From: Gammaproteobacteria bacterium
GTDB lineage: Bacteria; Pseudomonadota; Gammaproteobacteria; Steroidobacterales; GCA-2729495
Assembly (NCBI GenBank): GCA_003695765.1
Contig: RFHQ01000003.1
Span: 1 to 64,000 of the forward strand
Length of the DNA stretch: 64,000 nucleotides
Direction of reading: 5' to 3'
Each line of letters begins with the position of its first letter. The stretch's first letter is position 1. The notes under the pieces were generated by a model. That model was not told the DNA's origin, searched no databases, and was given only the letters and a program-made list of their open reading frames with translations. The position numbers and the translations under genes were made by a program. Shown in pieces: positions 1 to 64,000 of the stretch.

Positions 1-1428
1 GATCACGAGGCCGGCGTCTGGTCGCTGGTGCAGGATCCTGCCGCGCTGGACCGCCTGGAACCCGACGCCGCGCGGCGCCTGCGGGAATTTGCGAGCCGGC
101 TCGGACCATGGCTGGGTCAGCGGGACCGGTTGAGCTTCCGCGATCGCGTCGAAGGCGCCTGGTTGCAGCTCGGGGGGCCGGCCGCGCTGGCGGCGCCCGG
201 CGAACTCGATATCGCCGAGCAGTTCTTCGCCTTCCTGGAGCAGCAGGAAAGCCAGCAGGCGGTGCTCGACCCGGTGGCTCTGACCACGGCGGCCGAGCAG
301 CAACCGGTGCACAGCGAAGCGGCCGGTGCACCGGTGCAGTTGATGACCATGCACAAGGCCAAGGGCCTGGAGTTCGATACCGTGATCCTGCCGGGGCTGG
401 GTTACCCGACCGCCGGCAGCCGCCGGCCGTTGCTGTTGTGGACCGAACTGGCCGGCACGGAGCCGCCGGAACTGGTGCTGGCGCCGCTCCCGGCCACCGG
501 CGATGACGCAGACCCGCTCTATGACCTGCTCTGGGCATTCGAGCGGCGGCGCGAGCGCTACGAGGCGGAACGGCTGTTGTACGTCGCGGCGACGAGAGCG
601 AAGCGGCGCCTGCATCTCTGCGCCGCGCTGAAGGCCGATGCCGACGGCCGCCCCGTTGCGCAGCCGGGCACGCTGCTGGCCTGCCTCTGGCCCCTGCTGG
701 CTACGGAGTTGTCCCTGCCACCCGACCTTGCGCTGCCGGCAGCCAACGATGGCCGGCCGTCACCGCAATGGCAGCAGCCGGCGTTGCGCCGCCTGCCGGC
801 CGACTGGACGTCCCCGGTCGCTCTGCGGGCACCGGGCGTGGCACCGGACGCAGGCGGACGCGTGGAGTACGAATGGGCCAGCCCCTGGGCGCGGCACGTG
901 GGCCTGGTCGTCCATCGCTGGCTGCAGGAGATCGCCCGCGACGGGGTCGAGCGCTTCGATGCCGAGCGGCTGGAGCGGCTTCGTCCGGCCTACGCGCAGA
1001 TGCTGGCGCGGCTCGGCACACCAGCGGAAGCGCTGCCGGCGTCGCTGGACCGGGTCTGTGCCGCGTTGTGCGCGACGATCGAAGACCCCCGCGGGCGCTG
1101 GCTCTTGTCGGCCGGGCACCCGGAGAGCGCCAGCGAGCTGGCGGTCAGCCTGCCGACGCCGGAGGGCTTCCAGCTGCTGCGCATCGACCGTTGCCTGGTC
1201 GACACCACCGGCACGCGCTGGATCGTCGATTTCAAGACCAGCGAGCACGAGGGCGCAGACCTCGCCGCCTTCCTCGCCTCCGAGGCCGAACGCTATGCGC
1301 CGCAACTGGCACGATATCGCGAAGCTCTGAATCGCCTGCGACCGATGCCGACCCGCACCGCGCTGTATTACCCGCTGCTCGGAGAATGGCTCGAATTGGA
1401 TCCGGTCGTCGGTGAGCCGGCCGACTAG
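1..1428 (+). CDS. UvrD/RecB/AddA-like ATP-dependent helicase-nuclease, C-terminal part (5' truncated by window edge)
   Basis: Frame open to the window start; UvrD-type motif VQLMTMHKAKGLEFDTVILPGL; C-terminal RecB-like nuclease motif WIVDFKTS...YAPQLARYREAL. Confidence 0.85.
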   Translation, partial: DHEAGVWSLVQDPAALDRLEPDAARRLREFASRLGPWLGQRDRLSFRDRVEGAWLQLGGPAALAAPGELDIAEQFFAFLEQQESQQAVLDPVALTTAAEQQPVHSEAAGAPVQLMTMHKAKGLEFDTVILPGLGYPTAGSRRPLLLWTELAGTEPPELVLAPLPATGDDADPLYDLLWAFERRRERYEAERLLYVAATRAKRRLHLCAALKADADGRPVAQPGTLLACLWPLLATELSLPPDLALPAANDGRPSPQWQQPALRRLPADWTSPVALRAPGVAPDAGGRVEYEWASPWARHVGLVVHRWLQEIARDGVERFDAERLERLRPAYAQMLARLGTPAEALPASLDRVCAALCATIEDPRGRWLLSAGHPESASELAVSLPTPEGFQLLRIDRCLVDTTGTRWIVDFKTSEHEGADLAAFLASEAERYAPQLARYREALNRLRPMPTRTALYYPLLGEWLELDPVVGEPAD

Positions 1429-2177
1429 AGCGAACCGCTGAACGAGAATTCGTGGCGACCGTCCCGGTCGGCCGGCCCGACCAGCGCCAGCCCCTGACGC
1501 AGACTGTCCGGCGCTTGCGCTCGCGCGCGCACGCGGCCGCTCAGCAGGTAACGGTTCGGCGCTTCGAGTTGCAGTTGCCCGCTGAGTTCCAGGTCGCCGC
1601 CGAAGTCGCGCAGTTCGGCGCTGAGCCGTTCGGCAGGCTCGGCTTGCGAGAAGCTGAGCCGGAAGTCGCCGTGCCCGGCGTCCCCGGCGCTGCCCGGCAG
1701 GCCCAGCGGCACGCCGGCGAGGCGCAGCTCACCGACCGCGGCCCGGGGCCAGCCGTCGATCAGCAACAGGTAGTCGAAGCGGAGGCTGGCATCGCCTTCG
1801 GCCACCGGCATGCCGACCCAGGGCCCGGCGAGCGCTAGCGGGACGGCGGCCTCGAGGTCGCGGAACGCAAGGCGGTCGCGACCGATCGCGACCCGGCCGC
1901 GCAGGAAGCCGCCGGGCAGGCCGGCCTCCAGCGCCAGCGCCAGGCGGCCCCGGAGCAGCGCCAGCGGCTGCAGCTCCCAGCGCAGATCCTGCAAGGCGAG
2001 CGGACCCCCACGCAAGGCCGCGGCCCGCCCGGCCCAGAGCCGGCCGGAGGGGTCGATCAGTTGCCAGCCGAGCGCTGCGCTGGCGCGGCCGAGCAGATCG
2101 GCCGGCGCCTGCCAGACCAGCCCCAGCAGGAAGGCGAGGCTGGCGGCCGCGACGAGCAATGTGGGTCGGCGCAACAC
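1425..2177 (-). CDS. gspN: Type II secretion system protein GspN
   Basis: 250 aa, N-terminal TM, position at end of gspG-M operon, GspN-like beta-rich sequence. Confidence 0.8.
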   Translation of the reverse strand: MLRRPTLLVAAASLAFLLGLVWQAPADLLGRASAALGWQLIDPSGRLWAGRAAALRGGPLALQDLRWELQPLALLRGRLALALEAGLPGGFLRGRVAIGRDRLAFRDLEAAVPLALAGPWVGMPVAEGDASLRFDYLLLIDGWPRAAVGELRLAGVPLGLPGSAGDAGHGDFRLSFSQAEPAERLSAELRDFGGDLELSGQLQLEAPNRYLLSGRVRARAQAPDSLRQGLALVGPADRDGRHEFSFSGSL

Positions 2178-2669
2178 TCAGGCGCCGCCGCGGGTGAGCA
2201 CCAGGTTGCAGATCACCCGGCCGGCCTCGGGCGTGCGGTCGATGTTTGCTGAAAGCACGCTGAGCCCGTAGCGCGTCTGCAGTTCGAGCAGCCATTCGAC
2301 GACCGCGTCGAACGGCGCCCGTTCCAGCCGCAGCCGGATCTGGCGATCGCCGTCGGGCTGGTTGCGCACCAGGAATTCGGCCAGACCCCGGCTGCGCAGG
2401 CTCCGATCGACCAGCAGGACCAGCGACTGCTGATTGGCGGGCGCGGTGCTGCTGCCGCGCTGCGGGCCGAGCCGGGCGGCGAGCGCGTCGAGTTCCGCGA
2501 GCAGGGCCTCGCGTTCGGCGACCAGTGCGTCGCTGCGTTCGGCGCGCTCCTGCAGCGGGCGGACGATGCCGATGACGACGCTGGCCAGCAGCAGCAGTGC
2601 GCCCGCGGCCGCGACCAGCCAGCGTTCCCTTGGGGCCAGCGCCATGAACCAGTCTCGCAAGGCCTGCAT
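2178..2669 (-). CDS. gspM: Type II secretion system protein GspM
   Basis: 163 aa, single N-terminal TM, between gspL and gspN. Confidence 0.85.
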   Translation of the reverse strand: MQALRDWFMALAPRERWLVAAAGALLLLASVVIGIVRPLQERAERSDALVAEREALLAELDALAARLGPQRGSSTAPANQQSLVLLVDRSLRSRGLAEFLVRNQPDGDRQIRLRLERAPFDAVVEWLLELQTRYGLSVLSANIDRTPEAGRVICNLVLTRGGA

Positions 2670-2672
2670 CGT

Positions 2673-3935
2673 TCAGGCTTCCGCGGCCTGCAAGCGCAGG
2701 CGGCCCAGAATTTCCTCACCGTCGGCATTGGCCGACTGAATCTCCGCCGTCAGGCCCGCGCTCGCATCGATCGATTTCTCGATCTTGTCCAGGGTCTCGA
2801 CATCCGGCACGCGGAGCCGCAGTTCCATGACGCCACTGCGGTAGTCCAGCCCATCGACGCGAACTTGCGCGCCGCTGGACTGCACGGCCTCGGCCAGGCT
2901 CGCGAGCGCCTGCAGAAACAGGCCCGGCTGGTCCTCGCGGCCGCTGGCCCCGAGCGCACGCAGCCGGCTCTGCAGTTCCGCCCGGGTCCCGCGCACCTGG
3001 CGCGCGTCCGGAAAGGTGTAGCGGAAGGCCTGCTCGATCGCGGCCTGCAACTGCGCCGCCCGCGCTTCCTTGCGCCGCACTTCGAGCGCGGTGCTCATTG
3101 TCGCTGTGACGGCCAGCGCCAGCAGCAGGCCGGCGGCCAGTCGCCACGCGGGCCAGTAGCGGCCGAGTTCCGACCGGCGCGCGTAAACGCCCTGCAGCAG
3201 ATTGACGCCGCCGTTGACGACGACGTTGGCCGCGAGCCGCGGCAAGGGTCCATCCGGCAGGCGCTTGATCTCGAGGCTGGCGAGCCGCGGGCGCAGCGAC
3301 TGCAGCGTTTCCGGCACCGTGTCCGCCAGCTCGCCGGCGAGGTAGGCGAGCAGATGCGGCGGACTCGCGTCCTGCAGGGCGGCGAGCCAGAGTTGCAGCA
3401 AGGGCTCGAGGTTGTCCGGGTCGCCGACACTGAGCTGGCCGTCACCATCGCGGAGTATCAGTTGCTGCGGCTCGAGCAGCAGCACGGCCGTGCCCGGGAG
3501 CGCGTCCAGCCCGTCGCTCTCGGCGTACATTGCCTGTGCTTCGAGGCCCGCGCCCCGCAATGCCGCCAGCCAGTCCTGCAGGCGCTCGTGGCGGACGACG
3601 GCGGCAGCGACCGTGCCCGGCGATGGCCCCCGGCCGGCAGCGAAATGCAGTTGCTCGACGTCCTCGGCGAGCTGCTCTTCGAGCGCGTAGGGCAGGGCCT
3701 GGCGAATGCGCGCCTGGCTGCGCAATGGCAGACTGACGGCCGTTCGCAGCACTGCGCGCGCCGGTGCGAGTGCGATCACGCGGCGTCCGGCCGCTGCCGG
3801 AGCGGCGTCCTCGAGCGCACCAAGGACCGGTGCTTGCAGTATTGCGCCACTGTCGTCCAGCACCGCCCAGGCGGCCTCCGGGCGACCGTCGTCGGGCAGG
3901 CGAATGACGAGATACTCGGCCATGCGAAGCCTCAA
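2673..3935 (-). CDS. gspL: Type II secretion system protein GspL (start may be internal ATG at 3923)
   Basis: 420 aa; MAEYLVIRLPDDG.. actin-like cytoplasmic domain, central TM; operon context. Confidence 0.88.
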   Translation of the reverse strand: MRLRMAEYLVIRLPDDGRPEAAWAVLDDSGAILQAPVLGALEDAAPAAAGRRVIALAPARAVLRTAVSLPLRSQARIRQALPYALEEQLAEDVEQLHFAAGRGPSPGTVAAAVVRHERLQDWLAALRGAGLEAQAMYAESDGLDALPGTAVLLLEPQQLILRDGDGQLSVGDPDNLEPLLQLWLAALQDASPPHLLAYLAGELADTVPETLQSLRPRLASLEIKRLPDGPLPRLAANVVVNGGVNLLQGVYARRSELGRYWPAWRLAAGLLLALAVTATMSTALEVRRKEARAAQLQAAIEQAFRYTFPDARQVRGTRAELQSRLRALGASGREDQPGLFLQALASLAEAVQSSGAQVRVDGLDYRSGVMELRLRVPDVETLDKIEKSIDASAGLTAEIQSANADGEEILGRLRLQAAEA

Positions 3936-4912
3936 TCGGTGTCGAAGGCGCGCAGCCTGGGGATCACGCCTTGGCTGCTGCGTTCCAGCAGACTGTACAT
4001 AGCGAGCCGGGTAGTGCCAATAGACACGGTCACGCTCAGGCCATAGTAACTGCTGCCGACATCGAGGAACTCGGCCGGGTTGGCATCGTCGGGAAAATAC
4101 TGGGCCGCACCCTCCCAGAAATCGCTGCTGATGTCTGCATAGGGCTGCGATTTCCGGTTCGCGATCCAGTCCTCGACCACGGTGTCGCTGATGTCCGGCG
4201 ACAGGGATCGGAGAACCTCCGGCAGTGCCGTGTTCACGTTGATGCGCCGCGCCCGCGCACTTTCGCCGCCGTCCGGCGGCAGTGCGCTGAGCAGGGGACG
4301 CAGCGCCGCAAAGAACTCGGGCGTGACACCGTCGACCGCCAGCAGTTCGGTCGGCGTCGTGAACCAGTAGTTGGCCGCGCGGTATGGCGGCTGGCGGTTG
4401 GTGTAGACGTCGTCCTCTGCGCCGCCGAGTTCCGGGAGCTGGTCGGCATCCATCCAGTCCAGGACGGCGTCGACGACATTGTCCGGGTTGGCGCCGTCAC
4501 CGGGTACGGTGTTCGCGACCGCGCGCAGCAGTCGCCGGAAACGCTCGATCGCCTGTTCATCGCGGCTGCCATCCTGGCGCAGCAGGCTGTTCAGGTTGAA
4601 GCGGCCCTGCAGATCCTCGATCCGGCCGCTAACGCTGCCGCCTTCGAAGGGAAAGGCATATTCCTCGGCCCATTGTTCGTCGAGGCTGTCGACCTCGGGA
4701 CTGTCCTCCAGATCCTGCTCCAGCAGTTCTGCGGCCAGCGCCTCGGCGCCGAGCGCGATCTCGCGCGCCTGGTCGCGGCTCAGCAGGCGCTCGGTGCGGC
4801 GCAGTTCGAGGTTCAGGTCCCAGAGCAATTCGACCGCGAGGATCCCGGCCAGCGCGACGACCAGCATGGCCGTCAGCAGTGCGATGCCCCGCTGGCGGCT
4901 GCCCCGTGTCAT
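3932..4912 (-). CDS. gspK: Type II secretion minor pseudopilin GspK
   Basis: Start MTRGSRQRGIALLTAMLVVALAGILAVELLWDL is typical of GspK; the longer ORF to 5038 is an upstream extension. Confidence 0.9.
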   Translation of the reverse strand: MTRGSRQRGIALLTAMLVVALAGILAVELLWDLNLELRRTERLLSRDQAREIALGAEALAAELLEQDLEDSPEVDSLDEQWAEEYAFPFEGGSVSGRIEDLQGRFNLNSLLRQDGSRDEQAIERFRRLLRAVANTVPGDGANPDNVVDAVLDWMDADQLPELGGAEDDVYTNRQPPYRAANYWFTTPTELLAVDGVTPEFFAALRPLLSALPPDGGESARARRINVNTALPEVLRSLSPDISDTVVEDWIANRKSQPYADISSDFWEGAAQYFPDDANPAEFLDVGSSYYGLSVTVSIGTTRLAMYSLLERSSQGVIPRLRAFDTD

Positions 4913-5538
4913 GGCAGCATCTCCACCAGCCGCTGGATCTCGCCCCAGCCGTCCAGTTCCAGCGTCAGCCGCGCGGCCCGCGGCCGCGGAATCGCCGGGT
5001 CGTTCAGCGCGCTCAGCGGCGGCCATTGCTCTCGCCACTGTCCGTCCGCGTCGAGGAACTCGACCTGGACCGCATCGACGCCATCGAGCAGAACCTGGCT
5101 GATCGGCTCCATGCCCAGCGGGTGATCCAGCACCGGCCAGTATTCGCGGATCAGCTGTCTTTCGGCCAGGCGGTACTGCACCCGTTGCAGGCTGCCTCGC
5201 GGGAGTTGCGCCGGATTGCGCCAGCCGCCACGCGTCAGCCGCAGCAGGTAGTCGTCGCGGCCGTCGGCCAGCAGGGCCGCCTCGCGATCCTGTCCCAGCT
5301 CGTCGCGCACGGGGCGCGGGTAGAGCTGACCGAGGTCGCGTTCGAGGCTGTCGAAGGCCCGTTGCAGGCGTGCGAGGTCATCGAGGTTGCTGCGGGTCAG
5401 GGACTGCTGCGTGGCGACTGCATTCAGACCACCGAGCGCCAGCACGCTGATGATCGCGAAGATCGCCATGGCCACGAGCAGCTCGAGCAGCGTGAACCCG
5501 CGGCTGCCGTGGCGGCTGCTCGCCGGCTGCGATCTCAT
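4909..5538 (-). CDS. gspJ: Type II secretion minor pseudopilin GspJ
   Basis: Prepilin motif RGFTLLELLVAMAIFAIISVLALGGLNAV. Confidence 0.9.
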   Translation of the reverse strand: MRSQPASSRHGSRGFTLLELLVAMAIFAIISVLALGGLNAVATQQSLTRSNLDDLARLQRAFDSLERDLGQLYPRPVRDELGQDREAALLADGRDDYLLRLTRGGWRNPAQLPRGSLQRVQYRLAERQLIREYWPVLDHPLGMEPISQVLLDGVDAVQVEFLDADGQWREQWPPLSALNDPAIPRPRAARLTLELDGWGEIQRLVEMLP

Positions 5539-5981
5539 CGCTGCAGGCCGGCCTCGGCCGGCGCCCCGAACCAGCCGCTGGCGCCGGCGGGGTCGGCCTG
5601 CCTCCGGGCCAGGAAGCCGGCGACCTCGGCCAGCGTCCGCCCCGGTGCCTCGGCCTGCGCCACGCTGACGTCGACCCGGCGGAAATCCGGCACACCGACA
5701 TCCGAGAACTTCAATTCGTAGCGCCAGCGCTGGCCGGCGAAGTCGATTTCGTCACGCCGCGTGCCCACGTCCGGAAACTCCCCCGTGACCCGCAGTTCCG
5801 TCAGCCGGTCGAGCGCGATCCACGTGGCCAGGGTCTTGTCGCGCAGCGTCGCGGTCGCGAGCAACGACTGGTTCATCTGCCCGAAGACCGCGATCAGTCC
5901 GAGACCGATGATGACCATCGCGACCAGCACTTCGAGCAGCGTGAAGCCCGCCTGTCGCCTGGCCGCGCGTTCAGGCCTCAT
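5535..5981 (-). CDS. gspI: Type II secretion minor pseudopilin GspI
   Basis: Internal start MRPERAARRQAGFTLLEVLVAMVIIGLGLIAV; operon position; overlaps gspH by a few nt. Confidence 0.88.
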   Translation of the reverse strand: MRPERAARRQAGFTLLEVLVAMVIIGLGLIAVFGQMNQSLLATATLRDKTLATWIALDRLTELRVTGEFPDVGTRRDEIDFAGQRWRYELKFSDVGVPDFRRVDVSVAQAEAPGRTLAEVAGFLARRQADPAGASGWFGAPAEAGLQR

Positions 5982-6636
5982 CGCCGATCTCCAGGCTGCC
6001 ATCCGGCTTGCCGCTGAGAACCAGCCCCCGGTCCGCGAAGCGCCGGCGCAGGCGCAGGCGGAACTCGGGCATGCGTTCGCCACTGGAAAACAGGAAGATC
6101 TGCGGCCGCGGTCCCGCGGCTGCGTCGGACGCGCTGCCGGCTTCGGGCGGCAGGGCACGTTCGCGGGCGGCGCGCTGGTCCGGATCTTCGAGCACGACCC
6201 GGCGACCTTCCAGCTCCAGCTCGACGCTCGTGTCGGCCGGCCAGTCGCGCCGCCGGAACAGGCGCTCGCCCGACAGCGGCGTCCAGTCCTGCACCGCGTC
6301 GTCCAGCACCAGGAACTCGTAGCCGGCGCGATCGAACCGGACGCCGAGTTCGCGCCCCTGCAGCAGCGCGTCCTCGCTGGCGGCATCCAGCAGCGCCGCG
6401 AGACGCCGCAGCGCCGTTTCGAGCTCCCGGTCACTGCCGACCAGACCCACCGACAGCGTGAACATGGACGCGAGAATGCCGATGATCACGACGACGACCA
6501 GCAGTTCGAGCAGCGAGAAGCCGGCCGCGTCCGCGCGCGGGCGATGCGGCCGGCGAACGGCCGGCGGCAAGACGGGCTCAGTCCAGATCCCAGTTGCCGA
6601 TATCTGCGTCCAGACCTTCACCGCCCTGCTGGCCAT
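5971..6636 (-). CDS. gspH: Type II secretion minor pseudopilin GspH (start uncertain)
   Basis: Prepilin motif AGFSLLELLVVVVIIGILASMFTLSVGL; between gspG and gspI. Confidence 0.85.
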   Translation of the reverse strand: MASRAVKVWTQISATGIWTEPVLPPAVRRPHRPRADAAGFSLLELLVVVVIIGILASMFTLSVGLVGSDRELETALRRLAALLDAASEDALLQGRELGVRFDRAGYEFLVLDDAVQDWTPLSGERLFRRRDWPADTSVELELEGRRVVLEDPDQRAARERALPPEAGSASDAAAGPRPQIFLFSSGERMPEFRLRLRRRFADRGLVLSGKPDGSLEIGDEA

Positions 6637-7024
6637 CCCGGCCCAGGGTAAAAATGTCGAATTCGCCGTGGTTGCCGGGACTCAGATACTGGTACGGGCG
6701 GTCCCACGGGTCCACCGGCAGGCGGTCGAGATAACCGCCGTCGGGCCAGCGCGCGTCGGGATCGCTCGGTGGCGTGACCAGCGCCTCCAGGCCTTCGTCG
6801 GTCGTCGGATAGCGGAAATTGTCCAGCCGGTAGAGTTTCAGCGCACTCTCGAGCGCCCGAAGGTCCTGCTTGACCTTGGTCAGCTGCGCCTCGTCGATGC
6901 GACTGATCACGTTCGGCGCGATCAACGCGGCCAGGATCCCGAGGATCACGACCACGACCATGATTTCGATCAATGTGAAACCCGCGTGGCGCGATGCGGG
7001 CTGCGCTGGCATCCTGTGATTCAT
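6578..7024 (-). CDS. gspG: Type II secretion major pseudopilin GspG
   Basis: MNHRMPAQPASRHAGFTLIEIMVVVVILGILAALIAPNV...YRLDNFRYPTTDEGLEAL: canonical GspG; 5' portion of the 656-aa ORF is read-through. Confidence 0.95.
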   Translation of the reverse strand: MNHRMPAQPASRHAGFTLIEIMVVVVILGILAALIAPNVISRIDEAQLTKVKQDLRALESALKLYRLDNFRYPTTDEGLEALVTPPSDPDARWPDGGYLDRLPVDPWDRPYQYLSPGNHGEFDIFTLGRDGQQGGEGLDADIGNWDLD

Positions 7025-7115
7025 GCAATCGTCCCGTGTGCAATTCCTGTGCAAGGCGGCTTCCTGCCGCCACCGGTCACCCGCGCCGCGAGGCCGCTGA
7101 ATTGTAGCAAAGCGC

Positions 7116-7739
7116 ATGCAAGGCGGTAGCGGCACAGCGGAAAACCGTGAACTCCGGCCCGGCGGGCTGGCCATCGGCATCGGCCTGCTGAGCCTGCTGC
7201 TGGTGCTGCTGCAGGCGCTGCCCGAGGACTGGCGGGCCCTGTTGCAGTACCAGCGCGCCGCGGTCGATGCCGGCCAGTGGTGGCGGTTGCTGACGGCCAA
7301 CCTGGTCCACCTCGGCTGGCGCCATCTCGCGCTGAACGGCGCCGCGCTGGTGATGATCCTGTGGCTGTTCGGCCCGGACCGCGGCGCACTGCGCTGGACT
7401 CTCGCGCTGGCGCTCAGCGGCCTGGCCAGCAGCCTCGGCGTGCACCTGTCGGAGCCGCAGGTGCACTGGATGGTCGGCCTGTCGGGGGCGCTGCACGGCC
7501 TGTTCCTGGTGGCTGCGGCCGGCTGGCTGCGCAGCGGCGACCGCGTTGCCTGGCTGCTGCTCGGCGGATTGCTGCTGAAGCTGGGCTGGGAACAGCTGGG
7601 CGGGCCGCTGCCGCTGACCGCGTCCGTGGTCGGGGGGCCGGTGATCACGACGGCGCATCTCTGGGGCAGCGTCGGAGGGCTGGTGTTCGCGGCCATCGAA
7701 TGGCGCTGGCCGCCGCGCAGCGGCGCGGCCGGGCTATAA
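7116..7739 (+). CDS. Rhomboid-family intramembrane serine protease, rhombosortase-like
   Basis: WWRLLTANLVHLGWRHLALNGAALVMILWLFGP, GLSGALHGLF (GxSG Ser), TTAHLWGSVGGL (catalytic His); multiple TMs. Confidence 0.8.
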   Translation: MQGGSGTAENRELRPGGLAIGIGLLSLLLVLLQALPEDWRALLQYQRAAVDAGQWWRLLTANLVHLGWRHLALNGAALVMILWLFGPDRGALRWTLALALSGLASSLGVHLSEPQVHWMVGLSGALHGLFLVAAAGWLRSGDRVAWLLLGGLLLKLGWEQLGGPLPLTASVVGGPVITTAHLWGSVGGLVFAAIEWRWPPRSGAAGL

Positions 7740-7768
7740 TCGCCGCCCGGCGGGCAGCCTTGCGGACC

Positions 7769-8533
7769 ATGAGCCAGATCAGCGAGATGTTTTCCCTCGA
7801 TGGAGAGGTTGCCCTCGTGAGCGGCGCCTCGCGCGGCATCGGCGCGGCGATCGCGGACACCCTCGCGGCCGCGGGCGCGACCGTGATCGGCACGGCCACC
7901 AGCGAGGCAGGAGCCCGAGCGATCGGCGAACGCCTGGCCGCCGCCGGTGCCAGCGGACGCGGCGCCGTGCTCGATGTCGGCGATCAGGAATCGATCCGGG
8001 CGCTGGCCGACGACGTCGCCGGCCGCGAAGGCGCGGTCACACTGCTGATCAACAACGCCGGCATCACGCGGGACAACCTGCTGATGCGGATGAAGGACGC
8101 GGAGTGGGAAGACATCATCCGCACGAATCTGTCGTCCGCGTTCTACATGTCGCGAGCCTTCCTGCGTGGCATGCTGAAGGCGAGACACGGCCGGATCGTG
8201 AATATTGCCTCCGTGGTCGGCGCCATGGGCAATGCCGGACAGGCGAATTACGCTGCGGCCAAGGCCGGGCTGGTCGGTTTCAGCAAATCGCTGGCGCGGG
8301 AGATTGGTGGCCGTGGCATCACGGTCAATGTGGTCGCGCCCGGCTTCATCGAAACCGAGATGACCGCGCAGCTGGCCGCTGCGCAGCGCGACGCGCTGGT
8401 TGCACAGATCCCATTGCAGCGGCTCGGCAAGGTCGATGACGTGGCCGCCTGCGTGCTCTACCTCTGCAGTCGCGCCGGCGCCTACCTGACCGGCGAAACG
8501 GTGCATGTCAATGGCGGCATGCTGATGGTCTGA
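7769..8533 (+). CDS. fabG: 3-oxoacyl-[ACP] reductase
   Basis: SDR: VSGASRGIGAAIA, NNAGITRDNLLMRM, YAAAKAGLVGFSKSLAREI; upstream of acpP. Confidence 0.95.
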   Translation: MSQISEMFSLDGEVALVSGASRGIGAAIADTLAAAGATVIGTATSEAGARAIGERLAAAGASGRGAVLDVGDQESIRALADDVAGREGAVTLLINNAGITRDNLLMRMKDAEWEDIIRTNLSSAFYMSRAFLRGMLKARHGRIVNIASVVGAMGNAGQANYAAAKAGLVGFSKSLAREIGGRGITVNVVAPGFIETEMTAQLAAAQRDALVAQIPLQRLGKVDDVAACVLYLCSRAGAYLTGETVHVNGGMLMV

Positions 8534-8682
8534 GAAGCACTCCGGCAAGACGCAAGCCGTTGTCCTGCAAGGCCTTGCGCCTGTATGGATTGCCCCGGGC
8601 AGTTCACTTAAAATACCGCCCCGACTGACTGCCCGATCTGGTCCGCCTTCAAAACGCTTTCTGTCGAGAGGAACAAGCCCAC

Positions 8683-8925
8683 ATGAGCAGTATTGAGGAA
8701 CAGGTTAAGAACATCGTGGCTGAACAGCTCGGTGTGAAAGAGGAGGAGGTCACGAACGAGGCTTCCTTCGTAGACGACCTCGGGGCGGACTCGTTGGATA
8801 CCGTGGAGCTCGTCATGGCGCTCGAAGAAGAATTCGAGACCGAGATTCCCGACGAGGAGGCGGAGAAGATCACCACGGTGCAGCAGGCCATCGACTATAT
8901 CAAGTCGCGGGTCCAGGCATCCTGA
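8683..8925 (+). CDS. acpP: Acyl carrier protein
   Basis: 80 aa; phosphopantetheine site [21 protein letters not shown]. Confidence 0.98.
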
Positions 8926-8980
8926 AGGCCCGCCACGGCGCAGGGCGGCAGCCGATGCCGCCAGGATCAGGCAACTTCCG

Positions 8981-10222
8981 ATGAACCGGCGACGGGTGGC
9001 CGTGACCGGACTGGGGGTCGTCTCCCCGGTCGGCAACGATGTCGAGACCGCATGGCAGAACGTGCTGGCCGGCCGCAGTGGCATCGGCCCGATCACCCAT
9101 TTCGACGTCAGCGAGTTCTCAACGCGCTTCGGCGGCTGTGTCAGAGATTTCGATCCGTCGCCGTATCTGCCGCCGAAGGAACAGCGCAAGATCGATCCCT
9201 TCATGCACTACGGGATCGCCGCGGCGCACCAGGCGGTAGAGCAGGCCGGCCTGGCCGATTCGGCCTACGCGCCCGAGCGCATCGGCGTCGCGATCGGCTC
9301 GGGCATCGGCGGCATCGGCACGATCGAAGCGAACTACGAGAAATACCGGCAGGCCTCGTCGCCACGCAAGATCTCGCCGTTCTTCGTCCCCGGCAGCATC
9401 ATCAACATGATCTCCGGCCACGTATCGATTCGGTTCGGCTTCAAGGGTCCGAATCTGGCGCTGGTCACGGCCTGCACGACGGCGACCCATTCGATCGGCA
9501 TCGCGGCGCGCTGCATCGCCTGCGGCGATGCCGATGCGATGGTCGCAGGCGGTGCCGAATTCCCGATGACCGTGCTCGGCCTCGGTGGCTTCTGCGCCGC
9601 GCGGGCCCTGTCGACCCGGAACGATGCGCCGGAGGCCGCGAGCCGGCCATGGGACCGCGACCGGGATGGCTTCGTGCTCAGTGAGGGCGCTGCCTGCCTG
9701 GTGCTGGAAGCGCTGGAATCGGCGCAGGCGCGCGGGGCGCCGGTGCTCGCCGAACTCGGCGGTTTCGGCATGAGCGGCGACGCACATCACATCACGGCGC
9801 CGCCCGAAGACGGCGAAGGCGCCGCGCTGTGCATGCAGGCGGCGATCGGCGATGCCGGGCTCGACGCCGGCGACGTCGGCTATGTGAATGCCCACGGCAC
9901 CTCGACCCAGCTCGGAGACATCGCCGAGACGCGCGCGATCAAGCGAGTCTTCGGCGCGGCCGCGCAGGACCTGCTGGTCAGTTCGACCAAGTCCACGACC
10001 GGGCACCTGCTCGGGGCGGCCGGCGGTATCGAGGCGGTCTTCAGCGTGCTGGCCCTGCGCGATCAGCGCGTGCCGCCGACGATCAATCTCGACCATCCCG
10101 ACCCGGAGTGCGACCTCGACTACGTGCCCAGGCGCGCGCGCGAGGCCAGACTCGAGGCCGTGCTGTCGAACTCTTTCGGCTTCGGCGGGACCAACGGCAG
10201 CCTGCTGTTCCGCCGCGTCTGA
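8981..10222 (+). CDS. fabF: 3-oxoacyl-[ACP] synthase II
   Basis: [59 protein letters not shown]. Confidence 0.96.
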
Positions 10223-10275
10223 TGCGCCGACGCCGGAGGCGCCGCGCCGCAATCCATCGCCGCTGACGGTGCCGC

Positions 10276-11598
10276 ATGCCCCTGCTGCCCGTTGACCCCG
10301 ACTGCGACCCGCTGCTGCTGCAGCGGGCGGCGCCGGACCGCTATCCCTGCCTGTTGCAGAGCACGGCCTGCGGCACCGCGCAGGGCCGTTTCGACCTGCT
10401 CGCCGCCTTCCCGCAGGACCGGCTGACCCTGCCGGCGGAACCGTGGCCGCAGCCGGATTTCATCGCTGAATTCGACCGCCGCTGGGCATCGGCCGGCGGG
10501 CCGCCGCCCCCGCCGGGACTGCCCTTCGGCGGCGGCTGGTTTCTGCTGCTGGGCTACGAACTGGCCCGCCAGCTGGAACCGAGGCTGCCGCTGCCCTTGC
10601 CGACCGGCCTGCCGCTCGCGCTGGCCTGGCGAATCCCGGTCGCGCTGATCCGTGATCGCCGGCGCCACGAGGCCTGGGTCGTCGCGGAGCCGGGCTATAC
10701 CGAGGAGGCCGCGATGCTGGCCCGCGAAGTCGCCGAACTGGCCGCCACCCGGCCACAGCGCCGGCGCCGGCCGCATGCCTCCGCGCTGTTCGAGCCCCCG
10801 CCCGAGGAATTCCTGCACGCAGTGACCCGGGCCCGCAGGCACATTGCCGCCGGCGACATCTACCAGGCGAACCTGTCGCGCGAATGGCACGGCCGGCTGG
10901 CAGCGGGTGCCGGCCCCGCCGACGTCTATGAGCGCTTGCGCGAAACCAACCCGGGACCCTTCGCCGGCCTGGCCAGCTGGGACGACTGCGCGGTTCTCAG
11001 TTCCTCTCCGGAACGCCTGGTCAGCATTCGCGACGGGCGTATCGATACCCGCCCGATCGCCGGCACCCGCCCGCGGGGACGTCGCTATGGCGCCGATGCC
11101 CCCTTGCGTGCCGAATTACTGGCCCACCCGAAGGAGCGAGCCGAGCACGTCATGCTGATCGACCTGGAACGCAACGACCTCGGGCGGATCTGCGTGCCCG
11201 GCAGCGTGCAGGTGGACGAGTTCATGGTCGTGGAGTCCTATTCCCACGTGCACCACATCGTCTCGAATGTCAGCGGCCGCCTGCGCCCGGAGGTCACGCC
11301 CGGCGATGCACTGCGCGCCGTGTTTCCCGGCGGCACGATCACCGGCTGCCCGAAGCTCCGCTGCATGGAGATCATCGCCGAACTCGAAAGGCGCCCCCGC
11401 GGGTTCTATACCGGCGCGATGGGTTACCTGAATCACGACGGCAGCGGCGACTTCAATATCCTGATCCGCAGCATCCAGCTGCAAGGCCGTGATTTGTCCT
11501 TCGCCGCGGGCAGCGGGATCGTGGCAGACTCGGAGCCGGAGCGTGAGTTGGAGGAAACGCGGGCCAAGGCCCGTGGCATGCTGCTGGCATTGAGCTGA
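10276..11598 (+). CDS. pabB: Aminodeoxychorismate synthase component I
   Basis: Chorismate-binding: IAAGDIYQANLSRE, PIAGTRPRG, HVMLIDLERNDLGRIC, GGTITGCPKLRCMEII; adjacent to pabC. Confidence 0.92.
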   Translation: MPLLPVDPDCDPLLLQRAAPDRYPCLLQSTACGTAQGRFDLLAAFPQDRLTLPAEPWPQPDFIAEFDRRWASAGGPPPPPGLPFGGGWFLLLGYELARQLEPRLPLPLPTGLPLALAWRIPVALIRDRRRHEAWVVAEPGYTEEAAMLAREVAELAATRPQRRRRPHASALFEPPPEEFLHAVTRARRHIAAGDIYQANLSREWHGRLAAGAGPADVYERLRETNPGPFAGLASWDDCAVLSSSPERLVSIRDGRIDTRPIAGTRPRGRRYGADAPLRAELLAHPKERAEHVMLIDLERNDLGRICVPGSVQVDEFMVVESYSHVHHIVSNVSGRLRPEVTPGDALRAVFPGGTITGCPKLRCMEIIAELERRPRGFYTGAMGYLNHDGSGDFNILIRSIQLQGRDLSFAAGSGIVADSEPERELEETRAKARGMLLALS

Positions 11599-12426
11599 AT
11601 GACCGAGACCCTGATCAATGGTCGGCCCGGCGACAGCATCCCGGTCACGGACCGCGGCTTCGGCTATGCCGACGGCCTGTTCGAAACGATCGCCGTGCGC
11701 GGCGGGCAGCCCCGCCTGCTGCACCGACACCTGGCACGGCTGCGGGCCGGATGCGAGCGGCTCGGCATCATCGCGCCGCTGGCCGTCCTGGCGGCGGAAA
11801 TCGAGCGGCTGGCACGGGGCCGGGCGCGCGCCATCCTGCGGGTCGCCATCACCCGCGGCAGCGGACCGCGCGGCTACCGGCCGCCTGCCGACGGCAGCGC
11901 GCTGCGGGCCGTGACGCTCTATCCGGCCGGCGATGCCCCGCGGGCTTACTGGCGGGACGGCGTGCGGGTCATCCGTTGTCGGACGCCCGCGGCCACGAGC
12001 CCGGCCATTGCCGGCCTGAAGACGCTGGGCCGCCTGGAGCAGGTGCTGGCCCGCGCGGAGTGGGACGACCCGGCGATTGCCGAGGGGCTCATGCGCAACG
12101 CGGACGGCTGGATCGGCGGCACCCGCAGCAACCTGTTCCTGGTGCGGCAGGGGCGTTTGTATACACCGCGGCTGGTATCCGCCGGCGTCGCCGGTGTGAT
12201 GCGCGGCCTGGTCATCGAGCAGGCGCGGCGTCTCGGCCGCCCTGCTGCCGAGGTGGCTGTGGACGATGCGCAGCTCGAATCCGCCGATGAGCTGTTCCTG
12301 ACCAACAGCCAGTTCGGCATCTGGCCCGTGCGGCAACTCGGCGGCCGCACGCTGTCGAGCGGCCCGCTGACCCGGGCGCTGATGCAGGCACTGGCCGACG
12401 AGGGCGTCGAAGAATGCGCCGCCTGA
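11599..12426 (+). CDS. pabC: Aminodeoxychorismate lyase (class IV PLP aminotransferase fold)
   Basis: DRGFGYADGLFETIAVRGG, GLKTLGRLEQVLARAEW, TRSNLFLV. Confidence 0.92.
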   Translation: MTETLINGRPGDSIPVTDRGFGYADGLFETIAVRGGQPRLLHRHLARLRAGCERLGIIAPLAVLAAEIERLARGRARAILRVAITRGSGPRGYRPPADGSALRAVTLYPAGDAPRAYWRDGVRVIRCRTPAATSPAIAGLKTLGRLEQVLARAEWDDPAIAEGLMRNADGWIGGTRSNLFLVRQGRLYTPRLVSAGVAGVMRGLVIEQARRLGRPAAEVAVDDAQLESADELFLTNSQFGIWPVRQLGGRTLSSGPLTRALMQALADEGVEECAA

Positions 12427-13433
12427 GCCTGCCGCTGGTCGTGTTCGCGATCGCTGCCGGGGCGGCCTGGCTGGCCTGGCAGCGGTGGCTGGATGCGCCG
12501 CTGCAAGTTCCGGCCGATGGCTATCTGCTGGAACTCCCGCCCGGCACGACCGTCACCGGCCTGACCCGGCGGCTGGAAGCCGATCGTGTGCTCGGCCAGG
12601 GCTGGCTGCTGGCCTGGCAGGCGCGGCTCAGCGGCCAGTCGCGGCAGTTGCAGGCCGGCGAGTACCTGGTCGAGCCAGGCACGACGCCGCGAGGGCTGCT
12701 GGCGCAGTTGGTCGCCGGGCGCGTGCGCCTGCATGCGCTGACCATCGTCGAGGGCTGGACCGTGCGCGACTTGCTGGCGGCGCTGCGGGCGCACCCGGCC
12801 ATCCGCCACACCCTGCGGGCCGAAGGGCCACAAGCGCTCGCGGCCGAACTGGGTTTGGAGCGGCCGCATGCGGAGGGCCTGTTCTTTCCCGATACCTACC
12901 GCTTTCCGCGCGGGACCAGCGATATCGAGCTGCTTGGCCAGGCGCATGAACTGATGCAGCGCCGTCTCGCCGCGGCCTGGGCCCGGCGCGCGCCAGGGTT
13001 GCCTTTGCGCGATCCGTACGAAGCGCTGATACTGGCCTCGATCATCGAACGGGAGACGGCGCTGGACAGCGAGCGGCCGATCATCGCCGGAGTCTTCATC
13101 CGGCGGCTGCAGCGAGGCATGCGGCTGCAGACCGATCCCAGCGTGATCTACGGCCTGGGCAGCGATTTCGATGGCGATCTGCGGCGCCGCGACCTGCGCC
13201 GTGACACGCCTTACAACACCTACACCCGCAGCGGCCTGCCGCCGACGCCGATCGCCCTGCCGGGCGAGGCCTCGCTGCTGGCGGCCGTGCAACCGGCGCC
13301 CGGCGACGCGCTGTACTTCGTCGCCACCGGCCTGCCGGACGGCAGCCACGTGTTTTCGGCGACTCTGGCCGAGCACCAGGCCGCGGTCGCGCGCTATCTT
13401 CGGCGCTTGCGCAGCCGGCAGGAGCGGAACTGA
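12414..13433 (+). CDS. mltG: Endolytic murein transglycosylase MltG (YceG-like)
   Basis: ASIIERETALDSERPIIAGVFIRRLQRGMRLQTDPSVIYGLG, TPYNTYTRSGLPPTPIALPG. Confidence 0.95.
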   Translation: MRRLSLPLVVFAIAAGAAWLAWQRWLDAPLQVPADGYLLELPPGTTVTGLTRRLEADRVLGQGWLLAWQARLSGQSRQLQAGEYLVEPGTTPRGLLAQLVAGRVRLHALTIVEGWTVRDLLAALRAHPAIRHTLRAEGPQALAAELGLERPHAEGLFFPDTYRFPRGTSDIELLGQAHELMQRRLAAAWARRAPGLPLRDPYEALILASIIERETALDSERPIIAGVFIRRLQRGMRLQTDPSVIYGLGSDFDGDLRRRDLRRDTPYNTYTRSGLPPTPIALPGEASLLAAVQPAPGDALYFVATGLPDGSHVFSATLAEHQAAVARYLRRLRSRQERN

Positions 13434-15027
<1,594 letters not shown>

Positions 15028-15031
15028 CGCG

Positions 15032-15370
15032 ATGTCGAAACCTGGCCTGCTGACATTGACGATCAAGGACAAGAGCGCCTTGTACCTGGCGTATATGCCC
15101 TTCGTCCGCAACGGTGGCCTGTTCATCCCCACGAGCCGCAGTTACAAGCTCGGCGACGAGGTGTTCATGCTGCTGAACCTGATGGGCGAAGACGAGAAGA
15201 TCCCGGTGGCCGGACAGGTGATCTGGCTGACACCGAAAGGCGCGCAGGGCAAGCGCACAGCAGGCATCGGCGTGCAGTTCAGCGATCAGGACGGCGGCAC
15301 CACGCAGAAGAAGATCGAGAACTATCTGGCCGGCGCCCTGGGCGGCGACAAGCCGACGCACACGATGTGA
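15032..15370 (+). CDS. PilZ domain protein
   Basis: 112 aa, NGGLFIPT..., follows holB as in many gammaproteobacteria. Confidence 0.85.
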   Translation: MSKPGLLTLTIKDKSALYLAYMPFVRNGGLFIPTSRSYKLGDEVFMLLNLMGEDEKIPVAGQVIWLTPKGAQGKRTAGIGVQFSDQDGGTTQKKIENYLAGALGGDKPTHTM

Positions 15371-15376
15371 GTCCGC

Positions 15377-16435
15377 CTACGGCTGCTCTGGCAGGCCGGA
15401 CATGTTCAGTCCGCCCTGCAGCACCCGGGTATCGAAGCCCCGTTCGTTGAGAATGAAGGCAGCCGCGGCGCTGCGCCGGCCGGTGTCGCAGCAGACCACG
15501 TAGGTTTTTTCCGGGTCCAGCTGGCTGATCTTCAAACGGATGAAATACAGCGGGATGTTGATCGCATCGGCCTCGTGGTAGGCCTCGAACTCGCTGGGCA
15601 GGCGCACGTCCAGCCATTGTCCGCCGGCCGCGACGATTCGCTTGGCCTCGGCGTAGTCGACCCGTTGCAGCAAGGGCTCTTTCATCAGCGTCTGGAAGTC
15701 CTGCTTGCCGAGGCGCATGACCACGCCTTCCGTCAGCATCGTGACCGTTGCATTCCGGCGGCTGTCGGCGATCAGCGCTTCTTCGCCGAACGTGTCACCG
15801 GGGCCGAGCTCCGCTAGCTTGATGCCATCCTTGTTCAGCGGTGTCTCGCGGGTCACGGAGCAGCGGCCACTGATGATTGCGTAGAAATAATCGCCTTCGT
15901 CGCCCTGCTTGATGATCACCTCGCCGGGCTTGCAGTTCATGCGCTGCATGCGCATGAAGATCGCTTGCAGGTTCGATGGCGGAATCCGGTGAAACGCCTT
16001 GGTATGCAGCAACTGGCTCATCCAGTCGTCGGCACGCGGCGCTTCGGACATGGTCAGCTCGCTGACTTCGTATTGGCCGGTCTGATCCCAGGTCAACATC
16101 ACGTCGAGCAGGTCCGTGTCGATCGAGATGTACTCCGAGGCCTCGACGGCCTTGGCCGTGTAGCGGCGCGGCAGCATCGGCGCCAGCGGCTTGCGCGCTG
16201 CGCCGCTGCCGGCGGCGACGATTTCGGTATTGCCTTCCTCGTCGCACAATTCAAGGCGGCCGCTCAGCAGGTAGTAGGTGCGCTTCTCCGCGTCGCCGGC
16301 TTCGAACAGCAACTCGCCCGGCGCGAGCTGCCTGACCTCGGTCTTCTTGGCCAGCGCCGCGATGTTCTCGCGCTTCAGGCCGTCCAGCGGCGTGAACTGG
16401 CGCAATGTCTCTATCGTTAGCGGGGCATTGGACAT
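15377..16435 (-). CDS. Tandem cyclic-nucleotide-binding-like domains fused to rhodanese domain
   Basis: Two CNB-like modules (APGELLFEAGDAE..; KPGEVIIKQGDEGDYFYAIISGRCSV..GDTFGEEALI) and C-terminal rhodanese with CDTGRRSAAAA active-site loop. Confidence 0.85.
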   Translation of the reverse strand: MSNAPLTIETLRQFTPLDGLKRENIAALAKKTEVRQLAPGELLFEAGDAEKRTYYLLSGRLELCDEEGNTEIVAAGSGAARKPLAPMLPRRYTAKAVEASEYISIDTDLLDVMLTWDQTGQYEVSELTMSEAPRADDWMSQLLHTKAFHRIPPSNLQAIFMRMQRMNCKPGEVIIKQGDEGDYFYAIISGRCSVTRETPLNKDGIKLAELGPGDTFGEEALIADSRRNATVTMLTEGVVMRLGKQDFQTLMKEPLLQRVDYAEAKRIVAAGGQWLDVRLPSEFEAYHEADAINIPLYFIRLKISQLDPEKTYVVCCDTGRRSAAAAFILNERGFDTRVLQGGLNMSGLPEQP

Positions 16436-16528
16436 CGTGGCCTGATCGTATCTTCCTTGCGACCGGGACAGCCCGAGCGGCGCGCTATTGTAACCGCAAG
16501 ATTTTGCTGCGCGGAAGCGAAGCGGCGC

Positions 16529-18580
16529 TCAGCTTTGCCAGTCCGTGAATTCGCGCACGCGCTGCCAGCCGGCGGAGGGCGAGAAACGCTCGCCATGCCG
16601 CTCGGCGAGCTCGCGCAGGCGGGCTTCGATCCGGTCGATGCCGGTCTCCCAGGCATAACGCATCGGGCCACCCCGAAACGGTGCAAAGCCGGTGCCGAAG
16701 ATCGCGCCGGCATCGACCAGGTCCGGGTCGCCGACGACCTCGTCGGCCAGGCAGTTCGCCGCTTCGTTCAGATAGGCCAGCATCAGCCGATCGCTCAGTT
16801 CCGGGTCGACCGGCCCGCTGACACGCTCTTTCTGCGGCTTGCCGTCGCGATAGGCGTAGAAACCCTCGCCGGATTTGCGGCCGAGCTTGCCGGCCTCGAC
16901 CAGGGTCTTCAGTTCCGGTGCGATCGGCCGGCCGATCACGGAGGCCAGCGTTTCGGACACGTGCAGCGCGATGTCCAGGCCAACGGAGTCCGCCAGTTCG
17001 ACCGGACCCATCGGCATGCCGAAGTCGGTCGCCGCCCGGTCGATCAGCGGCAGCGGCACCCCTTCCCGCGCCAGCTCCATCGCCTCGGCCATGTAGGGCG
17101 CGAGGATCCGGTTGACGAGGAAGCCCGGCAGGCTGCGGCAGGGCAGGGGCAGCTTGCCGATCTGTCGGGTGAAGGCGCGGGCGAGCGCAGCGGTGTCCGC
17201 GGCCGTTTGCGGGGCGCTGACCACCTCGACCAGCGGCAGCTTGGCCACCGGATTGAAGAAATGCAGCCCGACGAGGCGGCCCGGCTGCTCGAGGGCCGGA
17301 GCCAGTTCCTGCAGCGGGATGCTGGAGGTGTTGGTTGCCAGAATCGCCGAGTCCTGCATGCGCGGTTCCAGTGCCCGGTACAAGGCCTGCTTGGCGTCCC
17401 GATCTTCGAAGATGGCCTCGATGACGATGTCGGCCTGTGGCACGCCGAGCCCGTCGACGTCGGCCTGCAGGCGCGCCCGGGCTGCGTCCGCTTCGCCTGG
17501 GCCGCGCAGGCGCTTGTCGAACAGTTCGCCGGCACGCTGCAGGGCCGGCTCGATGTATTTCATTTCGCGGTCCTGTAGAGTGACGCTGAGTCCGCGCATG
17601 GCGCACCAGGCCGCAATGTCGCCGCCCATGACACCGGCGCCGACCACATGCACGTGGGCTGCGACGTCCCGCTTTTCGCCGGCTTCGCGTTTGAGCCGTT
17701 CCTGCAGCCCGTAGACGCGCACGAGGTGGGCCGAGGTCGGCGTACGCATCAGCTCGACGAAGCTGCGTGCCTCGGCCTCGAAGGCGCGCTGGCCGCGGGC
17801 GGCATAGCGGCGCCAGAGTTCGATCATCGCGTAGGGGGCCGGGTAGTGCTCCCGCTTCGCCCGTCGCGCGACCTGCTTTTCCATCTGGCCGGCCAGCAGG
17901 CCGCGCACCGGGCCCAGCGACAGCAGGCGGTCCGGCCAGGGTGCCCGCCGCGTCGGCGGCCGCCGCCGCGCCAGCTCCCGGGCGTGCTCGCGCCAGTCCT
18001 CGGGACTGACGACCCGGTCGACCAGCCCCAGCTTCTTCGCCTTGCCGGGCGTGACCGGGTCGCCGGTCAGCATCATCGGCATGGCCGCCCGCACGCCGAT
18101 CAGGCGAACCAGGCGCACCGTGCCGCCGAGGCCCGGGTGCAGGCCCAGCTTGACCTCGGGCAGGCCCAGGCTGCGCCGGCTGCTGTCCAGCGCGATGCGC
18201 CAGCCGCAGGCCAGGGCCAGTTCCAGGCCGCCGCCCAGCGCGTGACCGTTGATCGCCGCGACGCTGGGCCACGGCAGCTGCTCCAGCCGGGCGAACAGCG
18301 CATGCCCCTGCAGGGTCAGCTCCAGCGCGTCCTCGCGTTCCCGCAGCGCGGGGAATTCGCTGATGTCGGCCCCGGCGATGAAGCCAGAATCCTTGCCCGA
18401 GTAAACGACCAGGCCGCGCGGCGGATCGCGCTGCAGGCGGTCGAGGACCTCGTTCAGCTCGCTGAGCACGGACTGGGACAGCACGTTCGTCGATGCGCCG
18501 GCCTTGTCCAGGCAGAGCCAGGCGATCCGTTCGTTGTCATAGGCAATGTGCCAGTGTTGCAGCTGGGCCGGCTTGTTCAT
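16529..18580 (-). CDS. Bifunctional enoyl-CoA hydratase / 3-hydroxyacyl-CoA dehydrogenase (FadB/FadJ-like)
   Basis: Crotonase GADISEFPALRE, NGHALGGGLELALAC; HAD VVGAGVMGGDIAAWCAMRG, GLHFFNPVAKLPLVEVV. Confidence 0.93.
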   Translation of the reverse strand: MNKPAQLQHWHIAYDNERIAWLCLDKAGASTNVLSQSVLSELNEVLDRLQRDPPRGLVVYSGKDSGFIAGADISEFPALREREDALELTLQGHALFARLEQLPWPSVAAINGHALGGGLELALACGWRIALDSSRRSLGLPEVKLGLHPGLGGTVRLVRLIGVRAAMPMMLTGDPVTPGKAKKLGLVDRVVSPEDWREHARELARRRPPTRRAPWPDRLLSLGPVRGLLAGQMEKQVARRAKREHYPAPYAMIELWRRYAARGQRAFEAEARSFVELMRTPTSAHLVRVYGLQERLKREAGEKRDVAAHVHVVGAGVMGGDIAAWCAMRGLSVTLQDREMKYIEPALQRAGELFDKRLRGPGEADAARARLQADVDGLGVPQADIVIEAIFEDRDAKQALYRALEPRMQDSAILATNTSSIPLQELAPALEQPGRLVGLHFFNPVAKLPLVEVVSAPQTAADTAALARAFTRQIGKLPLPCRSLPGFLVNRILAPYMAEAMELAREGVPLPLIDRAATDFGMPMGPVELADSVGLDIALHVSETLASVIGRPIAPELKTLVEAGKLGRKSGEGFYAYRDGKPQKERVSGPVDPELSDRLMLAYLNEAANCLADEVVGDPDLVDAGAIFGTGFAPFRGGPMRYAWETGIDRIEARLRELAERHGERFSPSAGWQRVREFTDWQS

Positions 18581-19320
18581 GTCGTTCTCCGGACTTCGAA
18601 GTCACAGATCAATGGCAGGTGATCGGAATAGCTGACGCGCGGAATCTCGAAGTGCGTCACCTCGATACCGCTGCCGTACAGGATGAAATCCAGTTCCATG
18701 CGCGGTGCATGGCTGGGATAGGAGGGGAGGCTATCACGGTTGGCGCTTCTTAGCCCGGCGGCTTCCTTGAACAGGAAGATCTCGTTCTCCCCCCAGAAGG
18801 TGTTGAAGTCGCCGGCGACGATCACCGGCTTGCGCGCAGCCTTGACCAGTTCATAGAGATGACGGAGCTGAAAATGCCGGTGCCGGTACTTCAGCGACAG
18901 GTGGACCAGGAACACGGCCACATCCTCGAGCTCCAGCTCGATGATCAGCCGCTTGATGCCCTGCTCGAAATAGTGGAAACGTTCGCCCTTCACGGTCGGG
19001 GCCGCCAGAAAGGCATTGGCCTGCTTGCGGAGAATCGGCAGGTACTGATTGACCGACTCGCCGCCGTACTTGCATTCGTAGGACGAGAAATGGCCGAGCG
19101 CGGCGGCGATCTTCTCCGCCTGGTTGACCCGCCCGGTGCGCAGCGAGCCGGTGTCGACTTCGATCAGGCCGACGATATCGGGATGCCGGGCCTTGATGAA
19201 GGCGATGATCTCGTCCAGCACGCCGGGATTCCCGAACAGGTAGCCCGCACCGGGCACCGGCACGTGCGAGGGAACCCCGGTGCCGAGACCATAGCGGATG
19301 TTGTAGACCAGCAGGCGCAC
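18577..19320 (-). CDS. Endonuclease/exonuclease/phosphatase family protein
   Basis: MRLLVYNIRYGLG, DIVGLIEVDTGS, VIVAGDFNTFWG, SDHLPLICDFE. Confidence 0.88.
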   Translation of the reverse strand: MRLLVYNIRYGLGTGVPSHVPVPGAGYLFGNPGVLDEIIAFIKARHPDIVGLIEVDTGSLRTGRVNQAEKIAAALGHFSSYECKYGGESVNQYLPILRKQANAFLAAPTVKGERFHYFEQGIKRLIIELELEDVAVFLVHLSLKYRHRHFQLRHLYELVKAARKPVIVAGDFNTFWGENEIFLFKEAAGLRSANRDSLPSYPSHAPRMELDFILYGSGIEVTHFEIPRVSYSDHLPLICDFEVRRTT

Positions 19321-19483
19321 TGGACAAGTGTACCGCGTCCAGCCCGCGGGCCGCGGCCGGCCGGGGTGGGACGGCGGCCCTTTTGCGGGCGGCCCGGAAT
19401 GTGCTATTACCGTGGGCCGGTGTTGTTGTCACGCGCCTGGTCCGGCAGGCCGGGCGCCAGCTGCCAGCCGGCGGGAGAGGCCG

Positions 19484-19942
19484 ATGTCCGAAAAGGATCC
19501 GATCCGGATATTCGTCGCGCACCTGTTCGACGAGGATGCGGACTACTCGCGGCTGTTCGAGTACCTCGAGAGCCGGGACAATTTCTTCTACGTCAACACC
19601 TCAAGGCCGGACGACATGCCGGCCGGCGGCGGGGAGGCGATCCGCGACACACTGCGCAAGCAGATCAATGCGGCGGAGATCGTCATCGTCCCGGTCGCTA
19701 CTCACAATCGAAATCCGGAACTGGTCGATTTCCAGATGGATCTCGCCGAATCCTTGAACAAGCCGCTGCTCGGCATCCGCTCCTTCGGCGGCACCGTGAT
19801 GCTGAGCAAGGAGCTGTTGCAGCGCTGCGCCGATGTCGTCGAGTGGAACGACCGCGTGATCACCGACGCGATCCGCAAGCTGGCCCGCAACGAGGACACC
19901 TCGCAATGGGAGGTCATCGACTTCGATCCGGACCTGCTGTAG
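19484..19942 (+). CDS. TIR-like (MTH538/ThsB-type) domain protein, stand-alone
   Basis: 152 aa: IRIFVAHLFDEDADYSRLFEYLESRDNFFYVNTSRPDD...LRKQINAAEIVIVPVATHNRNPELVDFQMDLAESLNKPLLGIRSFGG...VVEWNDRVITDAIRKL. Confidence 0.7.
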   Translation: MSEKDPIRIFVAHLFDEDADYSRLFEYLESRDNFFYVNTSRPDDMPAGGGEAIRDTLRKQINAAEIVIVPVATHNRNPELVDFQMDLAESLNKPLLGIRSFGGTVMLSKELLQRCADVVEWNDRVITDAIRKLARNEDTSQWEVIDFDPDLL

Positions 19943-20042
19943 GCGACTTGTTGGCCATCCCGGCCTGACGTAGAATCGCGGCCCCGTTGCAGCATCCCCC
20001 GCCTGGCGGCCGGCGAGCACCGGTGCGCCCGGCCACATTTGC

Positions 20043-21083
20043 ATGACCATCAAGACAGATGCGCTGATCATTGGCGCCGGCCCCTGCGGGCTGTTCCAGA
20101 TCTTCGAACTGGGCCTGCTGGGTATCAAGGCTCATATCGTCGACAGCCTCAATCACCCGGGTGGGCAGTGCACCGAGCTCTACCCGGACAAGCCGATCTA
20201 CGATATTCCGGCGGTCCCGGTCTGCACCGGTCAGGAATTGACCGAAGCGCTGCTGAAACAGATCGAACCCTTCCATGCCACTTTTCATCTCGGCGAGCAG
20301 GTCACGGTCGTGCGTCCGGAAGAGGACGGCTTCTACGTCGAGACCAGCGCGGGCACGAAATTCCATGCGAAGACCGTGTTCATCGCAGCCGGGGTCGGTT
20401 CCTTCACCCCGCGCAAGCTGCGTTTCCCCGAGGCCGAAGCGCTGGAAGGCAAGCAGCTGCATTACCGGGTCAATGACCCGCAGCAGTTTGCCGGCCAGCG
20501 GCTGGTCGTGCTCGGCGGCGGCGATTCGGCCCTCGACTGGGCCGTGGAACTGGCGCCGAAGGCGGCGAGCCTGACCCTGGTACACCGTCGCGACGAGTTC
20601 CGCGGCGCCGAAGCGACGGCGAACAAGCTGCGGGAGCTGGCGGCACAGGGCCGGGCCGAAATCGTGCTGAACGCCAATGCCGCAGGGCTGGAACTGGACG
20701 AGAACGGTCGCCTGGTCGCGGTCACGATCCGCGACAATAGCGATGGCGAGACCCGGCGCATCGAGGCCGATCAGCTGCTGGTCTTCTTCGGCCTGTCCCC
20801 GAAGCTCGGGCCGATCGCCGACTGGGGGCTGGACCTGAATCGCAAGACGATCAACGTCGACACGGCAACGTTCCAGACGAATATTCCCGGGATCTTCGCG
20901 ATCGGCGACATCGCCGACTATCCGGGCAAGAAGAAGCTGATCCTCAGCGGCTTCCACGAAGCCGCGCTTGCGGCCTTTGCCGCGAAGGCCATCATCGAGC
21001 CGGGCAAGAAAGTGCCGTTGCAATACACGACGACCAGTCCGATCATGCACAAGCGGCTCGGGGTCGAAGAAAGCGAAGACTGA
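20043..21083 (+). CDS. Thioredoxin reductase-like ferredoxin/flavodoxin-NADP+ oxidoreductase
   Basis: [90 protein letters not shown]; no CxxC. Confidence 0.9.
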
Positions 21084-21109
21084 ATCCGCTGGTCCCGGCC
21101 GCGCTCAGC

Positions 21110-22036
21110 ATGCCGCAGCGAGCAGCCCCGAGCATCGTGATCGCCCACCGCGGCGCCAGCGCCTATCTGCCGGAGCACAGCCTGGCCGGCAAGGCGATGG
21201 CGCACGCACAGGGAGCCGATTATCTGGAACAGGACGTCGTGGCGACAGGCGATGGCGTGCCGATCGTCTTCCATGACCTGTACCTCGATGCCCTGACCGA
21301 CGTCGCCAGTCGTTTCCCCGGCCGCGCGCGTGCCGACGGCCACTACTACTGTGTGGATTTCGAGCTGGAAGAGATTCGCAGCCTGGGGCTGCACGAGCGG
21401 ATCGACCCGGCCAGCGGCCGGCCTCGCTTTCCCGGCCGATTTCCGCCCGAGGCCGCCCGTTTCCGGATCCCGACACTGGCGGAAGAACTGGCCTTCATTC
21501 GCGGCCTGAATCACTCGACCGGCCGCGAGGCCGGCATCTACCCGGAGCTCAAGGCGCCCGCCTGGCATCGCCAGCAGGGGATCGAGCTGGCGCCGCTGGT
21601 GCTGGCCGAACTCGATGCCGCCGGTTACCTTGCGCCGGGCCAGAAGGTCTTTCTGCAGTGTTTCGACGCCGATGAACTGCGCCGGCTGCGCCCGGCGCTG
21701 CCGGCCGGCCTGCCGCTGATCCAGCTGCTGGACCGTCAGGCGTTGCGGTCGCTGGACCTGCAAGCCATCGCGGCCTATGCCCAGGGCATCGGCCCGCCAT
21801 TGACGGCTCTGGCGGACTTTGGTGCCCGCCCGCCGCGCGCAACCGGCCTGCGCGCCGCCGCCGCCGCCGCGGGCCTGGCGGTCCATGCCTGGACGGTGCG
21901 TTGCGATGCCTTGCCCGAGGGGGCAGGGAATCTCGATGCGCTGTTGCGCATGCTCTGCGGGCGCTTGCGCGTCGAGGGGCTGTTCACCGACTTCCCCGAC
22001 CGGGTGCGTGACTGGCTGGCGCAAGAACCCGGCTGA
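21110..22036 (+). CDS. glpQ: Glycerophosphodiester phosphodiesterase (periplasmic GlpQ type)
   Basis: VIAHRGASAYLPEHSLAGKAMAHAQGADYLEQDVVATGDGVPIVFHDLYLD; GIYPELKAP. Confidence 0.9.
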   Translation: MPQRAAPSIVIAHRGASAYLPEHSLAGKAMAHAQGADYLEQDVVATGDGVPIVFHDLYLDALTDVASRFPGRARADGHYYCVDFELEEIRSLGLHERIDPASGRPRFPGRFPPEAARFRIPTLAEELAFIRGLNHSTGREAGIYPELKAPAWHRQQGIELAPLVLAELDAAGYLAPGQKVFLQCFDADELRRLRPALPAGLPLIQLLDRQALRSLDLQAIAAYAQGIGPPLTALADFGARPPRATGLRAAAAAAGLAVHAWTVRCDALPEGAGNLDALLRMLCGRLRVEGLFTDFPDRVRDWLAQEPG

Positions 22037-22037
22037 G

Positions 22038-22502
22038 TCAGCCGCGGCCCCAGTGCCGCTGCATCTCGAGGAAGGTGAAGGAAGCCGACCAGGTGATCAG
22101 CACCAGCCCGCACAGGGATTCGCTGCCGGTCAGCGCCCGGATCGGCCCGCTGGGCACGATGTCGCCGAAGCCCAGCGTCGTGTAGACGGTCGCCGAATAA
22201 TAGACATAGTCGAACAGCTGCATCGGCTGCTCGACCAGCAGATCGCCGTAACCGAAATGCAGCAGGCTGCCGAAGCGCTCCACGCCGAGCATCAGTCCGT
22301 AGCCGAGCGCAAACAGCAGGATCTCGATCACGTGCAGCGCCAGCAGGGCGAGAATCAGGCCGGCGACCCGCAGGCGCTCGTTGAAGGGTTTGCCGGCCAG
22401 CCAGCCGCTCAGCAGGCGCAGGCCTTCGTAGTGAAAGGTGACGCAGAGGATCACGATCAGCAGCGCGGCGGCGACCACGGTCAGTTCGTTGGTGCTGGGC
22501 AT
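22038..22502 (-). CDS. Two-TM potassium-channel-family protein
   Basis: Pore motif YYSATVYTTLGFGDIVPSGPIRALTGSE, flanking TMs. Confidence 0.88.
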   Translation of the reverse strand: MPSTNELTVVAAALLIVILCVTFHYEGLRLLSGWLAGKPFNERLRVAGLILALLALHVIEILLFALGYGLMLGVERFGSLLHFGYGDLLVEQPMQLFDYVYYSATVYTTLGFGDIVPSGPIRALTGSESLCGLVLITWSASFTFLEMQRHWGRG

Positions 22503-22607
22503 ACCCTTGGCGACGGCGGCTTCGACAGCGGCGATCTTAATGCCGTCGCCGACAGGCGGTCGAGGGTCGCTTCCGATGGCCGGAGGTCGCCGCTAGAATG
22601 CGCTGCC

Positions 22608-23357
22608 ATGCGCCGCCAAGCATCGCCATTCGCGGGTGCCGTGCTGCTCGCGACCCTGGCCGGCGCGGCGCTGGCCGGCCCGCCGCTGACCACCGAGGAT
22701 CCCGGCGTGCTCGCGCCGGGTGAGCTGGAGCTGATCGTCGCCGCGACGGTGACGGGGGACGCGGCCGGCCGGACCTGGGAATTCCCGGTGCTGGACCTGT
22801 CCCTGGGGCTGCTGGACGATTTGCAGGTCTCTGCGGCGGTGCCCTACGTCACCGTGGACCCGGACGGCGGGCCGAGCGATGGCGATGTCGGCAACCCGCA
22901 GTTGGGCATCAAGTGGCGCTTCGTGAACAACCAGCGCCTGCAGCTGGCCTTCGCGCCGCTGTATGCGTTCGGCGTCAGCGTGACCAAGGAACTCGGGGGC
23001 ATCGGCGACAGCCGCGACGTGCTGTTCCTGCCGCTGACCGGCGAGCTGGCGCTGGGCGGTGACTGGACGCTGACCGCCGATGCCGGGTACGGCATCGTCC
23101 GGGGCGGCAGGGACTCGCTCGGCTACGGCGCCTATCTCGGCCGGCCGCTGGGCTCCCGCGCCAATCTCTACCTCGAATTGCACGGCTCGGCCGACAAAGA
23201 CTTCCGCCGCGATTTCATGAATTTCCATCTCGGCTTCGACTTCGAGCTGGCTGCGGGTCTCAGCCTGCTGTTCGCAGGCGGCGCCGGCCTGTGGGCGCCG
23301 GGCGGTGAAGAGGCCGCCGACTACGACTTCTACCTCGGCCTGCAGTTGGTCCGCTGA
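22608..23357 (+). CDS. Predicted outer-membrane beta-barrel / transporter-like protein
   Basis: Signal peptide MRRQASPFAGAVLLATLAGAALAGPP; alternating amphipathic strands, PF13557-like overall appearance. Confidence 0.65.
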   Translation: MRRQASPFAGAVLLATLAGAALAGPPLTTEDPGVLAPGELELIVAATVTGDAAGRTWEFPVLDLSLGLLDDLQVSAAVPYVTVDPDGGPSDGDVGNPQLGIKWRFVNNQRLQLAFAPLYAFGVSVTKELGGIGDSRDVLFLPLTGELALGGDWTLTADAGYGIVRGGRDSLGYGAYLGRPLGSRANLYLELHGSADKDFRRDFMNFHLGFDFELAAGLSLLFAGGAGLWAPGGEEAADYDFYLGLQLVR

Positions 23358-23409
23358 GGTGTAGAATCGCCTGACAGGGCGCGCCAGAACCGCCGCCGGG
23401 GAGTACGCC

Positions 23410-24756
23410 ATGTCCAGCCGCCGTCGCCGCTACCCGCCTGTCCTGCTGCTGCTGTGCGGATTGCTGGCCGCCCTGCCGGCCGCGGCCGGCACGCTGAGCT
23501 ATCAGCGGCTCAGTGAGGCCGGGCGTCGTGCGCTGAGCCCGGAGATCGCGGTCGGGCCAGACGGCGCGATCAACGTGATCTGGCTGGACAAGGGCCTGGC
23601 GGCCGACCGCCCGGCGCCGAAACGGCACCGGCCCGGCGAGCACAGCCATCGCTCGATGACGGACCTGTATTTCAGTCGCTCCGAGGACGGCGGGCGCAGC
23701 TGGTCGGCGCCGCGGCGGGTCAACCGCCAGCCGGGCGAGGTCTGGGGCTTCGCCGTCAGCAAGCCGCGGATCGCAGTCGGACCGTCGGGAACGATTCATG
23801 TCTTTTATCCGGCCAACGACCGTTCGCCGGCCACCGGTCTCGATGTGGTCTCCGCCCGGTATACGCGGTCGACCGACCGGGGCCGGAGCTTCTCGCAGCC
23901 GCTCACGATCAACCGGCCGGCGGATTTCGACAAGACGGGCCTGCTCGGGGAGGGGCTGTCGGCGACCTTTTCCTTCGGCACGATGGACGTCGGCCCGGAC
24001 GGCACCGTATACACGGCCTGGCAGGACATCGGCGGCATGCGCGACAACGCCGACGGCGCCGCGGCGGCGATGGCGATCTCGCGCGACGACGGCCGCAGCT
24101 TCGAGGCGCCCCGGACCGTGATCGAGAGCGGCCGGGTCTGCCCTTGCTGCCAGCTGACGCTGGCCTTCGGCGCCGACGAAGTCCTGCTGGGCTACCGTCG
24201 GATCTATCCGGACGGGCGGGACAGCACGCTCGCGATCTCCCGCGACGGCGGTCGCCGCTTTTCGCTGGAGCGCCGCCTGCCAATGGGTCACTGGCAGATC
24301 GACGGCTGCCCGCTGAAACCGACCGAGGCCGCCAGCGACGGGCCCCGGGTCTACGCCGCCGCCTACACGGGCGGCGAGGACCCGCCAGGCGTCTATTTCA
24401 CCTGGTCGGCCGACGGCGGGGAAACCTTCGCGCCGGCCGTGCCGGTCCATCCCGGCGCCGCCTATTCGGATGCCCCGCAGCTGGCCGTGGTCGGCGAAGG
24501 GCGGGTGCGGATCGTCTGGCAGGCGAAGCAGGACGGGCCGCGCCGCCTGTACTTCGCTGGGTCCAACGACGGCGGCCGGACCCTGTCAGCGCCGCAGGAA
24601 CTGCCGGCGCCGCCGGGCAGTGCCGCGTATCCGGCCGTGGCCGCCGGTCCCGGGGGCTTGGTATACGTTGCATGGCAGCAGGCCGGCGAACAAGTCTACG
24701 TCGGTCGGATCCCGGCTGCAGCGCCCGCAGTCGCCCGGACCGCTCGCGGCGACTGA
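23410..24756 (+). CDS. Exported BNR-repeat / sialidase-like beta-propeller protein
   Basis: Signal peptide; repeated Asp-box-like S.DGGRSWS, STDRGRSFS, SRDDGRSFE, SRDGGRRFS, SADGGETFA, SNDGGRTLS. Confidence 0.85.
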   Translation: MSSRRRRYPPVLLLLCGLLAALPAAAGTLSYQRLSEAGRRALSPEIAVGPDGAINVIWLDKGLAADRPAPKRHRPGEHSHRSMTDLYFSRSEDGGRSWSAPRRVNRQPGEVWGFAVSKPRIAVGPSGTIHVFYPANDRSPATGLDVVSARYTRSTDRGRSFSQPLTINRPADFDKTGLLGEGLSATFSFGTMDVGPDGTVYTAWQDIGGMRDNADGAAAAMAISRDDGRSFEAPRTVIESGRVCPCCQLTLAFGADEVLLGYRRIYPDGRDSTLAISRDGGRRFSLERRLPMGHWQIDGCPLKPTEAASDGPRVYAAAYTGGEDPPGVYFTWSADGGETFAPAVPVHPGAAYSDAPQLAVVGEGRVRIVWQAKQDGPRRLYFAGSNDGGRTLSAPQELPAPPGSAAYPAVAAGPGGLVYVAWQQAGEQVYVGRIPAAAPAVARTARGD

Positions 24757-24810
24757 GCGGCCGCGCCCGAGAGCCGTCCGCTAAGACGCCTGAAAAAAGT
24801 CCGACAAGCT

Positions 24811-24826
24811 CCTGTTAAGAAACAGG
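24811..24826. terminator. Small hairpin in the convergent intergenic region after the BNR-repeat gene
   Basis: CCTGTT-AAGA-AACAGG followed by TTTC; outer AAGCT/AGCTT also complementary. Confidence 0.35.
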
Positions 24827-25015
24827 TTTCTATAGCTTCCCATGGGGATGCCAGGCGACGCCCGGCGGCGGACGCGTTGGCCAAGGTGCCGGGAGCCGCG
24901 GCCGCGGTCGCCGATGTAACGGGGTCCGGCGCGACGCGGCAAAGCACTCGAATGGAAGGCGCATAATGTATATTATGTTAAATAATCCCGGTCGCCGCCG
25001 GCCGTGGTCCCTTGC

Positions 25016-26749
25016 TCAGTCCCTGCTCGCCGGGTCCGCCGCTACGTAGACCGGATAGACTGGCTCCCATTGGGCCGCGTCCAAGGCGGCATCGACAGGC
25101 ACCTCGTCGTTCCGACGCGTCAGGCCCAGCGACCGGGCGCGTTCGAGCACGGCGCGGGCCACGGCCCGGGCCACGTCCGGCATGCGTTGGATGCCCGGGT
25201 ACAGCAAGCCGCGCTGCAATTCCTGCGGCGTGACAGCCCCCGCCAACGCTTCGGCCGCAGCAAAGAACAATTCGTCGCTGACACAGCCGATGGCGCCGAC
25301 CAGCACGGCGAGGCCTACGCCGGGAAAGATGAAGGCGTTGTTGCCCTGGCCGATGGCAATCTCCCGGTCCCTCCAGCGCACGCTCGGGAACGGACTGCCG
25401 GCGCTGACCAGCGCGCGTCCGTCGGTCCAGGCGATCAGGTCTTCGGGCTGGGCCTCGGCCAGGGCCGACGGATTCGACAACGGCATGATCACCGGCCGCT
25501 CGGTCCGGGCCGCCAGATCGCGCACGATCGCCTCGCTGAAGGCGCCGGGCTGGCCCGAGGTGCCGATCAGCACCGTTGGCTGGAATTGCCGGACGACGGT
25601 CGCAAGGTCGCTGCCGGCGGCCAGCCCATATTGCGCTGCAACATCCGGGTCCCAGGCGAGTTCACGCTTGTAGCCATCGCGCAGCTCGCTGCCGGCGACC
25701 AGCAGCCCCCGGCTATCCATCGCCGCGATCGCATGACGCGCATCGCGTTCGGCGACGCCGCGAGCCTTGAGCCCGGCGCGCAGCTGCCGCGCGATGCCGA
25801 GTCCGGCCGCGCCGGCCCCGAGGATCACGATGCGCTCGGCCGCCAGACTGCGCCCGTGCACGCGCGCAGCGGACAGAATCCCGGCCAGTGCCATCGCACC
25901 GGTGCCCTGGATGTCGTCGTTGAAAGACGGCAGGCGATCGGCGTAGCGATCCAGCACGTGCAGCGCATTGTCCTTGCGGAAGTCCTCCCACTGGATCATC
26001 GCGGCCGGAAAACACTCGGCGACCGCAGCCACGAATTCGTCCAGCAACGCCAGGTAGGCGTCGCCGCGCAGGCGCGGCTGTGGCCATCCCAGGTAGGCCG
26101 GATCCGAGCGCAGGCCTTCGTTGTCGGTGCCGACGTCGAGGCTCACCGGCAGCACCTGAGCCGGGTCGATGCCAGCGCCGGCGGTGTACAGGGCCAGCTT
26201 GCCGATCGCGATCGCCATGCCGCCGGCGCCCTGGTCGCCGATGCCGAGGATCGACTCGTTGTCGGTGACCACGAGCAGGCGCACGTCCCGGCCACGGGCC
26301 CAGTTGCGCAGCACCTGCGGGATCCGGCCGCGCATGTCGGGCGTGATCCACAGTCCCCGGCCGCGCTGGAAGACGTGGCTGAAGCGCTGAGTCGCGAGGC
26401 CAACCGTCGGCGTGTAGACGATCGGCATCAGTTCGACCAGGTGGTCGCGCAGCAGCCGGAAGTACAGGTGCTCGTTACGGTCCTGCAGCGAGGCCAGGAA
26501 CACATATTTCTTCAGCGGATCCGAGTAGGCGCCGCAATTGCGCCAGGTGCGCGCCGCCTGCTGCTCCATGCTGATCGGCCGGTGCGGCAGCAGCCCCTCG
26601 AGTCCGAAGGCCTGGCGCTCTTCTGCGGTGAACGCAGAGCCCTTGTTCAGCAGCGGGTCGTGCAGCAGGTCCCGACCGCGCAGCCGCACTTCGACGATGC
26701 GCCGCCGGCTGCGCCGGTTGCCGGAATGCTGTTTTTCACGGACCGTCAC
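25016..26749 (-). CDS. maeA: NAD-dependent malic enzyme (probable GTG start 26749)
   Basis: MPIVYTPTVGLATQRFSHVFQRGRGLWI, VTDNESILGIGDQGAGGMAIAIGKL, FNDDIQGTGAMALAG. Confidence 0.9.
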   Translation of the reverse strand: MTVREKQHSGNRRSRRRIVEVRLRGRDLLHDPLLNKGSAFTAEERQAFGLEGLLPHRPISMEQQAARTWRNCGAYSDPLKKYVFLASLQDRNEHLYFRLLRDHLVELMPIVYTPTVGLATQRFSHVFQRGRGLWITPDMRGRIPQVLRNWARGRDVRLLVVTDNESILGIGDQGAGGMAIAIGKLALYTAGAGIDPAQVLPVSLDVGTDNEGLRSDPAYLGWPQPRLRGDAYLALLDEFVAAVAECFPAAMIQWEDFRKDNALHVLDRYADRLPSFNDDIQGTGAMALAGILSAARVHGRSLAAERIVILGAGAAGLGIARQLRAGLKARGVAERDARHAIAAMDSRGLLVAGSELRDGYKRELAWDPDVAAQYGLAAGSDLATVVRQFQPTVLIGTSGQPGAFSEAIVRDLAARTERPVIMPLSNPSALAEAQPEDLIAWTDGRALVSAGSPFPSVRWRDREIAIGQGNNAFIFPGVGLAVLVGAIGCVSDELFFAAAEALAGAVTPQELQRGLLYPGIQRMPDVARAVARAVLERARSLGLTRRNDEVPVDAALDAAQWEPVYPVYVAADPASRD

Positions 26750-27803
26750 GGGAGACGATGCTATCCATTTCGATGCGCACCGGTCCATCGCCTGGTCGCC
26801 AGCGGGCCTCGCCGTAGATATCGCCCGCTTGTGGCAACGCCGTGCCGCTGCCGGACACGCGCGCCACCAGTCGGACTTCGCTGGCCGAATCGAGGTTGCG
26901 GCCGGCCATCATTGCGTTGGCGTTACTGAGCACCAGTCTTTGCGGTAACTGTGGCGCCGGCACGCGCAGCGCCGCCAGCGGCGGGCCGGGCCGCTGTGCA
27001 TCGCGGGCCGCAAGAAACAGCACACCGCCGGCGGGCAACCGGTCGGCCAGGCCCTCAGCGACGCTGACGGTCACCTCGATCCGCGTGCCCGCGGCCGGCG
27101 GCGCTGGCGCCGCCGGCTCCCCGGCGTCGGCCGGCGCAGCCTCCAGGTTCAGGTCGGCGAGCTGCTGGCGCACGATGCGGGCGATATTCTCAGGCGGGTT
27201 CAGCGCGAGCAGCCGGTTCCAGCGCTGCCGGACCTGGTCGAGATCCTGGCGCGCCAGCGCCGCGAGGCCGCCGTACCACAGCGCGCGGGGATCGTTCGGC
27301 AGCGCCGCGAGGGCCTCCTCGACGAGGCGCCCGGCATCGCCGGCCAGCGCTTCGCGATTGCGCATCACCTGTGTCTCGGCGAGGCCGAGCTTGGCCACCG
27401 GATTGTCGCCACCGCTGAGTGCCAGCGCGCGCGCGTAGGCCTGCTCCGCATCGGCCACGCGGCCGGTCTGCAGGTAGGCATTGCCGAGCAGCAGCCAGCC
27501 GTCGAGGTTATCCGGTTGCTCTTCCAGCCGCTGTTCCAGCCGGGCGATCGCCTCCTGCATCGACGGGGCCGTCGTGCTCGAGGCCATGCCGCCCTGCCCG
27601 CCCGACGCAGCCGGCGCCGGGGGCTGGCGCCAGTCGTAGTTCGAGCCGGACAGGTACAGCACGGCGACCAGCGCCGGCAGTCCCAGCGCGATAGCGAGCG
27701 CCGCGCCGGCCGCCGGCGCTTCCCGGTTGCGCAAGAGCGGCAGCGCCAGCAGTCCGGCCGTGCCCAGCGTGAGCAGCAGTGCAACGATCAGGAACGTGTT
27801 CAT
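26736..27803 (-). CDS. ccmI: Cytochrome c biogenesis protein CcmI (TPR)
   Basis: MNTFLIVALLLTLGTAGLLALPLL; TPR DNLDGWLLLGNAYLQTGRVADAEQAYARAL; follows ccmH. Confidence 0.9.
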   Translation of the reverse strand: MNTFLIVALLLTLGTAGLLALPLLRNREAPAAGAALAIALGLPALVAVLYLSGSNYDWRQPPAPAASGGQGGMASSTTAPSMQEAIARLEQRLEEQPDNLDGWLLLGNAYLQTGRVADAEQAYARALALSGGDNPVAKLGLAETQVMRNREALAGDAGRLVEEALAALPNDPRALWYGGLAALARQDLDQVRQRWNRLLALNPPENIARIVRQQLADLNLEAAPADAGEPAAPAPPAAGTRIEVTVSVAEGLADRLPAGGVLFLAARDAQRPGPPLAALRVPAPQLPQRLVLSNANAMMAGRNLDSASEVRLVARVSGSGTALPQAGDIYGEARWRPGDGPVRIEMDSIVSRDGP

Positions 27804-28240
27804 GTGGTGCCGCCGGCCTCCTCGTCGTCGTCCAGCGGCAGCGCGGCGCGGCGCCGGACGATCCGGTACAGCCAGACCAGGCCGCCGGCCAGCAGCAAGG
27901 CCGGCGCGAGCCACAGCAAGGCATTACGCGCGCTGAAGCGAGGGCGGTAGAGCACGAAATCGCCATAGCGTTCGGTCAGGAAGCGCTTGATCTCGTCCTC
28001 TGAGCGGCCGTCGGCGACCAATTCACGCAATTCGCGGCGCAGATCTGCGGCGAGCGGCGCCGTCGAATCGGCCAGCGTCTGGTTCTGGCACACGAGACAA
28101 CGCACCTCGTGCGTCAGTCGCTTGTAAAGCGCCTGTCGGTCCGGATCCGGCAACGGTTCGTCGGCGTCGATCGCCAGCGCCGGCGTGGCGCAGCCGACCG
28201 CCCAGGCCAGCAGCAACAGCGCGAGGCGGCGGCGAGTCAC
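27800..28240 (-). CDS. ccmH: Cytochrome c maturation protein CcmH
   Basis: LTHEVRCLVCQNQTLADSTAPLAADLRRELRELVADG heme-chaperone CxxC motif. Confidence 0.95.
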   Translation of the reverse strand: MTRRRLALLLLAWAVGCATPALAIDADEPLPDPDRQALYKRLTHEVRCLVCQNQTLADSTAPLAADLRRELRELVADGRSEDEIKRFLTERYGDFVLYRPRFSARNALLWLAPALLLAGGLVWLYRIVRRRAALPLDDDEEAGGTT

Positions 28241-28770
28241 CCCTGCCCTCCCCGCGCCGCGCGAATCCGCGGCAGGAATTCGCGCTCCCAGACCTCCATC
28301 GTCAGCGGCGCGATGTGCTTGTACAACACGGTACCGTCGGGCGCCATCAGAAAGGTCTCCGGCGCACCATAGACACCCCAGTCGATCGCAACCCGGCCGT
28401 CGGCATCGACACCGATGGCGGCGTAGGGATTGCCGAGGCGTTGCAGCCAGGCGCGGGCCTGCAGGCTGTCGTCCTTCCAGTTGAGGCCGTAGATCGGCAC
28501 CTCGCCGGTCTTCGAGATGGCCAGCAGCGTCGCGTGCTCCTGGCGGCAGCCGACGCACCAGGTGGCCCAGACGTTGAGCAGGCTGACCTGCCCGCGCAGA
28601 TCGGCGTCGGTCAGCGCGCGCGACGGATCGTTCAGTCGGGGCATCGAGAAGGCCGGCATCGGCTTGCCGATCAGCGGCGACGGCACCAGCGTCGGGTCCT
28701 TGCCGAGGCCCAGCCAGAACAGCCCGACGAGCAATGCGAAAACGACGACCGGAATCGCGAAGCGGGTCAT
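28237..28770 (-). CDS. ccmG: Thiol:disulfide interchange protein CcmG/DsbE
   Basis: LLNVWATWCVGCRQEHATLL; YGVYGAPETFLMAPDGTVLYKHIAPL. Confidence 0.95.
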   Translation of the reverse strand: MTRFAIPVVVFALLVGLFWLGLGKDPTLVPSPLIGKPMPAFSMPRLNDPSRALTDADLRGQVSLLNVWATWCVGCRQEHATLLAISKTGEVPIYGLNWKDDSLQARAWLQRLGNPYAAIGVDADGRVAIDWGVYGAPETFLMAPDGTVLYKHIAPLTMEVWEREFLPRIRAARGGQG

Positions 28771-28781
28771 GCTCGCGCCGC

Positions 28782-30737
28782 TCAGTTGGCCGCAGCCGGC
28801 GTTGCGGCTTCGGCAGCTGCCTGCCGGGCGCGCCGGTAACGCGGGTCGGTCACGGCGATCAGGCCGCCGAGCGCCATGACGATGCAGCCCAGCCAGATGA
28901 AACGGATCAGGGGCTTGTACTGGATGCGCATGCTCCAGGCTCCCTGCCCGAGATCCTCGCCCAGGGCCACGAACAGATCGCGCTGCCAGCGCCCGTCGAT
29001 GCCGGCCTCGGTCATCGGCGAGCGCTGCACGCGGTAGATGCGTTTCTCCGGATACAGTGTGGTCACGGGGCGGCCGTCACGGCTGACCAGCACTTCGCCG
29101 CGCAGCGCGCTGTAGTTCGGGCCGCTGACTTCTTCCAGTTGCCGCAGCTGGATTTCGTAGCCGGCGATCGTCACGCTTTCGCCCGGGTGGACCTTCAGGT
29201 CCTTCTCCACGGTGTAGGCCGACACGACGGTGATTCCCAGGACGCACAGGCCCAGCCCGAAATGCGCCAGCTGCATGCCGAGCATGCCGCGCGTCAGCCT
29301 CGGCCCCCCGCGACCCGTCAGGCGCCGCAGGGGATCGACCAGGGCCGCCCCGCAGACCCAGACCGCGGCGGCGATGCCGCTGAAGATCAGGGCCGACTGC
29401 CGCCCGTAGATCAGCCAGGGGATCAGCAGCCCCGCCGTCAGCGCGGCGGCGGCGGCCCAGCGCAGGCGGCGCCACAGCTCCGACAGTGCGGCCTGCCGCC
29501 AGGCCGTGTGCATGCCGACGCCGACGGCCAGCAGCAGCGGCAGCATCGGCACGAGGAAGACGGTCTCGAAGTACGGCGGCCCGACCGAGATCTTGCCCAG
29601 CTCCAGCCCGTCAAGGATCAGCGGGTACAGCGTGCCGAGCAGGATCAGTCCCGCCGCGATGCTCAGCAGCACGTTGTTGATCAGCAGGAAGGTCTCCCGA
29701 GAGACCGGCTCGAAGCCGACGGCCTTGTCCAGCGACGGCGCTCGCCAGGCATACAGCAGCAGCGCGCCGCCGATGACGATGGCGAGAAAGGTCAGGATGA
29801 ACAGGCCGCGCGCCGGGTCGCTGGCAAAGGCGTGGACCGAGACGAGCACGCCGGAACGGACCAGGAAGGTGCCCAGCAGGCTGAGTGAGAACGCCGCGAT
29901 CGCCAGCAGCAGCGTCGCGCCCTTGAACAGCCCTCGCTTCTCGGCGACCGCGAGCGAGTGGATCAGCGCGGTGCCGACCAGCCAGGGCATGAACGACGCG
30001 TTCTCGACCGGATCCCAGAACCACCAGCCGCCCCAGCCGAGTTCGTAGTACGCCCACCAGCTGCCGAGCGCAATGCCCAGCGTCAGGAAGGTCCAGGCGG
30101 CTGTCGTCCACGGCCGCGCGAGCCGGGCCCATTCCCGGTCGATGCGCCCGCTCAGCATCGCCGCCACCGCAAAGGCGAAGGCCACGGAGAAGCCGACGTA
30201 GCCGGTATACAGCATCGGCGGGTGCAGCGCCATGGCCGGGTCCTGCAGCAGCGGATTCAGGTCGTTGCCGTCGGGCGGCACCGGGTTGAGGCGCAGAAAG
30301 GGATTCGAGGTCAGCAGGACGAAACTCAGGAAGCCGGCGCTGATCAGGCCCATGACCCCGATCACGCGCGCGCTCGTGGCCTGCGGGAGGTCACGGGTGG
30401 CGACGCTGACCGCGAGTGTCCAGACGCCCAGGACCAGCGCCCAGAGCAGCAGCGAGCCCTCGTGACCGCCCCAGACCGCCGCCAGCTTGTAGATCTGCGG
30501 CAGCTGCGTGTTGGAATTGCTGGCGACATAGAGCACGGAAAAGTCGTCGTTCAGGAACAGCCAGGCGAGCAGGCCGAAGGCTGCGGCGACGAACACGAAC
30601 TGCCCGGCCGCGGCCGGTCGCGCGACCGCCATCCAGCCAGCCCGCCCGAACTGCGCGCCCAGCAGCGGCAGCAGCGATTGCGCCAGCGCCAGGCAGAGCG
30701 CCAGCGCCAGACAGAGTTGCCCGTATTCGGCCAGCAT
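28782..30737 (-). CDS. ccmF: Cytochrome c heme lyase subunit CcmF
   Basis: WGGHEGSLLLWALVLG; GWGGWWFWDPVENASFMPWLVGTALIHSL. Confidence 0.97.
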   Translation of the reverse strand: MLAEYGQLCLALALCLALAQSLLPLLGAQFGRAGWMAVARPAAAGQFVFVAAAFGLLAWLFLNDDFSVLYVASNSNTQLPQIYKLAAVWGGHEGSLLLWALVLGVWTLAVSVATRDLPQATSARVIGVMGLISAGFLSFVLLTSNPFLRLNPVPPDGNDLNPLLQDPAMALHPPMLYTGYVGFSVAFAFAVAAMLSGRIDREWARLARPWTTAAWTFLTLGIALGSWWAYYELGWGGWWFWDPVENASFMPWLVGTALIHSLAVAEKRGLFKGATLLLAIAAFSLSLLGTFLVRSGVLVSVHAFASDPARGLFILTFLAIVIGGALLLYAWRAPSLDKAVGFEPVSRETFLLINNVLLSIAAGLILLGTLYPLILDGLELGKISVGPPYFETVFLVPMLPLLLAVGVGMHTAWRQAALSELWRRLRWAAAAALTAGLLIPWLIYGRQSALIFSGIAAAVWVCGAALVDPLRRLTGRGGPRLTRGMLGMQLAHFGLGLCVLGITVVSAYTVEKDLKVHPGESVTIAGYEIQLRQLEEVSGPNYSALRGEVLVSRDGRPVTTLYPEKRIYRVQRSPMTEAGIDGRWQRDLFVALGEDLGQGAWSMRIQYKPLIRFIWLGCIVMALGGLIAVTDPRYRRARQAAAEAATPAAAN

Positions 30738-30740
30738 CGC

Positions 30741-31190
30741 TCAGTTCGCCCGCGCGCCGTCGACCGGATGCCCCTGCTCTGCCAGCATCTCGGCAACCTC
30801 GGGCGGCATGTAGTTCTCGTCGTGCTTGGCCAGCACTTCGTCAGCCTCGAAGCTGCCGTCGGGCCGCAGCACGCCGTGCGCGATCACGCCCTGCCCCTCG
30901 CGAAACAGGTCCGGCAGCACCCCGCTGTAATGCACCGTCAGCGTGTTGCTGTTGTCGGTCACGTCGAACAGGACCTCGAGCTCGCCCGGCTCGCGCCGTA
31001 CGCTGCCGGTCGCGACCAGCCCGCCGAGGCGGATCTTGCGACCCTGCGGAGGCTCCCCGGCCAGCACCTGCGTCGGGCTGTAGAAGAACAGCAGGTTCTC
31101 CTTGAAGGCCTGCAGTGCCAGCGCCACCGCGAGGCCGACGCCGGCCAGGATCATTGTGACGGCCAGCATCCGTTTCTGTCTCCGTTTCAT
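30741..31190 (-). CDS. ccmE: Cytochrome c maturation heme chaperone CcmE
   Basis: MKRRQKRMLAVTMILAGVG..FFYSPTQV; LPDLFREGQGVIAHG; LAKHDENYMPPEV. Confidence 0.96.
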   Translation of the reverse strand: MKRRQKRMLAVTMILAGVGLAVALALQAFKENLLFFYSPTQVLAGEPPQGRKIRLGGLVATGSVRREPGELEVLFDVTDNSNTLTVHYSGVLPDLFREGQGVIAHGVLRPDGSFEADEVLAKHDENYMPPEVAEMLAEQGHPVDGARAN

Positions 31191-31360
31191 GCCTGCGATC
31201 TCCGGCGGCGTTCCCGCGCCGCTTTCAGCGCCAGCGCCTCGCGCACACTGCGCAAGCGGCGCCGCGCTGCAACAACATTGATGACGACTACGATAAGCGT
31301 CAGCCCGTAGGTTGGCCATACGTACTGTGCGTAGCCGCCCATGGCAAGGAACTCGGTCAT
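31187..31360 (-). CDS. ccmD: Heme exporter protein CcmD
   Basis: 57 aa MTEFLAMGGYAQYVWPTYGLTLIVVVINVVAARRRLRSV; between ccmC and ccmE. Confidence 0.92.
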   Translation of the reverse strand: MTEFLAMGGYAQYVWPTYGLTLIVVVINVVAARRRLRSVREALALKAARERRRRSQA

Positions 31361-32121
31361 CGAACTTCTCCTTCGGGGCCAGCCAGCAGTTCCTGCACCC
31401 AGCGGGCGTGGCGCTCGCGATCGAGCACCTCGGCGCGGACCCGCTGCAGCAGCACGGCCGCGAAGAACAGCGTGTAGGCCAGGATCATCACCAGCAAGGG
31501 CCAGAGCATGTCGGTCGTGATCGACGGCGCATCGAGTTTGGAGATCGTCGGCCCCTGGTGGATGCTGCTCCACCAGATCACCGAATAATGGATGATCGGC
31601 AGGTTGACGACGCCGACCAGCGCCAGCACGGCGCTGGCGCGGTCCGCGCGGCTCTGGTCGTCGAAAGCGCTGCGCAGACTCATGTAGCCGAAATACAGGA
31701 ACAGCAGGATCAGCTCGGAAGTCAGGCGCGGATCCCATTCCCAGTAGGTGCCCCACATCGGCTTGCCCCAGAGCGCACCGGTGACCAGGGCGAGAAAGGT
31801 GAACCAGGCGCCTACCGGCGCCGCGGCCGCGGCCACGGCGTGAGCGAGCTTGATGCGCCAGATCAGGCCGATCGCGGCGGCGGTCGCCATGACCGCGTAG
31901 ATCATCGTCGACAGGTAGGCACTCGGCACATGGACGTAGATGATGCGGAAGCCGTCCCCCTGCTGGTAGTCGGGCGGCGCGAGGAACAGGCCGCCCCAGG
32001 CGCCGATCAGCATCAGCAGCAATGACACCCACAGCAGCCACGGCCCGAGCAGCCGCGCGAAGCGATAGAAGTGCGGCGGCGAGGCCAGCTTGTGAAACCA
32101 GGTCGGCAATGTGATGCGCAT
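31357..32121 (-). CDS. ccmC: Heme exporter protein CcmC
   Basis: IIYVHVPSAYLSTMIYAVMA; ALWGKPMWGTYWEWDPRLTSELILLFLYFGY. Confidence 0.97.
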   Translation of the reverse strand: MRITLPTWFHKLASPPHFYRFARLLGPWLLWVSLLLMLIGAWGGLFLAPPDYQQGDGFRIIYVHVPSAYLSTMIYAVMATAAAIGLIWRIKLAHAVAAAAAPVGAWFTFLALVTGALWGKPMWGTYWEWDPRLTSELILLFLYFGYMSLRSAFDDQSRADRASAVLALVGVVNLPIIHYSVIWWSSIHQGPTISKLDAPSITTDMLWPLLVMILAYTLFFAAVLLQRVRAEVLDRERHARWVQELLAGPEGEVR

Positions 32122-32163
32122 CGAAACTGAATCTCCTCGGCCCGTTACTGCAGCGGCGGCCGG

Positions 32164-32829
32164 CTAGTCGAGGCTGATGCGGATGCCGGCGGCCGCGGCC
32201 AGCGGCAGCAGGCTCGCCGCCAGCGCGAGCATCGCCGCGAGCAGCAGCAACGGACCGCTGATGTCCTCACCCTGGCCGGCCAGCGCGGTGGCCCGGGAAC
32301 CGAACATCAGCACCGGCAGGCACAGCGGCAGCACCAGCAGCGCGAGCAGACCGCTCGACTGGCGGATGCCGGCCGTCAGCGCCGCCCCCACCGAGCCCAG
32401 CAGGCTCAGCGTGGGCGTCCCGATCAGCAGGGTCAGGCACAGGGCCGCGACAGCATCGCCCGGCAAATAGTAGGTGACTGCCAGCAGGGGCGCCAGCGCA
32501 ACCAGCGGCAGCCCGGCGACCAGCCAGTGTCCGAGCGACTTGTATAGCATCAGCAGCGCCAGCGGATGCGGGCCGATCGCAAGTTGCTCCATACTGCCGT
32601 CCTCGATGTCCTGCCGGAACAGCGCGTTCAGGGACAGCAGCATGGCCAGCAGCGCGGCGATCCACAGCACGCCGGGGCCCAGGCTCTGCAAGACGTCGTG
32701 CCGCGGCGACAGCGCCAGCGGGAACAGCGAGGTCACGATCGCGAAGAACATCAGCGGACTGACCACGTCGCCCCAACGCCGGAAGGCGAGGCGCAGGTCG
32801 CGCAAGAGCATCGCTCGCAGCAATCGCAT
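32164..32829 (-). CDS. ccmB: Heme exporter protein CcmB
   Basis: MRLLRAMLLRDLRLAFRRWGDVVSPLMFFAIVTSLFPLAL; ALFRQDIEDGSMEQL. Confidence 0.95.
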   Translation of the reverse strand: MRLLRAMLLRDLRLAFRRWGDVVSPLMFFAIVTSLFPLALSPRHDVLQSLGPGVLWIAALLAMLLSLNALFRQDIEDGSMEQLAIGPHPLALLMLYKSLGHWLVAGLPLVALAPLLAVTYYLPGDAVAALCLTLLIGTPTLSLLGSVGAALTAGIRQSSGLLALLVLPLCLPVLMFGSRATALAGQGEDISGPLLLLAAMLALAASLLPLAAAAGIRISLD

Positions 32830-32833
32830 CGCG

Positions 32834-33442
32834 TCAGTCCGCTGCGCCCAGCCAGAGTTCGCGCGCCGGCAGCGCCTCCAGCGACTGGTGCATCGCCAGC
32901 AGTGCCAGTCCGCCGGCCGCGAGATGGCCCTGCAGGCGGCCTTGCAGGTAGGCCTGGCCCGCGGCGTCGAGATTCGTGAACGGTTCGTCCATGACCCAGA
33001 GGCGCGCCGGCGAGCTGAGCAGCCGCGCCAGCGCGGTCCGCCGCTGCTGCCCGGCGGACAGCTGCCGAACCGGCATGTCGGCGAGCGCTGCCAGGCCGAG
33101 TTCCGACAGCGCCGCCTGCCAGGCGCCGGCTGCTTGGCCGCGCAGCGCCGCACTGAATTCCAGGTTCTGCCGGATCGACAGGTCGCTCTTCAGCCCGGGC
33201 TGGTGGCCGTGCCAGGCGAGTGCCAGCGGATATTCGTCGCTGTCGGCGATCGGCTGGTCCTTCCAGAGCACGCTGCCCGCTTCGGGGCGAGTGAGCCCGC
33301 AGACCACGCGCAGCAGCGTGGTCTTGCCGGCGCCGTTCGGGCCGCGGACCAGCAGGACCTGGCCCTCGCCGAGCGCGAAATCCAGGTCTTCGAACAGGCA
33401 GTTGTCTCCGCGCCAGAGCGTCAGTCCGCGAGCAAGCAGCAA
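32834..33442 (-). CDS. ccmA: Heme ABC exporter ATP-binding protein CcmA
   Basis: LLVRGPNGAGKTTLLRVVCGL; LSAGQQRRTALARLL; LWVMDEPFTNLD. Confidence 0.96.
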   Translation of the reverse strand: MLLARGLTLWRGDNCLFEDLDFALGEGQVLLVRGPNGAGKTTLLRVVCGLTRPEAGSVLWKDQPIADSDEYPLALAWHGHQPGLKSDLSIRQNLEFSAALRGQAAGAWQAALSELGLAALADMPVRQLSAGQQRRTALARLLSSPARLWVMDEPFTNLDAAGQAYLQGRLQGHLAAGGLALLAMHQSLEALPARELWLGAAD

Positions 33443-33634
33443 ACTATAAATCCTTTTATAACAGGGTATTATGGAGACTATCCAGAAATTGCCGAATCTG
33501 GCTGGCCGCGACCGGCAGCGGCTTTACATAAGTCCCGGCGCTGCATAGACTCAAAATAGCACAGAACAAGAAGCCGATAACCGGCCCGGGTAGCGGTTTC
33601 GCCGATCGGCCCGGGCCGGCGGAGCCGCCGATCC

Positions 33635-34567
33635 TTGAACGCTGAAGCCATTGCCCGGTTAGCCCGGGAGCCAGTCGACCGCGATCGCTGCCTGCTGGCC
33701 GTGCGCGAGGCGATCGCCGATGGCGCGCCCTGCGCGGTCGTGACCGGCGACTCGCCGGCCGAGCTCGCGGCCCTGCTGCGCCGTTGCCTGGCCACGGCCC
33801 CGGTCGAGCATGCCGCGCACGTGGTGGCCGAGACGGCCTGCCCGCGTGCTTTCCTCGAGTCTCTGCTGGCGCAGTTCGGTTTCGAGCCGATCTCGGCCGA
33901 CGAGCAGGAACTGCTGAGCCTGCTGCGAATCTTCCTGCAACACGAAGGCCGCCATGGGCGCCGCAGCCTGCTGGCCATCGAGGAAGCGAACCGTTTCGGG
34001 CCGCGGGTGTGGCAGCTGCTGCAGGAGCTGCTGTCGATGCGGCCGGCGCCGTTGACGCTGCTGCTCAGTGGCGACCGCCGCTTGTTGCAGGTGCTGGAAT
34101 CGCCGGCCATGCAGCGGGTCGCGGCGTTGACCCGGCGGCGCTGGCGCTTGGGCCACGGCTCGCTCGCGCCGCCAGCCCACTGCCTGCAGCTCAGCCGCAA
34201 CGGCGAGATCCTGGGCCGCGTGCCGCTCAGGCAGCGACGCCTCTTGATCGGCCGGCAGCGGCAGAACGACCTGCCGCTGCCCAGCCACTACGTCAGCCGC
34301 CACCACGCCTTGTTGAGCGAGCGCCAGGACGGGTATTTGCTGGTCGATCTCAACAGCACCAATGGCACTTACGTCAACGGCGCGCCTGTCAGGGAGCGAC
34401 GCCTGGTGCCTGGCGACCTGATCGCGATCGGCGATTACCGCCTGCGACTCCTGGAGGCCGCGCCGGCCGCTGGCCCGCCGGCGGGATGGGTCCCGGAGGG
34501 CACGCGCCGCGTGTTCGCGGGCGGCCGGCCGCCGCCGTCGCGGCCCCGCCTGCGGCCGGTCGGCTGA
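33635..34567 (+). CDS. FHA-domain protein with N-terminal degenerate ExeA/AAA-like region
   Basis: C-terminal FHA: LLIGRQRQNDLPLPSHYVSRHHALL..VDLNSTNGTYVNG; N-terminal Walker-B-like SLLAIEEANRFGPRVWQLLQELLSM without recognisable Walker A. Confidence 0.78.
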   Translation: MNAEAIARLAREPVDRDRCLLAVREAIADGAPCAVVTGDSPAELAALLRRCLATAPVEHAAHVVAETACPRAFLESLLAQFGFEPISADEQELLSLLRIFLQHEGRHGRRSLLAIEEANRFGPRVWQLLQELLSMRPAPLTLLLSGDRRLLQVLESPAMQRVAALTRRRWRLGHGSLAPPAHCLQLSRNGEILGRVPLRQRRLLIGRQRQNDLPLPSHYVSRHHALLSERQDGYLLVDLNSTNGTYVNGAPVRERRLVPGDLIAIGDYRLRLLEAAPAAGPPAGWVPEGTRRVFAGGRPPPSRPRLRPVG

Positions 34568-34686
34568 ACCCCGTCACCAGCGCGCCCCGTCGATCCGATC
34601 ACGGCAGGCGGCTGCAAACCGGCTAGAATGCAGCGCCGGCCGCTCGCAGGCCGGTTCGCCTTGTCTGGTTTCGGGATACACGCGCT

Positions 34687-36495
34687 GTGAACGCCTCTGG
34701 TCGGGAAATCAATGCGGTCGCGTTTTCGCTCGTGTCGCTGCTCGTCGGCGTGGCCACCGGATATGGCGCGGTCGCCTTCCGCTGGCTGATCGGCTGGATA
34801 CACAACGCGGCCTTTCTCGGCCAGTTCTCGGCCGACTACGACGCCAACCTGTTTACGCCGGCGAGTCCCTGGGGGCCGTTCGTGATCCTGGTGCCGGTGG
34901 TCGGTGCGCTGCTGGTGACCTACCTGGTGCGCAATTACGCGCCCGAGGCCCGTGGCCACGGCGTGCCCGAGGTCATGGATGCCGTCTATTACCGGGCCGG
35001 CGTGATCCGGCCCGTCGTCGTCATCGTCAAGTCGCTGGCGTCGGCCATCTCCATCGGCACCGGCGCCTCCGTGGGCCGCGAGGGACCGATCGTGCAGATC
35101 GGCTCTGCGATCGCGTCCACGGCCGGTGGCTGGCTGCGGCTGGCACCCTGGCAACGGATCACGCTGGTGGCGGCCGGTGCCGGCGGCGGCATCGCGGCGA
35201 CCTTCAACACCCCGCTCGGGGCGGTGCTGTTCGCCGTCGAACTGATACTGCCGGAAGTGAGCGTGCGCACGTTCATGCCCGTGGCCATTGCGACCGGCAT
35301 GTCCACGGTGCTGGGGCGTCGTTACCTGGGCGATCAGCCGGCCTTCTCGCTGCCGGACAACCTGCCGGTACTGGACATCAGTTTTCTCGCTCTCGGCGAA
35401 TTCGCCCTCTTCGGTGCCCTGATCGGCCTGGCGGCCACGCTCTATGTGCGCGGCATCTACTGGAGCGAAGATCAGTTCGCCGAGCGAATTCGCAATGATT
35501 ACCTGCGGCACGTGGTCGGCATGGCGATCGTCGGCCTGATGTTCTACAGCTTTCTTAGAACCGCCGGCCACTATCACGTCGAGGGCGTCGGTTACGCAAC
35601 GGTGCAGGCGATCATCAACGGTGAACTGGCGGGCGGGCTGTTCCTGTTCCTGCTGTTCGCGGCCAAGCTCGTCGCGACCTCGGTGACGCTCGGCGCCGGT
35701 GCGTCCGGCGGCGTGTTTTCGCCGGCACTGTTCCTCGGGGCCACGCTCGGCGGCGCCTTCGGCACGGCGATCGACCTGCTGGCGCCGGGCGCCGCCAGTT
35801 CGGTGCCGAGTTTCGCGATGCTCGGCATGGCAGCGATGGTCGGCAGTGCCACCGGTGCAGCGATGACCGCGATCGTGATGATCTTCGAGATGACCCGCGA
35901 CTACGATCTCGTGATGCCGATGATCGTGGCCGTGGCCGTCGCTCAGGGAGTACGCCGCACGCTGTCGACGGACAACATCTACACGCTGAAGCTTACGCGC
36001 CGCGGACACTACATTCCCACGACCCTGCACTCGCACATGTTCATGGTGCGCCGCGCGGAGGACGTGATGAACCGCGATCTCGTCCGCCTGGACGGGCAGG
36101 TTCCGCTGCGGGATTTCGCGCGGCAGCTGCCGTCCTTGCCGCAGTTCGCGAATGTCCTGCTCTGTTCCGGCGACAGAATTGCAGGCTTGCTGGAAGTCGA
36201 TGCGACCTTGCGCTCATTGCCGCAACTGGATCCGGAGCTGCGCCTGGCTCAACTCGGGCACCGCGATTTCACAATCGTCCGCAAGGGCATGGTGATGTTC
36301 GACGTCATCAAGCGCATGAACCAGCGCAACGTGGCCGTGGCGCTGGTCGTCGGCGAGCGGCAGCGTGTGCCGCGGGCCGCCGATGTCGAAGGCGTGATCA
36401 CGCGCAATGAGCTGGCCGAGGCCGTATCGGAAAGCCTGAGTTTTCGGGCCAGCGCGGCCGATGCCGGCAGCCGGCCGGCCGGTCAGGCCGACTGA
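34687..36495 (+). CDS. ClC-family chloride channel/antiporter with C-terminal CBS domains
   Basis: GTGASVGREGPIVQIGSA, FNTPLGAVLFAVELIL, GAGASGGVFSPALFLGA, CBS-like tail. Confidence 0.93.
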   Translation: MNASGREINAVAFSLVSLLVGVATGYGAVAFRWLIGWIHNAAFLGQFSADYDANLFTPASPWGPFVILVPVVGALLVTYLVRNYAPEARGHGVPEVMDAVYYRAGVIRPVVVIVKSLASAISIGTGASVGREGPIVQIGSAIASTAGGWLRLAPWQRITLVAAGAGGGIAATFNTPLGAVLFAVELILPEVSVRTFMPVAIATGMSTVLGRRYLGDQPAFSLPDNLPVLDISFLALGEFALFGALIGLAATLYVRGIYWSEDQFAERIRNDYLRHVVGMAIVGLMFYSFLRTAGHYHVEGVGYATVQAIINGELAGGLFLFLLFAAKLVATSVTLGAGASGGVFSPALFLGATLGGAFGTAIDLLAPGAASSVPSFAMLGMAAMVGSATGAAMTAIVMIFEMTRDYDLVMPMIVAVAVAQGVRRTLSTDNIYTLKLTRRGHYIPTTLHSHMFMVRRAEDVMNRDLVRLDGQVPLRDFARQLPSLPQFANVLLCSGDRIAGLLEVDATLRSLPQLDPELRLAQLGHRDFTIVRKGMVMFDVIKRMNQRNVAVALVVGERQRVPRAADVEGVITRNELAEAVSESLSFRASAADAGSRPAGQAD

Positions 36496-36516
36496 GCGCG
36501 GCCAGGCTTGAGAAGC

Positions 36517-36825
36517 TGGTGCCCGGGGCCGGACTCGAACCGGCATGGGGTCGCCCCCGAGGGATTTTCTTACCCGCTACGGCTTTCGCCGCTGCTTCGC
36601 ATTTGGGGTCTGGACTTTCTCTTTGCCATGCCCCGTTGCCGGGGTGCAGGCAGGAGCCGTCAAGTCTCTACACTTTCCGCGATCCGGATCGCGGCTTAGC
36701 TCGGGATCGCCACCACCGCGATGTGCTGAGGGTTCCCCGAATTTGACTCCATTCACGCCGGCGGTTTCCCGGCCGGGTGCTCAAGTTTTCAAGTCCCTTG
36801 CGTCTACCAATTTCGCCACCCGGGC
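36517..36825 (-). tRNA. leuZ: tRNA-Leu(UAA), interrupted in the anticodon by a group I intron (exon 1: 36791-36825; exon 2: 36517-36568)
   Basis: Spliced minus-strand product GCCCGGGTGGCGAAATTGGTAGACGCAAGGGACTT|AAAATCCCTCGGGGGCGACCCCATGCCGGTTCGAGTCCGGCCCCGGGCACCA (87 nt). Acceptor GCCCGGG/CCCGGGC and anticodon stem AGGGA/TCCCT pair; loop CTTAAAA gives anticodon UAA. Same position as leuZ after pgsA-glyW-cysT in E. coli. Confidence 0.93.
36569..36790 (-). other. Self-splicing group I intron (likely IC3), 222 nt, no ORF, inserted between U34 and A35 of tRNA-Leu(UAA)
   Basis: Exon 1 ends in U and the intron ends in G. Core elements in order: P TTCGGGGAACCC (36730-36741), Q GATCCCGAGCTAAGCC (36693-36708), R GTAGAGACTTGACGG (36657-36671), S AAGAGAAAGTCC (36612-36623). 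P4-like TCGGG/CCCGA and P7-like GACTT/AAGTC pairings. Confidence 0.92.
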
Positions 36826-36834
36826 TGAAGCGGC

Positions 36835-36840
36835 ATTGTA
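36835..36840 (-). promoter_or_regulatory. Candidate -10 box (TACAAT) for the intron-containing tRNA-Leu
   Basis: Minus-strand TACAAT ends 9 nt before the mature tRNA 5' end; no convincing -35 seen. Confidence 0.4.
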
Positions 36841-36865
36841 GAGAAACCGGCGCCCGCAGGCATGA

Positions 36866-36890
36866 AAAACCCGGCCACGGGCCGGGTTTT
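36866..36890 (-). terminator. Intrinsic-terminator-like hairpin between tRNA-Cys and tRNA-Leu
   Basis: Perfect inverted repeat AAAACCCGGCC-N3-GGCCGGGTTTT followed by T on the minus strand. Confidence 0.75.
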
Positions 36891-36898
36891 GCGGTGAC

Positions 36899-36972
36899 TG
36901 GAGGCTAGGGTCGGAATCGAACCGGCGTACACGGCTTTGCAGGCCGCTGCATAACCACTCTGCCACCTAGCC
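36899..36972 (-). tRNA. cysT: tRNA-Cys(GCA)
   Basis: GGCTAGGTGGCAGAGTGGTTATGCAGCGGCCTGCAAAGCCGTGTACGCCGGTTCGATTCCGACCCTAGCCTCCA; acceptor GGCTAGG/CCTAGCC; loop CTGCAAA. Confidence 0.95.
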
Positions 36973-37077
36973 CGTCTAGCTTGCGCGGCGCAATGTAGCA
37001 CAGCGGCGCTGGCGCTGCGGCCGGCCGGCGCCGGCTGGGCGCCGGATGGCGTTGCCGCCATCCGGACCACGGGAGAC

Positions 37078-37153
37078 TGGAGCGGGCAACCAGATTCGAA
37101 CTGGCGACCTATACCTTGGCAAGGTATCGCTCTACCAACTGAGCTATGCCCGC
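37078..37153 (-). tRNA. glyW: tRNA-Gly(GCC)
   Basis: GCGGGCATAGCTCAGTTGGTAGAGCGATACCTTGCCAAGGTATAGGTCGCCAGTTCGAATCTGGTTGCCCGCTCCA; anticodon GCC. Confidence 0.96.
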
Positions 37154-37189
37154 GAGCGGAGGCCTATGGTATCGCTGCCCGGCCGACTG

Positions 37190-37801
37190 TCAAGAATGCC
37201 CGTCCTGCCCCATCAGGTGCGGCCAGGCCGCGCGGATGTACACGGCCATGGACCAAAGGGTCAGGCCGGCCGCCAGCAGCAGCAGGCCCTTGCCGATCGC
37301 GTAGACCGGCAGTCCCGCAACGGGCAGGTACCAGAGCATGGCGCCGAGTCCGACCATCTGCAGGATGGTCTTGAGCTTGCCGGATCCGGACACGGCGACG
37401 TGGTGGCGCCGGCCCAGTTCCGCCATCCATTCGCGCAGCGCCGACACCGTCAGTTCGCGGCCGATGATGATCGCCGCGGTGATCGCGACATGCGGCTGCG
37501 GGTCGGCTTCCACGATGACCGCCAGGGCCGTGGTCACCATCAGCTTGTCCGCGACCGGGTCCAGGAAGGCGCCGAACTGCGAGGTCTGGTTCAGGCGCCG
37601 CGCCAGGTAGCCGTCGAGCCAGTCGGTCAGGCCGGCCAGCGCGAACAGCAGCGCCGAGGCTGGCCGCGTCCAGGAACCGGGCCGGTCCAGCCAGGGCAAG
37701 CTGTCCGAGAGCTCCGGCAGGTAGAAGACCAGCACCACCAGCGGGATCGCGGCGATGCGAAACCAGGTCAACAGGGTGGCGATGTTGAGCTGTGGGGACA
37801 T
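37190..37801 (-). CDS. pgsA: CDP-diacylglycerol-glycerol-3-phosphate 3-phosphatidyltransferase
   Basis: CDP-alcohol phosphotransferase motif TDWLDGYLARRLNQTSQFGAFLDPVADKLMV. Confidence 0.96.
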   Translation of the reverse strand: MSPQLNIATLLTWFRIAAIPLVVLVFYLPELSDSLPWLDRPGSWTRPASALLFALAGLTDWLDGYLARRLNQTSQFGAFLDPVADKLMVTTALAVIVEADPQPHVAITAAIIIGRELTVSALREWMAELGRRHHVAVSGSGKLKTILQMVGLGAMLWYLPVAGLPVYAIGKGLLLLAAGLTLWSMAVYIRAAWPHLMGQDGHS

Positions 37802-37869
37802 CCGCGATGCCTGCCGGAAATCCGTGCCGGGCGCGCGGCCGATTGTAGCGCGTCGCGGCCCCCTGCCGC

Positions 37870-39696
37870 TCAGTCCCGGCCGCCGTTCAGGCGCTCGAAG
37901 ATTCGCTGCGCCAGCGCCTGGCTGATCCCCCGGACCGCGGCGATGTCCTGCACGCCGGCGCGCCGCAGGCCCTGGATGCCGCCGAAGCGCTGCAGCAGCG
38001 CGCGGCGCCGCTTCGGGCCGATCCCCGGCAGCTCCTCCAGCACCGATGCCTGGCGCTGGCGGCCGCGGCGCTGGCGGTGGCCGGTGATTGCGAAGCGGTG
38101 CGCCTCGTCGCGCAATTGCTGCAACAGGTGCATCGCGGGCGAAGCCGCGGGCAGGCGGACGGGATGCCGGTGGCCGGGCCGGTAGAGCCGGTCGCGCGCG
38201 GCCCGGCGCCCTTCTCCCTTGGCGATCCCGGCCAGTGCCACGCCGCCGAGCTGCAGTTCGTCGAACACGGCGCGGGCCGCCGCCAGCTGGCCCGGCCCAC
38301 CATCGATCAGCACCAGGTCCGGCAGCTTGCCCTCGGCTCGGCCACCGCGTCGATAGCGCCGCCGCAGCGCTTCAGCGATCGCGGCGTAGTCGTCACCGGC
38401 CGCGGCCGAGCGGATGTTGTAGCGCCGGTAGGCGGACTTGTCGGCGCCATGCAGGCCCCAGGCGACACAGGCGGCCACGGTGTGCTCGCCGCCGGTGTGG
38501 CTGACATCGAAGCACTCGATCCGTTCCGGCACCGACGGCAGCGCCAGCGCGTCGCCCAGCGCAGCGAAACGGCTCGCGAGGTCCGCGCGGCTGGCGAGCC
38601 GCGCCGCGACCGCCTCGGCAGCGTTGCGCGCGGCCATGTCCAGCCATTGACGCCGCAGCCCCCGGCAGCGTGTGGCGATGCGCACGCGCCGCCCGGCGCG
38701 CTCCGACAGCGCCGCCTCCAGCAATTCGCGCCCGGGGATCTCCCCGGCGAGCAGGATCTCCGGCGGCGGCGCCTGGTCGAAGTAGTGCTGGGCGACGATC
38801 GCTGCGAGGACCTCGCCGGCGCTGCCGTCCAGCCCGCCTCGGGCGAACAGGTTGCGACTGCCGAGCACGCGGCCGTTGCGGACCATCAGCAAGCCCACCG
38901 CCTGCACGCCGCCATCGCTGGCCAGGGCGAGCGCATCGGCATTGCACCGGCGGCTGCCGCTGACCGACTGGCTGGCCTGCAGGCGCTGCAGGGCGGCGAT
39001 CTGGTCGCGCAGCCGGGCCGCGGCCTCGAAATCGAGTTGTTCGGCGGCCGCTTCCATCCGGGCGGCCAGCCGGTCCAGCAGCCGCTCGTCCCGACCCGCG
39101 AGGAAATCCATCGCGTTCTCGACGTCCTGGCGATAGGCCTCGGCGTCGATCAGTCCGACGCAGGGTGCCGTGCAGCGGCCGATCTGGTGTTGCAGGCAGG
39201 GGCGGCTCCGGTTGGCGAAGAAGCTATCCCGGCATTGCCGGACGCGGAACAGTTTCTGCAGCTGCCCCAGCGCTTCGCGCACGGCCCAGGCCGTCGGATA
39301 CGGCCCGAAATACCGGCCCCTGCCCTTGCGCGCGCCGCGGTGAAACTCGAAGCGCGGGAAGGGCTGATCGCTGCTTACGTGGATATAGGGATAGCTCTTG
39401 TCGTCACGCAGCAGCACGTTGTAACGCGGTCGGTGCGCCTTGATCAGGTTGTATTCCAGCAGCAGCGCTTCGTGCTCGCTGGCCGTCACGGTGACCTCGA
39501 TGCGGGCGACCTGGTTCATCAGCGCCTGGGTCTTCGGGTGATGCGCGCGCGACCCGAAATAGCTGGTCACGCGCCGCTTCAGATCGCGCGCCTTGCCGAC
39601 GTAGAGGAGCTCGCCGCGGGCATCCAGCATCCGGTAGACCCCGGGGCGATGCGTCAGGGTGCGCAGAAATTCCTCGTGATCGAACTGCTCAGCCAT
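37870..39696 (-). CDS. uvrC: Excinuclease ABC subunit C
   Basis: GIY-YIG start LTHRPGVYRMLDARGELLYVGKARDLKRRVTSYF; IECFDVSHTGGEHTVAACV; C-terminal HhH. Confidence 0.97.
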   Translation of the reverse strand: MAEQFDHEEFLRTLTHRPGVYRMLDARGELLYVGKARDLKRRVTSYFGSRAHHPKTQALMNQVARIEVTVTASEHEALLLEYNLIKAHRPRYNVLLRDDKSYPYIHVSSDQPFPRFEFHRGARKGRGRYFGPYPTAWAVREALGQLQKLFRVRQCRDSFFANRSRPCLQHQIGRCTAPCVGLIDAEAYRQDVENAMDFLAGRDERLLDRLAARMEAAAEQLDFEAAARLRDQIAALQRLQASQSVSGSRRCNADALALASDGGVQAVGLLMVRNGRVLGSRNLFARGGLDGSAGEVLAAIVAQHYFDQAPPPEILLAGEIPGRELLEAALSERAGRRVRIATRCRGLRRQWLDMAARNAAEAVAARLASRADLASRFAALGDALALPSVPERIECFDVSHTGGEHTVAACVAWGLHGADKSAYRRYNIRSAAAGDDYAAIAEALRRRYRRGGRAEGKLPDLVLIDGGPGQLAAARAVFDELQLGGVALAGIAKGEGRRAARDRLYRPGHRHPVRLPAASPAMHLLQQLRDEAHRFAITGHRQRRGRQRQASVLEELPGIGPKRRRALLQRFGGIQGLRRAGVQDIAAVRGISQALAQRIFERLNGGRD

Positions 39697-40318
39697 CCAG
39701 TTCCCGTCGTGCCAGTGCGAAGACCTCGCGGAACATCGCCGGCGTCAGCCGTCGCGTCTGCGTGTTGTAACGGCTGCAATGGTAGGAATCCAGCAACAGG
39801 AAAGCCCCCAGCCGGTGCCCTGCCGCGTGTGCGAACGGGTGCGCGCGCAGTGGTTCAGCGCAGGCGCGCAGCACGGCCTCGTGGGCCACTCTGCCCAGCG
39901 CGATCACGACCTGCGGTACCGGCGGCGCCAGTTCCATCGCCAGGTAGTCGTTGCAATTGCGGATCTCCGCGGCTTGCGGCCGGTTGGCCGGCGGCAGGCA
40001 GCGGACGGCATTGGTGATCCGGCAATCGTGCAGCCGCAGGCCGTCACCGGCGTGCTCGCTGGTCGGACGACTGGCGAAGCCGAATTCGTGCAGGGTCGCG
40101 TAGAGCAGGATGCCCGCATGGTCGCCGGTGAACGGCCGGCCGGTGCGGTTGGCGCCGTGCATGCCCGGCGCCAGGCCGACGACCAGCAGCCGTGCCCGCC
40201 GCTCGCCGAAGGATGGCACCGGCGCCGCGTGGTAGCCGGGTTGCGCCTGCCGGACGCCCTCCAGATGCGCTGCCAGGCGCGGGCAGCGGCGGCAGGCGGC
40301 CGAGAATGCGGCGGGCAC
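39689..40318 (-). CDS. Uracil-DNA glycosylase, family 5 (UdgB)-like
   Basis: LVVGLAPGMHGANRTGRPFTGDHAG; DSYHCSRYNTQT; N-terminal Cys pairs for Fe-S. Confidence 0.85.
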   Translation of the reverse strand: MPAAFSAACRRCPRLAAHLEGVRQAQPGYHAAPVPSFGERRARLLVVGLAPGMHGANRTGRPFTGDHAGILLYATLHEFGFASRPTSEHAGDGLRLHDCRITNAVRCLPPANRPQAAEIRNCNDYLAMELAPPVPQVVIALGRVAHEAVLRACAEPLRAHPFAHAAGHRLGAFLLLDSYHCSRYNTQTRRLTPAMFREVFALARRELDG

Positions 40319-40323
40319 GGGAA

Positions 40324-41664
40324 TCAGCCCTGGCCGGCGATCTGCAGCGCGATTTCCATCGCCTGCTCGTAGTTCAGCCGGGGGTCCACGGTGCTTCGGT
40401 AGTCACGGTCCAGGTCGGCGTCCGTCAGGCCGCGCGGCCCGCCGGTGCACTCGGTCACGTGCTCGCCGGTCAGCTCCAGGTGCACCCCGGCGAGCCGCGA
40501 GCCCTGCTCGCGGTGAATGCGGAAAGCAGCCGCCAGTTCGGCGCTGATGTCCTCGAAGCGACGGGTCTTCAGGCCGTTGCCGGCGGGACGCGTGTTGCCG
40601 TGCATCGGGTCGCAGACCCACAGGACGTCGATGCCGCTGGCGCGTACGCAGTCGAGCAGACGCGGCAGCGCCTCGCCGATGCGCGCAGCGCCGAAGCGGT
40701 GGATCAGCGTCAGCCGACCCGGCTCGTTGTCCGGGTTCAACCGGCGCAGCAGCGCCTTGAGTTGCGCTTCGTCCAGGGCCTCGCCGACCTTGACGCCGAT
40801 CGGGTTGGCGACACCGCGAAAGAACTCGACATGGGCGCCGTCCGGATCGGCGGTGCGCAGCCCGATCCACGGGAAATGTGTCGTCAGGTCGTACCAGGCC
40901 CGGCGATGTTCGAGATAGCGCGTCTGCGCCTGTTCATACAGCAGGTGCAGACCTTCGTGCGCAGCGAAGAAGTCCACCCGCCGCGCCTCATGTATCGGGC
41001 GGCCGCTGATCGACTCGAAGAAAGCGAGGCCGTCGCGCACCTTCTCGACGATCCGCCGGTACTGATCGGCCGACGCCGTATGGCCGACGAAGTCGAGATC
41101 CCAGTTCTCCGGGTGATGCAGGTCCGCGAAACCGCCGTCGATGAGCCCGCGCACGAAATTCAGTGTCAGCGCCGCGCGTTCGTAGCCACGCAGCAGCAGG
41201 CGCGGATCGGGCTCGCGATCGGCGGCCGTGAACGGCGCGCGGTTGACCAGGTCGCCGCGATAGCTCGGCAGCGATTCGCCGCCCTGCTCCTCCCGGTCCG
41301 CCGAGCGGGGCTTCGCGTACTGGCCGGCCAGGCGGCCGATGCGCGTGACCGGTTGTTTCAGGCCCGCGGTGATGACCACGCTCATCTGCAGCAGGATCTT
41401 GAGCTGCGCGACGATGCGCGGCGAGTTGCAGTCACTGAAGCTCTCGGCGCAATCCCCACCCTGCAGGATGAAGCCCTGGCCCAGCTGGGCGGCCGCGAGG
41501 CGCTGCTTCAGGTCCTCGATCTCCCAGCTGGTGACGATCGGCGGCAGCGCCGCCAGCTCGGCCAGGGTCTCGGCGAGCAGGGTCTGGTCTGCATAGGCCG
41601 GCTGCTGCAGTGCCGGCCGCTGCTGCCAGCTTTCGGGACGCCAGTTGTCGGCCGGGTTGGTCAT
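40324..41664 (-). CDS. Class II 3-deoxy-7-phosphoheptulonate synthase
   Basis: FILQGGDCAESFSDCNS, RIGRLAGQYAKPRS, WVCDPMHGNT, GGVHLELTGEHVTECTGG-like region. Confidence 0.95.
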   Translation of the reverse strand: MTNPADNWRPESWQQRPALQQPAYADQTLLAETLAELAALPPIVTSWEIEDLKQRLAAAQLGQGFILQGGDCAESFSDCNSPRIVAQLKILLQMSVVITAGLKQPVTRIGRLAGQYAKPRSADREEQGGESLPSYRGDLVNRAPFTAADREPDPRLLLRGYERAALTLNFVRGLIDGGFADLHHPENWDLDFVGHTASADQYRRIVEKVRDGLAFFESISGRPIHEARRVDFFAAHEGLHLLYEQAQTRYLEHRRAWYDLTTHFPWIGLRTADPDGAHVEFFRGVANPIGVKVGEALDEAQLKALLRRLNPDNEPGRLTLIHRFGAARIGEALPRLLDCVRASGIDVLWVCDPMHGNTRPAGNGLKTRRFEDISAELAAAFRIHREQGSRLAGVHLELTGEHVTECTGGPRGLTDADLDRDYRSTVDPRLNYEQAMEIALQIAGQG

Positions 41665-42575
41665 TGACGGCAGGCGTAGCTCTGGCAGACCAGCCGGACG
41701 AAGCGTTCGGGCGTCAGGAAGGCCTTGCCCCAGGTCTCGTCGTACTCCGCGCTGGGCTGCGCGGCGACGATGTCCTCGACACTGCGGCCCTCGGCCGCCA
41801 TCGCGGCGACCCGGCCGGCCACGGTAGCGAGCATGTCGCGGAAGGCCTGCAGGCCCGCGCGGTCGGACAGCGGGCCATGGCCCGGGATCACGCGGGTGTC
41901 GGCGTCCAGCGTCGGCAGCACCCGGTCGATGGCCGCGAGCATGCCGGGCACCGAGCCGCCGCTGGCATGGTCGATGAACGGGTACAGGCCGTTGAAGAAC
42001 AGGTCACCCATGTGCACGACATTGGCCTCGACGAAGCGGATGATCGCATCGCCGTCGGTATGTGCGGCCGGCAGGTGCTCGACGGCCAGGGTCTGCCCGT
42101 TCAGGTGCAGGGTCACGGCATCGGCGAAGGTCACGACCGGCAAGGCCACCGCCGGTGAGGCCGGCACCTCACGCTGGAAGAAGCTGGAGAAGAACGGCGC
42201 GCTCATCCGTTTGCGGACGTTCTCGTGTGCGACGATGATCGCACCGCTGCCGCCGAAAGCCTCGTTGCCACCGGTGTGGTCGCCGTGCCAGTGGGTATTG
42301 ATCAGCAGCCTCAGCGGCTGCGCGGTGACGCTGGCGACCGCGGCACGAATCTTGTCGCTCAGCGGCGCGTACTGGTCATCGATCATGATCGCCCCGTCCG
42401 GCCCGGTGAGCAGGCCGATGTTGCCGCCGGAGCCGCTGAGCATGTAGATGCCGCTGCGCACCGGAATGACCTCGATCTCGACCTTGCTGAAGTCCTGCTG
42501 CTGCGCCCCGGCGAGGCCGGCGGCGAGCAGCAGCAACCCGCCACTCGCGCGGCGCAGGCTGGCTGCTATCGGCAT
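41661..42575 (-). CDS. Exported MBL-fold metallo-hydrolase
   Basis: Signal peptide; LLINTHWHGDHTGGNEAFGG; HTDGDAIIRF; VIPGHGPLSDRAG. Confidence 0.9.
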   Translation of the reverse strand: MPIAASLRRASGGLLLLAAGLAGAQQQDFSKVEIEVIPVRSGIYMLSGSGGNIGLLTGPDGAIMIDDQYAPLSDKIRAAVASVTAQPLRLLINTHWHGDHTGGNEAFGGSGAIIVAHENVRKRMSAPFFSSFFQREVPASPAVALPVVTFADAVTLHLNGQTLAVEHLPAAHTDGDAIIRFVEANVVHMGDLFFNGLYPFIDHASGGSVPGMLAAIDRVLPTLDADTRVIPGHGPLSDRAGLQAFRDMLATVAGRVAAMAAEGRSVEDIVAAQPSAEYDETWGKAFLTPERFVRLVCQSYACRQ

Positions 42576-42613
42576 CTGGAACTCTCCCGCTCTGATCGCT
42601 AAGGGCAGGAATT

Positions 42614-44119
42614 ATGGCAGTTTTCCGGCCCGCCGAGGATGCGCCGCCGGGCTGGTATGATCGGCGGATGCAGTGGCGCCGCCTCACACGTCCTACCGGA
42701 CGCCTGGCTGCCGGCTCGCTGGTCCTGCTGGCGCTGGCCTGGCTGATCGCGGCCGCCGAGGCCGGCGGCACGCTGCTGCGGCTGGAACTGCGGGGCGCGA
42801 TCGGGCCGGCCACCAGCGACTATGTCCTGAGCGGCCTGGCCGAAGCCGAGGCGCGCGGCGCCGAGCTGCTGCTGATCGAAATGGACACGCCGGGCGGGCT
42901 CGACTCGGCGATGCGCGAAATCATCAAGGCCATCCTCGCCTCTCCGGTGCCGGTGGTGACCTGGGTGGCGCCCGGCGGATCGCGGGCCGCCAGCGCCGGC
43001 ACCTATATCCTCTACGCCAGTCACGTCGCGGCGATGGCGCCCGGCACGAACCTCGGCGCCGCGACGCCGGTACAGATCGGCGGAGCACCCGGGCTGCCGG
43101 GCGAACCGGCGCCGGATCGAAAACCGGCCGGCGACGGCCCGGGCGAGGCAACGGAACCGGCGCAGGACGGGGCAGCGGCCGCCGCGCAGCCGGGTACCGC
43201 CATGGAGCGCAAGGCCATCAACGACGCCGTGGCCTACATCCGCAGCCTGGCGGAACTGCGCGGCCGCAATGCCGACTGGGCCGAACGCGCCGTGCGCGAG
43301 GCCGCGAGCCTCAGCGCCAGGGAAGCCCTGGCCGAGAACGTGATCGACCTGCTGGCCGGCAGCCTGCCGGAACTGCTGACCCAGCTCGACGGCCGGACCG
43401 TGACGGTGGCCGGCGAGCCGCGGCAACTCGAAACCAGCGATCTGCAAGTCGTAGAATTCGAGGCCGACTGGCGCACGCGCCTGCTGGCGACGATCACCGA
43501 TCCGAATATCGCCTATTTCCTGCTGCTGGTCGGCGTCTACGGCCTGATCTTCGAGGGCTACAACCCCGGCGCGATCGTGCCCGGCGTCGTCGGCGCGATC
43601 TGTCTGCTGCTGGCGCTGTTCGCTTTTCAGGTCCTGCCGGTGAACTATGCGGGCCTCGCGCTGATGTTGCTCGGGATCATCCTGATGATCGCCGAGGCCT
43701 TTGCGCCGAGCTTCGGTGCACTGGGCCTCGGCGGCATCGTGGCCTTCGTCTTCGGCTCGGTGATCCTGTTCGACGCCGACGTGCCGGGCTTCGAGGTCGC
43801 CCGTTCGCTGATCACCGGCGTCGCCGCGGTCGCGGCCCTGCTGCTGATGGGCCTGATGCTGATGCTGGCCAGGATCCGGCGGCGGCCGGTCGTCACCGGG
43901 CCGGAGGAAATGCTCGGTGGCATCGCACGGGCGCTGGAAGACTTCGAGGGCCGCGGTGATGTCTTCATACACGGCGAACGCTGGCAGGCCGAATGCCCGG
44001 TGCCGGTGCGCAAGGGGCAGAAACTGCGCGTTACACGGGTCGACGGCCTGACCTTGCAGGTGGAGCCACTCGCGGAGACGGAATCGGAAACAGAGCTGGG
44101 AGAAGAGCAATGTCGATAG
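42614..44119 (+). CDS. NfeD-family ClpP-class membrane serine protease (start may be 42668)
   Basis: [53 protein letters not shown]-terminal TMs and NfeD/OB domain; followed by slipin. Confidence 0.9.
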
Positions 44120-44874
44120 GACTGGTGCCACTGCTGTTCCTGCTGATCCTGCTGGCCAGTGCCATCAAGGTGCTGAACGAGTACGAACGCGGTGTGATCT
44201 TCTTTCTCGGCCGCTTCCAGCGGGTCAAGGGGCCCGGCCTGATCATCGTGATCCCGATCATCCAGCGCATGGTCAAGGTGGATCTGCGCGTGATCGTGAT
44301 GGACGTGCCGACGCAGGACGTGATCTCGAAGGACAATGTCTCGGTCAAGGTCAATGCCGTGGTCTACTTCCGGATCATCGACCCGGAGAAAGCCATCATT
44401 CAGGTCGCCAACGTCTTCGAGGCCACCAGTCAACTGGCCCAGACCACGCTGCGGTCGGTGCTGGGCCAGCATGAGCTGGACGAAATGCTGTCGGAACGCG
44501 ACAAGCTCAACGACGACATACAGGGCATTCTCGATCAGCACACGGATGCCTGGGGCATCAAGGTGTCGAACATCGAGATCAAGCACGTGGACCTCGACGA
44601 AAGCATGATTCGGGCGATAGCAGCCCAGGCCGAGGCCGAGCGGGCCCGGCGCGCCAAGGTCATTCACGCGGAGGGCGAGCGCCAGGCCGCGGACATGCTG
44701 GCCAATGCGGCCGCGCGGCTGGCCTCGGAGAGTCAGGCCTTGCAGCTGCGTTACCTGCAGACTCTGACCGAGATCGCCAAGGACCGGACGAACACCATCG
44801 TCTTTCCGTTGCCGATCGAGATGGTGGAACCTTTCCTGCGCCACGCCGGCGGCAAGCCGTCCGGCAGCGGTTAG
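44110..44874 (+). CDS. SPFH/stomatin-like slipin
   Basis: [41 protein letters not shown]..; [19 protein letters not shown]. Confidence 0.94.
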
Positions 44875-44875
44875 C

Positions 44876-45646
44876 TCAGCCCTTCGCGAGCTCCCACAGC
44901 GCGTCCAGCTCCTGCAGGCTGAAGTCGGCGAACGGACGGCCGCTGGCGCGCACGCTCTGCTCGACGGCCGCGAAGCGGCGGCTGAACTTGCGGTTCGCCT
45001 GGCGCAGGGCCTCCTCCGGTTCCACGCCGAGCTTGCGCGCCAGATTGGCCGCCGCGAACAGCAGATCGCCGACCTCTTCGGCCAGGCGCGCCCGGTCTTC
45101 GCCGGCCGCCGCCGCATCGACCTCGGCCAGTTCTTCCAGCAGTTTCTGTCGCGGGCCACCGGCATCCGGCCAGTCGAAACCGACGCGGGCCGCGCGCTGG
45201 CCGAGCTTGCAGGCCCGCCGCAGCGCCGGCAGGGCCTGACTCACGCCGTCGAGCGTGCCGGTTGCGCCGGCGGCGGCCCGTTCCTCCGCTTTCTGCGCTT
45301 CCCAGGCCAGCGACTGTTCTCCGGCCGTGGCCACCTGCTCGGCGCCGAAGACGTGCGGGTGCCGGCGACGCAGCTTGGCATTGATGCCGGCGACGACGTC
45401 TGCAAAGTCGAACGCACCCTGCTCGCTGGCCATCTGCGCATGGAAGACCACCTGCAGCAGCAGGTCGCCCAGTTCCTCGCGCAGGGCGCCGAGGTCGCCG
45501 CGGTCGATCGCGTCGGCCACTTCGTAGGCCTCCTCGATCGTGTACGGGGCAATGCTGCGGAAGTCCTGCGCCCGGTCCCAGGGGCAGCCGCGCAGCGGAT
45601 CGCGGAGCGCCGCCATGATTTCGAGCAGTTTATAAATATCATCCAT
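44876..45646 (-). CDS. mazG: Nucleoside triphosphate pyrophosphohydrolase MazG
   Basis: MAALRDPLRGCPWDRAQDFRSIAPYTIEEAYEVADAI; EELGDLLLQVVFHAQMA. Confidence 0.95.
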   Translation of the reverse strand: MDDIYKLLEIMAALRDPLRGCPWDRAQDFRSIAPYTIEEAYEVADAIDRGDLGALREELGDLLLQVVFHAQMASEQGAFDFADVVAGINAKLRRRHPHVFGAEQVATAGEQSLAWEAQKAEERAAAGATGTLDGVSQALPALRRACKLGQRAARVGFDWPDAGGPRQKLLEELAEVDAAAAGEDRARLAEEVGDLLFAAANLARKLGVEPEEALRQANRKFSRRFAAVEQSVRASGRPFADFSLQELDALWELAKG

Positions 45647-45648
45647 AT

Positions 45649-46134
45649 TTAACTGTTATTACTCGTTTTAATCATCTCAGTGAATGTCTCGATGATCATC
45701 GCGGTCGCGCCCCAGATCCGGTGCCCGTGATACTGGTACTCCGGCATCTGGAGGCGGTGCGGGCCGATCTCGCGCGCCCGCTGGCGGCGATTCGCCGGAT
45801 TCAGCAGGAATGCCAGCGGGACCGCGAACAGCTCCGCGACCTCGAAATCGTCGAGTCGCGGCCGGAAGTCCGCAGGCACGAAACCGACCACGGGCAGGAT
45901 CGCGAAGCCGGTGATCACGGCCTGCGCCGGCAGGAAACCGGCGACATCCACGCTCGCGGCGGCCAGGCCGATCTCCTCTTCGGCTTCGCGCAAGGCCGTG
46001 GCCAGCGGACTCGGATCGCCGGCCTCGACCCGGCCGCCCGGAAAGCTGATCTGCCCCGGGTGGTCGTGCAGATGCTCGGTCCGGCGGGTCAGCAGCAGGG
46101 CGGGTTCATCATCGCCCTGCACCGGCAGCAGCAC
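45649..46134 (-). CDS. NUDIX hydrolase, CoA pyrophosphatase (CudA/NudL)-like; true start probably upstream
   Basis: LHDHPGQISFPGGRVEAGDPSPLATALREAEEEIGL NUDIX box; frame continues upstream to about 46275 with homologous-looking sequence. Confidence 0.88.
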   Translation of the reverse strand: MLLPVQGDDEPALLLTRRTEHLHDHPGQISFPGGRVEAGDPSPLATALREAEEEIGLAAASVDVAGFLPAQAVITGFAILPVVGFVPADFRPRLDDFEVAELFAVPLAFLLNPANRRQRAREIGPHRLQMPEYQYHGHRIWGATAMIIETFTEMIKTSNNS

Positions 46135-46274
46135 CGCGGCCGGCTTCAGCGGCCGCGGGAACAGTTGCGCCGCCGGTCCCCTGCGGAAGTTCGCCAGCGC
46201 CGCGGCTTCCGGGTCGGCCGGCAGGGCCGAGCCCGCGAGCCGACGCCGGATCAGTTCCCGAATCGAGTCGCCGC

Positions 46275-47663
46275 TCAGGACTTGATGCCCCCGCGGGTCA
46301 GTTCCCGCGGATCCAGCAAGCGGTCCAGCTCCGCCGGGTCCAGGTCGGTCAGTTCGGCGGCGACGTCCCGGATCGGCCGCTTCTGCGCATAGGCCTGCTT
46401 GGCGATGGCGGCCCCCTTCTCATAGCCGATGACCGGATTCAGCGCCGTCACGAGGATCGGGTTGCGGTCCAGCGCCTCGGCCAGCCGCTCCTCGTTCACC
46501 GTGAAGCCGGCGATCGCCTTGTCAGCGAGCTGCCGGGAGACCGCCGCCAGCAGGCCGATGCTCTGGCACAGGTCGTAGGCGATCAGCGGCAGCATCACAT
46601 TGAGCTGGAAGTTGCCCGACTGGCCGGCCACCGCGATTGCCGCGTCGTTGCCGATCACCTGGGCGGCCACCATGGTCGCGGCCTCCGGGATCACTGGATT
46701 CACCTTGCCCGGCATGATGCTGCTGCCCGGCTGCAGGGCCGGCAGCGCGATCTCGGCCAGCCCGGCGAGCGGCCCGCTGTTCATCCAGCGCAGGTCATTG
46801 GCGATTTTCATGATCGAGACCGCGACGGTCTTGAGCTGGCCGGAGAGCTCCACCGCCGTATCCTGGCTGGACAGGGCCTCGAAGTAGTCGGCGGCCGGCG
46901 CAAATTCGAGTCCGAGGTGCTCGGACAAAAGGACCGCGAGCTTGGGACCGAACTTGGGGTGGGCATTGATGCCGGTGCCGACCGCGGTGCCGCCCTGAGC
47001 CAGGCGGCACAGCCGCGGCAGCACACCGGCGATCCGCTCGCGGCCGTGCTGCACCTGACTGGCCCAGCCGCCGATCTCCTGTCCCATGCGCACCGGCATC
47101 GCGTCCATCAGGTGCGTGCGCCCGGTCTTCACGATGCCGTCGGTGGCCCGGGCTTTCTCGCGCAGCGCCTCCTCGAGGCGTTCCAGCGCCGGCAACAATG
47201 TCTCGCTGACCAGCAGCGCCGCACTCAGGTGAATCGCGGTCGGGACCACGTCGTTGCTGCTCTGACCCATGTTGACGTCGTCGTTCGGGTGCACCGGAGC
47301 GCCGAGGCGCTCACCGGCCAGGTGGGCGATCACCTCGTTCGCATTCATGTTCGAACTGGTCCCAGAGCCGGTCTGGAACACGTCCACCGGAAAGTGGGCA
47401 TCATGGCGGCCCTCGGCGACTTCCAGCGCGGCCGCCTGGATCGCGACCGCCTTGTTCGACGGCAGCAGCCCGAGCTCACTGTTGGCGCCGGCCGCAGCCC
47501 ATTTGATCAGGCCCAACGCCCGAATGAAGGCCCGCGGCATGCGCAGCCCGCTGATCGGAAAGTTCTGCACGGCGCGCTGGGTCTGTGCGCCCCAGAGGGC
47601 GTCCGCGGGCACCCGCAGCTCGCCCATGCTGTCGTGCTCGACACGATAGTCCTCGTCGCTCAT
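46275..47663 (-). CDS. fumC: Class II fumarate hydratase
   Basis: [65 protein letters not shown]. Confidence 0.96.
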
Positions 47664-47814
47664 CGTCTTCTCCTGCCTGATTCGCGGCCGGTTCGCCGGC
47701 CCGCCTGCAGAGGCCGCGATTCTACAGCGCCGGCGGTCCGCTTGCCGCAGCGGCGGCCCGTGCTGCGTGCTGGTGTATCATCCGCTCCCGATCCTTTCTC
47801 TGCGCACGCCCGGC

Positions 47815-49197
47815 ATGGACCTCTCACCGCTCACCGCCATTTCGCCGCTGGATGGACGTTATGCCGAGAAGCTGTCCGCCTGCCGCGAGCTGTTCAGCGA
47901 GTACGGCTTGTTGCGGCTGCGCTGCCTGGTGGAGATCCGCTGGCTGCAGTTTCTCGCGGACCGGCCCGAAATCGATGGCATCGGCCCGCTGTCACCGGTG
48001 GTCAAGCAGTTTCTGAACGGCCTGGCCGAGGACTTCGGTCCCGAGGAAGCGCGCAGGATCAAGGCGCTCGAGGCGACGACGAACCACGATGTGAAGGCGG
48101 TCGAGTACTACCTCGCCGAGCGTTTCAGCGATGACGGGGAACTGGCCCGCCTGCGTCCGTTCCTGCATTTCGCCTGCACTTCGGAGGACATCAACAACAT
48201 CGCCTACGCGCTGATGTTGCGGCGCGGCCGCGATGAGTTGCTGCTGCCGGCCTTGCGCGAACTGGAGACGCAGCTGCGCGTCATGGCGGGCCGTTACGCC
48301 GAACTGCCGATGCTGTCGCGCACGCACGGGCAGCCGGCCAGCCCGACCACGCTGGGCAAGGAACTGGCCAATTTCTGCGCGCGGCTCGAGCGGCAGCTGC
48401 GCCTGTTCGCCGAGGTGCCCGCGCTGGCCAAGATCAACGGCGCGGTCGGTAACTTCAATGCCCACCTGGCTGCCTACCCGGACGTGGACTGGCTGGCGCT
48501 CAGCGGCGACTTCCTGGCCTCGCTGGGACTGGAACCGAACCTGTATACGACGCAGATCGAGCCGCACGACTGGATCGCCGAGTACTGCGATGCGCTGAGC
48601 CGCATCGACAGCGTCCTGCTGGACGCCAGCCGGGATTGCTGGGCCTACATATCGATCGGCTACTTCCGCCAGCGGCGGGTCGCCGACGAGGTCGGTTCGT
48701 CGACAATGCCGCACAAGGTCAACCCGATCGACTTCGAGAACGCCGAGGGCAATCTCGGCCTCGCCAATGCTTTGTGCCGGCATTTCGCCGACAAGCTGCC
48801 GCTGTCCCGCTGGCAACGCGACCTCAGCGATTCGACGGTGCTGAGGAATCTCGGCGTCGCCTGCGGGCATGCCTTGCTGGCCTGCCAGTCCTTGCGGCGT
48901 GGCCTGGACAAGCTGGAGGCGGACCCGGAGCGAATGGCCGCGGATCTGGACAGCAGCTGGGAGGTGCTCGGCGAAGCGGTCCAGACGGTGATGCGCCGGC
49001 ATGGGCATGCCGACGCCTACGAGCGGCTCAAGCAGCTGACCCGGGGCGAGCGGGTCGGCCCGGAGCGCCTGCGGGAATTCGTCGCGGGCCTGGACCTGCC
49101 GGCAGCGGCGAAAGCGCGCCTGCTGGCCCTGACGCCGGCCGATTACACCGGCCTCGCCGCCCGGCTGGCCACGGAACTGGCGCGAGGCCGGCGCTGA
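47815..49197 (+). CDS. purB: Adenylosuccinate lyase
   Basis: LTAISPLDGRYAEKLSACRELFSEYGL; TSEDINNIAYALML; GSSTMPHKVNPIDFENAEGN. Confidence 0.96.
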   Translation: MDLSPLTAISPLDGRYAEKLSACRELFSEYGLLRLRCLVEIRWLQFLADRPEIDGIGPLSPVVKQFLNGLAEDFGPEEARRIKALEATTNHDVKAVEYYLAERFSDDGELARLRPFLHFACTSEDINNIAYALMLRRGRDELLLPALRELETQLRVMAGRYAELPMLSRTHGQPASPTTLGKELANFCARLERQLRLFAEVPALAKINGAVGNFNAHLAAYPDVDWLALSGDFLASLGLEPNLYTTQIEPHDWIAEYCDALSRIDSVLLDASRDCWAYISIGYFRQRRVADEVGSSTMPHKVNPIDFENAEGNLGLANALCRHFADKLPLSRWQRDLSDSTVLRNLGVACGHALLACQSLRRGLDKLEADPERMAADLDSSWEVLGEAVQTVMRRHGHADAYERLKQLTRGERVGPERLREFVAGLDLPAAAKARLLALTPADYTGLAARLATELARGRR

Positions 49198-49335
49198 GGC
49201 AGCCGGCAAAACGTGAACCAGTCCACACCCGGTCCGCAGCGCGGACCGTAGACTGTCGAGGACATGTCCTGCCCGGGATCCGCCCGGACGCCGGGCGGCA
49301 GCCGGGCCGCGGGGTCAGCGAACAGGCTTCTGAGC

Positions 49336-49833
49336 ATGCAGCCGTCACGCATACAGGGCCGCCGCTGGGTCATCTCCTCTTTCGAAGAGAACCAGCAGGC
49401 CGCCGTCGAGGTCGCCAGCCAGGCCAAGCGCTGGATCTCGATCTATACGCCGGACCTGGAACCAGGCATCTATGACAGCGACGAATTCCTGGACGTGGCC
49501 AAGCGGCTGGTGCTGGCGAAACGCTACGCGAGGATCCGGGTGCTGATCTCCGAACCCCATCGCACCGTGCGGATCGGCAACCGGCTGGTTGCCGTGGGCC
49601 GCCGCCTCAACAGCTACATCGAGTTCCGCAACGTCCATCCCGACTATCAGGAGCACCGCGAGGCTTACCTGATCGCCGACGACATCGCCGTGCTCTACCG
49701 CGTCGAGGGGCGCAAATGGGAAGGCATTGCGGACACCTACGAGCCGCCGGTGGCACGTCGCTACCTGCAGCTGTTCGAGGAGATCTGGAACGCCTCCGAG
49801 CTCGAGCAGGAGCTGCGCGAGTTGCGCGTCTGA
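49336..49833 (+). CDS. Conserved hypothetical, possibly phospholipase D-like fold
   Basis: 165-aa ORF between purB and mnmA; no convincing catalytic motif. Confidence 0.7.
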   Translation: MQPSRIQGRRWVISSFEENQQAAVEVASQAKRWISIYTPDLEPGIYDSDEFLDVAKRLVLAKRYARIRVLISEPHRTVRIGNRLVAVGRRLNSYIEFRNVHPDYQEHREAYLIADDIAVLYRVEGRKWEGIADTYEPPVARRYLQLFEEIWNASELEQELRELRV

Positions 49834-49868
49834 GTCCGCGCGCCGCCCGGGCGCGTTAAACTGACTGC

Positions 49869-50999
49869 ATGCCCAGGGGCGAAAAGATCATCGTCGGCCT
49901 GTCCGGCGGCGTCGATTCGGCGGTGGCGGCCCTGCTGCTGCTGCGCGCCGGCGCGCGCGTCGAGGCGCTGCACATGAGCAACTGGGACGACGATTCCGGC
50001 TATTGCAGCGCCGCGCAGGATCTGCGCGACGCCCGCGAGGTCTGCCGGGAACTCGGCATTCCGCTGCACCGCGTGAATTTCAGCACCGCCTACCGCGAGC
50101 GGGTCTTCGCGGAATTCCTGGCCGAATACCGTGCCGGCCGGACGCCCAATCCCGACGTCCTGTGCAACCGCGAGATCAAGTTCGACCTGTTTCTCGAACA
50201 TGCGCGTCGGCTCGGCGCCGACGCGATCGCGACCGGCCATTACGCGCGGGCCGGCGGCCGGACGGGCCTGCGCATGGCGCGGGACCCGGACAAGGACCAG
50301 ACCTATTTCCTGCACGCCGTGCCCCGCGCAGCGCTGTCGGCCTGCCGTTTCCCGATCGGCGGTCTGCGCAAGCCGGAGGTCCGGGATCTGGCGACCGCCG
50401 CAGGCCTGCCGGTGCATGAAAAGCGCGACAGCACCGGCCTTTGTTTCATCGGGGAACGGCCCTTTCGCGAGTTCCTCGGCCATTACCTCGACGAAGCGCC
50501 CGGGCCGATGGAGACCCCGGAAGGCGAACTCGTCGGCAGGCACAGCGGGCTCATGTTCTACACGATCGGCCAGCGCCGGGGACTCGGCATCGGCGGGCGC
50601 GCTGGGCGCAGCGGCGCCTGGTACGTGGCCGCCAAGGAGCCGGCCCGGAATCGCCTGATCGTCGTGCAGGACCGGCAGCACCCGTTGCTCTGGAGCCGCT
50701 GGCTGGACGCAAGCGAGCCGGCGTGGATCGCCGGGGAACCGCGCGCACTGTCCGCCGGCGAGTTGCACTGTGTCGCCAGGATCCGTCACCGCCAGCCGCC
50801 GCAGCCCTGCGTGGTCCGGCCTTCGTCCTCCGGTGGCCTCACGGTGCGGTTCGATGCGCCGCAGTGGGCGATCGCGCCGGGGCAATACGTGGTCTTCTAC
50901 GCTGGCGACGATTGCCTCGGCGGTGCGCGCATCGCCCGCCGATTGCCAGGCGCCGCCGCCGGGCCGGCGACGGAACAGGCCGCCGCCGCGCTGGGCTGA
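49869..50999 (+). CDS. mnmA: tRNA-specific 2-thiouridylase
   Basis: KIIVGLSGGVDSAVAALLLL; NPDVLCNREIKFDLFLEHA; GHYAR; HEKRDSTGLCFIGERPFREFL. Confidence 0.95.
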   Translation: MPRGEKIIVGLSGGVDSAVAALLLLRAGARVEALHMSNWDDDSGYCSAAQDLRDAREVCRELGIPLHRVNFSTAYRERVFAEFLAEYRAGRTPNPDVLCNREIKFDLFLEHARRLGADAIATGHYARAGGRTGLRMARDPDKDQTYFLHAVPRAALSACRFPIGGLRKPEVRDLATAAGLPVHEKRDSTGLCFIGERPFREFLGHYLDEAPGPMETPEGELVGRHSGLMFYTIGQRRGLGIGGRAGRSGAWYVAAKEPARNRLIVVQDRQHPLLWSRWLDASEPAWIAGEPRALSAGELHCVARIRHRQPPQPCVVRPSSSGGLTVRFDAPQWAIAPGQYVVFYAGDDCLGGARIARRLPGAAAGPATEQAAAALG

Positions 51000-51078
51000 T
51001 CGGCTATAATTCCGCGCCTTTCGCGTTTCGGACCGAGCGGCGGACCGGCCAGCAGAATATCGTCATCGGGAGTACAGC

Positions 51079-53739
<2,661 letters not shown>

Positions 53740-53744
53740 ATGCG

Positions 53745-54488
53745 ATGCAAGCCTTGCCGGCCGGGCTGCTCGACCGGCTGGCCGCGTGCCGGCGCCTGCT
53801 GGTGCTGACCGGTGCCGGGGTCTCGGCCGCGAGCGGCATCCCGACCTTCCGGGATCCCGGCGACGGCTTGTGGGCGCGCTTCCGGCCCGAAGATCTGGCA
53901 ACGCCGGCAGCTTTCGCGCGCGACCCGCAGCTGGTCTGGCGCTGGTACCAGTGGCGGCGGAGGCTGATCGCCGGCGCCTCGCCGAATGCCGCACACCGGG
54001 CGATCGCCGCGCTCGAGCAGCTGCTGCCCCGGGTCGCGGTCGTGACCCAGAACGTCGATGGCCTGCACCAGCGCGCGGGCTCGTCCGTGGTCATCGAGTT
54101 CCACGGCAGTATCTGGCACGACCGTTGCAGCGCGGGCTGCGGACGCCGCTGTCCGGCGGATCCGGCGCTGGACGAGCCGCCGCGCTGTGCCGACTGCAGC
54201 GCTGCGATGCGCCCCGATGTCGTCTGGTTCGGCGAAGGGATCCCGCCCGATGCGTTGAACGCGGCCCTGGAAGCGGCCGCCGTCTGTGATGCGCTGCTGG
54301 TCGCAGGGACCGCGGGCGTGGTCGAGCCCGCGGCCAGCCTCGCGCGCATCGCCGCGGAACACGATGCGCTGCTGATCGAGGCCAATCTCGAGACCACGCC
54401 CCTGAGCCCGCTGGCAGACTGCCGGCTGGCCGGTGACGTCGCGCAGACCTTGCCGGCACTGTGCGCCGCCCTGAACCGGATCCCTTAA
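53745..54488 (+). CDS. Sir2-family NAD-dependent deacylase
   Basis: LLVLTGAGVSAASGIPTFRDPGDGLWARF; VVTQNVDGLHQRAGS; EFHGSIWHDRCSAGC Zn-ribbon. Confidence 0.93.
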   Translation: MQALPAGLLDRLAACRRLLVLTGAGVSAASGIPTFRDPGDGLWARFRPEDLATPAAFARDPQLVWRWYQWRRRLIAGASPNAAHRAIAALEQLLPRVAVVTQNVDGLHQRAGSSVVIEFHGSIWHDRCSAGCGRRCPADPALDEPPRCADCSAAMRPDVVWFGEGIPPDALNAALEAAAVCDALLVAGTAGVVEPAASLARIAAEHDALLIEANLETTPLSPLADCRLAGDVAQTLPALCAALNRIP

Positions 54489-55237
54489 GGCGCGACTGCG
54501 TCGGGCCCGCCCGCGAGCGCGGCGAGCTCGCGCTCCGCCGCGCGATAGCCGGGTGCGATCGCCAGTGCCCGTTGCAATGCCGATCGCGCGTCCTCCAGCC
54601 GATCCAGGCGCCGCCAGGCGCGCGCCAGATACAGCCAGGCCTCGGCCTGCCCCCAGCGCGGATGCTGCGGTGTCGGCGCATCCCAGGTCTCGAAGGCGTC
54701 GATGGCCGCACGCAAGGCCGCCGCGGCTTTCGCCGGGTCGCCGCCGAAGGCCGCGGGGCGATACAGCAGGCTGATGCCTTCCTGCAGCCGGACGCGCGGG
54801 TTGTCCGGAGCCAGCTGCAGTGCTCGGCGCAGCGCCCGGTCGGCAGCCATGCCCCGGGTTGCCGCGCGCAGCATGTACAACGCGGAACTGGTACCGTAAC
54901 AGGTCGCCAGCAATGCCAGGAATTCAGGCTCCGCCGGCCGCTCGCGCAGCAGGGTCTTCAGTTCGTCGATGCACTGGTTCAGCCGGCGTTTGGCGGCCCT
55001 GCGGTCGCTGTCGATCGCCAGTTCGGCCAGGCGGAAACGCGTGTAGGCGAGCTCATAGCGCGCCCAGTCTTCTTCCTGACCGGCCAGAGCCTCCTCGATC
55101 GCCAGCAGTTCCGCCGAGTCTCCGGCGTAAACGGCCGCCTGCAGCCGCTCCCTGAGTCCGTCGAGCGCCGCGCCGCCCGCCGACAACGGCAGCAGCAAGG
55201 CCACGGCCAGCCAGCGACAGGATCGTCGGACTGTCAT
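54485..55237 (-). CDS. Exported TPR-repeat-like protein
   Basis: Signal peptide MTVRRSCRWLAVALLLPLSAGGAALDG; helical repeats GQAEAWLYLARAWRRLDRLEDARSALQRALAIAPGYRAAERELAAL. Confidence 0.75.
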   Translation of the reverse strand: MTVRRSCRWLAVALLLPLSAGGAALDGLRERLQAAVYAGDSAELLAIEEALAGQEEDWARYELAYTRFRLAELAIDSDRRAAKRRLNQCIDELKTLLRERPAEPEFLALLATCYGTSSALYMLRAATRGMAADRALRRALQLAPDNPRVRLQEGISLLYRPAAFGGDPAKAAAALRAAIDAFETWDAPTPQHPRWGQAEAWLYLARAWRRLDRLEDARSALQRALAIAPGYRAAERELAALAGGPDAVAP

Positions 55238-55296
55238 TCGCTCACCTCGCCTGACTAGAATCACGCCTGAAGTTTTCGACCGGCGCGGGATCCCGG

Positions 55297-56106
55297 ATGC
55301 AGTCAGCGACTATCGATCTCATCGACATCGGCGTCAACCTGACCCACGACAGCTTCGCGCCAGACCGGGACGCGGTGATCGAGCGGGCAGCCGGCGCCGG
55401 CGTCCGGCGGCTGATCGTGACCGGCACCTCGGTGGCGGCCAGCGAGGCGGCGCTGGCGCTGTCGCAGGCCCGGCCCGGGCACCTGTTCGCAACGGCCGGA
55501 CTGCACCCGCATCACGCATCCGACTGGGATGCCGCGGCCGGAATGCGGCTCGCCGAACTGCTGGCCGCCCCCGAGGTCGTCGCTGCCGGCGAGTGCGGGC
55601 TGGACTATTTCCGCAACTATTCCTCCCCGGCCGAGCAGCGCCGCGCCTTCGCCGCGCAACTGGCACTGGCGGCAGACTGCGGCAAACCGGTCTTTCTGCA
55701 TCAGCGCGATGCCTTCGACGATTTCATCGCCGTGCTGCGCGAGCATCTGCCTGCGCTCGCCGGCGGCGTCGCGCACTGTTTCACCGGCGACCACGAACAG
55801 CTGCAGACCTGCCTCGAACTCGGACTGTACATCGGCATCACCGGCTGGATCTGCGACGAGCGGCGAGGACAGCCGCTGCAGGCAGCCGTCACGGCCCTGC
55901 CCAGCGACCGGTTGTTGCTGGAGACCGACGCGCCCTATCTGCTGCCGCGTGACCTGCCTGAGCGGCCGCGCGGCCGGCGCAACGAACCCGCCTTCCTGCC
56001 GCACATCCTCGAGCGGCTGGCGGTGCTGATGCAGTTAGAGCCTGCGCGGCTGGCGGCGGCCGCGACCGCCAACACGCAACGCCTGTTCCGCTTACCGCCC
56101 GGCTAA
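55297..56106 (+). CDS. tatD: TatD-family metal-dependent hydrolase
   Basis: IDIGVNLTHDSFAPDRDAVIERA; GLHPHHASDW; VAAGECGLDYFRNYSSPAEQRRAFAAQL; LLLETDAPYLLPRDL. Confidence 0.93.
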   Translation: MQSATIDLIDIGVNLTHDSFAPDRDAVIERAAGAGVRRLIVTGTSVAASEAALALSQARPGHLFATAGLHPHHASDWDAAAGMRLAELLAAPEVVAAGECGLDYFRNYSSPAEQRRAFAAQLALAADCGKPVFLHQRDAFDDFIAVLREHLPALAGGVAHCFTGDHEQLQTCLELGLYIGITGWICDERRGQPLQAAVTALPSDRLLLETDAPYLLPRDLPERPRGRRNEPAFLPHILERLAVLMQLEPARLAAAATANTQRLFRLPPG

Positions 56107-56702
56107 TCGCGCAGCAGCTGGCCGAGCTGCGCTTCGACCGCCGCCTGCCTCAAGCTGTTCCAGCCGTCGTCCAGTGCCGCGCGCATCTCGGCGCTGAGCG
56201 TCGGCGCCGGTTCGGCGAGTTCAGACAGCAGCGCGTCCAGCAGCGTGACGTCGTCCGGCAGTCCCTTGCCGAATTTCGCGTCGCCGGTGAACACGACCCG
56301 GCCGCTGACCGGCACGCCGGGCAGCAGCCGGCGGACCGCAGCCAACCGGTCGTACAGGCCCGGTTGGGGGTTGGCGAAGGTATAGCGCTGTCCGTGATCG
56401 ATGACGGTCCAGTCCTGCATCGCATTGCTGCCGAAGACATGCCCACTGACTTGACGCAGGTCGACGATCAGAATGCCGCCCGGCGTCAGCAGCGCGTGCT
56501 CGATGTGGATCTCGCCGCCGTCGCCATCGGGAATCAGGACCCGATGCAGGCTGTCGGCCGCCGCCGCCCGCAAGCGCGCCTCCGGCCGGCGCGCCAGCCG
56601 CCGGCGCCGCCAGAACCAGCCGCCGAGAAGGGCCAGCAGCAAGGCCGCCCCCGCAGCCAGCCAGGCGGGATCACGAATCAGCGCCTGCCAGTCGCCGTCC
56701 AT
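56103..56702 (-). CDS. Membrane-anchored NERD (nuclease-related) domain protein
   Basis: N-terminal TM; GDGGEIHIEHALLTPGGILIVDLRQVSGHVFGSNAMQDWTV NERD-like. Confidence 0.75.
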   Translation of the reverse strand: MDGDWQALIRDPAWLAAGAALLLALLGGWFWRRRRLARRPEARLRAAAADSLHRVLIPDGDGGEIHIEHALLTPGGILIVDLRQVSGHVFGSNAMQDWTVIDHGQRYTFANPQPGLYDRLAAVRRLLPGVPVSGRVVFTGDAKFGKGLPDDVTLLDALLSELAEPAPTLSAEMRAALDDGWNSLRQAAVEAQLGQLLRD

Positions 56703-56718
56703 CGCCCCCGGCCCCAGA

Positions 56719-58017
56719 TCACAGCCGCGCCGCCAGCGCGTCCAGCTCCGGCTCGATGCTGTCGAAACGGCTGGGCCATGACAGAATCTCGGCGAGTTCC
56801 GGCGGTGGGTCCACGCTCACTCCCAGCAGTGGCTCGACGATGGTATCGAACTTCGCTGCGTGGGCGGTGGCCACGACGATCCATGGCCGCTGCCGCTCCG
56901 CGGCCGGCAGCTGACGGTAGAGATACAGCGCCGTGGCCGTATGGGGACACCAGGCGATGCCGTGGCGACGGTACTCGTCGACGATCGTCGCCCGGATCTG
57001 GTCGTCGTCGACCGCGCCAGCGGCCACCTCGCCGCGCAGGGCGTCGACATCCCCGACCAGCGCGCGCAGTCGCTCCATGTTGCTCGGATCGCCGACGTCC
57101 ATGGCCGAAGCCAGCGTCGCCACGCTCGGCCGCGGCCGCCAGTCACCGCTGTCGAGGAAATCCGGGATCGTCGTGTTCGCATTGGTCGCAAAAACGATGC
57201 GGTCGATCGGCAGGCCCATGCGGCGCGCCCAGACGCAGGCGAAACCGTTGCCGAGATTGCCGGTCGGCACGATGAAACTGCCGGGCCGGTCATGGAGGCG
57301 CTGCAACTCCAGTGCGGCTTTCGCGTAGTAGGCCGACTGCGGCAGCAAGCGGCCGACGTTGATGCTGTTCGCCGAACACAGGCGGTGCCGAGAGCGCAGC
57401 GCGGGATCGGCGAACGCAGCCTTGACCAGGCGCTGGCAATCGTCGAACTCGCCCCGCACGGCGAGGGACAGGACGTTGTCGCCCCAGCAGGTCAGCTGAT
57501 GCTGCTGGCGCGGCGATACGCGCCCTTCGGGAAAGAGTACGACGACCCGGATGCCCGGTCGGCCATGAAAGGCGGCGGCGACCGCGCCGCCGGTATCGCC
57601 AGACGTTGCGACCAGGATCGTCACCGGCGCTTCGGCGTAGATGCCTCCGGCCACGATGCGGCTCATGCAGGCGGCCAGGAAGCGTGCGCCGACGTCCTTG
57701 AACGCGGCCGTGGGCCCGTGGAACATCTCCAGCACCGACAGCGGCCGTTCACGGTCTTCCAGCGCTCGCAGTGGAACCGGGAAGTTCAGCGCCTCGGCGC
57801 AGATCGCTGGCAGCGCCTCGGCCAGGGTCGAACCATCAAAGAACGGCGCCAGCAGGCGGGCCGCGATCTGGTCGATGCGGTCCAGCCCGTCGAATTCGGC
57901 CGGCCTCAGGGTCGGCAGCGATTCCGGCACGTACAGGCCGCCATCGGGCGCCGTGCCGCTCATGATCGCCTGCTCGATGCAGACTGCCTGGCCGCCGCGG
58001 GTGCTGAGAAATTTCAT
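56719..58017 (-). CDS. thrC: Threonine synthase
   Basis: MKFLSTRGGQAVCIEQAIMSGTAPDGGLYVPESLP; MFHGPTAAFKDVGARFLA; ATSGDTGGAVAAAF. Confidence 0.96.
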   Translation of the reverse strand: MKFLSTRGGQAVCIEQAIMSGTAPDGGLYVPESLPTLRPAEFDGLDRIDQIAARLLAPFFDGSTLAEALPAICAEALNFPVPLRALEDRERPLSVLEMFHGPTAAFKDVGARFLAACMSRIVAGGIYAEAPVTILVATSGDTGGAVAAAFHGRPGIRVVVLFPEGRVSPRQQHQLTCWGDNVLSLAVRGEFDDCQRLVKAAFADPALRSRHRLCSANSINVGRLLPQSAYYAKAALELQRLHDRPGSFIVPTGNLGNGFACVWARRMGLPIDRIVFATNANTTIPDFLDSGDWRPRPSVATLASAMDVGDPSNMERLRALVGDVDALRGEVAAGAVDDDQIRATIVDEYRRHGIAWCPHTATALYLYRQLPAAERQRPWIVVATAHAAKFDTIVEPLLGVSVDPPPELAEILSWPSRFDSIEPELDALAARL

Positions 58018-58023
58018 CGCTCG

Positions 58024-60516
58024 TCAGCGGTTCGCGCCGAGGTACACGGCCAGGCGCAGCAGGTCGGCGAAGACCCCGGCCGCGGTCACGGCCGGCCCGG
58101 CCCCCGGTCCCTGCACGACCAGCGGATTGTCGCTGTAGCGGCCGGAGACGAAGCGGACGATATTGTCGGTCAGGTTCATGCGCGCGAAGGGATGATCCTG
58201 GGGCAATGCCTCCAGGCGCACCGAAGCGCCGCCCTGCTCACTCAGTCTGCCAACGTAACGCAGCACCCGGCCGGCCTCGGCCGCTTCGCGCCAGCGGTGC
58301 CGCATGGCCTCGTCATAATCGGCCAGCGATGCCAGGAAGCCGTCCACCGATTCGCCGGCCAGGGTCTCGGGCACCAGGCTCTCGATCTCGATATCCGCCA
58401 GTTCCAGGCGCATGCCCATTTCCCGCGCGAGGATGATGACCTTGCGTGCCACGTCCATCCCCGAGAGGTCGTCGCGGGGGTCCGGCTCCGTGTAACCGCT
58501 GTCCCGCGCCTCGCGCACGATCTCAGAAAACGGCCGGCTGCCGTCGAAGACGTTGAACAGGTAGGCCAGCGTACCGGAAAAGATACCCTCGATGCTGTGA
58601 ATATGGTCGCCGGTCTGCCGCAGGTCGCGCAGCGTCTCGATGATCGGCAGCGCCGCGCCAACCGTCGTTTCATACAGAAAATGCACCCCGTGTTCACGCC
58701 GTTCGCGGTGCAGAGCGTCGTAATACTCCAACGCGCCGCTGTGTGCCTTCTTGTTCGGCGTGACCACATGGATGCCCTGGCGAAACCAGTCGAGGTAACG
58801 CCCGGAGACCTTCTCGCTGGCGCTGCAGTCCAGAATCGCCGCATGCGGCAGGTGATCCGCGTTGACGTGAGCGACGAAGCGCTGCCAATCCAGTGGCTCG
58901 CCCTGCTCCAGGAACGCGGCCTGCCAGTTCCGCAGGTCGATCGCGCGTTCGGCCAGCAGCATGCGGCTGGAACTGGCAATGGCCCGTACGCGAATGTCGA
59001 GATTGCTCTCGGCGCGCAATAGCGGTGCCTGCGCGGCGAGCTGCTCCAGCAGCACGCTGCCGACGTGACCGGGCCCGACCAGCCCGACGGAAATGGTCTT
59101 GGCCGACAGGTAGAAGCCGGAATGCGCAGCGCGCAACGCGCGGGTCGCATCGGCGCGGTCGATGACCGCCGAGATGTTGCGCTCCGAGGAGCCTTGGGCG
59201 ATCGCGCGGACGTTGATCCCGGCGCTGCCCAGTGTCCCGAAGAAACGCGCGGCGATGCCGGGGGTGCCGGCCATGTTGTCGCCGACGACGGCGATGATTG
59301 CGCAGTCCGGCTGCAGCTCGACGCTCTGCACCTGCCCCTGCTCGAGTTCGGCCGCAAAGGCGCGGCGGACCACGGTCTCGACTTCGGCGGCATGATGGGC
59401 CGGCACGGCGAAGCAGATCGAGTGTTCGGAGCTTGCCTGCGAGATCAGCACGACCGAGATGCCGGCCTCGCGCAGCGCGCCGAACAGGCGGTCGGCGGTG
59501 CCCGGTACGCCGATCATTCCGGCGCCCTCGAGATTCACCAGCGCGATATCCTCGATCGAGGTCACGCCCTTGATCAGTTCGGCCGAATCGCCGTCCGGCC
59601 CGATACGCGACCCGCGCGCTGCGGGATTGAAGCTGTTGCGTATCCAGATCGGGATGCCATGCCGGACCGCCGGCGACATGGTCTGCGGGTGCAGGACCTT
59701 GGCGCCGAAGTAGGCCAGTTCCATCGCCTCGTTGTAGGACAGCTCGCGGATCACGGCGGCTTCCGGCACACGGTTGGGATCAGCGCTCAGCACGCCGTCG
59801 ACGTCGGTCCAGATCGTGATCTGGCTTGCGCGCAGCAGCGCGGCGACGATCGAGGCCGAGAAATCGCTGCCGTTGCGCCCGAGCGTGGTCGGCAGACCGT
59901 CGGTATCGGCGGCGATGAAGCCGGTGACGACCGTGATCCCGTCGCCCTGCGGATCCAGCAGGCGTCGCGCATTGGCTTCCGACGCCTGCCAGCAGACGGC
60001 CGGACCCATCTCGCCGTGCTCGACGACGATCAGCTGCCGCGCGTCCAGCCAGCCCACGGGCCGCGACGGCCCGGCCCGGCCCAGCTGCTCGTCGAGGTAG
60101 GCAGCCAGCAGCCGTGAGGACCAGAGCTCGCCGTAGCCGGCGACCAGGTCGCGGCTGCGCGGCGCGGCGGCCCGCACCAGGGCCACTGCGTGCAGAATGT
60201 CGGAGATGTCGCCGAGATCGGTCTCGAAGGGCTCGAGCACGAGCCGCGCGGCGGCCGGGTCGGGCAGCAGTTCGCCGACGGTCGCGCGATAGCGTGCCGT
60301 CAGGGCTTCCAGGCCGGGAGCGATCTGCTCGGCGCTGCGCTCGGCCTCGTCGACGAGGCCCAGCAGGGCGTCGGTCATGCCGCCCATCGCGGAGACGACG
60401 ACGGCCAGCGGCGCGCCCCTGTCGGCCAGCAGGATGCTGGCCACGCGCCGGAAGCAGGCGGCGTCCGCAAGGCTGGACCCGCCGAATTTGTGCACACGCC
60501 ACTGGCTATCGATCAT
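58024..60516 (-). CDS. thrA: Bifunctional aspartate kinase / homoserine dehydrogenase I
   Basis: VHKFGGSSLADAACFRRVA; LGRNGSDFSASIVAALL; C-terminal HSD: VGLVGPGHVGSVLLEQLA; YTEPDPRDDLSGMDVARKVIILAREMG. Confidence 0.97.
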   Translation of the reverse strand: MIDSQWRVHKFGGSSLADAACFRRVASILLADRGAPLAVVVSAMGGMTDALLGLVDEAERSAEQIAPGLEALTARYRATVGELLPDPAAARLVLEPFETDLGDISDILHAVALVRAAAPRSRDLVAGYGELWSSRLLAAYLDEQLGRAGPSRPVGWLDARQLIVVEHGEMGPAVCWQASEANARRLLDPQGDGITVVTGFIAADTDGLPTTLGRNGSDFSASIVAALLRASQITIWTDVDGVLSADPNRVPEAAVIRELSYNEAMELAYFGAKVLHPQTMSPAVRHGIPIWIRNSFNPAARGSRIGPDGDSAELIKGVTSIEDIALVNLEGAGMIGVPGTADRLFGALREAGISVVLISQASSEHSICFAVPAHHAAEVETVVRRAFAAELEQGQVQSVELQPDCAIIAVVGDNMAGTPGIAARFFGTLGSAGINVRAIAQGSSERNISAVIDRADATRALRAAHSGFYLSAKTISVGLVGPGHVGSVLLEQLAAQAPLLRAESNLDIRVRAIASSSRMLLAERAIDLRNWQAAFLEQGEPLDWQRFVAHVNADHLPHAAILDCSASEKVSGRYLDWFRQGIHVVTPNKKAHSGALEYYDALHRERREHGVHFLYETTVGAALPIIETLRDLRQTGDHIHSIEGIFSGTLAYLFNVFDGSRPFSEIVREARDSGYTEPDPRDDLSGMDVARKVIILAREMGMRLELADIEIESLVPETLAGESVDGFLASLADYDEAMRHRWREAAEAGRVLRYVGRLSEQGGASVRLEALPQDHPFARMNLTDNIVRFVSGRYSDNPLVVQGPGAGPAVTAAGVFADLLRLAVYLGANR

Positions 60517-60673
60517 CGTTGCGATCCCGGCCGCCGGTGCGGGCGGCCCGGCCTGCCTCCCCGGCAGGCATAAAGCCCTCTATGATAAACCCTCGGGCTT
60601 CCGCGGACAGCACCCGGTGATTGCAAAGCGGTCCGCGGCTCTCAATAATCGTCGCGGCAGCGGAGATCCGAGC

Positions 60674-61681
60674 ATGGCCAATATATTCGTGGCGCCGGCC
60701 GAGCACCCCCGGGACCGGGCGGACCTGGAGCGCTCGCTGATCAATGCCATCGAGCGGCAGACCGTGATCCGCAATTTCAGCGATGCCAGCTACCCCGAAT
60801 TGATCGAGATCGAGCGCCGCGCCCGCGGCTTCTACGCCTGGGGCTTGCCGAATGCCGAGGAGAACGTCGAAAAATGGTTCCACATGGGGGTCGGCGATAC
60901 GCTGCTGGTCACCTACAAGGGAGCCTACCGCCATTACGCCAAGGTCCTCGGCCGCTATGACAACCCGCGGGCCGCAGCGGCGATCTGGGCCAATGGCGCG
61001 GACAGCAACAGCGATCGCGAACTGCTGTTCTTCCTGTCCGAGCCGATCCCCTTGTCACAGCCGCTGAGCGAGCTGCGCGACTACCTGGAAGAGGATTACA
61101 CCGAGTTCACGCGCGTGCCGGCCGACGTGATCGAGCGTATCGAGGCCGATTTCGGCAATGTCGACCGCTTCATCCGCCGGCGGCTGCTGAACACCGGGGC
61201 CGGCGGACCGATCCTGGACATGAGCGGCATCATCCAGCTGTCGGAGCGCGATCAGGAGCGGCTGCGGGCCTTCGAGCCGGGCAGCAGCAAGGAAGCCCGC
61301 CAGCGCATCGTCGAAGGGATCATCCGGCGGCGCGGTTACCCGGAATTCCGCCGCCGCCTGCTGGCCGCGTACGAATTCCGCTGCGCCATGACCGGCTGCG
61401 ACGCGCCCGATGCGCTGGAGGCGGCCTACATCCTGCCCTACCGGGGCAAGGACACCCACCACCCATCGAATGGCCTGCTGCTGCGGGCCGATGTGCACAC
61501 GCTGTTCGACCTCGGCAAACTGGCGGTGGACACGCGCACGATGACGATCCTGGTGGCCGAGGATCTGCTGGATACCAGCTACCGGCTGCTTTCGGGCCGG
61601 CCACTGCGCTTTCCGGCACAGCCGGAACAGCGGCCGAGCACCGATTCACTGGACCTGCACCGCCGCCTGTCCGGCCTCTGA
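60674..61681 (+). CDS. HNH_2-type nuclease-like protein with N-terminal EVE/PUA-like domain
   Basis: N-terminal FYAWGLPNAEENVEKWFHMGVGDTLLVTYKGAYRHYAKVLGRYDNPRAAAAIWANG; C-terminal RCAMTGCDAPDALEAAYILPYRGKDTHHPSNGLLLRADVHTLFDLGKLAVD. Confidence 0.75.
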   Translation: MANIFVAPAEHPRDRADLERSLINAIERQTVIRNFSDASYPELIEIERRARGFYAWGLPNAEENVEKWFHMGVGDTLLVTYKGAYRHYAKVLGRYDNPRAAAAIWANGADSNSDRELLFFLSEPIPLSQPLSELRDYLEEDYTEFTRVPADVIERIEADFGNVDRFIRRRLLNTGAGGPILDMSGIIQLSERDQERLRAFEPGSSKEARQRIVEGIIRRRGYPEFRRRLLAAYEFRCAMTGCDAPDALEAAYILPYRGKDTHHPSNGLLLRADVHTLFDLGKLAVDTRTMTILVAEDLLDTSYRLLSGRPLRFPAQPEQRPSTDSLDLHRRLSGL

Positions 61682-61726
61682 GACCGGCCGCTTGCATGGG
61701 CCGCCGGGCGCGGCAACAATCGGTCC

Positions 61727-62572
61727 ATGCGGATGACCCGGCAAGAATTCCTGGACTGGCCACGCAAGGCCATCACGCTGCTGGGCATGTCCGGCGTGGG
61801 CAAGACGCACCTGGCCAATCGTCTGCCGAAGTCCAGCTGGTTCCACTATTCCGGTGACTACCGCATCGGCACCAAGTACCTGGAGGAACCGATCCTCGAC
61901 AATATCAAGCGCCAGGCCATGCAGGTCGATTTTCTGCGCGACCTGCTGCGCAGCGATTCGATCTACATCGCCAACAACATCACGGTCTACAACCTCGAGC
62001 CGGTGTCGAGCTTCCTCGGCAAGCTCGGCGACCCGGCCAAGGGCGGTCTGCCACTGGCGGAATTCAAGCGCCGCCAGCATCTGCATGCGCTGGCCGAGGC
62101 TGCCGCCATGCGCGATGTCGCGGACTTCATCGTCAAGGCCCGGGAAATCTACGGCTACGACCATTTTCTCAACGACGCCGGTGGCAGCATCGTCGAGCTG
62201 GACGATCCGGAAGCCTTGCAGACCCTGATCGACCACACGCTGATCCTGTACCTGAGAGCCGGGCCGGAGATGGAAGAGGAACTGATCCGGCGCGCGATCG
62301 CAAATCCGAAACCGCTGTATTTCCGCGAAGACTTTCTCGACAAGCACCTGCTGATGTATCTCGAGGAGCAAGGACTGGCGCACCCGGACCAGATCGATCC
62401 GGACCTGTTCGTGCGCTGGATCTTCCCGCAGCTGGTCCGCCACCGCCGTCCGCATTACGAAGCCCTGGCGAGGGCCCACGGCTATACCGTGGATGCCGCC
62501 GCCGTCGCGCGGGTGGAGACGGAAGAGGACTTCATCACCCTGGTAGCCGACTCGATCGCTGCGGCGGGCTGA
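61727..62572 (+). CDS. P-loop ATPase/kinase-like conserved protein
   Basis: Walker A LLGMSGVGKTHLANRL. Confidence 0.78.
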   Translation: MRMTRQEFLDWPRKAITLLGMSGVGKTHLANRLPKSSWFHYSGDYRIGTKYLEEPILDNIKRQAMQVDFLRDLLRSDSIYIANNITVYNLEPVSSFLGKLGDPAKGGLPLAEFKRRQHLHALAEAAAMRDVADFIVKAREIYGYDHFLNDAGGSIVELDDPEALQTLIDHTLILYLRAGPEMEEELIRRAIANPKPLYFREDFLDKHLLMYLEEQGLAHPDQIDPDLFVRWIFPQLVRHRRPHYEALARAHGYTVDAAAVARVETEEDFITLVADSIAAAG

Positions 62573-62575
62573 GCG

Positions 62576-63454
62576 ATGCGCCGGCAACCCGAGTGGCGAG
62601 AGACGCAACACCCGGTACTGGGCCTGCGGATGTTCTGCCGCGAAGCCGGCCAGGGCGACCCGGTCCTGTTCCTGCATGGCAACCCGACTTCCAGTTACCT
62701 GTGGCGGCACGTGATTCCGGAAGTCGCCGACCAGGCGCGTTGCATTGCGCCGGATCTGATCGGCATGGGACGCTCGGACAAGCTGCCGGTGGCCGGGCCG
62801 GGCAGCTACCGCTTTCACGAGCACCGGCGTTACCTCGATGCGCTGCTGGAGCAGCTGGATCTCGGGGAGCGCGTCACGCTGGTCCTGCACGACTGGGGTT
62901 CGGCACTCGGCTTCGACTGGGCGCGGCGGCATCCGGAGCGGGTGCGCGGCATCGCCTACATGGAGGCACTGGTCCGGCCATTGCGCTGGGAAGAATGGCC
63001 GGTGGCGAGCCGCTCTCTGTTCGCGGCGCTGCGCTCTCCCACCGGCGAAGAACTGATACTGGAAAAGAACGTCTTCATCGAGCGCATTCTGCCGGGTTCG
63101 ATCCTGCGCCCGCTCGACCGCGAAGAAATGGACGCCTACCGGGCACCGTTTAGAGATCCCGGCGAGAGCCGCCGGCCGATGCTCAGCTGGCCGCGGGAAA
63201 TACCGCTCGACGGCGAGCCGGCCGACGTCCACGACATCGTCGCCGCCTATGCCGAGTGGTTGCGCCACAGCGAGCTGCCGAAGCTGTTCATCAACGCCGA
63301 ACCGGGTGCGATCCTGGTCGGCGCGCAGCGCGAATTCTGCCGCGACTGGCCGAATCAGCTCGAAGTGACGGTACCGGGCATCCACTTCATCCAGGAAGAC
63401 TCGGGCCCAGCGATCGGCCAGGCCATCGCCAACTGGCTGGACGGGCTGGACTGA
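62576..63454 (+). CDS. Haloalkane dehalogenase (LinB/DhaA-like alpha/beta hydrolase)
   Basis: HGNPTSSYLWRHVIP; LVLHDWGSALGFDWARRHPERVRGIAYMEAL; LPKLFINAEPGAILVG; GIHFIQEDSG. Confidence 0.88.
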   Translation: MRRQPEWRETQHPVLGLRMFCREAGQGDPVLFLHGNPTSSYLWRHVIPEVADQARCIAPDLIGMGRSDKLPVAGPGSYRFHEHRRYLDALLEQLDLGERVTLVLHDWGSALGFDWARRHPERVRGIAYMEALVRPLRWEEWPVASRSLFAALRSPTGEELILEKNVFIERILPGSILRPLDREEMDAYRAPFRDPGESRRPMLSWPREIPLDGEPADVHDIVAAYAEWLRHSELPKLFINAEPGAILVGAQREFCRDWPNQLEVTVPGIHFIQEDSGPAIGQAIANWLDGLD

Positions 63455-63554
63455 GAGCCGCGGGGCGGCTGCGACCTGTCATCGGCCGGGCGCTTCGGCT
63501 AGACTGACCGGTCTTTCGACAAGCCGACGCGGCGCTCAGGCCGCCAGAACCAGC

Positions 63555-64000
63555 ATGGCAGAACAGCAGGCAGCCCGGCCGCTGGACGGAATCCGGGTCA
63601 TCGAGGTGGGCCAGTTACTCGCAGGGCCGTTCACCGGCAGCATCCTCGGCTATTTCGGCGCCGAGGTCATCAAGGTCGAGACGCCGGTCACCGGCGATCC
63701 GATCCGGAAATGGCGGATCCTCAAGAACGGCACCTCGCTCTGGTGGTACAGCCTGTCGCGCAACAAGAAGTGCGTGACCGCGAACCTGCGCAGCGACGAA
63801 GGTCGTGACCTCGTCCGGAGACTGGTCGACAAGGCCGATGTCCTGGTCGAGAACTTCCGTCCCGGGACCATGGAAAAGTGGGGGCTGGGTCCGGAGGATT
63901 TCCGCGAATCGAATCCCGGGCTCGTCTATGCGCGGATCTCCGGCTACGGTCAGACCGGTCCGAATGCCGGCAAACCGGGCTTTGCCTCGGTGTGCGAAGG
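63555..64000 (+). CDS. CaiB/BaiF-family CoA-transferase, N-terminal part (truncated by window edge)
   Basis: LDGIRVIEVGQLLAGPFTGSILGYFGAEVIKVETPVTGDPIRKW; KKCVTANLRSDEGRDLVRRLV; ENFRPGTMEKWGLG. Confidence 0.93.
   Translation, partial: MAEQQAARPLDGIRVIEVGQLLAGPFTGSILGYFGAEVIKVETPVTGDPIRKWRILKNGTSLWWYSLSRNKKCVTANLRSDEGRDLVRRLVDKADVLVENFRPGTMEKWGLGPEDFRESNPGLVYARISGYGQTGPNAGKPGFASVCE

Follow-up and report, generated by a model that had tools for sequence, protein, structure and literature searches.

A group I intron splits the anticodon of tRNA-Leu(UAA) in a gammaproteobacterium and has relatives on plasmids, phages and integrative islands

The tRNA-Leu(UAA) gene at positions 36517–36825 (minus strand) of the 64,000-nt stretch of DNA analysed here (the window) is interrupted between U34 and A35 of its anticodon by a 222-nt group I intron. 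We put at about 0.94 the probability that this is a working gene with a self-splicing intron, situated in a resident locus and belonging to a clade that is inherited mainly vertically with occasional loss, horizontal spread through mobile copies being likely. When joined, the exons (35 + 52 nt) form an 87-nt tRNA, CCA included, with a cloverleaf fold (−41.1 kcal/mol, 2 extra nt included), and after splicing this tRNA has a long variable arm and a UAA anticodon. The original prediction had placed the insertion exactly between U34 and A35, with the same exon and intron lengths, and is confirmed by the sequence and by ARAGORN, which in intron mode, with no exons given, calls tRNA-Leu (taa) and places a 222-nt intron after nucleotide 35.

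Without intron mode ARAGORN misses the gene, and a default Rfam scan does not list the intron because its score of 31 bits lies below the curated gathering score of 50 of RF00028. The proposed check against this model succeeded in E-value (3.4e-6 in a 441-base scan, 4.7e-6 genome-wide, with the full model, 1–253, covered) but fell short in score. The gathering cut-off is the threshold of one model and not a structural feature of the group I family, and it appears insensitive to this branch, since RF00028 yields no match up to E=0.01 on the related intron of Gordonia phage Daredevil. Together, the ARAGORN intron call, the RF00028 E-value and a covarying P1–P9 fold (Table 1) bear out the assignment of a group I intron to this tRNA. 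A scan for consensus promoters and terminators found none at the tRNA-Leu(UAA) gene itself. Standard tRNA and Rfam annotation overlook the gene, so that an essential-looking tRNA seems absent.

Table 1. Features of the split tRNA-Leu(UAA) gene and its locus, in window coordinates.
Feature	Position	Strand	Basis
tRNA-Leu(UAA) 3' exon, 52 nt, A35 onward, CCA encoded	36517..36568	-	sequence; ARAGORN intron mode
Group I intron, 222 nt (GAAAAC...GGTAAG), without endonuclease gene	36569..36790	-	RF00028 E=3.4e-6; P1-P9 fold with covariation
P9 hairpin, capped by invariant GAAA tetraloop	36580..36591	-	12-sequence alignment and fold
P3 3' strand and P8 hairpin	36624..36658	-	12-sequence fold
P7 5' strand (GAGACUU), bulged A, partner 36612-36617	36662..36668	-	12-sequence fold, covariation
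P4 (UCGGGG/UCCCGA), enclosing P5	36701..36740	-	12-sequence fold
P3 5' strand (GGAGUC), partner 36653-36658, double changes in 4/6 pairs	36745..36750	-	12-sequence fold, covariation
Element of intron fold	36780..36793	-	12-sequence fold
tRNA-Leu(UAA) 5' exon, 35 nt, ending at U34 of anticodon (..GGGACTT)	36791..36825	-	sequence; ARAGORN intron mode
tRNA-Cys(GCA), upstream neighbour	36899..36972	-	ARAGORN
tRNA-Gly(GCC), upstream neighbour	37078..37153	-	ARAGORN
PgsA-like ORF, conserved locus marker	37190..37801	-	translation; same order in L242
UvrC ORF, served to find named relatives	37870..39696	-	translation

A BLAST search of 60 relatives yielded 11 further complete tRNA-Leu genes split at the same site, two of them from the same genus, and the recurrence of the homologous split gene in 11 more genomes therefore excludes an assembly error or chance. 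Across the resulting alignment of 12 sequences, the P1–P9 fold has 95.9% of its cells paired and changes on both sides in 41 of 85 pairs, a count that includes the tRNA's own stems, with a covariation score of 0.330 compared with 0.117 in shuffles (0/500 as high). Sliding the 3' partners as a control lowers pairing to 32–48%, a comparison that favours the drawn fold inasmuch as it was drawn by hand on the window's own sequence; the double changes are independent of this. The catalytic core P3–P8 with its P3/P7 pseudoknot is supported, P3 being 100% paired with four double-changed pairs and P7 100% paired with one double change, namely the last U-A pair, which becomes A-U in two sequences. Including the tRNA-Arg intron of the window genome leaves this pattern of P3/P7 covariation intact. 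The complementary pairs named in the original prediction (P3, P4 and P7) are real, with P3 and P7 covarying, and the predicted exon 1 ending in U and intron ending in G hold in 12/12 sequences, all of which keep both the U.G pair of P1 at the 5' splice site and the terminal G of the intron. Intron length ranges from 215 to 332 nt among the 12 sequences, with the variation mainly in P6, P8 and P9. The intron is probably of subgroup IC3; the fold as drawn shows traits of that subgroup, with a compact core, P2 and P9 each capped by a GNRA loop, and neither P5abc nor P7.1 at its periphery.

The anatomy and conservation of the intron are directly observed, and the window intron is very probably self-splicing and old in its order. 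The chemistry, taken from the group I family, would consist of two GTP-started transesterifications that remove the intron from the precursor, with a guanosine bound in P7 attacking the U.G splice site in P1, and the freed U34 then attacking after the terminal G, so that U34 would be joined to A35.

Two further group I matches occur in the window genome. The first splits tRNA-Arg(UCU) between nucleotides 34 and 35 by a 211-nt group I intron (L003 1476–1763, G000:C85), the gene being flanked by tRNA-Pro(UGG) and tRNA-His(GUG). The second interrupts the T-loop of tmRNA (L002 about 1173–1798, G000:C114) and is missed by ARAGORN. In the same-genus genome G002 and the family members G013 and G017 (L086 1605–2021, L092 and L090), the Arg intron contains extra sequence with an ORF, which in G002 is a PD-(D/E)XK endonuclease (PF11645, E=6e-37); the copy in G017 looks shortened. 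In our own reading of its sequence, G013 also has a split tRNA of the Ile(CAU) type.

Relatives of the intron are found on mobile elements. The plasmid CP094621.1 of Bradyrhizobium sp. ISRA435, typed as conjugative, carries an unannotated whole split tRNA-Leu(UAA) (L095 3995–4285), and the Tritonibacter mobilis megaplasmid NZ_CP015231.1 carries a split tRNA with a related intron (L096 2908–3235), which is probably tRNA-Thr(UGU), the U/G rule placing the split at 36/37; ARAGORN names another isotype. Viral loci were drawn from IMG/VR scans with three core patterns, and among the matches listed, together with five other loci, intron-mode calls gave Leu(UAA) in 93 of 193 cases, a proportion that is not a frequency, since the set contains duplicates and the patterns are biased towards Leu-type cores. 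At several loci ARAGORN in intron mode called isotypes such as SeC, Tyr(ata), Gln and Ser; these calls probably result from shifted boundaries and were treated with caution. The viral contigs L258, L267, L297, L174, L138, L340, L385, L452 and others have tRNA introns of about 680–810 nt with HNH ORFs, many of them in Leu(UAA). Among the loci checked, two (L142 and L174) lie beside clearly phage-type genes, for example those for ligases, RtcB and thymidylate synthase.

Phage Daredevil has an unannotated split tRNA-Lys(UUU) (NC_048021.1 41820–42131; L097 4949–5260) adjoining its integrase. Close by lies a 16-nt copy of the anticodon arm without interruption, and R1, our core covariance model, matches the intron at 107 bits. 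In PMC10865867 the phage is described as integrating at tRNA-Lys-TTT without rebuilding it, encoding no tRNA of its own and forming clear plaques, although the split tRNA-Lys(UUU) was found in it. The T-loop of this tRNA is unusual (ATCGAAA), so the tRNA may not work, which would fit the clear plaques. According to a 2014 review, phage introns had until then been observed in protein-coding genes alone (PMC3984707). The presence of the same intron branch on phages, a plasmid and integrative islands provides a concrete route for the horizontal movement of tRNA introns, with these copies, some carrying homing endonucleases, being the likely means of spread.

The window's own copy sits in a resident uvrC-pgsA-Gly-Cys-Leu locus, the neighbouring tRNA calls and ORF translations upholding the predicted pgsA-Gly-Cys-Leu placement. 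Counted as R1 matches in any gene, introns of this kind occur in 15/41 genomes of the family (E 1e-3), 218/397 sampled genomes of the order (E 1e-4) and 12/150 genomes phylum-wide (E 1e-6, own included), a contrast that is rough since the cut-offs differ. The suggestion of a rare family is thus wrong for this order. ARAGORN assigns every one of the 23 best matches newly retrieved from the order to Leu(UAA); among the weaker R1 matches are Leu(CAA), Arg(UCU) and further isotypes. A tree of 86 introns (short search, midpoint root for drawing only, rows chosen by best model score) unites the sampled resident Leu introns of the order in a single clade (SH-aLRT 99) that spans several families of this one gammaproteobacterial order and is mostly grouped by family, from which we infer mainly vertical inheritance with losses. 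The placement of f13 within the window genome's own family probably reflects either some exchange between members of the order or a poorly resolved tree. The copies in G015 and G031 join the Bradyrhizobium plasmid intron (support 100).

That the window intron groups with these resident introns, apart from the element and plasmid copies, and lies in a resident locus whose neighbouring ORFs include no integrase and no endonuclease, makes a recent arrival of a phage- or island-borne intron unlikely, despite the many viral and element copies, the HNH and PD-(D/E)XK genes of relatives, and a patchy presence within the genus that would each fit such an arrival. This patchiness is evident in the same-genus genome G004, where the intron is absent and an uninterrupted tRNA-Leu(UAA) (..GCAAGGGACTTAAAATCCCTCGG..) equals the joined exons across the junction, the match of the intronless allele around the junction being GGGACTTAAAATCCC. 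The best named relatives by UvrC, Gammaproteobacteria MAGs at 60–61% identity, both have an intact Leu(UAA).

A transfer from a cyanobacterial trnL gene is less probable still. The group I intron of cyanobacterial and plastid trnL(UAA) sits at U34/A35. The patchy presence of that intron has been explained by one gain and several losses (PMC4476775), and its interruption of the same tRNA at the same site, with a fitting core layout, is what would favour a cyanobacterial source; the nearest relatives that we found are instead proteobacterial and viral, and a viral scan with a cyanobacterial-like P7/P3 core gave 0 matches. In site and core layout the intron agrees with the predicted cyanobacterial/plastid trnL type; a shared descent would be conjecture.

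UUA codons are rare: 12 named genes have none, and a roughly drawn gene set for the 64 kb window has 5 among 18,542 codons, so that demand for tRNA-Leu(UAA) is low, which may make slow or poor splicing tolerable. This rarity, the gene's visibility to ARAGORN only in intron mode and an assembly that is 92% complete (222 contigs), from which a second Leu(UAA) could therefore be missing, would suit a decaying pseudogene whose intron no longer splices whilst another Leu(UAA) does the work, but we regard this as very improbable given that the exons form a full cloverleaf with CCA, that double changes across genera maintain the intron pairs, that an intact Leu(UAA) is absent among the 35 intact tRNA genes of the window genome (Leu CAA, CAG, GAG and UAG being present), and that G015, a complete genome, yielded no Leu(UAA) besides a related split gene: of its 43 tRNA matches, which were listed in full, nine are long, and these comprise Ser, Tyr and four Leu genes other than Leu(UAA).

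A working, resident tRNA-Leu(UAA) gene with a self-splicing intron is our preferred reading. In the family members G015 and G031, the resident tRNA-Leu has been disrupted in its anticodon arm by an integrative element that brings an intron-bearing substitute. In G015 (L242; one contig, listed as 100% complete), the uvrC-pgsA-Gly-Cys locus keeps only the 5' half of tRNA-Leu, ending GGACTTAAAATCC; these 13 bp recur at the start of the 3' half, which lies about 9.6 kb away. The intervening element has a gene for a tyrosine recombinase, a split copy of tRNA-Leu(UAA), and OLD-like, Fic and Schlafen-like genes among its cargo. G031 (L243) has the same layout over about 3.8 kb. The same-genus genome G008 has an intact tRNA-Leu gene. 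The integrase matches of G015 and G031 (E 3e-5 and 8e-5) are significant and just under the Pfam cut-off. Displaced 3' fragments of tRNA-Leu(UAA) starting in the anticodon arm were also found in the intronless relatives G007, G014 and, in one case, G019 (L469, L470 and L471), and the anticodon arm is, as judged from sequence, a repeated integration site in the family.

This anatomy suggests that the intron hides the replacement tRNA from the integrase in the G015 and G031 elements. More broadly, an anticodon-loop group I intron may shield tRNAs from integrases, with element-borne replacements escaping their own integrase and resident split tRNAs losing the integration site, an idea that we advance tentatively and with more doubt than confidence. 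Two genomes display the element anatomy behind it for Leu, and one phage has a similar arrangement for Lys; the shielding itself would be a role read into that anatomy. Uninterrupted anticodon-arm copies of at least 12 nt were present at 9 of 193 loci (the listed IMG/VR matches plus five others), compared with null means of 2.9 (other isotypes) or 5.5 (same isotype), but convincing copies occurred only in G015, G031 and Daredevil (two records), several others being trivial-looking or mis-joined. With so few convincing cases, an attachment-site link does not account in general for split tRNAs in viruses. In the family, the exclusion of islands by resident introns, and the reverse, at Leu(UAA) was not significant (0/9 vs 5/32, Fisher p=0.57).

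The window intron belongs to a known kind. Vepritskiy 2002 is reportedly a paper on a subsurface gammaproteobacterium. Putative group I introns have been reported in tRNA-Leu(UAA) and tRNA-Arg(UCU) of the Beggiatoaceae BOGUAY and Ca. Thiomargarita nelsonii (PMC4853749), which supports the earlier claim that the family had been seen before in gammaproteobacteria and assigns the window intron to that kind. The same two tRNAs are interrupted in the same bacterial class; the Beggiatoaceae are, however, another lineage, the structure or type of their tRNA introns was not determined in that study, and the present analysis adds a fold supported by covariation, an intronless allele and, in tmRNA, a third intron. 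The tmRNA T-loop is a known location of group I introns (PMC11915505), and the intron of the window genome lies at the main known site, between T-loop nucleotides 6 and 7 by the U/G rule. It is a separate intron, matched weakly by the Leu core model (27 bits). What is new is the context, namely an order rich in group I introns and the mobile relatives.

The closest parallel to the broken and replaced tRNA-Leu loci is the tRNA-dependent lysogeny of Guerrero-Bustamante and Hatfull 2024 (PMC10865867). Its features, as given in the passages of that paper used here, recur in G015 and G031, where an element with a tyrosine integrase has broken the resident tRNA without rebuilding it and carries a tRNA of the same isotype. 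Those passages contain no description of an intron in the crossover core of a replacement tRNA, the word 'intron' occurring once in the text. The G015 and G031 elements differ in that a group I intron interrupts their replacement tRNA precisely at the crossover core. Through the broken and replaced loci, a connection of group I introns with tRNA-dependent integration becomes open to test.
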